This document shows positions 1 through 64,000 of a stretch of 64,000 bases of DNA, in pieces (the first letter of the stretch is position 1; the number at the start of each line of letters is the position of its first letter). Below the pieces are notes generated by a model. The model was not told where the DNA came from and ran no database searches. It was given only the letters and a program-made list of their open reading frames with translations. A program made the position numbers and the translations under genes. The DNA is from Rhodocaloribacter litoris. GTDB taxonomy: Bacteria > Bacteroidota > Rhodothermia > Rhodothermales > ISCAR-4553. The DNA is taken from positions 1,362,827-1,426,826 of the forward strand of contig NZ_CP076718.1 of NCBI RefSeq assembly GCF_011682235.2, written 5' to 3'.

Positions 1-92
1 CCGTCCTCATCGTAGGCGAAGCGGGCCAGGTAGCCTTCCGTGTCGGCGACGTCGAGGGCGTCTTTCGAGACGTCGATACCGAAGTAGGCCAT
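1..92 (-). CDS. IS110-family transposase, N-terminal part (runs off the window)
   Basis: Reading leftward from an ATG at 92 the frame is open to the window edge. It begins MAYFGIDVSKDALDVADTEG, the start of the IS110/IS1111 DEDD transposase domain, where the Asp of GIDVSK is the first catalytic residue. About 30 residues are visible, so completeness cannot be judged. It differs from the complete IS110-type transposase at 56801-57859, which starts with AGVDLHTKTM, so it is a different element. The family identification is fairly safe. Confidence 0.7.
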   Translation of the reverse strand, partial: MAYFGIDVSKDALDVADTEGYLARFAYDED

Positions 93-431
93 GACGAATC
101 AGCATGCAGGGTGAAGAGGGTAGGCGTGACGGACCCAGCCTTAGGGCATGCGAGCTCGGGGGGCAGCGCCCGGACCGGCTCAGTCAACGGTTCGGGTTCT
201 GTCACAGAACGGGGTGCAGCGTTCCTGCTGCAATACGGCCTCGGAGACCTCGATTGACACGAACTGCTGCACCATAGGCAAGATATAAGATTGAAAATTG
301 CAGATTGCGACGGCAGCGCCGGCCCCTCTCCCCCTGCCTTCTTTTTTTCGTGGCGAGAAACGAAAGCCCCACAGTGTCTCCGGCAACCCGGAACCCACAA
401 CGCGCCATGCGGCACACTTCAGAACGCGCAC
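93..431. other. Intergenic; possible IS110 left-end non-coding RNA region
   Basis: No credible gene. Upstream of the transposase start there are compact hairpins: GTTCTGTCACAGAAC at 196-210 is a near-perfect palindrome and GCAGC (216-220) pairs with GCTGC (227-231). IS110-group elements carry a structured bridge RNA upstream of the transposase, so the stretch of about 100-290 is a candidate. From about 280 the DNA turns into the AGATTGAAAATTGCAGATTG type of low-complexity sequence seen in other gaps of this window. Confidence 0.35.
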
Positions 432-1025
432 TTACCGGTCGGATGGCAGGACCTCGTCGACGAGCACCGTGAACCCGGGCAACAGGACGGAAGCCGCCTC
501 CTCGCCCGGCCCGAACCGCTTTCCGGTACCATACCGGCCCTCATTCAGGGAAAACACATCGATGCACCGTTCCTGCGGATCGACGATCCAGTATTCACGC
601 ACTCCGATCTCCTCATACAGATCAAATTTCGTCACCCGGTCGTAGTCCACGCTGGAGGGGGAGACGACTTCCATGATAAGATCGGGGGCTCCGTCCACAT
701 AGGCATCGACGATGTGCATCCGTTCGGCGGTGATAAAAAACACGTCGGGCTGCACGACCCGCTCGGGCGACACCACCACGTCGGCCGGCGCAGTGAAAAC
801 CTCGCCGAGATTTCGAGCAGACACCCAGCTTTTCAACACGAACAGGAGATGCGTCACCACCTGCTGATGGCGACGCACATGCGCCGAAGGAGACATGTAC
901 AGTACGCCGTCGATGATTTCGTAGCGCTCCATCGTCTCACCCATGGCCTGGAGATCGGCATAGGTCCAGCGATGACGACTGAGCCTGAGGATCGGGCCTT
1001 CCGCCCCGGGAATGGTTTTGATCAT
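432..1025 (-). CDS. Uma2-family (DUF820) PD-(D/E)XK-like endonuclease
   Basis: A protein of about 197 residues with the Uma2 pattern: an early YEIIDGVLYMSPSAH segment, then ADVVVSPERVVQPDVFFI, then APDLIMEVVSPSS (the E-V-x-S nuclease strand), then KFDLYEEIGVREYWIVDP. The start ATG at 1025 is preferred over one at 1091 because the longer form overlaps the amylase stop and adds non-conserved sequence. Uma2 proteins are widespread restriction-like nucleases with largely unknown function. It lies 62 bases after the amylase gene in the same direction and could be read through from it, but no functional link is suggested. Confidence 0.8.
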   Translation of the reverse strand: MIKTIPGAEGPILRLSRHRWTYADLQAMGETMERYEIIDGVLYMSPSAHVRRHQQVVTHLLFVLKSWVSARNLGEVFTAPADVVVSPERVVQPDVFFITAERMHIVDAYVDGAPDLIMEVVSPSSVDYDRVTKFDLYEEIGVREYWIVDPQERCIDVFSLNEGRYGTGKRFGPGEEAASVLLPGFTVLVDEVLPSDR

Positions 1026-1087
1026 ACCCCCTCGCCTGAAACCTGTGAGGTTCGTTTCGTAGTGTACGCCCGGTAGCGGCCTGACGT

Positions 1088-4000
1088 TCAACGCACCAGC
1101 ACCAGCGTGCGTGTGGCGACGCGGCCGCCGGCCTGGAGGCGGTAGAGGTAGGTCCCGCTGGGCAGGCCCCCGGCGTCGAAGCGGACGGCGTGGGTGCCGG
1201 CGGGACGGAAACCGTCGGCCAGGGTGGCCACGCGGCGGCCGAGCACGTCGTAGACCTCCAGGCGCACGGGCGCGGGCTCGGGCAGCGCGTACCGGATCGT
1301 CGTCGTGCGGGCAAACGGGTTGGGGTAGGCCGGCTCGAGGCGGAAGGCATCCGGCACCGGGCCGGCTTCCGCCTCGGTACCCACGTACACCGCGCCGAAG
1401 GGCAGCGGCGGCAAATCCGGCACCGTGAAGCCGGGGTCCTCCGAGGTGATATAGACGACCGTCTCGTAGGGCGGGATCGTCGCCGTGAAGGCGCCCGTGG
1501 TGGCGGCCATCGTGTCGGCAAAGATGTCGTAGTACGGCACCGGCCCGTCGTGGCTCATGCGGACGGCCTGCGAGGGGTCGAGCGTGATCGTGCGCGGCGT
1601 GCCGAAGAAGTTGATCGCCACGACGGCGTTGGCGTCCTCGTAGGGGCGGACGTAGGCGTAGACGCTGTTCGTCGTGTTAAGCGTGACGAGCTCCTGCGTG
1701 CCGAAGGCGGCAAACTGCCGGCGGGCGTGGATGAGCCGCTGGTAGTACCGCCCGAAGCGGCCGTTCTCGGGCGTCTCCCACGAGACCGGCGCACGCCGCT
1801 CGTCCCCGCTGACGTTGCCGAAGCCGACCTCCTGCCCGTGGTAGACCATCGGCACGCCGGTGGTGGTGAGCAGGAAGCCTGTCAGCGGGAGGATGCGATC
1901 GGGGGCGCCGGCGAACAGCTTGGCGATGCGCGGCTCGTCGTGGTTCTCCAGGAAGCGGAAGAAGCGGGCGTTGGGGCCCGGATAGAAGTCGCCGTTGTGG
2001 GCCAGGGCGTCGTAGGTCGAGAGCACGCCGTAGGTGCCCCGGATGCCGTTGAAGTAGAAGTTCCAGTCGTACCCGGCGTCGATGCCGCCCACGACGGGCG
2101 TGCCGTGGTCGTCGTCGGCGTAGTAGACCTCGGTGCCGAAGCCGGTGCCGGCGATCTCGCCCAGAAGCCAGGCGTCGGGGCGGAGGCGCTTCATCAGCTC
2201 GCGGATGGGCCGGCCGAAGCGCTCGGGGCCGTACCGCCGCCACGGCCCCCAGTAGACGTCGAAACGCCAGCCGTCGATGCCGAACGCCCGCACCCAGTAG
2301 GCGATGACGTCGAGCAGGGCGGCCTGCAGGTCGTCGTCGTCCCAGTTCAGGTTGGCCAGGTCACCGAAGCCGTCGTACTTGCGGTAGAGGTTGCGCCCGC
2401 CCTCCACGTGCCAGATCTCGGGCAGGTTGGGCCCGCGCCCGTCGAGGCCGCGGTCGTGGTTGCTCGGGGTGGTCTGGATGAAGCTGGAGAAGGCCCCGTT
2501 CTTCCGCAGGCTCTCCACCCAGGGATGGGCCGGCGAGACGTGGTTCGGCGTCAGGTCCAGGATGATGCGGATGCCCAGCTCGTGCGCCCGCTCGACGAGC
2601 GCCCGGAAGTCGTCGTTCGTGCCGAGCTTCGGATCGACGTTGTAGAAGTCGATGATGTTGTACCCGCCCGAGAGACCGTTCATGATCTGGTTGTGCATGA
2701 TGGGCATGAACCAGATGGCGTTGAAGCCCATCGCGGCGATGTAGTCGAGTTCGTCGCGGATCTCGTTGAACTTGTTGCCCGGGTTCGTCACCGTCCCGGA
2801 GCCCTCCGGCCCGAACATCAGCGGGAAGATCTCGTAGACGACGGCATTTTTGATCCAGGCCGCATTCTCCTCGTAGCGCATGGCCCGCGCCGTGCCGTCG
2901 GCCTCGACGAGGACGGCCATGCGGAGCGCGTCCTCGCCCGCGTCGGGGTCGCTCAGCGCGACGTCCACGTACAGCTCGCCCGGCCCGGCGACGGTGCCGG
3001 TGGCGGTGAGGCCGTCACCGGAGACGTTCAGCGGGCCTTCGAGGCCGGTTGTGCTGAGTTGCTCGTCGACCTGCCACGTAGCCGTCAGGCCGGCCGAGGC
3101 GAGGGCCGTCGGCGTCAGGTCGATCTGGAAGGTACGGTCCGCGCCGGAGACGGTAGCCGTCGCCAGGGCGGCGTCGAGCGGGTGGATCCGCCGCGTGAGC
3201 ACAAGCGGTGCGGATTCGTGCACCTGCCCGTCGATCTCCGCCCGGAGCACGAACACGTTCTCCCCCATCTCCAGATCGACCTCCACTTCAACCAGACCGT
3301 CCGTCACCTCCACGACGCCCCGCTCGACGCCGTCCACCAGGAGCGTCGCCTCGGTCAGGTTCGGATCGACCGTGCCGTCGAGGCGGGTGAGGAAGGCACG
3401 GACGGGAAAGCGCTCCTTCACGGTGGTGAACGGCTCCGTCTCCCACTCGATGGGGGAGAACAGCTCCCCGATCTCGGCCGAGACGGTCCGCCCCGCGATG
3501 TCGGTGGCGGTGATCTTGAACCGCGAGCCGGCCCGCACGGGCACGTCGAGCACGAAGCGGAAGACGCCGGTAGCCGGGTCGTAGAAGTCGAGGCCGTCGG
3601 TGCGCTCGACGCCGCCCGCGGCGAAGGTGATCTGCGCCAGCGCCTGCGAGCCGAACACCCCGGCGGAGACGGCGGCCATGAGGCCGTCGGCATTCACCTC
3701 CCCGGCGGGCTGAAACACCATCGGGTCGGCGATGACCACTTCGGAATCGTTGTTCGGTCCCACCGTCACCGGGTTGAGGGGGTCGGAGAGCCAGGTGCAA
3801 CTGGTACCGGCCTCGTTGTGATGTACCTGGATCTTGTACTGGTAGGCCTGCCCCGCCTGCAGCGTGACCGTGTGGTACCAGAAGCCCCCGCCGGCGTCGT
3901 ACGTCATGGCCGAGGCGTGCCCCGTGCCGATGCACGACGACGTGCCGGGCGTGTACGGCTGCCCCCAGCCGTTGAACGACCCGGGCACGAAGGCCCGGAC

Positions 4001-4117
4001 GGCCGTCTTCCCGGGGTCCAGATAGCGGAACGTGACGTCAATCGATTGCCCGGCCGCCGGGCCGGCGAAAAGCAGGCCAAGCAGCAGAGCCACGAGACGA
4101 AGGGAAGGGCGGAACAT
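1088..4117 (-). CDS. Secreted GH13 alpha-amylase with T9SS sorting domain
   Basis: 1009 residues. A Sec signal peptide (about 1-23, ending PAAG) is followed by an E-set/CBM48-like N-domain with VPGSFNGWGQ, two further beta-rich modules, and a GH13 barrel from about 423 (NAVVYEIFPL). The catalytic signatures are visible: DLTPNHV (region I), GWRFDVYWG with the nucleophile Asp near 620, LLGEIAG with the acid/base Glu near 653, and FLENHDEPR with the Asp near 727. The last 85 residues are a type A T9SS sorting domain (YPNPF, VYDVLGRRV), so the enzyme should be exported and surface-anchored or released. It is the most distal starch-related gene of the LacI-led cluster. Cyclomaltodextrinase or pullulanase subtypes cannot be excluded. 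Confidence 0.93.
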   Translation of the reverse strand: MFRPSLRLVALLLGLLFAGPAAGQSIDVTFRYLDPGKTAVRAFVPGSFNGWGQPYTPGTSSCIGTGHASAMTYDAGGGFWYHTVTLQAGQAYQYKIQVHHNEAGTSCTWLSDPLNPVTVGPNNDSEVVIADPMVFQPAGEVNADGLMAAVSAGVFGSQALAQITFAAGGVERTDGLDFYDPATGVFRFVLDVPVRAGSRFKITATDIAGRTVSAEIGELFSPIEWETEPFTTVKERFPVRAFLTRLDGTVDPNLTEATLLVDGVERGVVEVTDGLVEVEVDLEMGENVFVLRAEIDGQVHESAPLVLTRRIHPLDAALATATVSGADRTFQIDLTPTALASAGLTATWQVDEQLSTTGLEGPLNVSGDGLTATGTVAGPGELYVDVALSDPDAGEDALRMAVLVEADGTARAMRYEENAAWIKNAVVYEIFPLMFGPEGSGTVTNPGNKFNEIRDELDYIAAMGFNAIWFMPIMHNQIMNGLSGGYNIIDFYNVDPKLGTNDDFRALVERAHELGIRIILDLTPNHVSPAHPWVESLRKNGAFSSFIQTTPSNHDRGLDGRGPNLPEIWHVEGGRNLYRKYDGFGDLANLNWDDDDLQAALLDVIAYWVRAFGIDGWRFDVYWGPWRRYGPERFGRPIRELMKRLRPDAWLLGEIAGTGFGTEVYYADDDHGTPVVGGIDAGYDWNFYFNGIRGTYGVLSTYDALAHNGDFYPGPNARFFRFLENHDEPRIAKLFAGAPDRILPLTGFLLTTTGVPMVYHGQEVGFGNVSGDERRAPVSWETPENGRFGRYYQRLIHARRQFAAFGTQELVTLNTTNSVYAYVRPYEDANAVVAINFFGTPRTITLDPSQAVRMSHDGPVPYYDIFADTMAATTGAFTATIPPYETVVYITSEDPGFTVPDLPPLPFGAVYVGTEAEAGPVPDAFRLEPAYPNPFARTTTIRYALPEPAPVRLEVYDVLGRRVATLADGFRPAGTHAVRFDAGGLPSGTYLYRLQAGGRVATRTLVLVR

Positions 4118-4220
4118 GGGCAGATGGGATTGTGGATTTCAGATTGCAAATGGAAGATGGCAGACCGGGTTTCTGCTATGGCGTGAGGCCATGTTATTGA
4201 GGCGCCCGTGCCAAGAGCGA

Positions 4221-4289
4221 TGTAGCCGCACCCTTCAGGGGTGCGCTCCGTGGCTTGCCGGTACGCCCGGGCTGAAGCCCGCGGCTACA
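4221..4289. repeat. 69-base dispersed element with TGTAGCCGC / GCGGCTACA ends (copy A)
   Basis: The element starts TGTAGCCGCACC and ends with the reverse complement GCGGCTACA. Inside are GCCCGGGCTGAAGCCCGC and a CACCCTTCAGGGGTG-like hairpin. A second copy with the same ends is at 36651-36717, and a degenerate one at 29773-29823. The terminal inverted repeat and gap-only locations fit a REP/MITE-like element. Confidence 0.75.
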
Positions 4290-4412
4290 CGGTGAAAACA
4301 GGCCACATCCTTCTTACCAGCCCTGGCATCAACACCATGGCCTCTTCTATATGTTTTCTGGTTTTTGTACATGAAAAATTGATTGCCGAACTGATGCTAT
4401 GCGGTAAACGGC

Positions 4413-4608
4413 GAAGCCGCCACGTTGCTCTCCTTACGCGTCGTAACACCCCCCGGCCAGGGAGCGGGCGACCCCCATCCCCCCTTCGGGGTACGTCCCC
4501 CTGTGCGGCTTTCGGCCAGGGGGAAGGGTTCGTGCCGGCACGACGCGGCCTATAAAGCCCCTCACCATGCGAAGGGGAGGTGTCGCGAAGCGACGGAGGG
4601 GTAGCCCC
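4413..4608. repeat. Long dispersed repeat (copy 1)
   Basis: It shares ordered blocks with 34794-35000 in inverted orientation: GCCGCCACGTTGCTCTCC, GGGCGACCCCCATCCCCCC, CCAGGGGGAAGGG, and ATGCGAAGGGGAGGTGTCGC with CGACGGAGGGGT. Shared blocks are separated by variable DNA. No reading frame is conserved between copies. Confidence 0.75.
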
Positions 4609-4751
4609 CGGCGCTGGCGGCTACGCGGCGGAGGGGGCATCCTGCTGCCGCACCGGTCTGCACGACGTAATTCCTGGTATCCAAACGCCGCGGGGCCGGC
4701 GGCCACGGAAAGAAGCCGCCGGCCCCGGGCGTCATCGGCGCGGGTGCCGCC

Positions 4752-6743
4752 TCACTTGAGCAGCACCATCCGGCGCGTGATCACCTGGTTCGGCGTCTCG
4801 AGCCGGTAGAGGTAGAGACCGCTGGCCAGGTCGCCCGCATCGAAGGTGACGCGGTACGTCGCCGCCGGCTGCACGCCGTCGACGAGCGTCGCCACCACGC
4901 GGCCGAGCACGTCATAGACCCGCACCTTCACGTCCATCGTCCGGTCGATCGTGTACTCGAACGTCGTCCGCGGGTTGAAGGGGTTCGGGAAGTTCTGGCC
5001 CAGGCTGATGCGCGTGGGCACCTCGCCCTCGACCGTCTCGATGCCGGTCACGAGCGCCGGGTTCCGCTCGAATGGCAGCGCCGTCTGCGCCGGCTCGAAC
5101 GTCTCCTGCGGGAAGGCCCACGCCGAAGGCCAGGTGCCGTCGCCGTTGGGCACGATGAAGCGCGTGCGACGGCGCCCCGGCTCCGAACCCAGCCCCTGTC
5201 CAGGCTCGGTGAACAGCTCGTTCCCCTGACCGTAGGTGTACTGGTACTGGATGCCGCTGTAGGTCGGCCCGCTGATCGTGATCGTGCCGGTATAGATACC
5301 GTCACCGTCGGCGTCCGTCAGCAGCGTACGGCGGTCCGTATCCGCCAGATCCTGCGTGAAGCGCCAGATCGGGTCGCCGAAGGTGACGAAGACCGAGTCG
5401 CCGCCGGCCGGGTCGAACGGATCGGCATTGTTGCTCAGCGCCGGCGTCATGTCCACCGAGAAGGTGAGGGCGATGTCGTTGCCCTCCGGAATGATGTTGC
5501 CCTCGAAGATGTCGTTGAAGCGCTGGTCCCCGAGGAACTGGTCAGCGGTACCGGAAGCAAAGACAAAGACCCGGTCGGAGCCGGTCGTGGTGATGGGTTC
5601 TTCCCACCCGTCCGGCGGCTCTTTACCGAACTCCTGGATGAACGGCTCGTTGTTGAAGTCGATGAAGTACTTGTATGACACTTCGGTGCCCGGCACCAGC
5701 GTCAGCGGCATGATGCCTTCGAAGAAGTTTTCCTCGATGCGCTGGAGCAGGCACAGGTCAGGGTTGCTGCATCCCCAGCCGTTGAAGTCCCCGCGCACCT
5801 GGAGCGTATCCCCGCGGGCACGGCTGAAAATGCCGATCTCCTCGAGCGGCGTCAGGTCCACCGAGAAGATGACGTTGTGGGTCACCACCTCTCCGACTAC
5901 CGGCTTCGAGTTGTCGAAGTAGACCCAGTGGAGCGTGGTGTCGCTGGTGGGTACGGTGAAGGTGCGGTTATCGATGCCGGACTCCCAGCCGTCGGCGCCG
6001 ACGATGAATTTATAGGGCTGCGTCATGCCGGCGGCCGCCGTCGGGTAGTAGGCCACGCCCGAGAAGAGGTGATACCCCGGCTTCGTGTCGTCGGTGCTCT
6101 CCTGGGTCAGCACAACGTTGTTGGTGCCCCAGTCGAGCTGTGAGAGACCGCCCAGACCATCGCCCCGCACGGCGATCTCGGAGGTGGCGGGGTCGTAGCC
6201 GACCGCGATGGCGCTCTCGGTGTTCATGTAGACGCGGAACCAGACGGCGATGGAGTCCTCCTTCATCTCGTAGGGCCGCCAGTCATAGGGCTGCCGTTCA
6301 CCCTTCACGAAGAAGTGCAATGGCAGTTCAACGTCGCCGGTGCCAGCTTCGATGATATGATTCCCGTCACTATCCGTGTTTGAACTCCCATCCTCCCAGC
6401 CGCCGATGAGGTGATCCTCGGCCAACTGGCTGTAGAATTTGAACTTCAGCTCCGAATTGTCCGGGATCTGGAACGAGATCTGCCAGTAGTCGCCGCCGAT
6501 GTTGGCCGGCTTGAGCGTGGTGTTGTCGTTCCAGTCGATGACGTTGCCGTCGGGCAGGGTGACGCCGCCCGTGCCGTCGATGGCACCACGGACCTGGATC
6601 TCGTCCATGGCGTCGACGGTGTCCGGCAACGTGGCGGTGTTGAGTTGCAGCGTCACGGTGCGCTGCGCGAGGGCCGGTCCGGCAAAGACGGCGATGACGG
6701 CGAGCATCATCAGACCGTGCCGGAGTAGTGTAGCGGTTCGCAT
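4752..6743 (-). CDS. Secreted multi-domain starch-binding protein with T9SS sorting domain
   Basis: 663 residues with a signal peptide (about 1-26, ending GPALA|Q). Several repeated E-set/starch-binding-like beta domains follow, near 27-140, 160-285, 290-420 and 430-560; the third has TLQVRGDFNGWG, the loop typical of CBM20/CBM48-like modules. A type A T9SS domain ends the protein (FPNPFNPRTTFEY, VYDVLGRVVATL). No catalytic domain is visible. It probably binds glucans at the cell surface, playing a SusE/SusF-like part, and sits between the PorV-like gene and the amylase on the same strand. Binding specificity is inferred from neighbours. Confidence 0.82.
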   Translation of the reverse strand: MRTATLLRHGLMMLAVIAVFAGPALAQRTVTLQLNTATLPDTVDAMDEIQVRGAIDGTGGVTLPDGNVIDWNDNTTLKPANIGGDYWQISFQIPDNSELKFKFYSQLAEDHLIGGWEDGSSNTDSDGNHIIEAGTGDVELPLHFFVKGERQPYDWRPYEMKEDSIAVWFRVYMNTESAIAVGYDPATSEIAVRGDGLGGLSQLDWGTNNVVLTQESTDDTKPGYHLFSGVAYYPTAAAGMTQPYKFIVGADGWESGIDNRTFTVPTSDTTLHWVYFDNSKPVVGEVVTHNVIFSVDLTPLEEIGIFSRARGDTLQVRGDFNGWGCSNPDLCLLQRIEENFFEGIMPLTLVPGTEVSYKYFIDFNNEPFIQEFGKEPPDGWEEPITTTGSDRVFVFASGTADQFLGDQRFNDIFEGNIIPEGNDIALTFSVDMTPALSNNADPFDPAGGDSVFVTFGDPIWRFTQDLADTDRRTLLTDADGDGIYTGTITISGPTYSGIQYQYTYGQGNELFTEPGQGLGSEPGRRRTRFIVPNGDGTWPSAWAFPQETFEPAQTALPFERNPALVTGIETVEGEVPTRISLGQNFPNPFNPRTTFEYTIDRTMDVKVRVYDVLGRVVATLVDGVQPAATYRVTFDAGDLASGLYLYRLETPNQVITRRMVLLK

Positions 6744-6968
6744 GGGTCCCCTCCTGTGGGTTGGTTCAGGTAATCGGTTGTTCCAGGTTACGGGCGCGGC
6801 GCAACGCCCCGCTCTCCCTCATGCGCCAGGTGTTCGGGATTGAAGATTGGAGGATTGAAGATTGGAAGATTGAAAATTGCACATTGGAGGAAGGCCAAAG
6901 GGGCTGGCTCCCCAATCTGAAATCTGCAATTTGCAACCTGCAATCCGCAATCCCCCTCCCGGGGCGTC
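6744..6968. repeat. Intergenic low-complexity GATTGAAGATTGGA repeats
   Basis: About 225 bases without a gene. At 6836-6880 a short unit (GATTGAAGATTGGA and variants) is repeated about three times, followed by a CAATTTGCAACCTGCAATC tract. Related words recur at 280-300 and 4130-4165. Confidence 0.6.
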
Positions 6969-8021
6969 TCAGAACCGCATCGCCAGGGTGAAGCGGTTGA
7001 CGCCGTCGAAAAACTCCTGTTGTTCGTAGGCATAGTCGGCGGCAAAGTCGAGCGGGCCGAAGGCGTATCGCAGGCCGGCGCCGAGGGTGAAGGAGCGGAC
7101 GTTCTCCGGCAGGAACAGCTCGCTGTAGCCGCCGCGCAGCAGGAGCAGGTCGCCGAGCAGCCCCAGTTCCGCGCCGAGGTTGACGTACTGCTCGCTGTTG
7201 TTCGGGTTGATGGCCTCCGCCGAGAGCGTCAACCGGGAGCCGGCGCCCTGAAAGACCTCCCCGGCCAGACCGATGCGCATGACCAGCGGCAGGTCGAAGG
7301 CGTCGGTCTTGAGCAGGGCACGGTTGCTCTCGTTGTTGCCGCGGTTGTTGGGGTCGATGTCCACGCGCACGAGCAGGTCGTCCCCGCCGATGCGCATCTT
7401 GGTGCCGAAGTTGGTGATGGCGGCGCCCAGGCGGATGCCCCGGAAGGGGGTGACGAAGGTCGTCCCCAGGTCGAAGGCCACGCCGCTAGCGCTCGACTCG
7501 GCGATCCGCTCAGTGACCACCTTCACCGAGCCGCCAAGGGCGAACCGGTCGGTGAGGGCCCGGCCATAGGCGAGGGCGAAGGCATACGAGGCAGCGTTGA
7601 ACGTCTCGCCGGTGCCGTTCTGCGCCTCCACGGTGGTCACCTCCATCTCGGACGTACGCATGGACGTGACGCCCAGGCCGAACGTGCCGAAGGACGTCGG
7701 CATCGTGACGGCCACGAAGTTGAAGTCGATGCCGGCCAGCCACTCGGCGTACTCGACGACCAGGTGCCCCTTCTGCATCCCGCCCAGCCCCGCCGGGTTC
7801 CAGTAGACGGCCGTGGCGTCGTCGACCAGGGCGGTGACGGCGCTGCCCATGGCGGTGGCCCGCGCCCCCACCGGAATGTTGAGAAATTCGGCCGCCGCCG
7901 TGCCGCGCCGGGTCACCTCGCGCGTGACGTTGTCGAACTGGGCGCGTGCCGGCACCGCAGCCAGCAGCCACCCCAGGGCCAGACCTGCCACAATCCGATA
8001 GGGAAACGTCGTCGTATACAT
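6969..8021 (-). CDS. PorV/PorQ-family outer-membrane beta-barrel protein
   Basis: 350 residues. A signal peptide ends near VPARAQ. The motif GARATAMGSAVTALVDD followed by YWNPAGLG is the hallmark of the PorV/PorQ (UPF0164) group, a FadL-like 14-strand barrel. The C-terminus DFAADYAYEQQEFFDGVNRF plus a terminal Phe fits an outer-membrane barrel. PorV shuttles T9SS cargo to its attachment machinery. Here it lies directly downstream of a very large secreted protein and upstream of two T9SS-tagged starch proteins, so it may be a cargo-dedicated paralogue, not the general PorV. Confidence 0.85.
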   Translation of the reverse strand: MYTTTFPYRIVAGLALGWLLAAVPARAQFDNVTREVTRRGTAAAEFLNIPVGARATAMGSAVTALVDDATAVYWNPAGLGGMQKGHLVVEYAEWLAGIDFNFVAVTMPTSFGTFGLGVTSMRTSEMEVTTVEAQNGTGETFNAASYAFALAYGRALTDRFALGGSVKVVTERIAESSASGVAFDLGTTFVTPFRGIRLGAAITNFGTKMRIGGDDLLVRVDIDPNNRGNNESNRALLKTDAFDLPLVMRIGLAGEVFQGAGSRLTLSAEAINPNNSEQYVNLGAELGLLGDLLLLRGGYSELFLPENVRSFTLGAGLRYAFGPLDFAADYAYEQQEFFDGVNRFTLAMRF

Positions 8022-8070
8022 GATTCAGCTGCAATGAGCCCGGGTGCCGGTCGGCACCGGCCGTTTCTGG

Positions 8071-11000
8071 CTACTTGATGATGGCGAAGGTACCCGTCGT
8101 CTCACCGATCCCCGGTGCTTCGACGTGATAGAGGTAGACGCCGTAGGAAACCGTCAGGCCGTCCTCTGTCTCCAGATCCCATTCGAGGGTACCGTCGAGC
8201 AGGGCCGCCGGCGCCAGCGGATCGTTCACCCCTTCCTCCCGGCGCAACGTGCGCAGGTGCTTGCCGCTGACGGTGAAGATGCGCACGGTGGCCTGCGGCG
8301 GCAGGTTGATGAACTTGATCGCCCGCGGGCCGCGCCCCGTCGTGAACGGGTTGAGCCGCTCGAACCGGTTCGTGACCACGTACGGGTTGGGCACCACCCG
8401 CACGTTCCTGAGCTGCTCGCGGGCCTTCTCCGCATCCACCTTCGGCCCTGCCGTGGTGAACTCGAAGGCGTCGGTCGAGAGGAACGGCTTGCGTGTGACG
8501 ATCCGCGCCTCGTCGCCCTGCTGCGGGTCGCGGCGGTCCCTGAAGACGAAGTTGAGCGAGATGGCCCACGTGATGACCTCCTGCCCGCTCGGGTCGCCCA
8601 CCTTGGGTTCCATCAGGATGATGATGTCGCTCTCGCCGATGGAGGGGTCGGCGCTGAAGGTGGCCGGCTCGGTGGACTCGGCGCCGGTGAAATCCGGGCC
8701 GCTGCGGTCCCAGAAGGCGAACTTGACGGGCACCTCGGTGCCGTCCGGCTCCAGGCGCACCACCTCCACGTTCGTGGGCCGTGCCGGCAGCGAGGTGCGG
8801 CGCGTCACCTGCATCGGCTCGGACATCGTCGTGCCCGGCGCCACGATCCGCACCCGGTAGTCCGCCGGGTTGCGCAGCCCCTTGATCCCCAGCGCCGCCG
8901 ACTGGAACGGGTCGAGCGCGATCGGATAGATCGACGGGTCGTTCCACCCGGACTCGGTCGTGTTCAGCGTGATGAACTTCTCCAGGAAGAACAGCAGGCG
9001 GAAGCCGATGGGGCGGCCCTGGTCGTCGAGCACGGGGAACTCCTCCGTATCCTTGAAGGCCGTCGAGCGGTTCAGGATGACCTCGCCCGTCTCGGCATCG
9101 GTGAGCGTGAAGTTCTTCGTCGTGAGCGTGTCCGGCGTGTTGCTCCGCCCGGCGATGAGGGTGTCCTCGAACGTGATGCGATAGCGCCGGCCGTCCTGGA
9201 TCACCGTCGGGTCGATGATCTCGTAGCCGATGCGGCTGCTGGTGGAGCCCCGCACGCGCTGCAGGTCCACGATGTCGGCCCCCTGAAAACCGGCCACGGG
9301 CGCCGTCGGCCTGACACGCACCACGTTCGGGCCGGTACGGATGGAGCCGTCGGCCAGGCGCTGGATACGGATGGGCGACTCGGTCGGCGAGATGTTGGCG
9401 TTGGGCGCGCCGAAGTCGTAGGCCGTCACGGCATAGAAGTATTCGATGCCGTTCGTGACGGTCGTGTCCACGAAGACGTGGGTGAGGCCGTTGGCGTCCT
9501 CGCCGGGGTCGCGGCGGTTGTCGCCCAGGTAGAACTTGACGCCGTTGACGTCGACCGGGTGGAAGCCTGCGTGTTCGTTGATGAGATCGAACTGGGCGAT
9601 GGGCTTGCGGAAGATCAGGTTGCCGCGCCCGTCGGTGATCTGGAGGGCGTCGAGGAAGGCCGGGTCGGTGGACCGGTAGACGCGGTAGCCCTCGAAGTCG
9701 CGGGCCTCCAGGCCGAGCCCGGCCAGGAACTGGTCGAAGGACTCCTCGGCGGCGCTGTCCCAGTAGAGCGTCACGCGGCCGTCGCCCGGCACAGCGCGGA
9801 CCGTCGGCGTGATGGGGGCCTGGGCGAACTGGTAGTCCTCCAGGTAGGCGTTGAGGGCATTGTCCCGCACGGCCAGCACCGACTCCCGGTCCGAGTTGAT
9901 CTGAATCGAAAGGGAGAAGCGTTCGGTCTGCCCGGCCCTCAGGGGAAAGAGGCCGCTGGAGACGGCCAGGTCGTTCTCACCGGGCGGAGGTCTCTGGGTG
10001 GTGATCGATCCCGGCACCATATAGGTGAAGAAGAGGAAACGGTCCGACCGGGTGTTGAAGTTGAGCGAGCCGGCGGGGAAGATCTGGGCGTTGGTGATGC
10101 CGATCTGGTCGGACTCGGCGACGTCGGTCACGTCGATGTTGCGCTCGCCGGGGAAGCCGGTGCCGGCGCCGCTGGTGGGCACCCCGTCCTGGTCGCCGGG
10201 GTCGCCGGTGAAGGGGACGCCGTCGAGGCCGCTGTCGTCCTGCAGCGGGTTCCAGTCGCCGTCGTTGTCGATGCCGTCGGCGCGGCTCTCGTCGATCATC
10301 TCGTCGATGCCCTCGTCGATGCCCTCGTCCACGGCGCCGTCCCCGTCGTTGTCGAGGCCGTCGGCGTAGCACTTGCCCAGGTCCTCGGGGCCGACGTCGT
10401 AGAGGACGATGTCCGTGCCGGGCACGCGGTAGCGGCGGTACGGGTCGGCGGCAGCCGCATCGACGATCTCCTGTGTGATGACGGGCGAGCCGGGTTCACT
10501 CAGGTAGGGATAGTTCGCCGTCGGGGTCACACACGAGTCGTCGTTATCGATCCCGTCCTTGAAAGGCAGGCCCAGGTCCTCCTCCCCCACCATGACCAGG
10601 TGTACGATGGGCGAGCCGTCGGCCCGCCGCGAGATCGCGTCGTTGCCGGGGTTCGGCGGCCAGCGGCGCCAGACGTCCGGCGTGGCCGCAGCGATCATCT
10701 CCTGCGTGACGACCGGCCCGCCCTGCTCGCCGTCGGCGTCGTTGTCGATGAAGTCCGCATAGCCGACGCCGGCGCTGGAGCCCAGTTCGCCCGAGAACGG
10801 GATGTGGCTGGCGTTCTCGTCGATGAGGCCGTTGCCGTTGTCATCGATGCCGTTGGTGGGATCCTCCCCGGCGAGCATGTCCTGCGAGATGACGGGGCTG
10901 TTGCACTCGCCCACGGCCGGCGTGCAATCGTCCGCCGTCGAGCCGTCGCCGTCGTTGTCGATGCGGTCGACGGCGTTGCCGGGCGTCTCCAGGAACGCGA

Positions 11001-11928
11001 TGGCGGCCTCCCCGACGCGGTCGGAGCCGAAGGGCTCGGTGCCGATGCCGTCGGCGTCGGTCATGAAGGCCACGTCTTCGAGGACGTCGAAGAAGGGGAT
11101 GTCGTCCTGGCTGTCCCCGCCGACGAGGTCGGCCAGCCACATCGTCATGCCCACCTTCTTCAGGTCCTCGGTGCCGTCGTTCTTGACGGCATAGAGCAGG
11201 AAGATGGCGTCGTCGATGAGGATCTGCGTCCAGGCCATCACGCGCGTCTCGACGATGAGGCCGAGGCCCTTGCGCGTCAGGTCGGTCGAGTCGGGGAAGT
11301 AATTCGGATAGCGGTTGTAGTTGTCATCGCCCGCCTTGTAGAAGAATTCCTGATCGGCGTTGAAGACATCCTTTCCAAAGAAGCCGTTCCAGGAGCCGCG
11401 CCAGCCGGGATCCTGCGTGTCGGAGAGCTTGTCGGGCCAGAAGTCGGGCCAGGAGGAGGGTTCGTCGGACTGGGCGATGCCGAGCTCGCGGCCGCCGGGC
11501 TGCACGTACCCCTTGATGGGCTCGAACGTCCAGGATTCGCTCGTGACGGGATCGGAGCGGAAGTCGGAGACGTCCACGATCCAGATCGTCTGGCCGTTGC
11601 GATCGGTCACCTCGGCGCCGACCCAGAGCTGGGAGAGGGCCACGTAGATGCGGTTGGTGTTCTTGGGCCACTCGTAGAAGACGTTGTCGGGCAGGTCGGG
11701 CCCGCCGCCCTCACACTGGGCCGTCTGGTTCCAGTTGGTGATGGCGGCGGCCAGGTTGTTGCCGTCGACGATGTCGCAGCGGCGCTCGTTCGGGTCGACG
11801 CGCTCCTTGCTGGGCACGTGGTTGCGGTCGATGACGCCCTGGGCATGGGCCGTGGCCGGCAGCGCCAGCAGCAGGAGCAGCGCCGGCCACCACCGGATCA
11901 TCGTGGGTCGCGCGGATGGATACGTCAT
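8071..11928 (-). CDS. Giant secreted protein with Ca-binding-like repeats and FlgD/T9SS-like C-terminus
   Basis: 1285 residues with a signal peptide (…PATAHAQG; ATG at 11901 is an alternative start). A WVGAEVTDRNGQTIWIVDV region is followed at about 310-560 by several thrombospondin-type-3/calcium-loop-like segments (RIDNDGDGSTADD, NGIDDNGNGLIDE, GLDNDGDGAVDEG, GIDNDGDWNP). A fibronectin-III-like region around 690-830 follows. The last 90 residues (RIFTVSGKHLRTL, YGVYLYHVEA) resemble the FlgD-Ig/type A CTD fold, though without YPNPF. It lies 26 bases after the TonB receptor gene and 50 bases before the PorV-like gene. No SusD homologue is present, so it may be the surface partner of the receptor. 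Function is inferred from position only. Confidence 0.75.
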   Translation of the reverse strand: MTYPSARPTMIRWWPALLLLLALPATAHAQGVIDRNHVPSKERVDPNERRCDIVDGNNLAAAITNWNQTAQCEGGGPDLPDNVFYEWPKNTNRIYVALSQLWVGAEVTDRNGQTIWIVDVSDFRSDPVTSESWTFEPIKGYVQPGGRELGIAQSDEPSSWPDFWPDKLSDTQDPGWRGSWNGFFGKDVFNADQEFFYKAGDDNYNRYPNYFPDSTDLTRKGLGLIVETRVMAWTQILIDDAIFLLYAVKNDGTEDLKKVGMTMWLADLVGGDSQDDIPFFDVLEDVAFMTDADGIGTEPFGSDRVGEAAIAFLETPGNAVDRIDNDGDGSTADDCTPAVGECNSPVISQDMLAGEDPTNGIDDNGNGLIDENASHIPFSGELGSSAGVGYADFIDNDADGEQGGPVVTQEMIAAATPDVWRRWPPNPGNDAISRRADGSPIVHLVMVGEEDLGLPFKDGIDNDDSCVTPTANYPYLSEPGSPVITQEIVDAAAADPYRRYRVPGTDIVLYDVGPEDLGKCYADGLDNDGDGAVDEGIDEGIDEMIDESRADGIDNDGDWNPLQDDSGLDGVPFTGDPGDQDGVPTSGAGTGFPGERNIDVTDVAESDQIGITNAQIFPAGSLNFNTRSDRFLFFTYMVPGSITTQRPPPGENDLAVSSGLFPLRAGQTERFSLSIQINSDRESVLAVRDNALNAYLEDYQFAQAPITPTVRAVPGDGRVTLYWDSAAEESFDQFLAGLGLEARDFEGYRVYRSTDPAFLDALQITDGRGNLIFRKPIAQFDLINEHAGFHPVDVNGVKFYLGDNRRDPGEDANGLTHVFVDTTVTNGIEYFYAVTAYDFGAPNANISPTESPIRIQRLADGSIRTGPNVVRVRPTAPVAGFQGADIVDLQRVRGSTSSRIGYEIIDPTVIQDGRRYRITFEDTLIAGRSNTPDTLTTKNFTLTDAETGEVILNRSTAFKDTEEFPVLDDQGRPIGFRLLFFLEKFITLNTTESGWNDPSIYPIALDPFQSAALGIKGLRNPADYRVRIVAPGTTMSEPMQVTRRTSLPARPTNVEVVRLEPDGTEVPVKFAFWDRSGPDFTGAESTEPATFSADPSIGESDIIILMEPKVGDPSGQEVITWAISLNFVFRDRRDPQQGDEARIVTRKPFLSTDAFEFTTAGPKVDAEKAREQLRNVRVVPNPYVVTNRFERLNPFTTGRGPRAIKFINLPPQATVRIFTVSGKHLRTLRREEGVNDPLAPAALLDGTLEWDLETEDGLTVSYGVYLYHVEAPGIGETTGTFAIIK

Positions 11929-11954
11929 GGAAGTCTATCGCACTCGTCGGATGC

Positions 11955-14813
11955 TCAGAAGTCGAAGCCGATGCCGGCCTGGATGCGGCGCGGCTCGCGG
12001 TAGAAGTCGGGCCGGACGAAGTAGCCCGGGTCGAACGAACCCGTCTGGAACTGGGTGACGGTCACGTCCGGCTTGCCGGTGTCGGCGAAGACGGCCTGCA
12101 CGTTGCGGGTGTCGAGCAGGTTGAAGACTTCGACGAAGAGCCGGGGCCGGACGACGCCCAGGTCGAACGTCTTCTGGAAGTTGAGATCGAGTTCGAACGT
12201 CCACGGCATGCGGCGCGAGTTGGTCGGAAACTCGGGCGGCACGTCGTTGCCGAAGAGGGCCGCCTCGGGGAAGAAGGGGGTGTAGGGGAAGCCCGACTCG
12301 AGCCGGAAGCGCAGCGCCCCGCCCCAGTTCTCCCGCCCGTAGTAGATGGCCCCGGCCACCTTGTGCCGCTGGTCCCAGTTCAGCGGCAGCAATTGCAGCG
12401 ACGGCTCCTGGTTGTTGCGCAGCGCGATCAGCTCGTCAGCCGGGTTCGAGTTCGACCCTTCGACCACCTGAAACGTGTAGTTGATGTCGAAGCCGTAGTG
12501 ATCCCGGAAGTGGCGCTTGAACGTCAGCGTCACGCCGCGCGTGTTGGCATAGTCGCGGTTGGTGAAGATGGTGTAGTTGACGCCGGGCCGGGCCGTCTGC
12601 AGGATGACCGATGTGGAGACCCAGTTGCGGATGTCGCGGTTGTAGGCCGTCACGTCCACGACGAAGTCGCCCAGGCCCTGCCGGAAGCCCAGCTCGTACA
12701 TGGTCGTCTTCTGCGGCTCCAGGTCCGGGTTGCCGAACGGCCCGTACGTCCCCGTCGTGCCGCCGACCTTGTAGCCGAACTGGTCGAACAGGTTGACGAA
12801 AGAAGGGATCTGGAAGAAGATGCCGTAGGAGAAGTGCACCACGCCCTGCTCGGTGATCGGGTAGGCGATGCCCAGGCGCGGCGAGAGCTGCGTCTTGGGC
12901 GAGGTGCTCGTCCACCAGTACGCCTGTCGCTCTTCGAGGCTGACGCGGTTGTCGTCCCGCTCCTCGTCCTTGGTGATCTTGCCGTCGCCGTTGAGGTCGT
13001 GGAACCGGTTCTCCAGCTTGAGCGGGTTGAAGATGTTCGGGTCGGAGGGGTCGGCCGGGATGCGGGAGCGGGCATCGAAGTAGTCGAAGCGCAGGCCGGC
13101 GTTCACGATGAAGCTTTCCAGTTCGATCTTGTCCTGCACGTAGGCGCTGAGGGTGATCGGGCTGGCGCCTTCGAAGCTGTTGAACGCGGGGGAATCCTGT
13201 GGCGGGATGGCCGGTTCGAAGGGTTCTTTGCGGCTGCCGTCCTCGTTCGTGGCGGGGATCAGGCCGAAGCCCGTGGCCCGCATGTCGTCCACTTTGACCT
13301 GGAAGCCGGTCTTGACCAGGTGGTGGCTGCCGAGCTGGGTGGAGAGGTCGCCCTTGAGCAGGTAGGTGCGCGTGGCGCGCTCGAAGCGCCCCAGGTCGGT
13401 GCCGCCCCGGGCAAAGCGGTTGGCGCCGGTGACGACCGGCACGTAGTCGCCCGAGCCGGGGACGAGTTCCAGCGAGTCGGGCGGGCTGATGAGGAAGTCG
13501 TTGTAGCGCGGGTCGAAGGGATCTTCGAACGTCCAGCGCTGCACCTTGCGGTAGAAGGTGGCAACGTCGAGCGTGTAGAAGGCGGTGGCGCTGAGCAGGT
13601 GGGTCAGCTTCAGCTTGAGATCGTAGCCGCGGTCGGTGGTGGTGGCGCGGCCGTCGGGCGCCCAGCGCCAGAAGTGGCCCCCGTCGCGTCCCTCGGAGAA
13701 GGAACCCAGGCCGATGACGTTGAGGATCAGGCTGTTGGTCAGGCGCAGGCGCAGGTTCCCCTGCACGCTCGTCTTCTCGAAGGTGTTCAGCGGCACGAGG
13801 GCCGAGTCGCCGGCCGTGCCGTCCATGTTGAACAGGCGCGCCCCGTAGAGCCAGCCGTCGTTTTTGAAGTAGCGGCCGAGGAGGAACAGCGTGGCGCGGT
13901 CCGAGGCGATCGGCCCTTCGAGCGAGAGACGGGCGTTGTAGAAATGGGCCGGATCGACGGGCAGGTAGGAGTACGGATCGACGTCGCGGTACTGCACACC
14001 GGCCGACGTGAACCGTTCGATGTCGGTGCCGCGCAGGAACGCCTCACCGCCCTCGCCCGAGACCAGGTAACTGCCCGTGAAGACCTCGGCCGAACCGCCG
14101 AAACGGTCGCTGCGCCCTTCCTTCGTCACCACGTTGATGACGCCGGACATGGCGTTGCCGTACTCGGCGTTGAAGGTGCCGGAGATGACCTGCAGCTCCT
14201 GGATGCCGTCGTTCTCCACCTGGATGGCGGCCGAGCCGTCGTAGCTGTCGGTTACGGGCACACCATCGACCATGTACGTGATCTCGCTGGAACGGCCGCC
14301 GCGGATGTGGATGCCCTCGCGCATGGTGACGCCGGCCTGCACGTCGAGCAGCTGGCTCAGCTCGTTGACGGGCAACCGCTCGATCGTCTCACTCGTGACG
14401 CGGGCCTCGGAGCTGGTCACATCCTTCCGCACCGTCACCGCCTCGGCCGTCACGACGATCTCCTCACCCTGGATGATCTCCTGCGGCAGGGCAAAATCCA
14501 CCGTTGTGGTCAGGTCCAGGTTGACCGTCACGCCGGTCTTGCGCTGGGTGGTATAGCCGATGAAGGAAGCCACGACGGTGTAGGTACCGGGCCGCACCCC
14601 GATGATGATGTACTCGCCGTCGATGTTGGTGGCCGTGCCCTGTGTGGTGCCCTCGATCACCACGTTCACCCCGGGCAACGGCTCGCCGGTGGTGGCGTCG
14701 GTGACGCGCCCGGCAATCTTGCCGGTCTGGGCGAAGGCGCCGGTGGCCGTCAGGCTCACGAGGCCCATCCACAACAGGGTCGGGAAGCTGCGCATGAAGG
14801 TGCCGGATTTCAT
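11955..14813 (-). CDS. SusC/Oar-like TonB-dependent receptor
   Basis: 952 residues. A signal peptide is followed by a carboxypeptidase-regulatory-like domain (GKIAGRVTDATTGEPLPGVN, about 31-115), a plug domain (RLPVNELSQLLDVQAGV; GGRSSEITYMVDGVPV; GNAMSGVINVVTKEG, about 130-240) and a long C-terminal barrel ending in Phe (IQAGIGFDF). It would import a ligand across the outer membrane using TonB energy; the flanking amylase, starch-binding protein and LacI regulator suggest maltodextrins. It is tightly spaced with the foldase gene (15 bases) and the giant secreted protein (26 bases), indicating an operon. Confidence 0.9.
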   Translation of the reverse strand: MKSGTFMRSFPTLLWMGLVSLTATGAFAQTGKIAGRVTDATTGEPLPGVNVVIEGTTQGTATNIDGEYIIIGVRPGTYTVVASFIGYTTQRKTGVTVNLDLTTTVDFALPQEIIQGEEIVVTAEAVTVRKDVTSSEARVTSETIERLPVNELSQLLDVQAGVTMREGIHIRGGRSSEITYMVDGVPVTDSYDGSAAIQVENDGIQELQVISGTFNAEYGNAMSGVINVVTKEGRSDRFGGSAEVFTGSYLVSGEGGEAFLRGTDIERFTSAGVQYRDVDPYSYLPVDPAHFYNARLSLEGPIASDRATLFLLGRYFKNDGWLYGARLFNMDGTAGDSALVPLNTFEKTSVQGNLRLRLTNSLILNVIGLGSFSEGRDGGHFWRWAPDGRATTTDRGYDLKLKLTHLLSATAFYTLDVATFYRKVQRWTFEDPFDPRYNDFLISPPDSLELVPGSGDYVPVVTGANRFARGGTDLGRFERATRTYLLKGDLSTQLGSHHLVKTGFQVKVDDMRATGFGLIPATNEDGSRKEPFEPAIPPQDSPAFNSFEGASPITLSAYVQDKIELESFIVNAGLRFDYFDARSRIPADPSDPNIFNPLKLENRFHDLNGDGKITKDEERDDNRVSLEERQAYWWTSTSPKTQLSPRLGIAYPITEQGVVHFSYGIFFQIPSFVNLFDQFGYKVGGTTGTYGPFGNPDLEPQKTTMYELGFRQGLGDFVVDVTAYNRDIRNWVSTSVILQTARPGVNYTIFTNRDYANTRGVTLTFKRHFRDHYGFDINYTFQVVEGSNSNPADELIALRNNQEPSLQLLPLNWDQRHKVAGAIYYGRENWGGALRFRLESGFPYTPFFPEAALFGNDVPPEFPTNSRRMPWTFELDLNFQKTFDLGVVRPRLFVEVFNLLDTRNVQAVFADTGKPDVTVTQFQTGSFDPGYFVRPDFYREPRRIQAGIGFDF

Positions 14814-14828
14814 CTTTCCAGGAGAAGG

Positions 14829-16505
14829 TCAGGAAGTCTTCTTTGCATCGAGCGCTGCCGCCAGCCGGGCCGCCGCCTCGCGATGCACCTGCACGTCGTA
14901 CCGGGTCCGGAGGCGGTCGGCATGCTCCCGAAAGCGTTTCATCTCGAAATGCTCGCGGAGTTGCCGCTCGATCTCGGCGCGCGCTTCCTCGAACGGGGCG
15001 GGGCGAGCTGGCTGCCGGTCACCGATCTCCAGCAAAACGTACCGTCCTTTCACCTCGATCGGGCCGAGGACGGCACCGGGAGCGGCCTCGAACACCTTCG
15101 GGCCGAGCACGCCGAGCTGGTCCCGGGTCACATAGCCCAGGTCCCCCCCGGTGGCGTCGGCGCCGGGCCGGAGGGAATACCGCCGGGCCAGGTCCTCGAA
15201 GCGCGTCCTCCCGAGCCGGACCCGGAGCGACTCGGCCTCGGCCTTCGTCGCCACGAGGATCTCCCGGACCCGGACCCGCTCGGGAACCACGAAGGCGTCG
15301 CGGTAGGCTTCGTAATGTGCCCGGAGCGTGTCCTCGGGCACCACGGTGCCGGCCACGATGCGGGTGAAGGCCTGCTCCCAGATCCACTCGTCGAGGGCCC
15401 GGCGAAGCGCTTCCCTGAATTCGGGCAGGTCGTCGAGCCCGGCCGCCTCTGCCTGCTCGATCATCGCCTCCTGCACGGCCAGTCCCCGGACGAAGTCTTC
15501 CATCTCGGCCCGTGTGTCGATCGCGGCGCGGCGGGCCGCCCCGGTAAAGCGGGCCCGCTCGCGGAAGTCCGCCACGGTCCAGGTCCGGCGGCTGTCCAAC
15601 GGGCCGAAGGAGACCAGAGGAGCCTCCAGGAAGGCCGCCGCGGTCTCGTCGTCGGTGATCCCGGCCCGGCCCGCCGCCTGATCCACGAGGTGCGAGAAAG
15701 CCGGTTCATGGAACGTGACCGCCAGCGCTGCGGCCGCATGGCGCACGTAGGCCGAGCGTGCCTGCGCCCGCTTCCGGCGGAGCACATAGGCCTCCAGCCG
15801 GTCCTTCTTCGCCGCGAACTCGGTCTCGGTCAGGATCGGCTTCGTGAAACGATCCTCCACCCGGATGATGGAATAGCCGTAGGCCGTCCGGACGGGTGCA
15901 GAGATTTCGCCGGGCCGGAGGGCGAAAGCGGCCTCCTCGAAGGCCGGATCCATCTCGTCGAAGGAGAAGTAGCCGAGGTCGCCGCCGCTTCGGGCCAGTG
16001 TGGTGTCGGCGAAGACCTCGCGGGCCAGCGTCTCGAACGATTCGCCGGCCTGCAGGCGGGCATAGAGGGCTTCGGCCGTTTCACGGGTCGGTGCATACAG
16101 ATGCCGGGCCCGGAGCTGCGTGTTCATGCGGACGAACACCTCGGCCAGCTCCGCCTCCGTGACGCGGATCGTATCGAAGAGCACCCGGTCGGCAAAGGCT
16201 TCGACGAGCAGCTTGCGACGGGCTTTCTCACGGAAGAAGCGGAAGCCCTCCTCCTGCTCGATGCCCGCGTCGCGGGCCTCCCGTACGACGAGCTTCGTGG
16301 TGATGAGGCGCTGCAGAAACCCGTCGCGCAGGCGGGCATCGTCTTTCAGCCCGGTCTGGAGCAGGTAGTCGACGTATGCCGTCCGGAACGTTTCGGCGGA
16401 CACCGGCTCGCCGGCCACGGTGAGCAGCGGCGTTTGCCGGGCTTCTCCACAGCCGGGCAGCCACGGAAAAAGCAGAACGAACAGCAACAGAGACGTGCGG
16501 TACAT
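14829..16505 (-). CDS. Lipoprotein peptidyl-prolyl isomerase (SurA/PrsA-like, two parvulin domains)
   Basis: About 558 residues from ATG 16505, chosen because MYRTSLLLFVLLFPWLPGC gives a clean lipoprotein signal; an ATG at 16520 is possible. A SurA-N-like helical part (about 30-115) is followed by one parvulin domain (LRARHLYAPTRETAEALYA … SGGDLGYFSFDEMDPAFEE) and a second (VRVREILVATKAEAESLR … TGGDLGYVTRDQLG). It is probably a periplasmic chaperone assisting outer-membrane insertion. It abuts the LacI gene and precedes the TonB receptor, suggesting a foldase dedicated to this locus. Confidence 0.85.
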   Translation of the reverse strand: MYRTSLLLFVLLFPWLPGCGEARQTPLLTVAGEPVSAETFRTAYVDYLLQTGLKDDARLRDGFLQRLITTKLVVREARDAGIEQEEGFRFFREKARRKLLVEAFADRVLFDTIRVTEAELAEVFVRMNTQLRARHLYAPTRETAEALYARLQAGESFETLAREVFADTTLARSGGDLGYFSFDEMDPAFEEAAFALRPGEISAPVRTAYGYSIIRVEDRFTKPILTETEFAAKKDRLEAYVLRRKRAQARSAYVRHAAAALAVTFHEPAFSHLVDQAAGRAGITDDETAAAFLEAPLVSFGPLDSRRTWTVADFRERARFTGAARRAAIDTRAEMEDFVRGLAVQEAMIEQAEAAGLDDLPEFREALRRALDEWIWEQAFTRIVAGTVVPEDTLRAHYEAYRDAFVVPERVRVREILVATKAEAESLRVRLGRTRFEDLARRYSLRPGADATGGDLGYVTRDQLGVLGPKVFEAAPGAVLGPIEVKGRYVLLEIGDRQPARPAPFEEARAEIERQLREHFEMKRFREHADRLRTRYDVQVHREAAARLAAALDAKKTS

Positions 16506-16520
16506 GACGGATCTCCGCAT

Positions 16521-17558
16521 TCACCGGTCCGACATCCCGGATACCTCACGGACCGCCCGGCTACGGCAGGTGCGCCGTACCACCAGGCGGGGCGAAAACA
16601 CGGTATGCGACACCGAGCGCTCGGGATGCTTCAGGCGGGAAAGCAGCTTCTCGATGGCAATACGGCCCATTTCGTACATGGGCTGGCGCAGCGTGGTCAG
16701 CCCCACGTATTTGCTGACCACGATATCGTCGAAACCGACGAGACCCATGTCCCTCGGAACCTGCAACCCGGCTTCCTGCAGGGCTTTCAGGGCACCGAGC
16801 GCCTGGATGTCGGAGGCCACGAAGACGGCATCCGGTCGTTCGTCTCGTTCCAGGAGTTGCCTCATCGCCTCGTAGCCGGCCTCTTCCACGAACCCGTAGG
16901 GCTTCCGGCCACTGGCCGCGATGAGGGCCGGATCGACGGACCGCCCCGCCTCTCGCAGGGCCTGTTCGTAGCCCTGGCGGCGTTGCACCGCCGGCGGGGG
17001 CTCCGGCGCGACGGTGATGTGGGCAATGCGTTCATAGCCCAGGTCGATCAGATACCGCGTGGCCATGTAGCCGCCCTTGACGTTGTCCACCGAGACCGAG
17101 TCGAAGTCCGGGTCGGCCGCGTCGACGAGGACGATGCTGCCCCGGGCGCTTTTGAGGCGGTTGCGGTACGCCTCCGTCAGCGGTGTCGAAAGCAGGAGCA
17201 GGCCATCGGCCCGGCCTTTCTGCAGGGCCCGCTCGAGCTGGCTGTCGATCTCCTGGGGCGAGGGAGCCGCATAGAGCAGCAGGTCGAAGTCACTCTCGGC
17301 CACGGCGTCCTGCATCCCCCGGATCACTTCCATGTAGAAGAAGTTCGACAGGACCGGGATGACGGCGGCAATGAGGTGGGTTTTGCGCCGGGCCAGGCTC
17401 TGTGCCGAGACGTGGGGCTGATAGCCCAGCTCCGCCGCCACACGAAGCACCCGGCGGCGGGTGGCCTCCGAAACCCGCGTGTGGTTGTTGAACACCCGCG
17501 ACACCGTCGCAATGGAAACCCCGGCCTGCTCGGCGATATCGTAGATGGTGACGCCCAA
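16521..17558 (-). CDS. LacI-family transcriptional repressor of the glucan locus
   Basis: The start is read as TTG at 17558, preceded by GGAGGG at an optimal distance. This gives MGVTIYDIAEQAGVSIATVS, the standard LacI helix-turn-helix; a longer reading would run through the promoter. 345 residues: HTH (1-22) with hinge helix (HVSAQSLARRKT), then a periplasmic-binding-protein-like sensor domain (LIAAVIPVLSNFFYMEVIRG … VFVASDIQALGALKALQEAG … GLVGFDDI … LTTLRQPMYEMG). It heads the starch cluster on the same strand and has a LacI-type operator directly in front, implying autoregulation together with the cluster. The effector is probably a maltooligosaccharide, by context. Confidence 0.92.
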   Translation of the reverse strand: MGVTIYDIAEQAGVSIATVSRVFNNHTRVSEATRRRVLRVAAELGYQPHVSAQSLARRKTHLIAAVIPVLSNFFYMEVIRGMQDAVAESDFDLLLYAAPSPQEIDSQLERALQKGRADGLLLLSTPLTEAYRNRLKSARGSIVLVDAADPDFDSVSVDNVKGGYMATRYLIDLGYERIAHITVAPEPPPAVQRRQGYEQALREAGRSVDPALIAASGRKPYGFVEEAGYEAMRQLLERDERPDAVFVASDIQALGALKALQEAGLQVPRDMGLVGFDDIVVSKYVGLTTLRQPMYEMGRIAIEKLLSRLKHPERSVSHTVFSPRLVVRRTCRSRAVREVSGMSDR

Positions 17559-17573
17559 ATCGTCCCTCCGTAT

Positions 17574-17585
17574 GTAAGCGCTTAC
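17574..17585. promoter_or_regulatory. LacI-type operator GTAAGCGCTTAC
   Basis: A perfect 12-base palindrome with the central CG typical of LacI/GalR half-sites. It lies between the promoter and the start of the repressor gene, 5 bases downstream of the -10 hexamer, so a bound repressor would cover the transcription start. An 11/12 match is at 21368-21379 before glgP. Confidence 0.85.
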
Positions 17586-17589
17586 CAAA

Positions 17590-17618
17590 ATACTAAGAAA
17601 AGAACGGCTCCACGTCAA
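17590..17618 (-). promoter_or_regulatory. Promoter of the lacI-starch cluster (TTGACG-N17-TAGTAT)
   Basis: On the minus strand TTGACG (17613-17618) and TAGTAT (17590-17595) are 17 bases apart. Transcription should start near 17580, inside the operator. Confidence 0.7.
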
Positions 17619-17766
17619 GCCTTTCTGGCAGGTAATAATTCGTTCTCCCGTTTTTTAGTCTCTCGCCGTGAAAGCGCTACAATTCCCTTTCAACCCGATG
17701 AGGAAAAAAAGTGCGACCCGGGCGTACTGGTACCCCCGTTCTCGCGCAACGAAGGCACGCATTCCG

Positions 17767-18894
17767 ATGGCCCGGGACCTCCTTTTCGCCCTCACCGGCG
17801 ACGTGCGGCGCAACAGCCGCGCCCTGAAACAACTGCGCCTGCTCGCCGGGCTCGGGGCGGTGGTCGAAGTCCTGTGCCTGGGTCCGGAAGACGAGACGAC
17901 CCGCCTCGACGAAGGCATTCTGCTCCACACCTTTCGCCCGCCTCCGGGGAGCGGCCCCCGCTTCTTCCGGCACGTCCACCGGCGCCTGCGTGCGGCGGCG
18001 CTGGCCCGACCGGCAAAGATCTACCATGCCAGCGACCTCTACGTGCTGCCGGCGCTGGCGGTAGCGGCGCGGCGTCACGGCGGGCGCCTCGTCTACGACG
18101 CCCGCGAGTGCTACCCGCACGTGGCCGCCACGGCCGGCCGCCCGTGGGTACGGGCGTTCTGGCACCTCGTCGAAGGCCACTACGTCCGCCGCGCCGATGC
18201 CGTCTTCACCGTCAGTCCCGGCATCGCGGCCCACATGGCCCGAACCTATGGTATCCCGGCGCCGGACGTGCTGTACAATGCGCCCGTCACCCGGCCGGTA
18301 TGCCCGGCCGGGCAACTGCGGCGGCTGGCCGGGCTCCCGCCGTCGATGCCGCTGCTCCTGCACCAGGGCCAGCTGCGGCCGGATCGCGGCTGCGACCGCC
18401 TCCTCGACGCCCTGCCGGACGTGCCCGGGATTGCCCTGGTCTTCCTGGGTGACGGCCCCCACCGCCCGGCGCTCCAGGCCCACACCGAACGCCTCGGCCT
18501 CTCCGACCGCGTGCGCTTCCTCGACCCGGTCCCACCCGACGCCCTGCTCCCCCTGACCGCCGACGCCGACGTCGGCGTGACGCTCCTCGAAGACACCTGC
18601 CTCAACCACCGCCTGGCCCTGCCCAACAAGCTCTTCGAATACCTCATGGCCGGGCTGCCCGTCCTCGCCAGCGACCTGCCGGAAATCCGCCGCGTCGTCG
18701 TCCCGCACGACGTCGGCTGCGTGGTCGACCCTACCGACCGGCCCGCGCTCGTCGCAACGCTTCGCCGGATGACCGCCGACGCGGACACCCGCGCCCGCTG
18801 GGCCGCCAACACCCGCCGCGTCTTCGAAACGTTCAGCTGGGAGAAAACGGCACAGCCTCTGATCGAACGCTACCGCGCCTGGCTATCCGCCTGA
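17767..18894 (+). CDS. GT4-type glycosyltransferase
   Basis: 375 residues from ATG 17767 (MARDLLFALTGDVRRNSRAL), preferred over an upstream start whose extra 33 residues are not family-like. GT-B fold: an N-domain with YHASDLYVLPALAVAARR and LVYDARECYPH, then a C-domain with LLLHQGQLRPDRGCDRLLDAL, LVFLGDGPHRPAL, and NKLFEYLMAGLPVLASDLPE, the E(x7)E-type donor-binding region. It probably transfers a sugar in envelope glycan synthesis. It is transcribed away from the lacI gene, and its 3' end overlaps the convergent amidase gene by 25 bases. Confidence 0.85.
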   Translation: MARDLLFALTGDVRRNSRALKQLRLLAGLGAVVEVLCLGPEDETTRLDEGILLHTFRPPPGSGPRFFRHVHRRLRAAALARPAKIYHASDLYVLPALAVAARRHGGRLVYDARECYPHVAATAGRPWVRAFWHLVEGHYVRRADAVFTVSPGIAAHMARTYGIPAPDVLYNAPVTRPVCPAGQLRRLAGLPPSMPLLLHQGQLRPDRGCDRLLDALPDVPGIALVFLGDGPHRPALQAHTERLGLSDRVRFLDPVPPDALLPLTADADVGVTLLEDTCLNHRLALPNKLFEYLMAGLPVLASDLPEIRRVVVPHDVGCVVDPTDRPALVATLRRMTADADTRARWAANTRRVFETFSWEKTAQPLIERYRAWLSA

Positions 18895-19751
18895 CGGTAC
18901 GGAACGTCTCCGCCCTGTCCCTCCGGTGCCGCCCGTACGGCCCCCCCGGTGTACCGGTCCGGGCGCCGGTGACGAAGAAAAAGTTGCCGCGCCGGGGACG
19001 CCGCACACTGCCGCAGGTCGACGTCGGCGTAGAGGATGGCTTCTTCGCCGAAGGGCGCACGGGCGAGGACCCGTCCCGCCGGATCGACGACGAACGAGCC
19101 GCCCGCGAACGTGAGGACGTCTTCGGCGCCGACGCGGTTGGCCAGCGCCATGAAAAAGCCGTTCTGGAAGGCCGCCACCTGCAGTTCGGCCTCATAGATG
19201 CCCTCCGGCCACTCGCCCACGGCTCCGGCCTGCGGCACCACCACCAGATCCGCTCCGCCCAGCGCCAGCGCCCGCAGGTATTCGGGATAGTGCCGGTCGT
19301 AGCAGATCGCCACGCCGATCCGCCCGGCGGCCGTTTCATAGACCGGTGCACCGGTGTCGCCGGGCGTGTAGTAGTCCTGTTCGTAGAACCCTTCGTACTG
19401 GGTGATGTGCATCATGCGCGTCCGCCCGAGCAGGCGGCCGTCCGCGTCGATGACGGGCGAGGTATCGTAGGCGTGGTCGCCGTCGCGCTCGTACAGGTTG
19501 AGCACCACCACGACGCCGAGCCGCCGGGCCGCCTCCTGAAACGCCCCGGTCGTCGGGCCCGGTACCGGCTCGGCCCACGCCCGCGCCGCCGGGCCGCCCC
19601 GGTGCTGCGGGAAGAACGGGGTGAAGGCCAGTTCGGGATAGACCACCAGGTCGGCGCCGGCCGCCGCGGCTTCTTCGAGCGCCGCCAGCCCGCGCCGCAC
19701 GTTCGCCGCCCGGTCCGCGGTCGCCCGGTGCTGGATGAGTGCGATTTTCAT
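18870..19751 (-). CDS. Carbon-nitrogen hydrolase (nitrilase superfamily) lacking the usual catalytic Lys
   Basis: 293 residues from ATG 19751 (MKIALIQHR). The nitrilase Glu (VVYPELAF, Glu40) and nucleophile Cys (GVAICYDRHYPE, Cys150) are present, as is the PGDTGAPVYET strand typical of N-carbamoylputrescine/beta-ureidopropionase-like amidases. At the position of the catalytic Lys, normally in a YRKxHI motif, the protein has TRMMHI, so Lys is replaced by Met113. The C-terminus is longer and less conserved than usual. It sits downstream of the nucleotidyltransferase and prmC genes on the same strand. Confidence 0.82.
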   Translation of the reverse strand: MKIALIQHRATADRAANVRRGLAALEEAAAAGADLVVYPELAFTPFFPQHRGGPAARAWAEPVPGPTTGAFQEAARRLGVVVVLNLYERDGDHAYDTSPVIDADGRLLGRTRMMHITQYEGFYEQDYYTPGDTGAPVYETAAGRIGVAICYDRHYPEYLRALALGGADLVVVPQAGAVGEWPEGIYEAELQVAAFQNGFFMALANRVGAEDVLTFAGGSFVVDPAGRVLARAPFGEEAILYADVDLRQCAASPARQLFLRHRRPDRYTGGAVRAAPEGQGGDVPYRQADSQAR

Positions 19752-19770
19752 GGTTTTATCGGTCCATCGT

Positions 19771-20274
19771 TCACGGGTCTTCAACGAATCGCATCATCGC
19801 CCCGGCAAAAGCCGCCAAATCGTCCAGGCGTTCGAGGGCGGCAAAGACGAGCGCATCGTCCACGTCGAGGTATTCATGCACGAGGAGATTACACAGGCCG
19901 ACGGCCCGGATGCGCTCGTGGATCGGCTGAAAGTCGAGGTACTCGCGCATGACGCGGTACGTTTCCGCCTCCAGGAAGGAGGGGTCCCGGACGAGCACCG
20001 GCACGCCGGACGCCAGCACCTCATAATAGACCAGCGCCGGTTTGTCTTTCAGGTTCATCACGTCGACGCGGTGCCCGGAGAAGGCTTCCTCCAGCGCCAC
20101 CACGACGTCCAGCAGTTCCTCCGGGCGGTCCGCATAGACGGCCACGTCGATATCGCTCACCGGCGTCGGCCTCCCGGCCGCATACGAGCCGTAGAGCAGG
20201 CCGAAGCGAACCGGGTGCCGTTCGAGCACGGACCGAAGGCGTTCCAGGACGGTATGTCGGTCGAGCGTTGGCAT
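19771..20274 (-). CDS. MntA-like nucleotidyltransferase joined to a HepT C-terminal tail
   Basis: 167 residues from ATG 20274. Residues 1-95 are a minimal nucleotidyltransferase: GSYAAGRPTPVSDIDVAV has the GS(x)9DxD motif with Asp41 and Asp43. The end reads IRAVGLCNLLVHEYLDVDDAL and ALERLDDLAAFA, which resembles the last 45 residues of HepT (DUF86), including the RNxxVH-type nuclease region. MntA/HepT pairs normally are separate proteins; here most of the HepT helical bundle is missing. It could be an in-frame deletion relic or a functional short fusion. It lies between prmC and the amidase gene. Confidence 0.7.
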   Translation of the reverse strand: MPTLDRHTVLERLRSVLERHPVRFGLLYGSYAAGRPTPVSDIDVAVYADRPEELLDVVVALEEAFSGHRVDVMNLKDKPALVYYEVLASGVPVLVRDPSFLEAETYRVMREYLDFQPIHERIRAVGLCNLLVHEYLDVDDALVFAALERLDDLAAFAGAMMRFVEDP

Positions 20275-20304
20275 GGAACGCAAACGCGGAGACGGACGGA
20301 AAGA

Positions 20305-21177
20305 TCAGGGGCGTCGGGCCGAGACGATGCGAGGCTGCCCGGCCAGGTCGGCCTGGAGGCGTGCCTGCTCGAACCCGCCGGCCTCGAGCAGGTCGCGTAC
20401 GGCCGCGCCATACCCGGCGTGTGTCTCGAAGACGACGTGGCCGCCGGGCCGGACGAGCACCGGCGCGACCCGTACGAGCACGCGGTAGAATCCGAGTGGG
20501 TCGGGTCCGGTGAACAGGGCCCGGTGCGGCTCGTGGGCCGCCACCTCGGGCGCGAGCGACGGGGCCTCTTCCGGCGGTACGTACGGCGGGTTGGAAACGA
20601 GCAGGTCCAGGTTGCCCGGCACGCGTCCGGGAAAGTCCGGGGCGAGGAGGTCGGCTTCGAGCCAGGCCACCTCCAGGCCCAGGCGTGCGGCGTTCTCGCG
20701 GGCCACGGCGAGGGCGGCGCGGCTGACGTCACAAGCGGCGACCGAGGCATCCGGGCGGGTGTGCTTCAGGGCCAGCGCGATGCACCCGCTGCCGGTGCCC
20801 ACGTCGAGGACCCGGGGGGCCGGGCGCCCGGCGAGCAGGGCCAGCGCCGCCTCGACGACCTGCTCCGTCTCGGGCCGGGGGATGAGCACCGCCGGCGTCA
20901 CACGCAGGCGTAGCCCGAAAAAGTGCGCCTCTTCCAGGATGTACTGGAGCGGCTCGCGACGGGCCCGGCGGACGAGCATCTCATCGAAACGACGCACGGC
21001 CTCTGGCGGCACGGAGCGTTCGGGATAGGCATAGAGCCGGGCGCGGTCACAGCCGAGCACGGCCCCGAGCAGCCACTCCACGTTGCGCCGCGCCTCGGGC
21101 ACCCCGGCTTCCGACAGCCCCGCGACGGCAGCCTTCATCAGCGCCTGCTGCGTCCAGGCCCGTTCGACGTCCAGCAT
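20305..21177 (-). CDS. prmC: Release-factor glutamine N5-methyltransferase PrmC
   Basis: 290 residues from ATG 21177. The helical N-domain is followed by PLQYILEEAHFFGLRLRVTP, PRPETEQVVEAAL, SAM motif I VLDVGTGSGCIALALKH and the substrate-glutamine motif LLVSNPPYVP. It methylates the GGQ glutamine of RF1/RF2. The length is normal for the family. It heads a minus-strand group with the nucleotidyltransferase-like and amidase genes (30- and 19-base gaps), divergent from glgP. Confidence 0.94.
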   Translation of the reverse strand: MLDVERAWTQQALMKAAVAGLSEAGVPEARRNVEWLLGAVLGCDRARLYAYPERSVPPEAVRRFDEMLVRRARREPLQYILEEAHFFGLRLRVTPAVLIPRPETEQVVEAALALLAGRPAPRVLDVGTGSGCIALALKHTRPDASVAACDVSRAALAVARENAARLGLEVAWLEADLLAPDFPGRVPGNLDLLVSNPPYVPPEEAPSLAPEVAAHEPHRALFTGPDPLGFYRVLVRVAPVLVRPGGHVVFETHAGYGAAVRDLLEAGGFEQARLQADLAGQPRIVSARRP

Positions 21178-21330
21178 ACCGGTTTCCCAATTAAGGATTT
21201 TAGATGATAATCGGCCCGTCATCGGCATCGGATCTGGCGACTTGCACCGGAAATGGTCATATTTTTGCCGCAGGTTACCGGTCTCCCGTACGACGTGATC
21301 CGAGCGCCGGAACGTTTCTGCCTGCCGCCG

Positions 21331-21353
21331 ACCCGTTTTGCCGACGGGTTTTT
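21331..21353 (+). terminator. Small hairpin plus T-run in the glgP leader
   Basis: ACCCGT (21331-21336) and ACGGGT (21344-21349) form a 6-base stem with a 7-base loop, followed by TTTTT. No plus-strand gene ends here, so it may be an attenuator-like element in the glgP leader or be fortuitous. Confidence 0.3.
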
Positions 21354-21366
21354 ACATGGGGTGATG

Positions 21367-21380
21367 TGTAAGCGTTTACA
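21367..21380. promoter_or_regulatory. LacI-type operator upstream of glgP
   Basis: TGTAAGCGTTTACA, an imperfect palindrome. Its 12-base core differs by one base from the operator at 17574-17585. It lies 43 bases before the glgP start codon and is the best evidence that the repressor at 16521-17558 also controls glgP. Confidence 0.75.
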
Positions 21381-21422
21381 ACCGGGCACGCTTCGCCAAC
21401 CTATCAAGCAAACGCTGAAACG

Positions 21423-23483
21423 ATGACCACACGCGAGAAGCTGACGGAGATAGCCACCAACCTCTGGTGGAGCTGGAACCCCGAGGCCCTCGACCTCTTC
21501 CGCCGTCTCAACCCGGGTGCCTTCGACGCGTCCGACCACAATCCGGTTGCCGCCCTGCGGCACGCGGATCCGGCCGTGCTCGAAGACACGGATTTTCAGC
21601 AAGCCGTCGACGTGGTCTACGACACCTTCGCGCGGTACCTGAACGCCCCGCCACACGTCACCGACGCCCCCCGGGTCGCCTACTTTTGTATGGAGTACGG
21701 GCTCCACGAGAGCCTGCCTTTCTATTCCGGTGGCCTGGGCATCCTGGCCGGCGACCACACCAAAGCGGCCAGCGACCTGGGCCTGCCGCTGACGGCCGTC
21801 GGGCTCTTCCTGCGCGACGGCTACTTCAAGCAGTTCTTCGACGTGCAGGGCCGGCAGCGGGCCGAGTTCCCGGGCGTCGACACCACCGAGTTGCCGCTGC
21901 AGCTCGTCACCGACGCGCACGGCAACCCGGTCACGGTCACCGTGCCCACCGGCTGGCAGGTGCTGCACCTGCGGGCCTGGCGACTGGCGCTCGGGCGGAT
22001 CAACCTGTACCTGCTCGACACCGACTTCAGCGCCAACCCCTTCACCCTGCGTTTCCTCACGCGGCGGCTCTACCAGGGCGACCGCACCACCCGCATCCAG
22101 CAGGAGATCATCCTCGGCATCGGCGGCATCCGGATGCTGCGCGCGCTCGGCGTGGAGGTCGACGTCTACCACCTCAACGAGGGACACTGTGCCTTCCTCA
22201 CCCTCGAACTGCTGCGCGAGGCGCTCGCCGAGGGCCGGCCCCGCCACGACGCCGAGACCGCCGTCCGGGAACGCTGCGTCTTTACCACCCATACCCCCGT
22301 CAAAGCCGGGCACGATCGCTTCGACCCCGGCCTCTTCCTCGAACAGATGCGCGGCTTCCAGCAGCAGATCGGCCTCTCGGATCACGACCTGCTGGCCTAC
22401 GGGCGCATCAACCCGAACGACACCACCGAAGCCTTCACCATGACCGTCCTGGGCCTGAAGCTCTCGCGCAAGGCCAACGGCGTCTCGAAGCTCAACGGGG
22501 AAGTGGCCCGCCGGCAATGGCATGCCCTCTACCCCGACCGGCCCGTCGACGAGGTCCCCATCAGCCACGTCACCAACGGCGTGCACCTGCCCACCTGGAC
22601 GGCGCCCCATGCCCGGCCGTTTCTCCGCATCCACCTCGGCGACGACTGGCTCGAACGACGGGACGACCCGGCCGTCTGGAAAAAGATACAGGACATTCCG
22701 GACGAAGCGCTCTGGGCCTACCGGCGGATGCTCCGCGAGCGGCTCATCCATTACATCCAGGAACGCATCCGGTACCAGACGCTGCCCCAGACCGCCGTGC
22801 TGGATCCCGACGTGCTCACCATCGGCTTTGCCCGGCGCTTTGCCACGTACAAACGCGCCACGCTGTTCTTCCTCGACCGGGAACGCGCCCTCGATTTCTT
22901 CCGGAACACCGACCGCCCCATCCAGATGATCTATGCGGGCAAGGCCCACCCGGACGACGAGGGGGGCAAGGCCCTCATCCGGGAAATCTATGAGATGACG
23001 AAGCACCCGGAGGTCAGGGGCAAGCTGGTCTTCGTCGAGGGCTACGACATGGCCGTCGGGCGCATGCTGACCTCCGGCTGCGACGTCTGGCTCAACAACC
23101 CGCGCCGTCCCTACGAGGCCAGCGGCACGAGCGGCCAGAAGGTGGCCGTTCACGGCGGGCTCAACCTCTCCATCCTCGACGGCTGGTGGCCCGAAGGCTA
23201 CGACGGCACGAACGGCTGGGCCATCGGCAGGGAAGCCTCCCACCTGTACAAGGACCCGCAGGTCCAGGACCCCGAGGACGCCCACTTCCTCTACCAGACG
23301 CTGGAACAGGAGGTGCTTCCCGCCTTCTATGAGCGCGACGAGCGGGGCCTGCCGCCCGCCTGGATCGCGCGCATGCGCCGTGCCATGGAACGCCTGCCCT
23401 ATGCCTTCAGCGCCCACCGGATGGTCATCGACTACGTCGAACAGATTTACCGGACCCCGGCGACGCAGGACGTTCCACGCTGA
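21423..23483 (+). CDS. glgP: Alpha-glucan (glycogen/maltodextrin) phosphorylase
   Basis: 686 residues, the shorter bacterial/archaeal type of GT35 phosphorylase. Visible are the N-terminal MTTREKLTEIATNLWWSWNP (DUF3417-like), the active-site segment VAYFCMEYGLHESLPFYSGGLG, HLNEGHCAF, and near the C-terminus the PLP-lysine region NPRRPYEASGTSGQK followed by GWWPEGYDGTNGWAIG. It cleaves terminal alpha-1,4 glucosyl units with phosphate, giving glucose-1-phosphate. The LacI operator in front ties it to the extracellular starch genes. Confidence 0.95.
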   Translation: MTTREKLTEIATNLWWSWNPEALDLFRRLNPGAFDASDHNPVAALRHADPAVLEDTDFQQAVDVVYDTFARYLNAPPHVTDAPRVAYFCMEYGLHESLPFYSGGLGILAGDHTKAASDLGLPLTAVGLFLRDGYFKQFFDVQGRQRAEFPGVDTTELPLQLVTDAHGNPVTVTVPTGWQVLHLRAWRLALGRINLYLLDTDFSANPFTLRFLTRRLYQGDRTTRIQQEIILGIGGIRMLRALGVEVDVYHLNEGHCAFLTLELLREALAEGRPRHDAETAVRERCVFTTHTPVKAGHDRFDPGLFLEQMRGFQQQIGLSDHDLLAYGRINPNDTTEAFTMTVLGLKLSRKANGVSKLNGEVARRQWHALYPDRPVDEVPISHVTNGVHLPTWTAPHARPFLRIHLGDDWLERRDDPAVWKKIQDIPDEALWAYRRMLRERLIHYIQERIRYQTLPQTAVLDPDVLTIGFARRFATYKRATLFFLDRERALDFFRNTDRPIQMIYAGKAHPDDEGGKALIREIYEMTKHPEVRGKLVFVEGYDMAVGRMLTSGCDVWLNNPRRPYEASGTSGQKVAVHGGLNLSILDGWWPEGYDGTNGWAIGREASHLYKDPQVQDPEDAHFLYQTLEQEVLPAFYERDERGLPPAWIARMRRAMERLPYAFSAHRMVIDYVEQIYRTPATQDVPR

Positions 23484-23502
23484 CAGACCGCGCGGCCCCG
23501 TC

Positions 23503-23799
23503 TCAGAGACGTACCTCGAACCGGTCGAAGCCGTTCTGGGCGGGCTCCCAGTCCGTCACGACCAGGTCGACCCGCGCCATGGGCGGCCCCTCACGCACCG
23601 CCTCGAGCAGGGCATCGAGCGCGGCATGATCCCCCTCGGCCACGAGCCGGACGGACCCGTCCCACTCGTTCTTCACCCAGCCGGTCAGGCCGAGCTGGCG
23701 GGCCCGCGTCGACACAAAGTAGCGAAAGCCGACGCCCTGCACCCGCCCCTCGATACGTGCCGACAAGCGCTCCCGCTGCGGGGCCTGTACATCCGCCAT
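23503..23799 (-). CDS. acyP: Acylphosphatase
   Basis: 98 residues from ATG 23799. SARIEGRVQGVGFRYFV carries the catalytic Arg and phosphate loop, and TGWVKNEWDGSVRLVAEG carries the catalytic Asn; the family length is about 90. It hydrolyses carboxyl-phosphate bonds of acylphosphates. It converges on glgP with a 19-base gap. The N-terminus has about 8 extra residues before the conserved core. Confidence 0.92.
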   Translation of the reverse strand: MADVQAPQRERLSARIEGRVQGVGFRYFVSTRARQLGLTGWVKNEWDGSVRLVAEGDHAALDALLEAVREGPPMARVDLVVTDWEPAQNGFDRFEVRL

Positions 23800-23894
23800 G
23801 GTCTCCTCTGTTTCGTTCCCTGAATCGACGTGCCACACCGGCACAACCCAAGGTTAAAAAACCGGCCGTGGCGCGTCAAGGGCCGCAGCCACGC

Positions 23895-23933
23895 AAAAAA
23901 AAAGCCTCCGTACCGGTGGGTAGTACGGAGGCT
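23895..23933 (-). terminator. Strong rho-independent terminator
   Basis: Read on the minus strand: an 11-base perfect stem AGCCTCCGTAC/GTACGGAGGCT (23903-23913 with 23923-23933), a 9-base loop, and a 9-base T-run (A-run 23895-23903 on plus). It ends transcription of the gene at 23964-24671. Confidence 0.9.
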
Positions 23934-23963
23934 GGCGCCGGACGGGCCCAACGTGCACGTGGT

Positions 23964-24671
23964 CTACTCGGCCCGTACCGACCGAGACTGCAGAACAAAC
24001 TCGACCATGCCCGAACTCATCATCAGGCGGTTCTCCACGTCGAAGACATCGACCCGAACGGCGTAGGGGTGGCCGGCTTTGAGGAGCGGTTGCAGGGCGC
24101 GGGCAACCGCATCGCCGGCCTCGATACGATGGGTTTCGACCCGGTGCCGGGCCACGGGGACGGCCTCCTCCAGATCCCAGACCACCAGGAGGTAATGATC
24201 CGCCCCGGGCACGGCCGGCCAGGAAAAAGCAAGTTCGTCGAGGGTGGCCGGCACGCTCAGGCGCAGGGCCTCGTCGGCCTCGCCGCGCAGCAGCGGACCG
24301 GCGTCGGGGGGCGCAGAGGGAATGAACGCCTGCCACACACCCAGCCCGAGCGCCACCACCACGACCGCGGCCGCCACGTAGCGCCCCAGGCGATAGAGGC
24401 GAGCCGGCCGCTTCCGTGCCGGCCGCTCCGGCACCACCACCCGCAGCGGGGACCCGGTCTCCGGCCCTGTAAGCGGCCGGACCGAGGCGGCCGGCAACGC
24501 TTCGGCCTGCCGGGCCGCCTCCAGGGCTTCACAAGCCATCTGCAACAGCTCTCGCAGCTCCGGATCCCTGGCCAGCTGCGCCACCACCTCCCGGCGCCGG
24601 TGAACCGGCAACGTACCGGCCATGAACGCGGCCAACGTCTGGTCGTCGATCGGCTGTTTTGCAGGATCCAT
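23964..24671 (-). CDS. Single-pass membrane protein, anti-sigma-factor-like layout
   Basis: 235 residues. An N-terminal cytoplasmic stretch (DDQTLAAFMAGTLPVHRRREV … LARDPELRELL) resembles the helical start of zf-HC2/RskA-type anti-sigma factors but has no zinc-binding His-Cys-Cys set. One transmembrane segment (YVAAAVVVVALGLGVWQAF, about 96-114) is followed by an extracytoplasmic beta-sandwich-like domain (ATLDELAFSWPAVPGADHYLLVVWD), suggestive of an fn3 fold. No sigma-factor gene is adjacent, so an anti-sigma role is only a suggestion. It is transcribed divergently from the aldehyde dehydrogenase gene. Confidence 0.65.
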   Translation of the reverse strand: MDPAKQPIDDQTLAAFMAGTLPVHRRREVVAQLARDPELRELLQMACEALEAARQAEALPAASVRPLTGPETGSPLRVVVPERPARKRPARLYRLGRYVAAAVVVVALGLGVWQAFIPSAPPDAGPLLRGEADEALRLSVPATLDELAFSWPAVPGADHYLLVVWDLEEAVPVARHRVETHRIEAGDAVARALQPLLKAGHPYAVRVDVFDVENRLMMSSGMVEFVLQSRSVRAE

Positions 24672-24837
24672 GATGATAACACCCGAGAAAGGCAGGTTGA
24701 CGGGACAAAGGCCCTCCCGCTACCCTGTGTATAACGAGAGAAAATGCGAAATTCGCGGGCGGGCCGAAAAAAAAAATTACCCGGCACCGGCTTCCCCGCG
24801 CGGTGTCTCTCTTTCCTGCTCTGTGCCCTCGCGTCGG

Positions 24838-24871
24838 TTGAATCCGTCGTCGTGAAGGTGCATATTGCACC
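24838..24871 (+). promoter_or_regulatory. Promoter with overlapping palindrome before the aldehyde dehydrogenase gene
   Basis: TTGAAT (24838-24843) and CATATT (24861-24866) are 17 bases apart. The -10 lies inside the palindrome GGTGCATATTGCACC (24857-24871), an arrangement expected for a dimeric repressor site. The regulator is unknown. Confidence 0.5.
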
Positions 24872-24913
24872 GGCGGGGTGTCCGTCGCGCCCTGAAACAA
24901 CCCGGACAACGCC

Positions 24914-26503
24914 ATGGATCAAGACCTCCGTTCTATACAGCAGGCCCGCGACCTGATCCGCGCCGCCCGCGAGGCCCTGCACCGCTACCAGACGTTCACG
25001 CAGGAACAGGTGGACCGCATCGTGGCGGCGATGGCGGCCGCCGGCGAGCGCGAGGCCCAGCGCCTCGGCCAGATGGCCCATGAGGAAACGGGCTTCGGCC
25101 GGCCCGAGAGCAAGACGCTGAAGAACCTCTTTGCCACGAAGGTGCTGCACGAGCGCATGCGCGGCATGAAGACGTGCGGCATCATCCGCAAGCTGGAGAA
25201 CGACACGATCTGGGAGATCGCCACGCCGATGGGGCTGGTGGCCGCCCTGATCCCGTCGACCAACCCCACCTCGACGGCCATGTACAAGGCCATCATTGCG
25301 GCGAAAGCCCGGTGTGCCCTCGTCATGAGCCCCCACCCGCGCGCCGTGCGCTGCACGGCCGAGGCCCTGCGCGTGGTGGCCGAGGCCGCCTACCAGGCCG
25401 GCGCACCGCCGGGGCTCTTCGGCTGCATGACCGAGGTCTCCCTGCCCGGCACCAACGCCCTGCTGGAAGACCCGGCCACCGACCTCATCCTGGCCACCGG
25501 CGGCACCGCCATGGTGCGCGCCGCCTACTCGAAGGGCAAACCCGCCTACGGCGTCGGCTCCGGCAACGTGCCGGTCTACGTGGACCGCTCGGCGAACCTC
25601 GCCAAGGCCGCCGCCGACATCGTCTACGGCGCCTCGTTCGACTGGGGCACCCTCTGCTCCACGGAGCGCAGCGTCATCGCCGATGCACCCATCCGCTCGA
25701 AACTGATCGAGGCCATGAAACAGCAGGGCGCCTACTTCCTGAGCGAGGCGGAAAAGGACGCCCTGCGCGGCATCCTCCTCCACAAGGGCCGGTTGAACGT
25801 GGAGCAGGTCGGCAAGAGCCCGGCCTACATCGCCCGCCTGGCCGGCTTCTCGGTGCCCGAAGGAACCCGCGCGCTCGTGGCCGAGGTGGAGAAGGTGGGG
25901 CGCGAGGAGCCCCTCTCGATGGAAACCCTCTCCCCCATCCTGGCCTTCTACACCGAGGACGGCTGGCAGACGGGCTGTGCCCGCTGCGTCGAGGTGCTCA
26001 ACTTCGGCGGGATGGGCCACACGCTGGGCCTGCACGCCACGAACGAGCGCGTCATCGAAGCCTTCGCCCTGCAGAAACCCGCCATGCGCATCGTGGTCAA
26101 CACCGTGGCGGCCCTCGGCTCGGTCGGCTACACGAACCGCCTCTTCCCGGCCATGACGCTCGGCCCCGGCACGCTCGGCGGCTCCATCACCAGCGACAAC
26201 ATCTCGCCGATGCACCTGCTCAACGTCAAGCGGCTGGCCTTCGAGACGGACCCGATCAACCCGGCCGGCGGCGCCGGCACCTCGCCGGTCGCCCACACTC
26301 CCGCCGGCCGGTCCGCCGCCGCACCGGCCGGCACCAGCTGGATCGACGCCATCGAGGCCCGGCTGCGGGCCCGCGCCGGCAACCCGGCCTCCGCCGAAAC
26401 GGCCCCGCCCCCCCGCGAAACACCGAACCCGACCCCGACGCCGTCCCCCCTCCCGCTCCCGGACGAACAGATCGAAAACCTGATTCAACGGTTCAAAAAA
26501 TAA
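24914..26503 (+). CDS. CoA-acylating aldehyde dehydrogenase with Pro-rich C-terminal tail
   Basis: 529 residues. An ALDH fold of the acetaldehyde/sulfoacetaldehyde dehydrogenase (acylating) type: PMGLVAALIPSTNPTSTAMY, the GGTAMVRAAYSKGKPAYGVG cofactor region, and the catalytic Cys near 248 in WGTLCSTERSVI. The expected reaction is aldehyde + CoA + NAD(P)+ to acyl-CoA. The enzyme proper ends near 455; then comes an Ala/Pro-rich linker of about 60 residues and a short amphipathic end (PDEQIENLIQRFKK). That layout matches encapsulation peptides of microcompartment enzymes, but no shell genes are in the window. An ordinary anaerobic or overflow role is equally possible. Confidence 0.85.
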   Translation: MDQDLRSIQQARDLIRAAREALHRYQTFTQEQVDRIVAAMAAAGEREAQRLGQMAHEETGFGRPESKTLKNLFATKVLHERMRGMKTCGIIRKLENDTIWEIATPMGLVAALIPSTNPTSTAMYKAIIAAKARCALVMSPHPRAVRCTAEALRVVAEAAYQAGAPPGLFGCMTEVSLPGTNALLEDPATDLILATGGTAMVRAAYSKGKPAYGVGSGNVPVYVDRSANLAKAAADIVYGASFDWGTLCSTERSVIADAPIRSKLIEAMKQQGAYFLSEAEKDALRGILLHKGRLNVEQVGKSPAYIARLAGFSVPEGTRALVAEVEKVGREEPLSMETLSPILAFYTEDGWQTGCARCVEVLNFGGMGHTLGLHATNERVIEAFALQKPAMRIVVNTVAALGSVGYTNRLFPAMTLGPGTLGGSITSDNISPMHLLNVKRLAFETDPINPAGGAGTSPVAHTPAGRSAAAPAGTSWIDAIEARLRARAGNPASAETAPPPRETPNPTPTPSPLPLPDEQIENLIQRFKK

Positions 26504-26581
26504 CCGCCCGCCGCCTCGGCGAAAATGATTCGAAATCACCGCCGGAGAAGCACCCACCCCCCGCAATCCCCCGCGGCGAAA

Positions 26582-26611
26582 TTGACTCCGAAGAACGCCG
26601 GAAGGTATATT
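26582..26611 (+). promoter_or_regulatory. Promoter of efp (TTGACT-N18-TATATT)
   Basis: TTGACT at 26582-26587 and TATATT at 26606-26611 with an 18-base spacer, giving a leader of about 35 bases before the efp start. It probably drives efp-accB-accC. Confidence 0.6.
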
Positions 26612-26652
26612 GGCTGGTCTTGTATTGCGTCAATCAAACGACTTGCCTGTAC

Positions 26653-27222
26653 ATGGCAGACACGACCGATTTTCGAAACGGCTTTACGATGATATGGAAC
26701 GGCGACGTCTGGCAGATCGTCGAGTTCATGCACGTCAAGCCGGGCAAGGGCGGGGCTTTCGTCCGCACGAAGCTGAAGAACGTGCGCACCGGCAAGGTGG
26801 TGGACAACACCTTCCGCGCCGGGGAGCGGGTCGAGGAGGCGCGCGTCGAGCGGCGGACGTACCAGTTTCTCTATGAGGACGATCTCGGCCTGCACCTGAT
26901 GGACACCGACACCTACGAGCAGACGACGGTGCCGGTCGACCTGGTGCCGGCCCGCAAGTTCCTGAAGGAAGGCGGCACGGTGGACGTGCTGGTGCACGCC
27001 GAGACGGAACAACCCCTGACGGCCGAGTTGCCCAACAGCGTCGAGTTGCAGGTGGTGCAGACCGACCCCGGCGTCCGGGGGGATACGGCCACCGGCGCCA
27101 CGAAGCCGGCCACGCTCGAGAGCGGTGCCGTCGTCCAGGTACCGTTGTTCATCAACGAGGGCGACGTCATCCGGGTCAACACCGAGACGGGGGAATACGT
27201 CACGCGCGTCTCCACCGCCTGA
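26653..27222 (+). CDS. efp: Translation elongation factor P
   Basis: 189 residues from ATG 26653 ([18 protein letters not shown]). A KOW-like N-domain has the loop [17 protein letters not shown], in which Lys32 occupies the modified tip position, followed by [20 protein letters not shown] and the C-terminal OB domain ending [13 protein letters not shown] relieves ribosome stalling at polyproline; several window proteins carry Pro-rich linkers. The efp-accB-accC order is common in Bacteria. Confidence 0.96.
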
Positions 27223-27275
27223 GGCCGCATCCGGCCTGCGACGTCGCATTCCGTTCTCCGAACCGAGGGCCCAAC

Positions 27276-27815
27276 ATGGATCTGAAGCAAATACAGCAGG
27301 TGCTCAAGCTGGTCGCCGAGAGCGGCGTCACGGAGGTGGAGATCGAGGAAGGGGATTTCAAGCTGGTGGTGCGCAACCGGGTGCCGACCGTGACGGTGCA
27401 GGCCCCGCCGATGCCCTACCCCTACCCACCGCCCGCCTACGCGCCTCCGGCCTATGCACCGCCCCCGCCGGCGTCTCCTCCGCCCCCGCCTCCATCCGAA
27501 AACAAGGCGCCGCCCCCCCCGGAAGCTCCTCCGGCCGCTGAAGCCCCGGCCGCCGAGGCGAAACCGGCCGCCAACGAAGTCATCGTTCGCGCTCCGATCG
27601 TGGGCACCTTCTACCGGCGGCCGGGCCCCGACCAGGCCCCCTACGTCGAGGTCGGCGATCAGGTCAAACCCGGCGACGTGCTGTGCATCATCGAGGCGAT
27701 GAAGCTCATGAACGAGATCGAGTGCGAGGTGGCCGGCACCATCCGCGAAATCCTCGTCGAAGATGCCCAGCCCGTCGAATATGACCAGCCCCTCTTCCGC
27801 ATCGAAAAAGCCTGA
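27276..27815 (+). CDS. accB: Biotin carboxyl carrier protein of acetyl-CoA carboxylase
   Basis: 179 residues. The N-terminal helix ([33 protein letters not shown] is family-typical; only the first part is needed for recognition), a long Pro/Ala linker (about 47-105) and the biotinyl domain with [10 protein letters not shown], where Lys143 is the biotin site. It carries CO2 between AccC and the carboxyltransferase for fatty-acid synthesis. It is followed after 5 bases by accC. Confidence 0.95.
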
Positions 27816-27820
27816 GGAGC

Positions 27821-29170
<1,350 letters not shown>

Positions 29171-29304
29171 TTTTGTCTTGAGGTTTGTGCCTTTCCGGCG
29201 GCCCGCATTCGGGTTTATGGCTGCTGGTTTTTATACTCCGGCAGTTCTCGGCGGCGGGTCCCGCCGCCCGGTCACGCCATCCCAACGAGCCAGCCGAAGC
29301 TGCC

Positions 29305-29691
29305 ATGGATTTCCCGAGCGACCTCCGCTACTCCAAAGACCACGAATGGCTCCGCGTGAACGCCGACGGCAAGACGGCCCGCGTCGGCATCACCGACTTC
29401 GCCCAGCAAGAACTCGGGGACATCGTCTACGTCGAACTCCCCGCTCCCGGCGACACCTTCGAGGCCGGCGAGGAGTTCGGCACGGTGGAAGCGGTCAAGA
29501 CGGTCTCCGAGCTGTACATGCCCGTCTCCGGCACCGTCGTCGCCGTGAACGAAGCGCTCGCCGATGCGCCCGAGCACGTCAACGAGGACCCCTACGGCAA
29601 AGGCTGGATGATCGAGATCGAACTGCGCGACCCGTCCGAGGCCGACGCCCTCATGAACGCCGACACCTACCGCGACATGGTCGGGGGATGA
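29305..29691 (+). CDS. gcvH: Glycine cleavage system H protein
   Basis: 128 residues from ATG 29305 (MDFPSDLRYSKDHEWLRVN). The lipoyl-lysine motif EFGTVEAVKTVSELYMPVSG and the C-terminal GKGWMIEIEL are standard. It shuttles the aminomethyl group between the P, T and L proteins, none of which are in the window. Upstream ATGs in the same frame add sequence not found in the family. Confidence 0.95.
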   Translation: MDFPSDLRYSKDHEWLRVNADGKTARVGITDFAQQELGDIVYVELPAPGDTFEAGEEFGTVEAVKTVSELYMPVSGTVVAVNEALADAPEHVNEDPYGKGWMIEIELRDPSEADALMNADTYRDMVGG

Positions 29692-29890
29692 GGGTCCACG
29701 TTTCACGTTCCAGGTTTCACGTTCCAGGTTTTACGTTTCGGGTTGACCGTTTTGCGCCGGGGCCCTATCGGGGCTCCGCACCCTGCACGGTGCACCCAAC
29801 GCCCGGGCTAAAGCCCGCGACGACGTCTTTGCCCACATACCAAACGTTGCACGGGCCACGTTGAACGTGCAACGCAGCGCATAACCGAGC
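29692..29890. repeat. Intergenic tandem repeats and degenerate dispersed element (copy C)
   Basis: TTTCACGTTCCAGG is repeated twice plus a diverged third unit at 29701-29742. At 29773-29823 is a degenerate relative of the TGTAGCCGC element (GCCCGGGCTAAAGCCCGCG retained, ends lost). At 29850-29878 are ACGTTGCACG/CGTGCAACG words that recur in the gap at 36602-36804. Confidence 0.6.
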
Positions 29891-31459
29891 ATGCACGAGC
29901 GTATCGTTATCCTGGACTTCGGGTCGCAGTACACACAGCTCATCGCCCGGCGTATCCGCGAGGCGGGGGTGTACTCGGAAATCTACCCGTGCACCGTGGA
30001 GCCGGCGGAGGTGGTGGCGCTTTCCCCGAAGGGGTTGATCCTTTCCGGGGGTCCGTCCTCCGTTTACGACCCGGACGCCCCGCAGCTCTCGCCCAGCTGG
30101 CTGTCCCTGCGCCGGGACGACGGCAGCCCGATGCCGATCCTGGGCATCTGCTACGGGTTGCAGGCGATGGCGCACACGCTCGGCGGCGAGGTGGCCCGGG
30201 CCGACCGCCGCGAGTTCGGGCGCGCCCACCTGGTCGTGGACGACGACGCCGACCTGCTCGCGGGCGTGCCCTCCGGCTCGACGGTCTGGATGAGCCACGG
30301 CGATCACCTGACGCGTCTGCCCGAGGGCTACCGCGTCATCGCCCACACGGACAACGCCCCCATCGCCGCGGTCAAGGCCCTGCACCGCCCCCACTTCGGC
30401 GTGCAATTCCACCCCGAGGTGGTGCACACCGAGCACGGCCGCACCATCCTGCAGAACTTCGCCTACCGCGTCTGCGGCTGTGCGGGCGACTGGTCCGCCG
30501 CCTCGTTCATCGAGGAGAAGACCCGCGAGATCCGGGCGCAGGCCGGCGACGAGCACGTCATCCTGGGCCTCTCCGGCGGCGTCGACTCGTCCGTGGCAGC
30601 GGTGCTGCTGCACCGGGCCGTGGGCGACCGGCTCACCTGCATCTTCGTCAACAACGGCGTCCTCCGCAAGGGCGAGTGGGAGCAGGTGCAGGACACCTTC
30701 CGCGACCACTTCCGGATCCGCCTCAAGGCCGTCGACGCCGCCGGCCTGTTCCTCGACCGCCTCGCCGGCGTGGCCGACCCCGAGCGCAAGCGCAAGATCA
30801 TCGGCAACACGTTCATCGAGGTCTTCGAACGCGCCACCGAGGAGATCGTGGCGGAGCTGGGGCGGAAGCCGAAGTACCTGGCGCAGGGCACCCTCTACCC
30901 GGACGTCATCGAGAGCGTCTCGTTCAAAGGCCCCTCGGCCACGATCAAGACGCACCACAACGTGGGCGGGCTGCCGGAGAAGATGGACTTCGAGATCCTC
31001 GAACCCTTCCGCGAGCTGTTCAAGGACGAAGTCCGCGAGATCGGGCGGCTGCTCGGCGTGCCCGAGACGATCATCGGGCGCCACCCCTTCCCCGGTCCGG
31101 GCCTGGCCATCCGGGTGCTCGGGCCCGTCACGCGCGAGGCGCTGGCCCTGCTACGCGAGGCCGACGCCATCTTCATCGACGAGCTCAAGAGCCACGGCCT
31201 CTACGACGACGTGTGGCAGGCCTTCGCCGTCTTGCTGCCCGTGCAGAGCGTGGGCGTCATGGGCGATGCCCGCACCTACGAGAACGTCTGCGCCCTGCGG
31301 GCCGTCACCAGCGTCGACGGCATGACGGCGGACTGGGCCCCGCTCCCCTACGACTTCCTGGCCCACGTCTCGAACCGCATCGTGAACGAGGTACGCGGGA
31401 TCAACCGCGTCGTCTACGACATTAGCTCGAAACCCCCGGCCACCATCGAGTGGGAATGA
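29891..31459 (+). CDS. guaA: GMP synthase (glutamine-hydrolysing)
   Basis: 522 residues. A class I glutamine amidotransferase domain ([18 protein letters not shown]; nucleophile Cys87 in [25 protein letters not shown]) is joined to an ATP-pyrophosphatase domain with the P-loop [17 protein letters not shown] and a C-terminal dimerisation domain ending NPPATIEWE-like (KPPATIEWE). It converts XMP to GMP. Domain order and length are canonical. Confidence 0.97.
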
Positions 31460-31589
31460 GCCCACCGTGCCATGATCCGAAACCGTACGGACCTCCAGCC
31501 GGCCGGCAAGCTCCATGCCGCAAGCCGCCCCCCTGCTCCATAGACACGCCCGTGCGCCCGGTCGAACGCTGGAATAACCTGAACGCCGC

Positions 31590-33035
31590 ATGGTTACGCA
31601 CCCGACCGCTCCACACCCGATCCTGCACCGCCTCCTCGCCCTCCTGCTGATCGCCGGTGGGCTGGGCGGGGCGCACGTGCAGGCCCAGGACCTGCGCGCC
31701 CCGGTGCCCCGCATCGAGGCGGCCGAGGAGGTTTTCGCCGAGGGACTCGAAGCCTTCGAAGCCGGCGACTACGGGCTGGCCTTCCGGCGCTTCCAGATCG
31801 TCATCGACCAGTACCCGCTCAACCGCAAGACGACGGCGGCCTGGCTGATGTCCGGCAAGGCCCTCTACCGCAACGGGGCCCATGCGCGGGCGGCGGCCCT
31901 GCTCGAGACTTTCATCGCGTCGTATCCGTCCAGCCGCTACGTGGACGAGGCCCGGCGCACGCGGGAACTGGCGCTGGCGGCCGGGACGCGACGGGAACGC
32001 CCCATCCTCAACCTGGGCATCGCCCTGCCGATGGATGGGCCGGACCTGGCCCGCACCCAGTCGATGTTCAACGGCATCCGCATGGCCGTGGACGAGCACA
32101 ACCGGACGGCGGGCGATCAGCCGCTCATCCGCATGATCTTCCGAAACACCCACAACAGCCGGCGCGAAGCGGCCGCGCAGGTTCGGGCGCTGGCCGAGGC
32201 CGGGGCCGACGTCATCCTCGGGCCGCTCTACAGCATCGAGGCCGAAGCCGCCGCCGAGGCCGCCGAGCAGGCCGGGGTGGTGCTGGTGGCTCCCCTGGCC
32301 ACCGACGAATCCGTCTCGGCGGGACGGCGTTACGTCTTCCAGAGCAACCCGACCATCACGATGCGCGGGCGCCTCATGGCCCGGTTCGCCATCCGGGGCC
32401 TGCGCCTGCACCGGTTCGGTCTCATCGCCGAGCTCGGCGACAGCGTCGGCGAGCGCATGGCCGAAGGCTTTCAGGACGAGGCCCTCCACCTCGGCGCCGA
32501 AGTCCCGTATTTCGTCCTGCTGGAAAAGACCGGCGACTGGTACCGGCTGCCCGAAACCATCGGAGCCGACTCCCTGAAGGCCGTCGAGGCGCTCTACCTG
32601 CCCATCCCCGACGGTGGCACCGCCCTGGCCGAAGGCGTGCTCGGCAGCCTGGCGCGCAGCGGCACCACCGCCCGCCTCCTCGGCGGCAAAACCTGGCACA
32701 ACCTTCCCATCGCCGCCCGTGCCAGCCCCTTCCAGCTCACCTATACGAACGATTTCTTCCCGGACCCGGCCAACCCGGAGGTGCAGCGCTTCGAAGAACG
32801 CTACCGGGAGCTGACCGGCACCTCCCCCGACCGCCTCGCCTACACCGGCTACGACGTGGCCCGCTACCTCATCGCCCACCGCACCGAGCGGCCGGACCGC
32901 CCCTTCGACGAGGTGCTGCGCGAAGCCCCCGCCTACGAAGGCCTGAGCATACGCATCCATTTCAACGGCGAAAACGTGAACCAGGCCCTTTTCTATCATC
33001 GCTACCGGGACGGCCGGCTCCAGCTGCTGCGTTGA
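31590..33035 (+). CDS. TPR + periplasmic-binding (LpoA/LppC-like) protein
   Basis: 481 residues. A signal peptide (…GGAHVQAQD) is followed by two or three TPR-like helices ([40 protein letters not shown], about 45-125) and a type I periplasmic-binding-protein fold ([20 protein letters not shown] … [17 protein letters not shown] … [14 protein letters not shown]). The TPR-PBP pairing resembles the outer-membrane activator LpoA of penicillin-binding proteins and also branched-chain amino-acid-binding proteins. The neighbour bamD favours an envelope role. No lipobox is seen. Confidence 0.75.
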
Positions 33036-33199
33036 GTCCCCGCCGTATCCCCGGACACCGCGGAACCGCCCGGCCCACGCCCTCGTACCAGAGGCCCGTT
33101 CCGCCGGCCGCCTCCCGAGGCCCGGCGTTTTCCATTTTCAGATTGCGAGTTCGAGTTCCTTCCCGGGCACCCCGCCCAACCCTTTCGCCTCGTCCCGTC

Positions 33200-34012
33200 A
33201 TGTTCTTCCGTCTCAGGTTGCCCCTGCTCGTTCTGACGACGGCCGTCGTGCTGGCCGGCTGTTCCGGCACGGGACGGCTGCGCTACGAAACCCCGCAAGA
33301 AGCCCTGGAAAAGGGGATGGCGCTCTACGAGGAGGGCAAATACGACCGGGCCATCCTGTACCTGCAGGGGGTCTTCGACTTCGGGCGCACGCACGAATAC
33401 GCCGCCGACGCCCAGCTCTACCTGGCACGTGCCTATTACGCCAACGAGGATTACCTGCTGGCCGCCAGCGAGTACAACCGGTTCGTCCAGATCTACCGGA
33501 GCGACCCGCGCGTGCCCGATGCCGAGTTCGAACTGGCGATGACCTACTACAAACGCTCCCCCCCCTACCCGCTCGACCAGACCGACACAGAGGCGGCCAT
33601 CGAACGGTTCCAGCTTTTCCTCAACCGCTATCCCAACCACCCGAAGGTAGCGGAGGCCGAAGCCTACATCCGGGAACTGCGGGAAAAGCTGGCCCGCAAG
33701 CAGTACGAGGCCGGCCGGCTCTATGAACGACGGGAACTCTTCGAAGCCGCCGCCCGCTCCTACGAGGCCGCCTTCGACCGCTATCCAGACACCTCCTGGG
33801 CGGATGACGCCCTCGTCGGGGCGATGCGCGCCTACATCGCCTTCAGCGATCAGAGCATCCGGGCCCGCCAGCGGGAACGCCTCCAGCCCGCGCTCGAACA
33901 CTACGAACGCCTGATCCAGCTTTTCCCCGAGAGCCCGCTGCTCAAGGAGGCCGAAGCCCTCTACGAAGAGATCACGGAACGGTTGAAACGCCTCGACGAG
34001 GAGACGTCCTGA
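33200..34012 (+). CDS. bamD: Outer-membrane assembly lipoprotein BamD
   Basis: 270 residues from ATG 33200. A lipoprotein signal with lipobox VVLAGC is followed by five TPR-like repeats ([60 protein letters not shown] is the classic BamD/YfiO loop; [19 protein letters not shown]). It belongs to the complex that inserts beta-barrels, relevant to the TonB receptors and PorV-type protein here. It is closely followed by nadD. Confidence 0.9.
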
Positions 34013-34023
34013 GCCTGCCTTCC

Positions 34024-34602
34024 ATGCACGTCGGTATCTTCGGCGGTTCGTTCAACCCGCCGCACACGGCCCACCTGATCGTTGCCGAGCACATACGGGA
34101 GGCGGGCGCCCTGGACCGGATCCTGTGGATCCCCGCGGCCCGTCCGCCGCACAAGCCGGCGACCGGCCTCGTCGCGCCGCACCACCGCCTGGCCATGACG
34201 CGCCTGGCCGTCGCCGGCAACCCGGCCTTCGACGTCTCCGACCTCGAACTGCATCGCGACGGCCCCTCCTACACCGTCGACACGGTGCGAATCCTCCAGG
34301 ACGAACAGCCCGGCACCACCTTCACCCTGATCCTCGGCGGCGACAGCTTCCGCGACTTCGCCACGTGGCACCGGCCCGACGAAATCATCCGGCGGGTGCC
34401 GTTGCTCGTCTATGACCGGCCCGGCACCCGCTACGACGACGTCCCCGAACGCTTCCGAACACGTGCCTGCTTCGTAGACGCCCCCCTGCTCGAAATCTCC
34501 GGCTCGGACATCCGGACCCGCATCCGCGAAGGGCGTTCCATCCGCTACCTCGTCCCCGAGCCCGTGCGCCGCTACATCGAAACGCACGGGCTGTACCGCT
34601 GA
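34024..34602 (+). CDS. nadD: Nicotinate-nucleotide adenylyltransferase
   Basis: 192 residues. VGIFGGSFNPPHTAHLIVAE holds the GxFDP/HxxH-type nucleotidyltransferase signature, IPAARPPHKP the substrate loop, and LLEISGSDIRTRIREGRSIRYL the ISxxxIR motif. It makes deamido-NAD from nicotinate mononucleotide and ATP. It starts 11 bases after the bamD stop. Confidence 0.95.
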   Translation: MHVGIFGGSFNPPHTAHLIVAEHIREAGALDRILWIPAARPPHKPATGLVAPHHRLAMTRLAVAGNPAFDVSDLELHRDGPSYTVDTVRILQDEQPGTTFTLILGGDSFRDFATWHRPDEIIRRVPLLVYDRPGTRYDDVPERFRTRACFVDAPLLEISGSDIRTRIREGRSIRYLVPEPVRRYIETHGLYR

Positions 34603-35038
34603 GCGGCTTCAAAGCATCGAGAGGCCGGCCCTACGACCACCTGCGCCCCCTGCATGGTTAAACGACGGCAGCCTCTCGAACGCGCGACGCATCCCGGACC
34701 GGCCGGTCGACGCGACGGGCAGGGCCCGACGAACACAAGACCCTTTCACTGAAACGGCTGATGTTACGCAGTGGAGACCGGTGCGACGGCAGGACGACCC
34801 CTCCGTCGCTGCGCGACACCTCCCCTTCGCATGGGGAGGATCTGGTCGTAGCCTCCACGCCTGACACCAAGCCCTTCCCCCTGGCCGCACCATGCGGCCC
34901 TGCAGGGGGAAGGTCCCCGAAGGGGGGATGGGGGTCGCCCTTTCCCTGGTCGGGGGGCCTGTCACGAAGCGAAAGGAGAGCAACGTGGCGGCTTCAACGC
35001 TTATTGCGTAACATCACTGAAACGATATTCCTGCTCTG
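34603..35038. other. 436-base intergenic region
   Basis: No gene on either strand is convincing. The second half is a copy of the long dispersed repeat (34794-35000); the first part holds nothing recognised. Confidence 0.7.
34794..35000. repeat. Long dispersed repeat (copy 2, inverted relative to copy 1)
   Basis: The same ordered blocks as 4413-4608 on the other strand (for example CCCCTCCGTCGCTGCGCGAC, CACCTCCCCTTCGCATGGGG, GGAGAGCAACGTGGCGGC). Inter-block spacers differ in length and sequence. Confidence 0.75.
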
Positions 35039-36601
35039 ATGCCTACCCTGTTCGAAAAGGCGGCCCGGCTCGTGATGGTGCGGCTGGGGTCGAACCTGCC
35101 GCCGCCGGTGACGGTGGCCGAAGACGCGGAGCGGGTGGCGCGGCTCCTCGAACGGTGCCCCCTCGGCGGCCTTGTGCTCTTCAACGGGACATTGCGCGAT
35201 ACGCCCGGGGTCCTGGCCGGTCTTCAGGCCCGCAGCCGCACCCCGCTGCTGGTGGCGACCGACATGGAACGGGGCGTCGGGCAGCAGGTGCGGGGGGCCA
35301 CGGTCTTCCCGCACGCGATGGCCTTCTCCCGCCTGGGCGAGGAGGCCGAGGAAGCCGTCGAGGAAACGGCCCGGGTGGCGGCGCGGGAGGCGCTGGCCTG
35401 CGGCATCCATATCACGTTCGCTCCGGTGGCCGACGTCAACCTCGACCCGCGCAACCCGATCATCGCCACGCGGGCTTTCGGGTCGGACCCCGAGACGGCC
35501 GCCCGTCTGGCGGCGGCCTACGTGCGGGGTGCCCGCGCCGAAGGACTGCTCACGACTGCCAAGCACTTCCCCGGCCACGGCAACACCGCCGCCGACTCCC
35601 ACGCCGAACTGCCGGTGGTCCGCAGTGACCGCGCCACGTGGGCCCGCACCGACGCCGTCCCGTTTCGCGCCGTGCTGGCGGCAGGCGTCGACCTGGTGAT
35701 GACGGCGCACGTTGCCTATCCGGCCCTGGATCCGAGCGGCGCCCCGGCCACCGCGTCGCCCCGCATCCTCTGTGACCTCCTCCGCCGCGAGATGGGCTTC
35801 ACGGGCGTCGTCGTCACGGACAGCCTGCTCATGGGTGCCATCCGCGCCCGGCCGGACGCCGTGGGCGCGCAGGCCGCCGCCCTGGTCCGTGCCGGCGTCG
35901 ACCTCCTGCTCGATGTGCCCGACGCCGAGGCCGCCGTTGCCGGGCTGGTGCGCGCCGTGGAGGAGAGCACGCTGCCCGAGGCCCGCCTCGACGAAGCCTG
36001 CGGCCGGGTGGAGCGGCTCCGCCAACAACTCGTGAACCGCTTCGGCCCGGACGTCTTCACCCACCCCCCCGCCGCCCCCGTCGGCTCTCCCGACCACCGC
36101 GCCCTGGCCGACGACGTGGCCCGCCGGGCCCTCACCGTCCTCAAGGCCTCCGGCCCGCTGCCTCCGGAAACCGGCGGGGACGGGTTGCTCGTCGTGCTCC
36201 TTCGTCCCCACACCTCGCACCTGGACCCGCCGGAAGCACCGCTCGGCACGATGGTACGCACCGCCCTGCCCCGCGCCGTCTACGCCGAGCTCGGTCCCGA
36301 TGCCCGCCCGGCGGTCTTCGACCGGGTCATGACGGAGGCCCTCGCCGCCCGGCGCGTCGTGGCGGCGCTCGTCGTCAAGCCGGCCGCCTGGCATGCCTTC
36401 GGGCTGCGACCCGAGCAGCAACGCTTCGTCGAACGCCTGGTGGCCCGGCGGCCCGTCGACCTGGTCGCGCTCGGCAGTCCCCTCCCGCTCGAATCGTTCC
36501 CCACCGCTCCCGTGCACGCCTGCACCTACAGCGACGTCGAACCGTCGCAACGGGCTCTCGTCCACTTCCTCCGGGAAGGATTCTCGAGCGTTCCGCGTTA
36601 A
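35039..36601 (+). CDS. Glycoside hydrolase family 3 (NagZ-like beta-N-acetylhexosaminidase)
   Basis: 520 residues with no signal peptide. A GH3 barrel: PLLVATDMERGVGQQV, FAPVADVNLDPRNPII, the diagnostic TAKHFPGHGNTAADSHAELP segment, and the nucleophile Asp near 260 in GVVVTDSLLMGAI. The KH(F/S)xGHGxxxxDSH loop is typical of N-acetylglucosaminidases such as NagZ, suggesting recycling of peptidoglycan sugars. A second, less conserved domain follows (about 345-520). Beta-glucosidase activity cannot be excluded. Confidence 0.87.
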   Translation: MPTLFEKAARLVMVRLGSNLPPPVTVAEDAERVARLLERCPLGGLVLFNGTLRDTPGVLAGLQARSRTPLLVATDMERGVGQQVRGATVFPHAMAFSRLGEEAEEAVEETARVAAREALACGIHITFAPVADVNLDPRNPIIATRAFGSDPETAARLAAAYVRGARAEGLLTTAKHFPGHGNTAADSHAELPVVRSDRATWARTDAVPFRAVLAAGVDLVMTAHVAYPALDPSGAPATASPRILCDLLRREMGFTGVVVTDSLLMGAIRARPDAVGAQAAALVRAGVDLLLDVPDAEAAVAGLVRAVEESTLPEARLDEACGRVERLRQQLVNRFGPDVFTHPPAAPVGSPDHRALADDVARRALTVLKASGPLPPETGGDGLLVVLLRPHTSHLDPPEAPLGTMVRTALPRAVYAELGPDARPAVFDRVMTEALAARRVVAALVVKPAAWHAFGLRPEQQRFVERLVARRPVDLVALGSPLPLESFPTAPVHACTYSDVEPSQRALVHFLREGFSSVPR

Positions 36602-36804
36602 ACGTTACGCGTTGTGCGTTCAGGCCCGGCACGGTGATCCTTCTAAAAAATGTAGCCGCACCTTTCACGGGTGTGCTCGCTGCCGCTGGAGGACCCAGGC
36701 TAAAGCCCGCGGCTACAGGACGATCGCCCTCTTGTGCGTTGAACACCGGGACCGGACCCACGTGCAACGCCGAACGCGAAACCTGGAACAAACCGAAAGG
36801 AGCC
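36602..36804. other. Intergenic region with dispersed-repeat copy B
   Basis: No gene. It contains ACGTTACGCGTTGTGCGTTC-type low-complexity sequence and the TGTAGCCGC element. It ends with a good ribosome-binding site (GAAAGGAG) before the redoxin gene. Confidence 0.6.
36651..36717. repeat. 67-base dispersed element with TGTAGCCGC / GCGGCTACA ends (copy B)
   Basis: Same terminal inverted repeat, CACCTTTCACGGGTG-like internal hairpin and GGCTAAAGCCCGC block as copy A at 4221-4289. Confidence 0.75.
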
Positions 36805-37404
36805 ATGGCTGTGACGTATTCACAGACGATAGACCTCGGGACGAAGGCACCGGCGTTCGATCTGCCGGCGGCCAACCCGCCGAAGGATGCGCCGAACCGC
36901 ACGCGCTATCGCCTGAGCGACTTCGACGACGCCCGGGCGCTGGTGGTGGTGTTCATGTGCAATCACTGCCCGTACGTCCTCCACATCGAAGACGAGCTGC
37001 TGCGTGTGGCGCGGGCATACCAGCCGAAGGGTGTGGCGTTCGTCGGCATCAACGCGAACGATCCGGAGCAGTATCCGGACGATTCGTTCGAGAAGATGGC
37101 CGAGCGGGCCGCCGCGAAGGACTACCCCTTCCCCTACCTGTTCGATGCGACACAGGAGGTGGCGAAAGCCTACGGTGCCACCTGCACGCCGGACCTCTAC
37201 GTCTTCGACCGCGAGCGGCGGCTCGTCTACCACGGCCGCTTCGATGCCACGCGCCCGCGTTCGGGCCAGAAACCCGACGGGCGTGACCTGCGCCGGGTCC
37301 TCGACGAGCTCCTCACCACCGGCAAGGTCACCACGGAGCAGTATCCCTCGATGGGGTGCAACATCAAGTGGAAACCCGGCAACGAACCGGCCTATTTCGG
37401 CTGA
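36805..37404 (+). CDS. Thioredoxin-like redoxin (AhpC/TSA-type fold)
   Basis: 199 residues from ATG 36805 with AAAGGAG upstream. The thioredoxin fold has FMCNHCPYVLHIEDELL (a CxxC pair) and GINANDPEQYPDDSFEKM, then a third Cys in YGATCTPDLYVFDRERRLVY and a terminal MGCNIKWKPGNEP. This thioredoxin-family/peroxiredoxin-like subgroup is common in Bacteroidota and related phyla; the exact substrate is unknown. It is cytoplasmic because no signal peptide is present. It is followed by a strong terminator. Confidence 0.85.
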   Translation: MAVTYSQTIDLGTKAPAFDLPAANPPKDAPNRTRYRLSDFDDARALVVVFMCNHCPYVLHIEDELLRVARAYQPKGVAFVGINANDPEQYPDDSFEKMAERAAAKDYPFPYLFDATQEVAKAYGATCTPDLYVFDRERRLVYHGRFDATRPRSGQKPDGRDLRRVLDELLTTGKVTTEQYPSMGCNIKWKPGNEPAYFG

Positions 37405-37432
37405 CATTCTTCGCGGATTTCTCGTAGATTCG

Positions 37433-37461
37433 GGGCGCACCGCCGGGTGCGCCCTTTTTTT
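37433..37461 (+). terminator. Rho-independent terminator after the redoxin gene
   Basis: A 9-base perfect stem GGGCGCACC/GGTGCGCCC with a GCCG loop, then seven T. Confidence 0.93.
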
Positions 37462-37480
37462 ATCTCATCCGCACAGGCCT

Positions 37481-38902
37481 ATGGACTGGATCATCCTGCT
37501 TCCCCCCATCGTCGCGATCGTGCTGGCCCTCTGGACGAAAGAGGTCTTTCTCTCCCTTTTCGCCGGGCTCTGGCTGGGCACGACCATCCTGGCGGGAGGC
37601 AACCCGATCCTGGGGCTGCGCGGCCTGGCGGACGAGATGGTGGCCGTCTTCACCGATGCGGGCAACACCCGGATCATCCTGTTCAGCCTGCTGGTGGGCG
37701 GGCTGATGGCGCTGGTACAGGCTTCCGGGGGCGTGGCCGGCTTCATCCGGTGGGCCCAGCGGCGGGGCTGGGGCACGACACGGCGCGGCGCCGAGGTGCT
37801 GGCGTGGGTCGTGGGCATGCTCATCTTCATCGAATCGAGCATCACCTGCCTGGTCGTCGGCGCCGTGAGCCGTCCGTTCTTCGACCGGCTGCGGCTGCCG
37901 CGCGAGAAACTGGCCTTTTACTGCGACACCACGAGCGCCCCGGTGTGCATGTCGATCCCGCTCAACGGATGGGGGGCCTACGTGCTGGGCCTGCTGGCGG
38001 CCCAGGGTATCACGGCCGGGGCGGTGAGCCTGCTGGCCACCTCGCTCCTGTTCAACTTCTACGCCCTCTTTGCCATCGCCTTCACGCTGGTGCTGGCGCT
38101 CACGGGCTGGAGCTTCGGACCAATGCGCCGTGCCGAGGAGCGGGCCGCCGCCACCGGGGCCCTCCTGCGGGAGGGCGCCATCCCCATGATCGCCGAGGAG
38201 GTGGTCGAGCTCAAGCCCGTACCCGGCTCCCGGGAACAGGCACGGGACCTGCTGATCCCGCTCGCCGTGATGATCGGCATGATCTTCTTCGGCCTGTACG
38301 TCACCGGCGAGGGGGATCCGATGCGGGGCAGCGGCTCCACGTCCGTGCTGTGGGCCGTCGGCGCGGCGACCGGGGTGGCCATGGTGCTGTATGCGCTGCC
38401 GCTGGGCCGCCCGCCGTTGCTGTCGCTGCGGGCCTCGATGGGGCTGGTCATCAAGGGCTCCTCGGGCATGGTGGGCGTGGTGCTGCTGGTCGTCCTCGCC
38501 TTTGCCCTGGGGCAGGTGTCCCGGGCGCTGGAGATGGGCCCCTACGTCGTCGGGCTCGTCGGCGCCCACACCCCGTCGTGGTGGCTGCCGGGGCTGGTGT
38601 TCCTGGTGGGCTGCTTCGTCTCCTTCACCCTCGGCTCGTCGTGGACGGCCTTCGCCATCCTCATGCCGATTGCCCTGCCCCTGGCCGAAGGGCTCGGGGT
38701 CCCGCAGCCCCTCATGCTCGGCGCGGTGCTCTCGGGCGGCGTCTTCGGAGACCACGCCTCGCCCTTGTCGGACACGTCCATCATCTCGTCGATGGCCGCC
38801 GCCAGCGACCACGTCGACCACATCAACACGCAGCTCCCCTATGCCCTGCTCGTGGCCGGCCTCGCCTTCATCGCCTTCGTCGTGGCCGGCGTGGTACTTT
38901 AA
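37481..38902 (+). CDS. NhaC-family Na+/H+ antiporter
   Basis: 473 residues with about 11 hydrophobic segments. Typical NhaC/YheL-type sequence: LLPPIVAIVLALWTKEVFLS at the start, AWVVGMLIFIESSITCLVVG, KLAFYCDTTSAPVCMSIPLN, FTLGSSWTAFAILMPIALPL and GGVFGDHASPLSDTSIISSM, the last being the conserved GDHxSPxSDT motif. Exchange of Na+ for protons (or malate/lactate coupling in relatives) in the inner membrane. It starts shortly after the terminator, so its promoter must be internal or in the short gap. Confidence 0.9.
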   Translation: MDWIILLPPIVAIVLALWTKEVFLSLFAGLWLGTTILAGGNPILGLRGLADEMVAVFTDAGNTRIILFSLLVGGLMALVQASGGVAGFIRWAQRRGWGTTRRGAEVLAWVVGMLIFIESSITCLVVGAVSRPFFDRLRLPREKLAFYCDTTSAPVCMSIPLNGWGAYVLGLLAAQGITAGAVSLLATSLLFNFYALFAIAFTLVLALTGWSFGPMRRAEERAAATGALLREGAIPMIAEEVVELKPVPGSREQARDLLIPLAVMIGMIFFGLYVTGEGDPMRGSGSTSVLWAVGAATGVAMVLYALPLGRPPLLSLRASMGLVIKGSSGMVGVVLLVVLAFALGQVSRALEMGPYVVGLVGAHTPSWWLPGLVFLVGCFVSFTLGSSWTAFAILMPIALPLAEGLGVPQPLMLGAVLSGGVFGDHASPLSDTSIISSMAAASDHVDHINTQLPYALLVAGLAFIAFVVAGVVL

Positions 38903-38985
38903 CCCCCTTCGTGCGTTCAACCTCCGTCCCCCTCCGCCAGGGAACGATGCCCTGCCGTCCTTCCACCGCGCAACCCCCCCTGCCC

Positions 38986-39201
38986 ATGTTTGACGACCGG
39001 GCGTTCCGAACCTGGCCCCGGGTGATCACCGTCGCGCTCACCTTCGCCTTCCTCTTCGGTCTGATCGCCGTGCTCTCGGACCTGCTCTTCGACGGTGTGC
39101 TTCGCCTGTCGCCGCGTGCTCTCGGCTTCGGCCTCCTGGCCTTCATCGGCTACCTGGGCGTGGCCGGCCTGATCCGCAGCCGGATGGAGGACACGGACTG
39201 A
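38986..39201 (+). CDS. Small two-helix membrane protein
   Basis: 71 residues (MFDDRAFRTWPRVITVALTF…). Two hydrophobic segments (about 13-32 and 43-62) and a charged end RSRMEDTD. It lies 83 bases after the antiporter on the same strand. I do not recognise a family; the two clean hydrophobic helices and absence of a competing frame support it as real. Confidence 0.55.
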   Translation: MFDDRAFRTWPRVITVALTFAFLFGLIAVLSDLLFDGVLRLSPRALGFGLLAFIGYLGVAGLIRSRMEDTD

Positions 39202-39605
39202 AACCCGGGGCGATGCTTCCGGTGTCAGGGGGAACAAAACAGGCCGCGTGATCGCAACAACGAGACATTTTTACATTCTGAAAGCAGGATCCCGGCGGGA
39301 AAGACGCCTATATTGCGTTATCCTTCGGGGCGTGTTTCCAACAGCGCCGGGATGAAGGCGGGGCCGGCCTCGCATCCCGGCCGGGGACGTGCCCGCCCCG
39401 ACACGGTTCGAATCTCAAAAAGGGATCACCCGCCCGTCTCGATTTGAGCACGACAGGGCTGATTCCCGCGGTAACCGGCCGGGATTCCGCGGCCGTCGTC
39501 CCCGGTACCCTATCCGGATCAGCCGAGTAGCAAAGGCGGCATACTGTTTGTTCGAGCCGAACCCGCCTGCTGATTCGCCCCCGGTCCCCGTTTGTCCGTT
39601 TCTCC
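39202..39605. other. 404-base intergenic region
   Basis: No gene found. GC-rich with short inverted repeats (GGCCGGCCTCGCATCCCGGCCGG-like around 39360-39385). A TATATTGCG word near 39310 resembles a -10 box but has no fitting -35. I see no known riboswitch. Confidence 0.5.
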
Positions 39606-40949
39606 ATGGAAAGTCCAACGTCCGTGTCCACCCTCGCCCCCAAGCTGCTATCCGGGATCGACGTCATCGACGAGCAGTGGGGCGGCCTCTACCGGGGCGG
39701 CTCCTACCTCGTCTACGGGAGTGCCGTCAGCGGGCGCACGCTCTTGCCCCTGATGTTCATCCAGACCGGCGTGCTGCTCGACGACTCCTGCCTGCTCATC
39801 TCGCCGGAGCGCCCGAAGGACCTGACCATCCAGGCCGCTTCGATCGGCTTCGACCTGCGGGCCGCGCACACGGCCGGCAAGGTGCGGTTGATGCGGATTC
39901 CGCCGCTGTTCAACCTGCAGAACGTCGGGGACGACGGGGTCGCCCGGGCCCTGCACGACCTGGTCGCCATCATCCGCCAGCACCAGCCCGACCGCCTGGC
40001 GATCACGGACTTCACGCCGTTCGTGCACTTCCGCTCGTTCGACCGGATGAAGAGCGAGTTCATTCACCTGCTCGAACAGATCGACCCGGTCGAAACCACG
40101 TTGATGCTGGCCCTGAACGAACCGGCCAGCCGGCAGGAGGAGGAGGCCGTCTCCTTCATCCAGAACCAGATGACGGGGTCGATCCACATCACCCTGGTCG
40201 AAGGCGACACCTCGACCCGTCGCCGCCTGACGCTGATCCCCCACATCGGGCACCTGCGCCGGGTGGTCATCGACGACTGGGACCTGACCGCGATGATCGC
40301 CACCGGCGAAGAGATCGCCGCGTCCGTGCGGATGCTGCCGGGCCAGCGAGCCGCGGAACGAAAGGCCGCCGAGACGACACTCCCGCCGCCCGAAGCCGCC
40401 CCTCCGCCCCTCGAGCCGCCGGCCTTCACCATCGAGCCGCCGAGCTTCATCCCGGTTCCCCCGCCCGAAGCACCCGCACCGGAGCCGCCGCCTTCGGAAG
40501 GCGAAACGACCGGGCCGGAAGCGTTCCCGCCCGCGGAGGAGATCACCTACGAGGACCGCGAAGCCTTCCGCGACCGGCTCCAGCAACACTTCGACCAGCG
40601 GGACCGGGACGCCACGCCGTTCCTGCTGCTGGCCCTCCGCATGGACCGCTCCCGGGGCAAGACACGCCCGTTCGACTTCGAGTTCATCCTGGACCTGGTG
40701 AGCGAATCCCTCCGGGAGCAGGACGCCATGCTGGCCGACACCGAGAAAGAGCGCCTCGTGGTGCTGCTGGGCGACAGCCGGCCCGAAGAGGCCCAGCGCT
40801 TCTTCTCCCGGCTCAAGGACCGCCTCCGCCAGGAAGCACCCCAGCAGGCCGACCACCTCCTGCACGCGGTCTCGGCCATCGTGGTACCGGACGGGCGCCC
40901 CTTCCAGAACGCCGACGAATTCCTCACCTATGCCCTAGACGAAGACTGA
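39606..40949 (+). CDS. KaiC-like ATPase-fold protein fused to a degenerate GGDEF-like domain
   Basis: 447 residues. Residues about 10-245 look like a RecA/KaiC core (LLSGIDVIDEQWGGLYRGGS; GSAVSGRTLL in the Walker A place, with Arg44 where Lys is expected; a Walker B-like RLAITDFTPF). A Pro/Glu-rich linker (about 262-312) leads to a C-domain (FLLLALRMDRSRGKTRPFDF … LREQDAMLADTEKERLVVLLG … NADEFLTYALDED) with the rhythm of a GGDEF fold but no GGDEF signature. It may be a non-catalytic signalling adaptor. It stands alone between two small membrane genes' region and bshB1. Confidence 0.65.
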   Translation: MESPTSVSTLAPKLLSGIDVIDEQWGGLYRGGSYLVYGSAVSGRTLLPLMFIQTGVLLDDSCLLISPERPKDLTIQAASIGFDLRAAHTAGKVRLMRIPPLFNLQNVGDDGVARALHDLVAIIRQHQPDRLAITDFTPFVHFRSFDRMKSEFIHLLEQIDPVETTLMLALNEPASRQEEEAVSFIQNQMTGSIHITLVEGDTSTRRRLTLIPHIGHLRRVVIDDWDLTAMIATGEEIAASVRMLPGQRAAERKAAETTLPPPEAAPPPLEPPAFTIEPPSFIPVPPPEAPAPEPPPSEGETTGPEAFPPAEEITYEDREAFRDRLQQHFDQRDRDATPFLLLALRMDRSRGKTRPFDFEFILDLVSESLREQDAMLADTEKERLVVLLGDSRPEEAQRFFSRLKDRLRQEAPQQADHLLHAVSAIVVPDGRPFQNADEFLTYALDED

Positions 40950-41130
40950 CCGCCAAAAATCTTCCGCCACCTCTTATCAAATCCGGTGGCCGGCCGATAC
41001 AGTCCCCAGGTGCGAGCATGCCTTCCCCGCGCACACCGCCATACGTGCCCATGCATAAATGATCCTGCCATCCGGGCGACGTCGCCCACAGGAAACACAG
41101 CCCGAGCAATCGGGTTGTGTGCGTCGGGGA

Positions 41131-41172
41131 AAGCGCCCTGCGGGCTTCGGCCTGCGGGGCGCTTATTTTTTT
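41131..41172 (+). terminator. Rho-independent terminator
   Basis: AAGCGCCC (41131-41138) pairs with GGGCGCTT (41157-41164) around an inner GC-rich stem with a TTCG tetraloop, followed by ATTTTTTT. It points rightward, 182 bases after the KaiC-like gene, and stops transcription before convergent bshB1. Confidence 0.9.
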
Positions 41173-41174
41173 CC

Positions 41175-41948
41175 TTATCGAAACGGCTTCTCGCGCCGAA
41201 GCACCCCGACGAGGTCCGTCACGCCGACCGGCCCGCCGTGATACAGAAAGGGTTCCCCGTAGGTGGCACCGATCTGATAACCGTAGGTGCGTGCCCGTGC
41301 CTCGATCCACCGGAAGAACTCGGGATTGGAGACGAACGTCTCCGGCTCGTCCCCGGCCGGCTCATAGTCGGGGTTGAAGAACTGCGAGCGAAAGGCCTGC
41401 AGGGCGCGGGTGCGCTGCTCCCACACGTCGCTCACGTCCACGACGAACGTCGGCTCGAACGGGACGGCCTGCATGTAGTGCAGGATGTGATGCGGCCGCC
41501 AGGGTTCCTGCGCGGTGCCGTCGTCCTCACGGGTGACGATCTTGCGCAGCCCGGCGTAGAACGCTGCCTCGATGGCCAGGCGGGCAGCGGCCCCGTGATC
41601 GGGATGCCGGCAGACGGGCGGGTTGACCAGCAGGATGTGCGGGCGGTACCGGCGGAGGACGCGGATCACGCGCTCCCGGTTCTCCGGCGTCGGGGCGATG
41701 TTTCCGTCGGGCAGGCCCAGGTTCTCCCGGACGGCCAGTCCCAGAATCCCGGCGGCCGCACGCGCTTCCTCCAGCCGCCCCTCCGGCGTGCCGCGCGAGC
41801 CGAGCTCGCCCCGCGTGAAGTCGACGATGCCGACCCGGTATCCCTGGCGGGTCAGCCGGCAGATGGTGCCGCCCGCACACAGTTCGACGTCGTCCGGGTG
41901 GGCGGCCAGGGCCAGCACGTCGAGCCGTTGCGGATCAGGCATGGTCAT
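41175..41948 (-). CDS. bshB1: Bacillithiol biosynthesis deacetylase BshB1
   Basis: 257 residues, PIG-L/LmbE deacetylase family. VLALAAHPDDVELCAGGT carries the zinc-binding AHPDDxE, VCRHPDHGAAARLA the third zinc His region, and SQFFNPDYEPAGDEPETFVS is specific to BshB1. It removes acetyl from GlcNAc-malate for bacillithiol synthesis, the low-molecular-weight thiol of Firmicutes, Deinococcus and Bacteroidota relatives. ATG 41942 is an alternative start. Confidence 0.9.
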   Translation of the reverse strand: MTMPDPQRLDVLALAAHPDDVELCAGGTICRLTRQGYRVGIVDFTRGELGSRGTPEGRLEEARAAAGILGLAVRENLGLPDGNIAPTPENRERVIRVLRRYRPHILLVNPPVCRHPDHGAAARLAIEAAFYAGLRKIVTREDDGTAQEPWRPHHILHYMQAVPFEPTFVVDVSDVWEQRTRALQAFRSQFFNPDYEPAGDEPETFVSNPEFFRWIEARARTYGYQIGATYGEPFLYHGGPVGVTDLVGVLRREKPFR

Positions 41949-41982
41949 GTAGCAGCCTCAACAGGGGCATGGAGGTCCGGCT

Positions 41983-42267
41983 TCACACCACGGCCGGCGT
42001 CTTCGTCGTCTCCCAGACGCCTTCGGCCACCAGCCGGGCCAGCTCGCGCTTGGGCCAGAACTTGTACCGGATCTCGGGCGGGTAGGTCACGGGCCGGCCG
42101 TCTTCCGCCAGCCATTCGAAATAGACGTTGACCGAATCCTCGAACAGGATGCCGAGCACACACCCCTTGCCGCAGGCGAAGTACTTGTAGGAGGCCGGGG
42201 TGCGCTCCCGGGTATGCAGGCAGAGGTGCACCGGGCAGGCTTTTCTGAATTCGTCGAACGTGTTCAT
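41983..42267 (-). CDS. Small Cys-containing conserved-looking protein
   Basis: 94 residues ([21 protein letters not shown]…). Cysteines at CPVHLC and ACGKGC could bind a metal or cluster, followed by an acidic/aromatic C-part ([20 protein letters not shown]). Family not recognised. It is upstream of bshB1 in the same direction with a 34-base gap, so it may be cotranscribed with it. Confidence 0.6.
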
Positions 42268-42493
42268 CCGGGTCGCCGGGGGGCGCAGGCTATTTAGACC
42301 GGGTCCAGATTATCTCGCCCAACGCACAGCCGGCCCGAAGGTTTGTGAAGACCCGTTCAAATTTAGACCGGTTACAAATCTCCGCGCCGGCGAATCCTTC
42401 GGCGCCTTGCCCGGTAGGAAGTTCAGAGTGAAAGGCCGCAAAGGCCGTTTTTCCAGGACACCGGCTTCCTTTCATCATACAGGAGGTAGCACC

Positions 42494-42706
42494 ATGAACA
42501 TGTCCGTGCAACCCATGTGCCTGGCCTGCCAGCATCTGGACCGCATGCAGGCCGACAAGCGCGTGTGCAAGGCGTTTCCGGAGGGTATCCCGGAAGACAT
42601 CTGGATGAACCGCCACGACCACCACCAGCCCTATCCCGGTGACCAGGGCATCCGGTTCATGCTGGCTCCGATCCCGGAGAAGGAACCCGCCCGGCAACAC
42701 GCCTGA
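42494..42706 (+). CDS. Small CxxC protein of unknown function
   Basis: 70 residues with a perfect AGGAGG eight bases before the [27 protein letters not shown] contains a CxxC plus a third Cys, and [18 protein letters not shown] is a conserved-looking His/Asp-rich stretch. Similar short proteins occur in many bacteria without known function; metal binding is plausible. It is divergent from the 94-residue gene. Confidence 0.75.
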
Positions 42707-42848
42707 CCCGTTTCGCCCCGCCGCACCCCGTTCCCGCGCGCCGGCCTCCGTCCCCGGAACCGGCGCGCTGCTTTTATGAGGGCGCCGGCGCAATGCCGTG
42801 CCGGCCGCTTTCGAAAGTCATCTCGGACACGGTACGCCTTTCGTCGCC

Positions 42849-45599
<2,751 letters not shown>

Positions 45600-45921
45600 G
45601 GCGGTCTTCTTTCCGGAACGGCGGGAACCGTCCCGCTTCCTCAACGGAACGTAACCCGTACTGCGTACGTCGCAGGGCGTATTTCGTGCCGCGTGCGGCT
45701 CAGGCCCCACGCCCTACGCACCCTGTCAACGCAAACGGTTGTACGAGCCGGTCAAGATAGGGATTTGCCCTGTTCTGCTCACACCCGGCGCCGTGCAGAT
45801 TCTATAAAACGCACCGGGTTGCGTCCATACGCCGCCGCCGGTTTGCAGGTTCGCGCAACCCGAAAGGCCGGCGAGGGTTCAAGCCCCCGCCCCTTTCGCT
45901 TGCCTCTGGCCGGTCCTTCCC
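45600..45921. other. Intergenic region between divergent leuS and a CoA-binding gene
   Basis: No gene. At 45815-45823 CGGGTTGCG is complementary to CGCAACCCG at 45854-45862 (9-base stem, 30-base loop), possibly a structured leader of the plus-strand gene. No tRNA could be folded. Confidence 0.45.
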
Positions 45922-46341
45922 ATGATCGATCTGCAACAGACGCTCGCCACGGCCCGCACCATCGCGGTCGTGGGCTGCTCCGCCGACCCGCGCCGCACCA
46001 GCCACCGCATCGCCCGCTACCTCCAGCGCGCCGGGTACCGCATCCTTCCCGTCAACCCGAATTACGAGGAAGTCCTCGGCGAGCCCTGCTACCCCGACCT
46101 CCAGCACATCCCGAAGGAGACGCAGCTCGACATCGTCAACATCTTCCGCCGTTCCGCCCACACGGCGGACATGGTGCGGCAGGTCGTACAATGGCAGGCC
46201 GAGACGGGCCAGACACCGGTGGTGTGGACCCAGCTCGGCGTCTCCAGCCCCGAGGCCGAGCGCCTGGCCGCCGGGGCCGGCCTGCCCTACGTCCGCAACC
46301 GCTGCATCGCCGTAGAGCACCGGCGCCTGGTGGACGGCTGA
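45922..46341 (+). CDS. CoA-binding (YccU-like) Rossmann protein
   Basis: 139 residues. TIAVVGCSADPRRTSHRIARYL, GYRILPVNPNYEEVLGEPCYPDL, DIVNIFRRSAHTADMVRQVV and VWTQLGVSSPEAERLAAGAGL match the CoA_binding_2 family. It binds CoA or a nucleotide; the physiological role is unknown. It is the last core gene before the integron segment; the integrase remnant begins within about 20 bases of its stop. Confidence 0.88.
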   Translation: MIDLQQTLATARTIAVVGCSADPRRTSHRIARYLQRAGYRILPVNPNYEEVLGEPCYPDLQHIPKETQLDIVNIFRRSAHTADMVRQVVQWQAETGQTPVVWTQLGVSSPEAERLAAGAGLPYVRNRCIAVEHRRLVDG

Positions 46342-46359
46342 ACGGCGATGCAGGCGCGG

Positions 46360-46423
46360 TCGTCCCCAGCAGAGGCCACCAGCCGCACCTCGGCCAGAAA
46401 ACGCAGGTTTTTGCGCACGTTCA
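46360..46423 (-). pseudogene. Integron integrase remnant 1
   Basis: Minus-strand translation gives NVRKNLRFLAEVRLVASAGDD, matching HVREYLSFLTELRLLASAGD of the better copy at 49536-49775. The N-terminal half and promoter found in the other copy are missing here: the sequence jumps straight to the attI-like block at 46424. About 20 codons remain. Confidence 0.65.
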
Positions 46424-46535
46424 CCGAGAAGCAAGTGCTTGACTGTACGATGTTTTGCCGATAGATTAGACCGGTGATACAAGGCCATGGGGCGCGTTGT
46501 AACATGGCTCCTGGCAGGTTAATAACAGATTAGCC
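46424..46535 (+). other. attI-like recombination region, copy 1
   Basis: A 112-base block aligning without gaps to 49847-49958 (roughly 87% identical by hand count). It ends at ATTAGCC (46529-46535), in the place of a GTTRRRY core. Downstream of this point the two copies are unrelated, as expected where different cassettes were inserted. The block is next to an integrase remnant facing away, the normal integron head layout. Confidence 0.65.
46439..46467 (+). promoter_or_regulatory. Cassette promoter (Pc-like) in attI copy 1
   Basis: TTGACT (46439-46444), 17 bases, TAGATT (46462-46467), pointing into the cassettes. The same arrangement (TTGATT-N17-TAGATT) is kept in copy 2. Confidence 0.55.
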
Positions 46536-46884
46536 TGTTATGTAAGTTCAATCACACCACCCGCACGTAGAGAGGGATGAAACAGCATAATGGAGAGGTC
46601 TTCATTTAGAATCAAAGTGGAATCGTGGCTTGTCTCAGCAGGTCGTTCGTCCGAATCCGGTGCTCCCCTGAACGTACCACTCATTCCTGCTTCTAACTTC
46701 ATCCTGGGCAGCGGACGTGAATACGCCCGTGATGACGGCACGCCGACATGGGAAGCGTTGGAAGAAATCATCGGTGGGCTTGAAGGTGGCAAAGCCGTGG
46801 CCTTCGCCTCCGGCATGGCTGCGATTGCCGCCGTGTTTGATCAGCTTCCGGTCGGTGCTGTTGTGGTAATACCGGATGATTGTT

Positions 46885-47893
46885 AATGCGAATTAAGAGT
46901 TGACACCATGGTGTCCTGAGCGTTTAGAAGGAGATGACCCCTCACCTCCAACCAAACGCCCGAGGACCCCATGGACTGGCAATATACGCTCATTCATCTG
47001 TTCCTCCACGTCTGTGAGCAGTATCAGCGCCGCCTCTGCGTCGTTGCCCAGCGCCTGAGCAACAACCACGCGCCGGCCTTCTCCGATGAAGAAGTCCTCA
47101 CCGTCTACCTCTTCGGGCTCATGCAGCAGCGCCGCACGCTGACCGACATCTACGCCTACACCCGCGACCACCTGATGGCCTTCTTCCCCAAACTGCCCTC
47201 CTACGTCGCCTTCGTGCAGCGCCTCAACCGGCTGGCCGATGCCTTCCCCCTGCTGGTCGAAGCAGCCCTGGAGGCATGTCCGCGCCAGTCCTCTGGTGAG
47301 CGACCTGCAGAGCGCTCTGGTGAACCAACCGATTACATCATCGACTCTTTTCCGGTCGTGATGGCCCAGCAGAAGCGCTCGGCCTGGGCCAGGGTCGCTC
47401 CGCACATCGCCGGCAAAGGCTTCTGCGCCTCGAAGAACCTGTATTTCTACGGCGTCAAGGTACATGTCGTCGCACGGCGGCGTCCCGGCACGATGCCGCT
47501 GCCGCTCTACATCGGACTGGCTCCCGGCCCGGCCAATGACCTGACCGTGGCCCGACAGATCCTACCGCGCCTGCACGAGGGGCGTCTCTTTGCCGATAAG
47601 ATCTACGCCGACCGTGAGCTAGGCGAGCGCCTGGCAGCCGAGCAGAACCTGCACCTGTGCACGCCGGTGAAGAAGCGCAAGGGGCAGACCGATGTGCTGC
47701 TGACCGAGAAGGTGTACTCGCGGCGGGTCAGTCAGCGCCGGCAGCCGATCGAGTCGCTGTTCAATTGGATCGAGCAGAAGACGGGCATCGAGGTGGCCTC
47801 GAAGGTGCGTTCGTTCGAGGGCCTCTTGGTGCACGTCTTCGGGCGGCTAGCCGCGGCGATGTGGATCCTCGCGTTCTACCCTTAATTCGCATT
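46885..47893 (+). mobile_element. Complete IS of about 1009 bp (IS982-like) with 3-bp target duplication
   Basis: Ends carry the inverted repeat AATGCGAATTAAG (46885-46897; complement at 47881-47893). The target GTT is duplicated (46882-46884 and 47894-47896). Removing the IS plus one GTT restores the host gene. One transposase gene fills the element. Confidence 0.9.
46971..47885 (+). CDS. DDE transposase, IS982-like
   Basis: 304 residues. AFSDEEVLTVYLFGLMQQRR at the start, then the first catalytic Asp in YIIDSFPVVMAQQKR, KNLYFYGVKVHVVARRR, the second Asp in FADKIYADRELGERL and the Glu in RRQPIESLFNWIEQKTG. The layout (about 300 residues, IDSFPV and YFYGxKVH) matches IS982; a neighbouring IS4/IS5 group is the alternative. 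The stop lies within the right terminal repeat. Confidence 0.85.
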   Translation: MDWQYTLIHLFLHVCEQYQRRLCVVAQRLSNNHAPAFSDEEVLTVYLFGLMQQRRTLTDIYAYTRDHLMAFFPKLPSYVAFVQRLNRLADAFPLLVEAALEACPRQSSGERPAERSGEPTDYIIDSFPVVMAQQKRSAWARVAPHIAGKGFCASKNLYFYGVKVHVVARRRPGTMPLPLYIGLAPGPANDLTVARQILPRLHEGRLFADKIYADRELGERLAAEQNLHLCTPVKKRKGQTDVLLTEKVYSRRVSQRRQPIESLFNWIEQKTGIEVASKVRSFEGLLVHVFGRLAAAMWILAFYP

Positions 47894-48734
47894 GTTATCA
47901 AGGGGTTGCCGGTCTGGTGGCCAGGGGTGCAGAACGTGGGCGTTGGCATGTGCAGCGCGTGGCCGTGGACGACACAGCTGGATGGATACAGGCGTGTGCC
48001 GTTGCGGATCTGATCTGGCTCGAATCGCCCTCAAACCCCCTGTTAACCGTCGCAGATCTGGAAGCCATCTGCGCAGCACCGCGCAAGCGTGGGGCCATCG
48101 TGGCCGTTGACAATACCTTTGCCACGCCTTTGAATCAGCAGCCGCTCGACCTGGGTGCTACCCTGTCAGTCCAATCAGCGACCAAGTTTATAGGGGGGCA
48201 CTCCGACCTATTGGCAGGGGTTGTCACGACGAGATCGGATGCGCTCTGGCACGCGCTTAGGAAGTCTCGCGAGTTGAACGGCGCAACGCCAGGAACCCTC
48301 GAGGCCTTTCTCGCCATTCGTGGGGCGAGGACACTTGCGCTTCGCTTACAGCGGGCTCAGGAAACAGCCATGATACTTGCGGAACGCCTAGAGAAACACG
48401 CCCTCGTCGCTCGTGTCCGCTATCCGGGCTTACCGTCCCATCCGACACATGCGATTGCCAGGCGTGTGCTCAAGGGCTTTGGGACCATCATTTCATTCGA
48501 TTTGCGGGGAGGAGCAGAAATGGCGGATGCTGTCTGCAAGAACCTCAGGCTCATTCGCCACGCCACCAGTCTGGGAGCCGTGGAATCGACAATCGAACGA
48601 AGAGCGGCCATCCCGGGACAGGAACACTTGCCCCCTTCACTCTTGCGCCTCAGCGTTGGTATTGAAGACCCGGACGACCTGTGGACTGATCTCGACTCGG
48701 CCATACGCGCTGCTGCACGTTGACTCTGGCGACA

Positions 48735-48755
48735 GTTATACGGCGACAGTTATAC
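48735..48755 (+). repeat. Tandem GGCGACAGTTATAC unit containing two core-like GTTATAC
   Basis: The 14-base unit GGCGACAGTTATAC occurs twice just after the PLP-enzyme stop; each copy contains GTTATAC (48735-48741, 48749-48755), a match to GTTRRRY-type cores and identical to 56742-56748. Confidence 0.5.
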
Positions 48756-48782
48756 AATATCTAGAAGGCGATGTTGGATCCG

Positions 48783-48819
48783 GCCTAACGTCGCGTGCGG
48801 CTGACACTTACCATTAGGC
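48783..48819 (+). other. Degenerate or shortened attC site of the PLP-enzyme cassette
   Basis: GCCTAAC (R''-like, 48783-48789) and ATTAGGC (48813-48819) are almost perfect complements 37 bases apart, shorter than functional attC sites. ATTAGGC has A in place of the core G, as in attI copy 1. Confidence 0.45.
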
Positions 48820-48857
48820 CTCCTGTGGAACGCTTCTACCGTGTGCACATACGAAGC

Positions 48858-48875
48858 ACGTGTACACTACGTGTA
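48858..48875. promoter_or_regulatory. Direct repeat ACGTGTA x2 upstream of mazEF, candidate antitoxin operator
   Basis: ACGTGTA at 48858-48864 and 48869-48875, 11 bases apart (one helical turn), directly before the ribosome-binding site of the antitoxin gene. Position fits autoregulation. Confidence 0.4.
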
Positions 48876-48888
48876 GTGGAGGTGCGAC

Positions 48889-49119
48889 ATGCAGAAGAAG
48901 CTGACCATTACTATTGACGAGCAGGTTTACGAGGGACTCTACCGCGTCGTCGGCTCCGGGCGCATCAGCCAATTCATTGAGAAACTGGTTCGCCCCCATG
49001 TGCTTCCTCATGAACTTGAAAACGCCTATGCTCAAATGGCGCAGGATGGTGAGCGCGAAGCAGAGGCGCTTGACTGGTCGGAAGCCCTGATTTCGGATAC
49101 GGACGATGAGACGCGGTGA
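48889..49119 (+). CDS. mazE: MazE-like antitoxin
   Basis: 76 residues ([20 protein letters not shown]…[18 protein letters not shown]). The short N-part, [13 protein letters not shown] followed by a helix, is of the ribbon-helix-helix antitoxin type; the C-terminal part is acidic and toxin-binding ([15 protein letters not shown]). GGAGG precedes the start. It overlaps the toxin gene by 14 bases, so the two are translationally coupled. It is in the second cassette of integron copy 1. Confidence 0.8.
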
Positions 49120-49429
49120 GATCTGGTGGGTTAACTTCGATCCGTCGGTTGGCGGCGGGATTCGAAAGAAGCGGCCGGCCATCATTGTGAGCAATGATGC
49201 CGCAAACAAGTTCTTGAATCGCGTTCAGGTTGTGCCGCTGACGTCGAATACGGGGCGACTCTATCCAAGTGAGGCGTATGTGACGGTTGGAAGTCGAACC
49301 AGCAAAGCGATGGCGGACCAACTGACGACAGCAAGCAAGCAACGTCTGCTGAGCAAGGTGGGGGAGGTCGCGCCTTCAGAGCTTGAAGCGGTGGAGCGTG
49401 CTATACGGATCCAACTCGATCTACACTAG
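49106..49429 (+). CDS. mazF: MazF/PemK-family mRNA interferase toxin
   Basis: 107 residues. [31 protein letters not shown] is the classical MazF start (RGEIWWVxFDP … G … KxRPAxIVS); [31 protein letters not shown] complete the fold, including the conserved D-Q. A complete length. It cleaves mRNA when the antitoxin is lost and so can stabilise cassette arrays. The stop is 18 bases before the R'' box of the attC. Confidence 0.92.
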
Positions 49430-49446
49430 GCGCGTGCGGGAAGGAG

Positions 49447-49541
49447 TCCTAACAACGCGTTCCGTCGGACGTCATGCGGGGCGACGTTTTCGCTCGCGAA
49501 CGCATCGCCTGCGGCCCGCATGCCGCCGCTGACCGTTATTC
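49447..49541 (+). other. attC site of the mazEF cassette
   Basis: R'' box TCCTAAC (49447-49453) and core GTTATTC (49535-49541). Between them a long imperfect stem is visible: CATGCGGG with CCCGCATG and GGCGACG..TTCGC with GCGAACGCATCGCC. The cassette head after the previous core is TTAGGC, whose expected R'' partner GCCTAAC matches the actual box at 6 of 7 positions. Confidence 0.7.
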
Positions 49542-49775
49542 GGCCCGGTTCCGCTCAGCAGCGTCCCCCGCGGAGGCCAGCAGCCGCAGTTCAGTCAGAA
49601 AACTCAGGTATTCGCGCACATGTGAAGCCCCGAGCTGTGCCGGATGACGCTTGCCGTGAAAGTAGATAAACCGTTTGATCCACTGGATACAGGCTCGTTC
49701 CGTGCTTATACTGTAGTGCCGGGTCCGGCAGACGGACCGAACCTGATCGAGCAACCGGGGCGAAGACGGGTTCAT
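49536..49775 (-). pseudogene. intI: Integron integrase (IntI) N-terminal remnant 2
   Basis: 79 residues. LLDQVRSVCRTRHYSISTER, ACIQWIKRFIYFHGKRHPAQ and ASHVREYLSFLTEL match the N-terminal core-binding (SAM-like) domain of integron tyrosine recombinases (compare the IntI pattern LRYLHYSLRTEQAYVNWV and FHGVRHPATLG). The catalytic domain with the R-H-R-Y residues is absent: the frame stops inside the attC core GTTATTC. It is oriented away from the attI copy, as in true integrons. It keeps a strong promoter. Confidence 0.8.
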
Positions 49776-49810
49776 GGTGCTTCATGGCAATATGTGTAAT
49801 ATATATTGGT

Positions 49811-49840
49811 ATTATATAGCCCGTGGCGGTATATTGTCAA
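49811..49840 (-). promoter_or_regulatory. Integrase promoter P-int (TTGACA-N18-TATAAT)
   Basis: On the minus strand a consensus TTGACA (49835-49840) and consensus TATAAT (49811-49816) with an 18-base spacer, 36 bases before the intI start. A TATATA two bases earlier would give N16. No LexA-type CTGT-N8-ACAG box is visible. Confidence 0.75.
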
Positions 49841-49846
49841 GCAGGA

Positions 49847-49958
49847 CCGAGAGGTAAGTGCTTGATTGTAGGATGCTTTGTCGATAGATTAGACCGGTGA
49901 TACAAGGCCACGGGGCGCGTTGTAACACGGCCCATGGCGGGTTAATAATAGGTTAAGC
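49847..49958 (+). other. attI-like recombination region, copy 2
   Basis: Gap-free homologue of 46424-46535, ending in the perfect core GTTAAGC (49952-49958). It lies between the intI remnant with its promoter and the next cassette gene, which starts 19 bases after the core. Confidence 0.7.
49862..49890 (+). promoter_or_regulatory. Cassette promoter (Pc-like) in attI copy 2
   Basis: TTGATT (49862-49867), 17 bases, TAGATT (49885-49890), directed into the cassette array. The spacing is conserved with copy 1. Confidence 0.5.
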
Positions 49959-49977
49959 ATCAATAGAGACTGTCTAA

Positions 49978-50583
49978 GTGCCTGAACTCATCAAAGATAT
50001 TCTCGCGCTAATAGTGACGCCGGCGGTGCTAGTTGCCCTAGGAGCCTACATGCTGCGGCAATTCTTTGAGCAAGCACTCAAACGCGATATCGAATCATAT
50101 AAAGCAAACTTGAGCAAAGAGAACGATCTTGCAAAGGCCCGGCTAGAGACTGAACTAAAGGCGCAACTCTTCGAGCATCAGTCTCGATTCAGTCATCTTT
50201 CTCAGAAACAAGCCGAAGTAATTGGAGAGACGTTTAGCCTATTGGTAGATGCCGAAGAAGCCCTGAAGGTAATTGCCGAGGAGGAGGTGTATTCGGAGGG
50301 TTATAATGAAGCTGTTGAACGAGTTAAGGCGTTCACCACTTTCTCTTGCAAAAACGAGATCTACTTTTCGGATCCCATTATCGAGGGCGTTAAAAACATC
50401 CGAAAAGCGTTTTTTGGTAGTGTCAACCGGATGAACATTGGGAAGCAGGCCGGGGGGGAATGGGAGTTAGAGTGCATGCAAAAAGCTTTAGAAATTGCGT
50501 TTATTGAAATCCCGAAACTAAAAGCTGAATTGAGAGGTCTTTTTAGAACATATATTTCCGCCTCGAGGCCAGGGGATGCTTAG
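49978..50583 (+). CDS. Cassette-encoded membrane/coiled-coil protein of unknown function
   Basis: 201 residues, GTG start at 49978. One N-terminal hydrophobic helix (LALIVTPAVLVALGAYMLRQF, about 9-29), then a charged coiled-coil region (SYKANLSKENDLAKARLETE, about 40-90) and a helical C-part. Visibly more A/T-rich than the core genes, typical for integron cassettes. The stop codon TAG is part of the R'' box of its attC. Family not recognised. Confidence 0.75.
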   Translation: MPELIKDILALIVTPAVLVALGAYMLRQFFEQALKRDIESYKANLSKENDLAKARLETELKAQLFEHQSRFSHLSQKQAEVIGETFSLLVDAEEALKVIAEEEVYSEGYNEAVERVKAFTTFSCKNEIYFSDPIIEGVKNIRKAFFGSVNRMNIGKQAGGEWELECMQKALEIAFIEIPKLKAELRGLFRTYISASRPGDA

Positions 50584-50705
50584 CCCCAGTTTGCAAGCGA
50601 CAAAGGGCGTTTCGACATTTTCTGCGGTATTGCCCCGCGCCCAGGTTTTGCTTACCCTTACTGGAGAGCCAAGCAGCCTTTGCGCTTGAAACCTGACCGT
50701 TGGGC
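50578..50705 (+). other. attC site, 128 bases
   Basis: R'' GCTTAGC (50578-50584) and R' core GTTGGGC (50699-50705). The inner arms GTTTgCAAGCGaCAAAGG (from about 50590) and CCTTTGCGCTTGAAAC (from about 50678) are perfectly complementary except for two extrahelical bases (lower case) on one side, the classic attC strand-choice signature. R'' is one base from GCTTAAC, the complement of this cassette's own head G|TTAAGC. Confidence 0.85.
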
Positions 50706-50775
50706 GGCCTCGATTGTCGCAACGACGCGACGGTAGGAATTGACACCAACCATCAAGCAAGAAAGGGGACCCAGT

Positions 50776-51045
50776 ATGGCTGTAGCGATTAGTGCAGATG
50801 TTCCGGGTCAGACCAAGGAAGGATATGAGGAAACAATCCGGCTTCTTGGGGATGCCCTTAAGGGGGCTCCGGGCTTCATTATGCACTTCGGCCACCCGAT
50901 TGAAGGCGGTTGGCGTGTCGTAGAAGTCTGGGAGTCGTCGAAAGATGCCGCGGACTGGTTCGCGAAGCATGTTCGCCCCAACCTGCCTCCTGACGTCAAG
51001 CCACAGCGCCACACCCATGAGCTCCACACACTCATCCGTAGGTGA
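50776..51045 (+). CDS. Cassette-encoded dimeric alpha-beta barrel (ABM-like) protein
   Basis: 89 residues from ATG 50776 with GAAAGGGGA upstream. VAISADVPGQTKEGYEETIR, GAPGFIMHFGHPIEGGWRVV and VWESSKDAADWFAKHVRPNL are typical of small antibiotic-biosynthesis-monooxygenase-like (ferredoxin-fold) proteins. No catalytic motif stands out, and the role is unknown. The gene occupies a complete cassette from 50700 to 51157. Confidence 0.75.
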   Translation: MAVAISADVPGQTKEGYEETIRLLGDALKGAPGFIMHFGHPIEGGWRVVEVWESSKDAADWFAKHVRPNLPPDVKPQRHTHELHTLIRR

Positions 51046-51101
51046 TTGAGCGAAAGCGAATTGGCGTGCCATCATCACAACGCCATCTTGGAGTGACGTC
51101 C

Positions 51102-51163
51102 GCCCAACAACCGGTTGCAGCGGACGGCGCGAAGCGCGCCGCCGCTGAACCGAAGCGTTATGC
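51102..51163 (+). other. attC site, 62 bases
   Basis: R'' GCCCAAC (51102-51108), arms GGTTgCAGCGGaCGGCGCG and CGCGCCGCCGCTGAACC pairing with two extrahelical bases (lower case), a 3-base loop, and core GTTATGC (51157-51163). R'' is the exact complement of GTTGGGC, this cassette's own head, which proves the cassette boundaries 50700-51157. Confidence 0.92.
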
Positions 51164-51185
51164 GCCTTTAAAAATCCTGAAGGCC

Positions 51186-53720
51186 ATGAGCGTAGTTTCA
51201 ACAGACAGGGATAGGCCTATGCGAATCGTTGGGTATGAGCCCCATAATGTGCGTACCTCACAAAGGTTTTCACCTTTAGTGACCCGGTTCTTGGTTATAT
51301 TTTTCCTGGGGTCACTTTGCCTGGTCCCTTGTGCGGCCTCTCAAATACAACCCCTCCGCGGCGCGGAGCAAAAAGTCTTCTCTACTACTTCAGGCTGGAG
51401 TGACCAGTTCGCGCTGCCCGGCCCGAACTTTGACGTTACCGCGCTTACTTCCAATGAAGATGCCGTCTTTGTCGCTGGGGCGTTCTCTCATATCGGGAAA
51501 CATCCTGTCCAGAGCCTGGCCCGCTGGGATCGTGCAACCCAGACCTGGGAAGAAATGGGCGGAGGGCTCAGCCTGGCAAACGGCGAGGGGCTCATCCAGG
51601 CACTTGCTGTCGGAGAAGCCGGGGAACTCTATGTCGCCGGGACCTTTGCTGAACCTGGGGGAGATTTTTTCTCAAAAGTGGCTGTTTGGAACGGCGAGTC
51701 CTGGCACGTACTCGGGGGATCGCTGGATCCCGGCTCCGTGTCTGACTTGCTCTTCCACAACGGCGTTTTGTACGCCAGTGGGGCTATCCCGGGCGCAAAC
51801 GGGACGTTCGAGGGGGTAGTACAGTGGGACGGCAATGCCTGGCTTCCCCTGGGCGAAGGAACGAGCGGTACGGCGGCAAGCCTAGCCGTCGACGCGGAAG
51901 GGAGCATCTATGCGGGAGGCGCTTTCTTACCCGAGGAAAATGTTGTCTATGGGGTGGGACGCTGGGATGGAAGCGCCTGGTCTTTTCTCGATAGCCGGAT
52001 CGAGGGCGGCATCCAACCCGGTCCACTCGTTTCCTCTTTGTCCATCTGGGGTGATCAACTCTATGTCGCCGGCCACTTTGACACCATAGGAGGTATCAAC
52101 AGTAATAGCGTAGCCCGGTGGGATGGACAGGAATGGCATGCGCTAGAGATGTCTCAGTTCGTCTTTCTCCCTGAGATTGCTGTGCTCTCTTCGGGGCAGA
52201 TCTACCTCGGAAGCGGATTTACATTATATGCATGGGATGGGCAGGCCTGGTCTGATCCCGGTCTCTCTCTTCCGTTTGAGATCCAGCTTCTGGAGCAAGA
52301 CGGCGATGAGCTTTTCATCGGGGGCGTGAGTGTCTTCGGTGACCTTGTTCCTCCTGCCTCCGTGCACCTCTACCGGTATGACGGTAGCGAACTTAATGTT
52401 TTTCATACGGAAGGAGCCTACGGCATCACCGGTCAGATCCATGTTCTGGCTGCGGATGACGAATATGTCTATGCAGGCGGGGAATTCAATTTTGCCGGTC
52501 TGGTGCCCGGTCAAAACATAGCCCGCTGGGATGGGATGCAGTGGACCGCGCTGGGCGCCGGGCTCGACGATGCGGTGCTTGCCCTGACTCTCGATGCCAC
52601 AGGCTCCCTTTACGCAGGCGGGCGCTTTACACGGTCCGGCGCCACGGAGGTCCACCATGTAGCCGTCTGGGATGGGGCACAGTGGCAACCCCTGGGCGGC
52701 GGCGTAGACGGACCCGTCAATGCGTTGCTCGTCGCCGGCGATGACCTCTACGTCGGCGGGTATTTCGACACCGCCACCGATGCCAATGGAACCGTACCCG
52801 TCCAAAACCTGGCCCGCTGGGATGGCACGCAGTGGCACGAAGTCGGGGGCGGGGTGGAAGGCAAAGTCAACAGCCTTACGCTCGGCGATGACGGCATCCT
52901 CTACGCCGGCGGCAGCTTCGAAGAACAGGGAGGGCTCCTCACGCGACATGGCGTCCGGGCCTGGGATGGGGTGCAGTGGACCCCGCTGGGGAACGATTTT
53001 GGGGGACCGGTCTGGACCGTCGCCTGGCATGGAGGCACGCTTTACGCCGGCGGCAACTTCATCGAATCGCTGGGGGATCCGGGCAACGGCATCGTGCGCT
53101 GGGATGGCCAGCGCTGGCAGGGGATGGGAGCAGGCACACAAGGTCCCAACGTCGATGTCGAAGCCATCGCCTTCAGCGATCGCGGTGATCTCTACGCCAC
53201 CGGCTGGTTCGCCGGGGCCGGCGAAAGCTCCGCCCCCCTTGTGGCCCGCTGGGATGGCACGCAGTGGCACCCGCTCGACGGTGGACTTTATGGCACCTAC
53301 GGGCTGGCTCTGGCCATCGAAGGGCGGGAGGTGTACGTAGGGGGCGCCTTTCTCTCAGCCGCAGCCCCGCTCTTCTCCGGCGGCATTCCGGCGGGAAACT
53401 TCGCCCGGTGGACGATGCCCATCGACCTTCCCATCGAAGAAGAGGGGCAGCCTCCCACTTCACTCGAACTACACCAGAACTACCCCAACCCCTTTAGCGG
53501 ACGAACAACGATTTCCTACGTCTTGTCCCGTCCGTCCCGCGTCGAGCTGGTGGTCTACGACGTGTTAGGACGGGGGGTGGCGACGCTGGTGGATGCATGG
53601 CAGGCGGCGGGTAAGCACACCGTGGTCTTCGACGTGCGGCAGTTGCCCGGTGGGGTGTACTTCTGCCGGCTCTCGACGGACCATGGGGTCGAGACGCGTA
53701 GCATGACGGTGCTTCGCTAG
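51186..53720 (+). CDS. Large T9SS-secreted beta-propeller (WD/kelch-like repeat) protein
   Basis: 844 residues from ATG 51186, 23 bases after the attC core, with GAAGG upstream (ATG 51219 is possible). The N-terminal signal peptide contains TRFLVIFFLGSLCLVP. More than ten repeats follow of the form ARWDG.QW..LGGGV…V.ALxxxxxxLYVGGxF (for example NLARWDGTQWHEVGGGVEG; GILYAGGSFEEQGG). It ends with a type A T9SS domain (LHQNYPNPFSGRTTISY, VYDVLGRGVATL, CRLSTDHGVETRSM). It is probably a surface or released adhesive or sensor protein. It is unusually long for an integron cassette. Confidence 0.85.
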   Translation: MSVVSTDRDRPMRIVGYEPHNVRTSQRFSPLVTRFLVIFFLGSLCLVPCAASQIQPLRGAEQKVFSTTSGWSDQFALPGPNFDVTALTSNEDAVFVAGAFSHIGKHPVQSLARWDRATQTWEEMGGGLSLANGEGLIQALAVGEAGELYVAGTFAEPGGDFFSKVAVWNGESWHVLGGSLDPGSVSDLLFHNGVLYASGAIPGANGTFEGVVQWDGNAWLPLGEGTSGTAASLAVDAEGSIYAGGAFLPEENVVYGVGRWDGSAWSFLDSRIEGGIQPGPLVSSLSIWGDQLYVAGHFDTIGGINSNSVARWDGQEWHALEMSQFVFLPEIAVLSSGQIYLGSGFTLYAWDGQAWSDPGLSLPFEIQLLEQDGDELFIGGVSVFGDLVPPASVHLYRYDGSELNVFHTEGAYGITGQIHVLAADDEYVYAGGEFNFAGLVPGQNIARWDGMQWTALGAGLDDAVLALTLDATGSLYAGGRFTRSGATEVHHVAVWDGAQWQPLGGGVDGPVNALLVAGDDLYVGGYFDTATDANGTVPVQNLARWDGTQWHEVGGGVEGKVNSLTLGDDGILYAGGSFEEQGGLLTRHGVRAWDGVQWTPLGNDFGGPVWTVAWHGGTLYAGGNFIESLGDPGNGIVRWDGQRWQGMGAGTQGPNVDVEAIAFSDRGDLYATGWFAGAGESSAPLVARWDGTQWHPLDGGLYGTYGLALAIEGREVYVGGAFLSAAAPLFSGGIPAGNFARWTMPIDLPIEEEGQPPTSLELHQNYPNPFSGRTTISYVLSRPSRVELVVYDVLGRGVATLVDAWQAAGKHTVVFDVRQLPGGVYFCRLSTDHGVETRSMTVLR

Positions 53721-53951
53721 CCGATGCTGGCCGGCGGGAGACGCGTACGGCGATTTCACATCGCCGATCATTTCGCTAACGAAACCGAAATGGAGCCTAT
53801 GTAGCATCACGAGACCATGAAGAAGCCTCTGCGGCGTAATTCTTCGCAGGCAAGACCTCCGGCCAAGAGTCTCTTGCCAGGGAAAGACTGCCGGCAGAGG
53901 CTTCAAATACCCCCAAGGCACGATTCCATCAAACACCCAGGAGGCCAAACT
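53721..53951 (+). other. Structured leader between the two T9SS genes
   Basis: No gene. GAAGCCTCTGC (53821-53831) is the exact complement of GCAGAGGCTTC (53891-53901); inside, GGCAAGA and TCTTGCC form a second stem. Together they could make a two-tier hairpin of about 80 bases in the leader of the protease gene. A CAGGAGGCC ribosome-binding site follows before ATG 53952. No attC cores were found here. Confidence 0.5.
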
Positions 53952-56192
53952 ATGACGCTGCAACGATCTCAAATGTTCACCTGCGCGCTGGCGCTTTGCG
54001 CCGGCTTCACCCTGGCGAGCCCCGATTTCTTGCTGGCTCAACTTCGAAAACTGGAAGAACCCAACCGGGTAACCCAGGCGGCCATCTACGTGGATGAAGC
54101 TGGTATCGAACACGCCACCGTCATCAATGTCCGCTTCACCGATCAAGTCTTCTTTTCAGACCAGAAAGCCAGTTTAACCAGAGCAGAACTGAACCCGCTT
54201 CACACCTCAGTCATCAATGCATTGTTCGACAGATTGGAACAGCGCTATGGTTCATTCGGCATCGAAAAGTTGTACCCCTGGGCGCGTTGGGGGGACAACC
54301 AGCGCATCAATAAACGTACCGGCAAGGTCGTTACGATTCCGGACTTCTCGCAAGTATATGTTCTCCGCTTTGCATCGCCGGTCCCCATCGACGAGGTGGC
54401 CGAGACACTCTCCAGGCACGATCTTGTATCCTATGCGGAAGGTCCCGAAGTGGGATATATGCTCGACCAATCATCCCTTGAGATACCGGATCTTTTTCAA
54501 GAAGCAGCCTTCGAAGCCGCGATGATTCCCTTCGTGGTTTCGCCAAACGATTATCAATACAATCGATTCTTGCAAACGGGCCTTGCCTCTGAGGGCCAAT
54601 GGGGTCTCAGTCAGGTGAACGCGGAGGCAGCATGGGATATCTCGAAAGGGGACGGGATTACTATCGCGGTCACAGAAGACTGGAAGACCTCAAACTGTTT
54701 CACGACACCCCATCCTGACCTGAGCGGACGGCTCGACAACAGCGCCGTCAATAATTGCTTTCAAAATAGCTCCTCGACCTGGCACGGGACAGCCAGTGCC
54801 GGTATCGCCGGAGCGATTACGAACAATACCAATTGGAACGCCAGTCTGGGATGGAATGTCAGCTTGAAGGGATATACGTGGGGGTCAACAGGCATAACTG
54901 CTGCTGCCAATGACCCATCAGTAGACATCATTAATGCCAGTTGGAGAAGTGGCAATACCTGTAATTTAAAGATAGCAGTCCACACAGCCCTCTCTTCAGG
55001 CAAGCTCATCGTAGCCGGGAATGGAAACGGCCCTTCCACCGGCTTTAATCCGCCAGTTGTTACCTATCCTTCCGGATTTGACTTCCGCTCAGACCAATAT
55101 TGTGGATCCACATTCCTACCGAGCCTGGGTGATACACAGGTGATGGCTGTTGCTGCTTCTGATACGCTCGATCTCCACCTGGACTACTGCGTTAATAATT
55201 ACCCTGACTCCTGCCCGTATAACTACAGCCCTGGCACGGATCCGGTAAATAATCCGACACAAGCCTTCATGGATGTGGCGGCACCGGGTATTCTAACCTG
55301 GGTGCTTTATGTTAATGCCGATGGTAGCCCCAACGGGGTTAGACGTACAGGCACCTCCTTCGCCGCACCGATGGTCAGTGCCCTCGCCGCACTCATCCTG
55401 GCTACCGACAACACGCTGACGCCCCAACAACTCTACGAGGTGATCATCCGGGCCACTGATAAAGTCGGCCAACATACCTACTCCTATATCGGATTACTCG
55501 AACAATCGTGGAACCAGTACTTCGGCTACGGGCGCATCGATGCCTATCACGCGCTCCTGGTGGCCACGCAGAACCCGCTCCCGCTGATCGCCGGACCGTC
55601 CACGCTCGGGGTCTGGGAATACGGCACGTGGACCGCCGACCCGCAGTACGGCATCACCCCCTTCCAGTACGACTGGTACTACCGCTACTGTGGCGAGACG
55701 CCGTATGGGCCCACGCAGGGACCCGAGCCGGACTGCGAACCCTGGGTCTATGCCGGCAGCGGGGCGTCCCTGACGCGCAGAGACCTCGTAGACTTCGAGT
55801 TGAAGGTCGTCGTAACCGATGACAAGGGCAAGACGGGCGAGTCCACCAAATATGTATATGTGGGGGGAAGCGCTCCGTCAAAGCAAGCCACAGCCGAGGC
55901 GGCACCCCGGACCGCAGCGGCGATGCCGGTGGCGTACGCGCTGTTGCCGAATTACCCGAACCCGTTCAATCCCCAGACCGAGATTCGCTTTGCCCTACCG
56001 GAGGAAAGCGCCGTGGAGCTGGTGGTCTACGATGTGATGGGGCGGGAGGTGGCCCGCCTGGTGGATGGGGTGATGCCATCGGGTTATCACCGTGTCGGCT
56101 TCGACGCCGGGGATCTGCCTTCGGGGTTGTACGTGTATCGTCTGCGAGCAGGGGGCTTTGCAGAGGCGCGGCATATGGTGCTGGTGCGGTGA
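53952..56192 (+). CDS. T9SS-secreted subtilisin-like (S8) serine protease
   Basis: 746 residues from ATG 53952. A signal peptide (CALALCAGFTLASPDFLLAQ), a propeptide-like region (about 25-210), then a subtilase domain: QVNAEAAWDISKGDGITIAV, the His in STWHGTASAGIAGAI, and the Ser in RRTGTSFAAPMVSALAALIL. The usual Asp in a VIDTG motif is replaced by AVTEDWKT, so the acid is shifted by one or absent. A PKD-like domain and a type A T9SS domain follow (YPNPFNPQTEIRF, VYDVMGREVARLV). Extracellular proteolysis is expected if the triad is intact. It is cotranscribed in the same cassette-like unit as the propeller protein. Confidence 0.88.
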   Translation: MTLQRSQMFTCALALCAGFTLASPDFLLAQLRKLEEPNRVTQAAIYVDEAGIEHATVINVRFTDQVFFSDQKASLTRAELNPLHTSVINALFDRLEQRYGSFGIEKLYPWARWGDNQRINKRTGKVVTIPDFSQVYVLRFASPVPIDEVAETLSRHDLVSYAEGPEVGYMLDQSSLEIPDLFQEAAFEAAMIPFVVSPNDYQYNRFLQTGLASEGQWGLSQVNAEAAWDISKGDGITIAVTEDWKTSNCFTTPHPDLSGRLDNSAVNNCFQNSSSTWHGTASAGIAGAITNNTNWNASLGWNVSLKGYTWGSTGITAAANDPSVDIINASWRSGNTCNLKIAVHTALSSGKLIVAGNGNGPSTGFNPPVVTYPSGFDFRSDQYCGSTFLPSLGDTQVMAVAASDTLDLHLDYCVNNYPDSCPYNYSPGTDPVNNPTQAFMDVAAPGILTWVLYVNADGSPNGVRRTGTSFAAPMVSALAALILATDNTLTPQQLYEVIIRATDKVGQHTYSYIGLLEQSWNQYFGYGRIDAYHALLVATQNPLPLIAGPSTLGVWEYGTWTADPQYGITPFQYDWYYRYCGETPYGPTQGPEPDCEPWVYAGSGASLTRRDLVDFELKVVVTDDKGKTGESTKYVYVGGSAPSKQATAEAAPRTAAAMPVAYALLPNYPNPFNPQTEIRFALPEESAVELVVYDVMGREVARLVDGVMPSGYHRVGFDAGDLPSGLYVYRLRAGGFAEARHMVLVR

Positions 56193-56800
56193 AGCGGCAC
56201 ATAACGCCTTTATGGCCTCCCTTTGTCAAGGGCAAAATCGTCCGTAGCCGAAAAAGGCAGCTGCTTCGGTTACCCTCTGGCTCTCAGGCACCCATCTACT
56301 CGTCGCTGCGTGTGTCTTGTCTGTGTGGTTTCGCACCCGTCTGGGGCGCCGTACCCAACACCTTTCGAGGGTCAATGAAGCAAGGGCTGAGGAACTGCCG
56401 CAGCCTCGTCCAGCTCGGCTCCCGCCAAGCGCCGCTAGAAGACATCACGTTCGCTGATACGGTCGGCATCTTGTCGTGCGTGCTCACCGAGCGACCGGAC
56501 GGCAAATCCCGGCCGGTCACCCCGTCTCCCGTTATTCGGCCCGTTTCCGCTCAGCAGCGTCGCCGCCGATGGCTGTCGGAGCAGCCACAGTCATACTCCC
56601 TGGGGGGAGTGAATAGGACGGGCCGGTCGTGCTGTCCAATCAAGCGCAGGAGGGTCAGCCCTGGCGAGCCGGATCGCTTGCCTAGCAGCACCGTGCGCTT
56701 CCCATGAGGCTTCAGATCCCTACGGCTCAGGTCCGCCACTCGTTATACGCCGAGCTCAGCACGCGGCCCGGTGGCTATCGGTCGTTCATGATGCTGTCTG
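56193..56800. other. 608-base region with attC fragments and hairpins, no gene
   Basis: ACATAAC (56199-56205), 7 bases after the protease stop, is one base from GCATAAC, the R'' expected for a cassette headed TTATGC. GTTATTC (56531-56537) is followed by about 30 bases matching the integrase remnant region at 49535. GTGCTG..CAAGCG (56629-56646) pairs with CGCTTG..CAGCAC (56675-56691). GTTATAC (56742-56748) is another core-like word. The region looks like several collapsed cassettes. Confidence 0.5.
56531..56568 (+). pseudogene. Third integrase-junction fragment
   Basis: GTTATTCGGCCCG followed by TTCCGCTCAGCAGCGTC repeats the junction at 49535-49570 with one or two changes. Only about 35 bases are shared, so it is a relic. 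Confidence 0.5.
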
Positions 56801-57859
56801 TCAGGCCGTTTGTAGGAACGTCTGTTCGTCGAAGTACTGACCGCGCCGCAGCATGTAGTAGAGACTGCGGCCGAGCTTGTGACTGAGGATGCCCAGCGCC
56901 TTGCCCTTGCCGTGCTTCTGCGTCATGCGCTCGACGTAGCCCTTGACGGCCTTCGACTCGCGCATCAGGACGAGGGCCGCCTCGCTGAAAGCCCACTTCA
57001 GGTGGCCGTTACCGATCTGCTTGAACGAGGGCAAACCGGCCGCCTTCCCGGCCGAGGTCTTTGTCGGACGAATGAGCCGGGCATAGGAGCAGAACTGCTG
57101 ATGCGAGTCGAAGCGCGTCACGTCGTCAATCTCGTAGAGGAAGATGAGCGCCAGCACCTGGCCGACGCCGGGAATCGAACGCAACAGGTCGTAGGTGCGG
57201 CGGTCGTCGATGCGGGCCTGCTGCTCGAGTTGGCGCTCCAGTTTCCGGATAAGCCGGTCATAGTGCGCGATCAGGTCGAGGTCGGCCTCGACCGAGGCGC
57301 GGACCTGCGGATCGTCGAAGGCGGCTACCACCTCGTCGCGGCAGGTTGTCACTGAGCGGTTGGCCAGGCGGCGCCCGAAGGATTCGAGGCGGTACTGCCA
57401 AGAGGTGTTCTGTACGTGCGCCAGCCGTTCGGCGCGTTTGCGGACGAAGTGGGTGCGACGGCGAAGCAGGTCCCGCGTAGCCCGCTTCTCTTTGGGATAG
57501 ACGTGCGCCAGCGGGAAGGTGCCCCCGCGCAAGAGCCGGGCGATGGTGTGCGCATCCTGACGGTCGTTCTTGGTCTTACCGCCGTGGACAGCCTTCATGT
57601 AGAGGGCGTGCCCGAGGACAAAGGCGATGCCCTCGCGCTCGCAGAGATCGGCTAACCAATACCAGGTGAAGATGCACTCGCAGCCGACGACGAGTTCCTC
57701 ACGGAAGGGCGTGATGGCCTTGAGGAAGCTCTTGGGGTTGGCCAGCGTGTTGCGCTCGAGGAGAACGGTGCCCGTGGCGTCGAGCACGCAGACGAACATG
57801 GTCTTGGTGTGTAGATCGACGCCGGCGTAGTGCGTATGTTGGCCGTCGTAGAATCTCAT
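56801..57859 (-). CDS. IS110-family DEDD transposase
   Basis: 352 residues. The N-terminal RuvC-like domain has YAGVDLHTKTMFVCVLD, CECIFTWYWLADLCERE and GGKTKNDRQDAHTIARLLRG. The C-terminal Tnp_2 domain has LLRSIPGVGQVLALIFLYEI, RPTKTSAGKAAGLPSFKQIG and NGHLKWAFSEAALVL, including the Ser nucleophile region. Full length. The AGGAGGA ribosome-binding site is complementary to TCCTCCTG 48 bases upstream, so translation may be restrained by a hairpin. Confidence 0.93.
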   Translation of the reverse strand: MRFYDGQHTHYAGVDLHTKTMFVCVLDATGTVLLERNTLANPKSFLKAITPFREELVVGCECIFTWYWLADLCEREGIAFVLGHALYMKAVHGGKTKNDRQDAHTIARLLRGGTFPLAHVYPKEKRATRDLLRRRTHFVRKRAERLAHVQNTSWQYRLESFGRRLANRSVTTCRDEVVAAFDDPQVRASVEADLDLIAHYDRLIRKLERQLEQQARIDDRRTYDLLRSIPGVGQVLALIFLYEIDDVTRFDSHQQFCSYARLIRPTKTSAGKAAGLPSFKQIGNGHLKWAFSEAALVLMRESKAVKGYVERMTQKHGKGKALGILSHKLGRSLYYMLRRGQYFDEQTFLQTA

Positions 57860-58020
57860 GGCAGATCCTCCTGGGGTCTGGTTTTGTGGAAGTGAAGCGC
57901 TACAAAGTAGGCTTCAGGAGGAGGCCATGATTAATATCCAGCGCATCAACGCGGTCGCAGGGGCGCTCGGCGTTTTCCGGTGCGTAGTTGCATCGCTTCA
58001 CCGGCACCGATAGGCTTCAC
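57860..58020 (-). ncRNA. Candidate structured leader or bridge RNA of the IS110-type element
   Basis: Non-coding DNA upstream of the transposase, bounded by the subterminal repeat. CAGGAGGA (before the transposase start) and TCCTCCTG form an 8-base stem. IS110-family elements encode a bridge RNA in such end regions, but no comparison was possible here. Confidence 0.35.
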
Positions 58021-58089
58021 CGTTGAACCATGAGGCCCTTTGCCGCTGACCGGCGGGCCGTTATGCAGCAGAATTTCATTTAAAAAGTA

Positions 58090-58305
58090 ATGATATATCG
58101 GTTCCTTGAAATTGCTGCTCTTGGAGCAACTGTATTGGCCGGGATATGGTTTTGGAAAGAACCAGGCTTTGAACCTGCGATTACCTTTCTCAGCGGCCTT
58201 GCTACATTTATTGGATTAAAGCCCGTAACCGCCGTCGCCGCCCCCTTGCCCGCGCAGCCATCGTGCAGGGATGAGACCGTTGTGCAGTCGCCGCCGATAG
58301 GCTAG
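58090..58305 (+). CDS. Small membrane protein, last integron cassette
   Basis: 71 residues (MIYRFLEIAALGATVLAGIW…). It starts 24 bases after the core GTTATGC (58060-58066), the spacing typical of cassette genes. One or two hydrophobic helices (about 5-22 and 29-45), then a tail (QPSCRDETVVQSPPIG) that reads into the converging TonB receptor gene, overlapping it by 4 bases. The tail may be a junction artefact. Similar tiny membrane proteins are common in cassette arrays; function unknown. Confidence 0.55.
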   Translation: MIYRFLEIAALGATVLAGIWFWKEPGFEPAITFLSGLATFIGLKPVTAVAAPLPAQPSCRDETVVQSPPIG

Positions 58306-61286
58306 AACACGTACCGCAGGCCGAACTGGAACTGGCGCGGGGGGCTGGCATTGCGGCGCACGAGCACGCCCGAGTCGGCCGGACCGACCTGGATCTGGTT
58401 GCTCTGCGTGGCATTGTTCGAGTACCCGCTCAGGTTCTCCGCGTTGAAGACATTGAACACGTCGGCGCGGAACTCGAGGTGACCGCCACGGACGGGCAGG
58501 CGGTACTGGAGGCCCACGTCGAACGTGTTCGACCACGGCAGGCGGTCGCTGTTACGGCCCTCGCCGGGCTGGCGGTCGCTGTTGCCCACGTAGGCATCGC
58601 CAAAGGAGCGGCCGTCGCCGTTGAGGTCGGTGGTGCCGAAGCGCGTGGCATCCGGGATGCGGTTGATGGGCTGGCCGCTCTGCAGCAGCGCCGCCACGCT
58701 GAGCCCCAGGTTGCGGACGGGGTAGTAGTAGAAGATGGCGTTGATGACGTGCGTCCGGTCGTTGATGGACGGCCCCCACTCGGCCTCGAAGTCGTTGGCG
58801 TCCATCGCCCGGAAGTTGATGTCCTCGGTGTTGTTGCGCAGGCGGGAGAGCGTGTACGAGAGGCGGTAGGCGTAGTCGTCGCCGCTCCGATCCTTGAGCA
58901 GGTTGAAGCTCGCCGCCCAGTAGCGGGCCTCGCCGGCCGTCTCGGTCATGACGATGTTGCGGGCGCCGCCGGGCACGGGGCCGACGGGCCGGGTGGCGTC
59001 GGCCTCGGCGGGCGTGCGCACGAGCGCCCGGAGTTCGTCCGGCGTCTTGCCCTCGATGTCGGCCCGGGTGAGGCGGTAGGGCGCCGGTGCATTCAGGTTA
59101 CGCAGGCGAAACAGGTTGTACGACCGCGTGTGCATCAGGTCCACGTAAAAGAGGCGGTCCGGGCCGAGCTGGAGCTGGTAGCCCAGCGAGAACTGATGCG
59201 TGTACGGGTTGTCGTAGCCGTCCGGGTTGAGGATCCGGCGCTCGTTGCTGAAAACGTCCTCGCGACGGGCCCGCACCTCCTCCGGCGTCGGGCCGCCCAG
59301 GTAGGGCACGCCCTGGAAATCGGCCGTCAGGTTGCCCTCGAAGGTGACGCGGTCGAGGTCGGTGTGCGAAGGCAACAGACCCAGGTCGATGAGCCGGCGT
59401 AGCTGCTGCTTGAAACCCTCGGCCGTGGAGTTCTGCTGGAGCGCATCGCTGTAGATAGCATAGACGATCTTGTCATAGAAGATGCCGTAGCCGCCGCGCA
59501 GCGCGCTCCGCTCGTCGAGCTTGTAGTTGAAGCTGAAGCGCGGGGCCAGGTTGTTCCAGTCGCCGGTGGTGCCGCCGCCCTTCGAGAGGTTGTCGTAGTC
59601 GTAGCGCAGGCCGAAGGTCAGGTTGAGCCGGTCGCTGGCCGAGACGAGGTCCTCGACGTAGAAGCTCCAGATGTTCTGCCGCGCCCCGAACGCCTTCGGG
59701 CGTAGCTCGACGCTGTAGTTGAGCACCTCGGGGTTGAGCGGGGCCAGGTCCTCCGGACGCAGGCCCGCCCCCGGATTCATCGCCCGGAGCTGGTCGAGCT
59801 GGGCCTGCGTCAGCTTGACGGTGTAGTTGCCGTTCGGGTTGCCGCCGCCGGTGAGGGAAAAGTCGGACGAGACGAGCTCGGCGCCGAGTTTGAAGGTGTG
59901 GTTGCCGCGTGTGGCCGTGAGCTTCTGCTGGAGCTGGAACGTGTTCTCGAGGTCGTCGAACAGGAAGCCGGGATGTCCGAGGACGGCCACGGACAGTTCC
60001 TGCGGGTCGAGGACGGACACCTGCGGCCCGTCGCTCGCGCGGGCGTAGTTCCACCGAAAGCGGCTGTACTGGAGGTTCGTCTCGGCCACGAAGCCATCGC
60101 CCGTGTACGTGTTCATCAGCGCCACGAGGACGCTGTTGCGGTCCTGCGTGTTGGCGGCCGAGGGGAACGTGGTGCCACCTTCGAGGCCACCGCCCTGCCG
60201 CTCGATCTGCACCAGCCCCACGTTGGCCCGCACGGTCGAGCGAAGACGGTCGCTCCAGCGGTGATCGACCCGCGCCGACGCGTACGTGAAGTGGTTCTGT
60301 CCCTCGACCGTCTCGGTGAGGCCGAGCTGGGGCACCCGCAGCAGGTTGTCCTTGAAGTCGGTCGTGTGCTCGACGTTGACGAAGAAGAACGTCCGGTCGC
60401 GGCGGATCGGCCCCCCGAAGGCCACACCTCCCTGCTGGCGCATGAAGCCGTCCTTGACCGGGTTGCCCGAGAGGTCGCGCTGGGCGAAGCGGTAGGCCCC
60501 GTCGAGGGCCGGCCCCGGGCGCATCAGGTAGAAGGCTTCGCCGGAGAAGCGGTTGCTGCCCGACTTCGTGGTGATGTTGAACACCCCGTTGCCCGTCCGG
60601 CCGAACTCGGTCGAATAGTTGTTCGTGAGCACGGTGATGTCCTGCACGAACCCCGTCGGGACGGCGAATTTCTGCCCGCCGAGGAAGTTCTCGTTGTTGT
60701 CCATCCCGTCGACCATGTAGTTGACGTAGAGCGAGTTGGCGCCGTTGACGCTCACGTTGGGCGCCTCGGGGAAGAAACCGGTCGCCTGCGTCACGTTCGG
60801 GAGGCGGTAGAGCACGCGCGTCACGTCGCGCCCTTCGACGGGGAGCAGTTCCACCTCCTGCTCGCGCAGCGTGGCCCCCACCTCGGCGTTGACGGTGTTG
60901 ATCTCGGCAAAGCTCGTCTGCGCCGTGACGGTCACCTCGCCGAGTTCGACGGTGCGCACGGGCACCAGTAGCAGGATGATGCTCCGCGTATAGTTGGCAC
61001 GGAGGCGGAGGTCGTCGGCGCGGGCCTCGTGGTAGGCCTCCGTCTCGGGCACGAACACGTCGTACAGGCCGGCGGTGGTCACGGCGGGAAAGCGCACCTT
61101 GCCCTGGGCGTTCGTGACGGCCGTCTCGCCATACCCGATGACTTCGTTCTCCAGGTACACCGTCACGCCCGGCACCGGCGCCCGGGTGTCGAAATGGAGG
61201 ACGGTCACTTCGAGCCCGGCCTGCGCATACGCACCGCCGGCCAGCATCAGACCCAGCAACAGGGAAAAGAAGCGTACGGAAAGCAT
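58302..61286 (-). CDS. Oar-like TonB-dependent receptor
   Basis: 994 residues from ATG 61286 (MLSVRFFSLLLGLMLAGGAY). A carboxypeptidase-regulatory-like domain (about 23-95), an alpha/beta linker, a plug (VLYRLPNVTQATGFFPEAPN; VNYMVDGMDNNENF; GNGVFNITTKSGSNRFSGEA) and a large barrel with a C-terminal Phe (FQFGLRYVF). The NITTKSGSNRFSGEAFY pattern is typical of Oar-type receptors, which export or bind proteases and adhesion factors in myxobacteria and relatives. The ligand is unknown, and it is not near a SusD gene. Confidence 0.88.
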   Translation of the reverse strand: MLSVRFFSLLLGLMLAGGAYAQAGLEVTVLHFDTRAPVPGVTVYLENEVIGYGETAVTNAQGKVRFPAVTTAGLYDVFVPETEAYHEARADDLRLRANYTRSIILLLVPVRTVELGEVTVTAQTSFAEINTVNAEVGATLREQEVELLPVEGRDVTRVLYRLPNVTQATGFFPEAPNVSVNGANSLYVNYMVDGMDNNENFLGGQKFAVPTGFVQDITVLTNNYSTEFGRTGNGVFNITTKSGSNRFSGEAFYLMRPGPALDGAYRFAQRDLSGNPVKDGFMRQQGGVAFGGPIRRDRTFFFVNVEHTTDFKDNLLRVPQLGLTETVEGQNHFTYASARVDHRWSDRLRSTVRANVGLVQIERQGGGLEGGTTFPSAANTQDRNSVLVALMNTYTGDGFVAETNLQYSRFRWNYARASDGPQVSVLDPQELSVAVLGHPGFLFDDLENTFQLQQKLTATRGNHTFKLGAELVSSDFSLTGGGNPNGNYTVKLTQAQLDQLRAMNPGAGLRPEDLAPLNPEVLNYSVELRPKAFGARQNIWSFYVEDLVSASDRLNLTFGLRYDYDNLSKGGGTTGDWNNLAPRFSFNYKLDERSALRGGYGIFYDKIVYAIYSDALQQNSTAEGFKQQLRRLIDLGLLPSHTDLDRVTFEGNLTADFQGVPYLGGPTPEEVRARREDVFSNERRILNPDGYDNPYTHQFSLGYQLQLGPDRLFYVDLMHTRSYNLFRLRNLNAPAPYRLTRADIEGKTPDELRALVRTPAEADATRPVGPVPGGARNIVMTETAGEARYWAASFNLLKDRSGDDYAYRLSYTLSRLRNNTEDINFRAMDANDFEAEWGPSINDRTHVINAIFYYYPVRNLGLSVAALLQSGQPINRIPDATRFGTTDLNGDGRSFGDAYVGNSDRQPGEGRNSDRLPWSNTFDVGLQYRLPVRGGHLEFRADVFNVFNAENLSGYSNNATQSNQIQVGPADSGVLVRRNASPPRQFQFGLRYVF

Positions 61287-61507
61287 CGTGCGAGATCGGG
61301 GGGACGGAGCAGCATACGAAGGCAGGCGGTGTCCGGTCGCGGGCACCGCCGCAGTCGGGGGTTGGTTGCGCCAGGCAAACCGGTGTTACGCCCCATCAAA
61401 CTACCGAAGGCACCACCCCCGTGGCAACGTCTCCGACGATCTCGCCAAAAAAGAACGGGGGAAGGCGACCGGCACCCTCCCCCGTCGAAGCCGAAACCCG
61501 TACGGTC
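61287..61507. other. Gap between the TonB receptor and arsM
   Basis: No gene. Both flanking genes run leftward. I see no clear terminator or regulatory motif. Confidence 0.4.
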
Positions 61508-62425
61508 TCAGGGTTTCCTGCCGTAGACTGTCACGCTCACGATGGCCCCGCCCCGACGGCGATAGGCGGCCAGTTCGTCCGCGTCGACGTATTCGAGGAT
61601 CACTTCGTCCGGCACAGGGATGACCTTCTCCTCCAGCACCCGCACCTCCTCGAAACCGGCCTCGCGCAGCCAGTCCAGGTAGGTCGTCTCCTCGACAGCG
61701 CCGGCGACGCAGCCGGCGTAGAGCTCGGCCGAGCGCCGGACGGCTCCGGGCAGCCCGCCCCGCACGACGATGTCCGAGACGGTGAAATGCCCGCCCGGGC
61801 GGAGCACGCGAAACATCTCGGCGAAGGCCCGGCGCTTGTCCGGCACCAGGTTGAGCACGCAGTTGCTGATGACCACGTCGACCCGCCCGTCCTCGAGCGG
61901 CAGCGCCTCGATGTCGCCTTCGACGAAGCGGACGTTCTCGTAGCCGAGCTTCGCGGCGTTCTGGCGGGCACGGGCCACCATTTCGGGCGTCATGTCCACA
62001 CCGAGCACCTCGCCCCCGGCCCCGACGAGCGTGCGGGCGATGAAGGCGTCGAGGCCGGCGCCGGAGCCCAGGTCGAGGACGGTGTCGCCCGGACGGATGG
62101 CGGCCAGCTTCGTGGGCAGGCCGCAGCCCAGGCGCAGGTCGGCCTCGGCCACGTAGCCTTCCACGTCGTCATAGGCCTCGCCGACCATCGAGACCTCGTC
62201 GCCGCAACAGGCACTGCCGCAGCCACACCCCGCCTCGCCGGATGCGGCGAGCGCACCGTACTTCGCCCGCACCAGCGCCTTGACGGCCCCGGCCTCCTCC
62301 GGCGTCGTGGTCGTCTCCTCCGTCGTTCCGCCGCAGCAGTCGGTGTCGCAGCAGGGCTTCGTCTCGGCGGTGATGACGACTTCCCGCGTGTGCCCGGTCC
62401 GCCGGGCCTGTACGTCGATGGTCAT
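61508..62425 (-). CDS. arsM: Arsenite S-adenosylmethionine methyltransferase
   Basis: 305 residues from ATG 62425. A Cys-rich N-part (KPCCDTDCCGG; GCGCGSACCG) precedes a SAM-binding domain (TVLDLGSGAGLDAFIARTLV; DMTPEMVARARQNAAKLGYE; VDVVISNCVLNLVPDK; FRVLRPGGHFTVSDIVVRGG; ELYAGCVAGA). Conserved Cys of ArsM (NCVLNL and YAGCVAGA) are present. It methylates As(III) to volatile or less retained species. Its ATG is 37 bases after the arsR stop, in one operon. Confidence 0.92.
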   Translation of the reverse strand: MTIDVQARRTGHTREVVITAETKPCCDTDCCGGTTEETTTTPEEAGAVKALVRAKYGALAASGEAGCGCGSACCGDEVSMVGEAYDDVEGYVAEADLRLGCGLPTKLAAIRPGDTVLDLGSGAGLDAFIARTLVGAGGEVLGVDMTPEMVARARQNAAKLGYENVRFVEGDIEALPLEDGRVDVVISNCVLNLVPDKRRAFAEMFRVLRPGGHFTVSDIVVRGGLPGAVRRSAELYAGCVAGAVEETTYLDWLREAGFEEVRVLEEKVIPVPDEVILEYVDADELAAYRRRGGAIVSVTVYGRKP

Positions 62426-62462
62426 GGTGCTCTCCGTTGATGATGAAAAAAAGGCCGGGTGG

Positions 62463-62792
62463 TCAGCAGCCATCCTCCGGCAGGGACAACGCCTCGAAAA
62501 ACGCCTCGAAGGCGGCCCGGGCACGACGGAGTGCCCTCACGTCCAGGCAGTAACAGACACGCGGCCCCTCCACGTCCCCGAGGATGAGGCCCGCCTCCCG
62601 GAGCACTTTCAGGTGTTGCGAGACTGTGGCCTGTGCCAGCGGCAGGATCTCCACCAGATCGCCGCAGATGCACGTCTGCCGGGATGCCAGCGCCCGCAGG
62701 ATGGCCAGCCGCGCCGGATGGGCCAGCGCCTTCGCCAATTCGGCCAGCTCGACATCCGTTTTCGCGAAGGCTTCCGTCTTGGTCGTTGCCAT
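62463..62792 (-). CDS. arsR: ArsR-family metalloregulator
   Basis: 109 residues from ATG 62792. Winged-helix fold (LAKALAHPARLAILRALASR; LAQATVSQHLKVLREAGLI). The Cys pair TCICGDLVE (Cys41, Cys43) sits at the arsenic-sensing alpha-3 position; further Cys are at VCYCLD (80, 82) and the C-terminal Cys. Arsenite binding should release DNA. It heads an operon with arsM. Confidence 0.93.
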   Translation of the reverse strand: MATTKTEAFAKTDVELAELAKALAHPARLAILRALASRQTCICGDLVEILPLAQATVSQHLKVLREAGLILGDVEGPRVCYCLDVRALRRARAAFEAFFEALSLPEDGC

Positions 62793-62810
62793 GGGAGCAC
62801 CCGCCGTTTT

Positions 62811-62833
62811 ATCGTTTATCGCAAATATACGAT
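62811..62833. promoter_or_regulatory. Candidate ArsR operator
   Basis: ATCGT (62811-62815) and ACGAT (62829-62833) flank an A/T-rich centre, an inverted repeat within the arsR promoter. It overlaps the -7 box below. Confidence 0.5.
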
Positions 62834-62853
62834 TAAACATTCCGGAGTTGCAA
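62822..62853 (-). promoter_or_regulatory. arsR-arsM promoter of Bacteroidota type (TTG-N21-TATATTTG)
   Basis: On the minus strand TATATTTG (62822-62829) fits the Bacteroidota -7 consensus TAnnTTTG; TTG at 62851-62853 is 21 bases upstream, in the -33 position. The overlap with the ATCGT/ACGAT inverted repeat fits repression by ArsR. Confidence 0.65.
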
Positions 62854-62940
62854 CGGAGACGAAAAAAACTTCTCCGGCGGAACTTCCCCCGTCGATCCGG
62901 CAACAAGCAGCCGACCGTACGAACCCGGCCCCTGGAGCCC

Positions 62941-64000
62941 TTGAACACGCCGCCCCATCCGTTCACCCGCCGCCCCCACCGGACGCTCATCGGGCTCTCC
63001 GTGCCCGTGCTCTTTTCCCTGGTGGCCGAGCCGGTGACGGGGCTGGTGGACACGGCGTTCGTGGCCCGGCTGGGGGCGACCCCGCTGGCCGCCCTCGGCG
63101 TGGGCACGATGGTGCTCTCGAGCGTCTTCTGGATCTTCAACTTCCTCGGCGTCGGCACGCAGACCGAGGTGGCGCAGGCCCACGGACGGGGCGACGCCGC
63201 GCACGCCCGCCGGATGAACGGCCTGGCCCTGGCGATGGCCGCCGGCTTCGGGGTGCTACTCCTGCTCGCCGGCTACCCGCTCTCCGGCGCCGCCGCTACG
63301 GTCATGGGCGCCGCAGGCGATCTGCACGAAGCCGCCGCCACCTACATCCGCCTCCGCTGGTTCGGCGCGCCGGCCGTCCTCCTGACCCTGGCCGCCTTCG
63401 GGACGCTTCGCGGGCTGCAGGACATGCGGACGCCGCTCTACGTGGCCGTGACGGTCAACGCGCTGAACATCGCCCTGGACGCCCTGCTCATCTTCGGCGC
63501 CGGGCCGGTGCCTCCGCTGGGCATCGCCGGCGCGGCGGCGGCCAGCGTCGTGAGCCAGTGGATCGGCGCGGCGTGGGCCGTGGGCACCGTGCTGCGGCGC
63601 CTCGGCCGCCCGGCCCGCCTCCCCGTCGGCGAGGCCCTGCGCCTCCTCCGCGTCGGCGGCGACCTGTTCGTGCGGACGGGCCTGCTGACGCTCTTCCTCG
63701 TGCTGACGACGCGGACGGCCACGCGCATCGGGGCCGAGGGCGGCGCGGCCCATCAGGCCATCCGGCAGGTGTGGATGTTCACCGCCCTGTTCCTCGATGC
63801 CTTCGCCGTCACGGGGCAGAGCCTCGTCGGCTTTTTCATCGGCGCGGGCGACCGGGCGCAGGCGCGGCGCGTGGCCCGGGTGGTCTGCGGCTGGAGCCTG
63901 GGCACGGGCGTCGCGCTCGGCCTGGCGATGTGGCTCGCCGAGGGGCCGGTGATCCATCTGCTGGTGCCCGCCGGGGCTGCGGCGGTGTTCGTCCCCGCCT
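62941..64000 (+). CDS. MATE-family exporter (continues past the window)
   Basis: The frame is open from TTG 62941 to the end of the window (353 codons shown). HRTLIGLSVPVLFSLVAEPV and TGLVDTAFVARLGATPLAAL are the DinF/MATE N-terminal signature; QDMRTPLYVAVTVNALNIAL and further hydrophobic segments follow, with about nine transmembrane segments visible. Drug or metabolite/Na+ antiport in the inner membrane is expected. The TTG start follows GGAG closely; no ATG/GTG fits better. Divergent from arsR, but no link to arsenic is implied. Confidence 0.88.
   Translation, partial: MNTPPHPFTRRPHRTLIGLSVPVLFSLVAEPVTGLVDTAFVARLGATPLAALGVGTMVLSSVFWIFNFLGVGTQTEVAQAHGRGDAAHARRMNGLALAMAAGFGVLLLLAGYPLSGAAATVMGAAGDLHEAAATYIRLRWFGAPAVLLTLAAFGTLRGLQDMRTPLYVAVTVNALNIALDALLIFGAGPVPPLGIAGAAAASVVSQWIGAAWAVGTVLRRLGRPARLPVGEALRLLRVGGDLFVRTGLLTLFLVLTTRTATRIGAEGGAAHQAIRQVWMFTALFLDAFAVTGQSLVGFFIGAGDRAQARRVARVVCGWSLGTGVALGLAMWLAEGPVIHLLVPAGAAAVFVPA

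Follow-up and report, generated by a model that had tools for sequence, protein, structure and literature searches.

A probable two-gene integron cassette for type IX-secreted proteins in a truncated chromosomal integron of Rhodocaloribacter litoris

Introduction

Integron cassettes are commonly viewed as short, single-gene units that are mostly of unknown function. Complete integrons have been reported to be rare in the Bacteroidetes, one example being that of Salinibacter ruber (PMC9024848), and surveys of cassettes have found signal peptides in 11-14% of ORFs and a signal peptide or a transmembrane segment in about a third (PMC10963911). With synthetic cassettes, excision has been measured for inserts to about 3 kb, and it drops for very large cassettes if one site folds poorly (PMC5371416). 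The attC sites can also be targets of transposition, as IS1111-family elements are known that insert at one end of attC (PMC11187229). Our literature search, with most subscription papers beyond its reach, returned no published link between the type IX secretion system (T9SS) and integron cassettes.

Here we analyse an integron array located within a 64-kb window (the whole stretch of DNA under study) of the 4.5-Mb genome of Rhodocaloribacter litoris. An initial annotation, made from the sequence alone, had proposed that this window holds a single cassette, roughly 5 kb long, in which two genes encode T9SS-exported proteins.

Materials and methods

A strict GTTRRRY scan for attC overlooked most sites of this lineage and was replaced by relaxed scans and by a covariance model, which was built from 19 attC sites of this genome and its relatives and contains 22 pairs. 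For the structure of attC, RNAalifold predicted 19 pairs, 12 of which covary (changes on both sides). The model overlooks certain genuine short attC sites (L079:7765-7835 and L118 at about 928-1002), so the absence of an attC between genes was judged from the model scan and a search for GTT together. As a measure of cassette boundaries, the 12-base head was compared with the reverse complement of the tail; over 152 cassettes of the order the mean agreement was 10.4, against 7.5 for shuffled pairs. The sequence following the R'' box of cassette 3 was used in a pattern search of 114 genomes of the order.

Results

The region holds an integron array of the sedentary chromosomal kind that is truncated here, its attI lying beside a fragment of the integron integrase gene intI (Table 1). 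An intact intI is found at 3.198 Mb of the same genome, next to a near-identical attI, and the stretch 49530-49965 shares 92% DNA identity with that intI/attI region and has several further genomic matches. Alignment of the attI copies across the genome indicated a common attI with a terminal core GTTAAGC, GTTAGGC or GTTATAC, and the position of this core in the window sets the beginning of the array at 49953.

To the left, an older attI copy heads an older array, in which a disrupted gene for a PLP enzyme and a toxin-antitoxin pair of the PemK/MazF type are found. The former, a Cys/Met-metabolism PLP enzyme gene (46590-48723) that is apparently the first cassette behind this attI, is interrupted by a DDE-type insertion sequence (IS; 46893-47885) with six more near-identical copies in the genome; copies at G000:C1:342403-344069 and 2113187-2114350 lie no more than a few hundred bases from T9SS tail sequences. 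The toxin and its small upstream partner (48889-49429) precede the weak attC of this array and are cassette-like. Tandem truncated integrons, in which an array is followed by a piece of intI with attI and then by a further array, occur both in this genome (window, 46360-49960) and in that of a species from a different family, G008 (L079:177-6970). A sequence of 36-45 bp starting CCGTTATTC is present at 49533-49577, at the joint of the weak attC and the intI fragment, and again at 56529-56573, in the non-coding part of the IS110/IS1111-type element described below.

Table 1. Features of the integron region, in window coordinates
Feature	Position	Strand	Remarks
Second, older attI copy (left)	46423-46532	+	88% identity to 49846-49955; also matches the genome's other attI copies
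Weak attC at end of left array	49450-49541	+	R' GTTATTC; covariance model R1, 16.0 bits, E 0.0032 unfiltered
Integron integrase gene, N-terminal fragment	49587-49754	-	residues 1-56 of TIGR02249
attI	49846-49958	+	core GTTAAGC at 49952-49958; aligned with attI copies of same genome
Cassette 1	49953-50699	+	ORF 49978-50583; attC 50578-50705, 33.7 bits; head/tail 9/12
Cassette 2	50700-51157	+	ORF 50776-51045; attC 51102-51163, 43.8 bits; head/tail 10/12
Cassette 2 attC	51102-51163	+	fold z -4.2; core G/TTATGC opens cassette 3
Cassette 3	51158-58060	+	5' core 51157-51163, R'' 56199-56205, R' 58060-58066; contains inserted IS
Beta-propeller protein (Rax2-like)	51186-53720	+	844 aa; type A T9SS sorting domain
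Intergenic stretch	53721-53951		231 bp; strong hairpin at about 53822-53903
Subtilase (S8)	53952-56192	+	746 aa; type A T9SS sorting domain
R'' box of cassette 3 attC	56199-56205	+	ACATAAC; 7 bases past protease stop
IS110/IS1111-type element	56206-57937		inside attC, immediately past R''
Inverted 9-mers of IS (subterminal)	56212-56220 / 57920-57928		ATGGCCTCC / GGAGGCCAT
IS110 family transposase	56801-57859	-	352 aa; NF033542, 194.8 bits; PF01548 and PF02371
attC remainder past IS	57938-58066	+	R' GTTATGC 58060-58066; model match 57932-58066, 19.7 bits, E 0.0003 unfiltered
Further cassette start or integron flank	58061-58305	+	71-aa ORF, 58090-58305

An unfiltered scan of 45800-58400 with the covariance model returned the four attC matches of Table 1 (43.8, 33.7, 19.7 and 16.0 bits), the rest being noise; no attC was found downstream of the 71-aa ORF. 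Cassette 3, which is about 5.17 kb long without its IS, opens where the initial annotation had placed it, as the core GTTATGC at 51157 is the 3' end of the 43.8-bit attC. The box ACATAAC that had been noted behind the protease stop is likewise real, and an identical R'' box occurs in an uninterrupted attC of a species from the same family. Nine of the 10 bases of this box with its flank (GGCACATAAC) agree with the reverse complement of the cassette head (GTTATGCGCC); from 51171 to the window end no other match to the head complement has one mismatch or fewer, about 0.4 such matches being expected by chance, so that the resemblance may be taken as supportive, not decisive. Over 12 bases the head and tail of cassette 3 agree at 9, and agreement of at least 9 is reached by 27% of shuffled pairs.

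The proposed cassette end at 56205 had to be given up. An IS110/IS1111-type element splits the attC at this point, and because it sits exactly behind R'' the remainder of the site had been overlooked; the cassette continues to 58060. The joined flanks of the IS align over their full length with six intact attC sites from this genome, from a species of the same family (G001) and from G008, and R'', L'', L' and R' are all present, but the site is split and folds poorly (joined z -1.0). The sequence following R'' was found in 2 of the 114 genomes, twice in this genome and twice in G008. One G008 copy comes after cassette 2 of a truncated integron, where the R'' box GCATAAC is the exact complement of the head GTTATGC; in the other, GTATAAC is followed by the shared segment, an IS110 transposase and an attC remainder ending GTTGGGC, a layout from which it follows that the shared segment is the end of an IS110/IS1111-type element inserting into attC just past R''. 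The right-hand joint in the window, with the IS ending at 57937 and attC resuming directly, is the same as in G008. The element shares with the IS1111-attC group an IS110-type DEDD transposase, subterminal inverted repeats and, in the window as in G008, an insertion in attC after R''. 

Other identities for the segment behind R'' were also considered. As a second half-attC, or as a shared 3' conserved segment of the integron, it is ruled out by the G008 copy with an attC remainder beyond the transposase, and a group II intron was dropped as the Rfam scan of the window gave no match. At L055:13339-13375 (0.589 Mb) no more than 37 bp of this IS end lie behind the end of a cassette, probably the relic of an attC-targeted insertion.

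As an alternative reading, the array could end at the attC at 51102-51163, with ordinary chromosome as its right flank and ACATAAC as a coincidence, a reading to which the weakness of the third attC (19.7 bits) and the abundance of large secreted T9SS genes in this genome (69 tags) would lend themselves. It leaves the attC remainder with its R' box and the attC-specific position of the IS without a place, however, and the same IS joint follows an R'' box at three further loci, of which two are the final positions in other integron arrays and one has a head/tail match of 9/9; moreover, two more arrays of R. litoris have T9SS genes flanked by attC sites. We regard an array end at 51163 as very improbable, and the alignment of the joined flanks with intact attC sites largely refutes it.

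In our reading of that alignment the 5' half of the joined attC is like one attC subtype and the 3' half like another. The attC of cassette 3 is, judged by its sequence, decayed or chimeric, and given its poor fold, the 19.7-bit remainder and the halves of differing subtype, the loss of a neighbouring cassette or decay of the site may lie behind the mismatch. Since the site is in this state and is also split by the IS, the present copy of cassette 3 is probably immobile.

That no site lies between the propeller and protease genes, as first proposed, was borne out: the unfiltered model scan has no entry within 53700-53960, and the intergenic stretch contains no GTT on the + strand, which makes an attC there impossible in either orientation. 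A decayed attC may still be hidden inside the genes themselves, as the model overlooks short sites. The intergenic stretch does contain a strong hairpin (z -5.0), which has neither attC boxes nor a T run. It might be the relic of an attC that was deleted or decayed past recognition, in which case cassette 3 would be two fused single-gene cassettes, one with the propeller and one with the subtilase; the differing G+C contents of the two genes (61% and 57%, respectively) could then reflect differing origins, and a single-gene T9SS cassette does exist in this genome. Against such a fusion, which we consider unlikely, stand the lack of AAC/GTT boxes in the hairpin, of a + strand GTT in the gap and of any model match, as well as the well-bounded two-gene T9SS cassettes that R. 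litoris and related species have. One cassette of about 5 kb holding both genes, as the initial annotation suggested, is the best reading, because att-type cores lie at both ends, no attC separates the genes and comparable T9SS cassettes, bounded by recognised sites, are found elsewhere in this genome and in two relatives.

Both encoded proteins carry the T9SS tags that had been noticed. With the NCBIfam model TIGR04183 the tails of the propeller and the subtilase score 38.9 and 30.5 bits, respectively, and both pass the cut-off of 23; with Pfam PF18962 they reach 33.6 and 24.9 bits, the latter below the cut-off of 27. Each protein has an apparent signal sequence, and for the type IX translocon of the host the component SprA was detected in the genome with 2030 bits. 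The subtilase has its His and Ser motifs; its Asp motif reads AVTEDW, compared with AVIDTG in solved relatives, and with so unusual a motif its catalytic activity is uncertain. A collection of 84,980 species held no close relative of the subtilase, the one distant match sharing 24%, and no close homologue of cassette 3 was found in 40 relatives or in a scan of genome contigs.

Several cassettes of R. litoris and its relatives have T9SS cargo, cassette 3 among them. Half of the delimited cassettes of the genome (5 of 10) carry such cargo, and one T9SS cassette is found in each of G001 and G008. A T9SS tail precedes 7 of 22 attC sites in these three genomes and 0 of 172 elsewhere in the order (194 sites in all), as judged with a tail model built from sequences of this same order. 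The genome has 69 Por_Secre_tail matches in all; its cassettes, with 26 kb of sequence, contain seven of them where 0.4 would be expected (P 2e-7), and the enrichment persists when the window is left out (5 tags observed, 0.27 expected, P 9e-6), both P values assuming independence. In the integron with the intact intI at 3.198 Mb, cassettes 3 and 4, which are broken by IS elements, encode T9SS proteins, one of them an M43-like protease and two others that likewise bear the tag. The array at 2.595 Mb begins with a cassette for a T9SS-tagged propeller-type protein and a second ORF (head/tail 12/12), followed by one with a single T9SS-tagged protein, the stop codon of which is 6 bp upstream of attC. 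The G001 cassette (L118:997-3727) combines a tagged trypsin-like protein with a lipoprotein-like ORF, and its head and tail show 9 consecutive matches before the first difference.

Cassette 4 of the 3.198-Mb integron, which holds two genes with T9SS cargo in roughly 4.4 kb, provides direct evidence of movement as a unit. It is also present in G008 at 88-99% identity, directly after attI there and after an attC in this genome; the sequences of the two genomes switch exactly at G/TTATGCGCCTG (core G/TT), and the two copies carry different inserted ISs. The check originally suggested, whether two such genes move together, is thus positive for this sister cassette across two families; for the window's cassette, with no close homologue in the relatives, movement would be assumed by analogy. 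Between L054:14071-14205 and L079:6184-6318 the shared cassette is similar just up to the R'' box and the attC bodies beyond differ, that of G008 resembling a different attC in R. litoris (L054:8525-8658); attC bodies appear to undergo exchange. As excision tests reached about 3 kb, a 5-kb cassette is outside the tested range and may nevertheless be excisable.

Discussion

Taken as a whole, our data make it likely that cassette 3 is a two-gene T9SS cassette, one of several, that was acquired as one circle. IntI would have integrated the circular cassette by recombining the cassette's attC with the array, and the host's own type IX system, to judge from the tags and SprA, would export both proteins. 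The insertion of an attC-targeting IS110/IS1111-type element behind R'' afterwards split the site.

Some cassettes of this lineage are several kb long, hold two genes and carry a phylum-specific export signal, and one was exchanged between families with base-exact boundaries. This gives a likely function for cassettes of Bacteroidota-type integrons; in R. litoris the integron seems to be a platform on which secreted proteins are traded in ready-to-export form. It also suggests a limit on cassette exchange, since cargo with a T9SS sorting domain is useful only to hosts that possess the system. We put forward more tentatively, as a possibility, that the integrons of this lineage are specialised in exchanging parts of the secreted and surface proteome, with large cassettes, often of two genes, that encode T9SS-tagged proteases and propellers passing from family to family as whole units ready for export; if so, integrase activity could alter what the cell displays or secretes. 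Elements that target attC can, in addition, conceal large cassettes from attC finders, because a site split by an IS goes undetected.

In its attI, its attC sites with R'', L'', L' and R', the single orientation of its cassettes and an intact intI elsewhere in the genome, the array resembles the cassettes of known sedentary chromosomal integrons, from which cassette 3 differs in its two genes, its length of about 5 kb (the median of the order being about 0.67 kb over 140 cassettes) and its cargo with T9SS sorting domains. Compared with the secreted or membrane proteins of surveyed cassettes, this cargo adds a second, phylum-specific signal, the C-terminal T9SS sorting domain. The IS shares with the IS1111-attC elements ISKpn4 and ISPst6 an IS110/IS1111-type transposase, subterminal inverted repeats, a long non-coding stretch and insertion at one attC end (PMC11187229), and differs from them in its host lineage. 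The two proteins themselves are like other type A T9SS cargo in their TIGR04183/PF18962 tail, apparent signal sequence and protease or beta-propeller body, but differ in being encoded in integron cassettes, not at fixed chromosomal loci.
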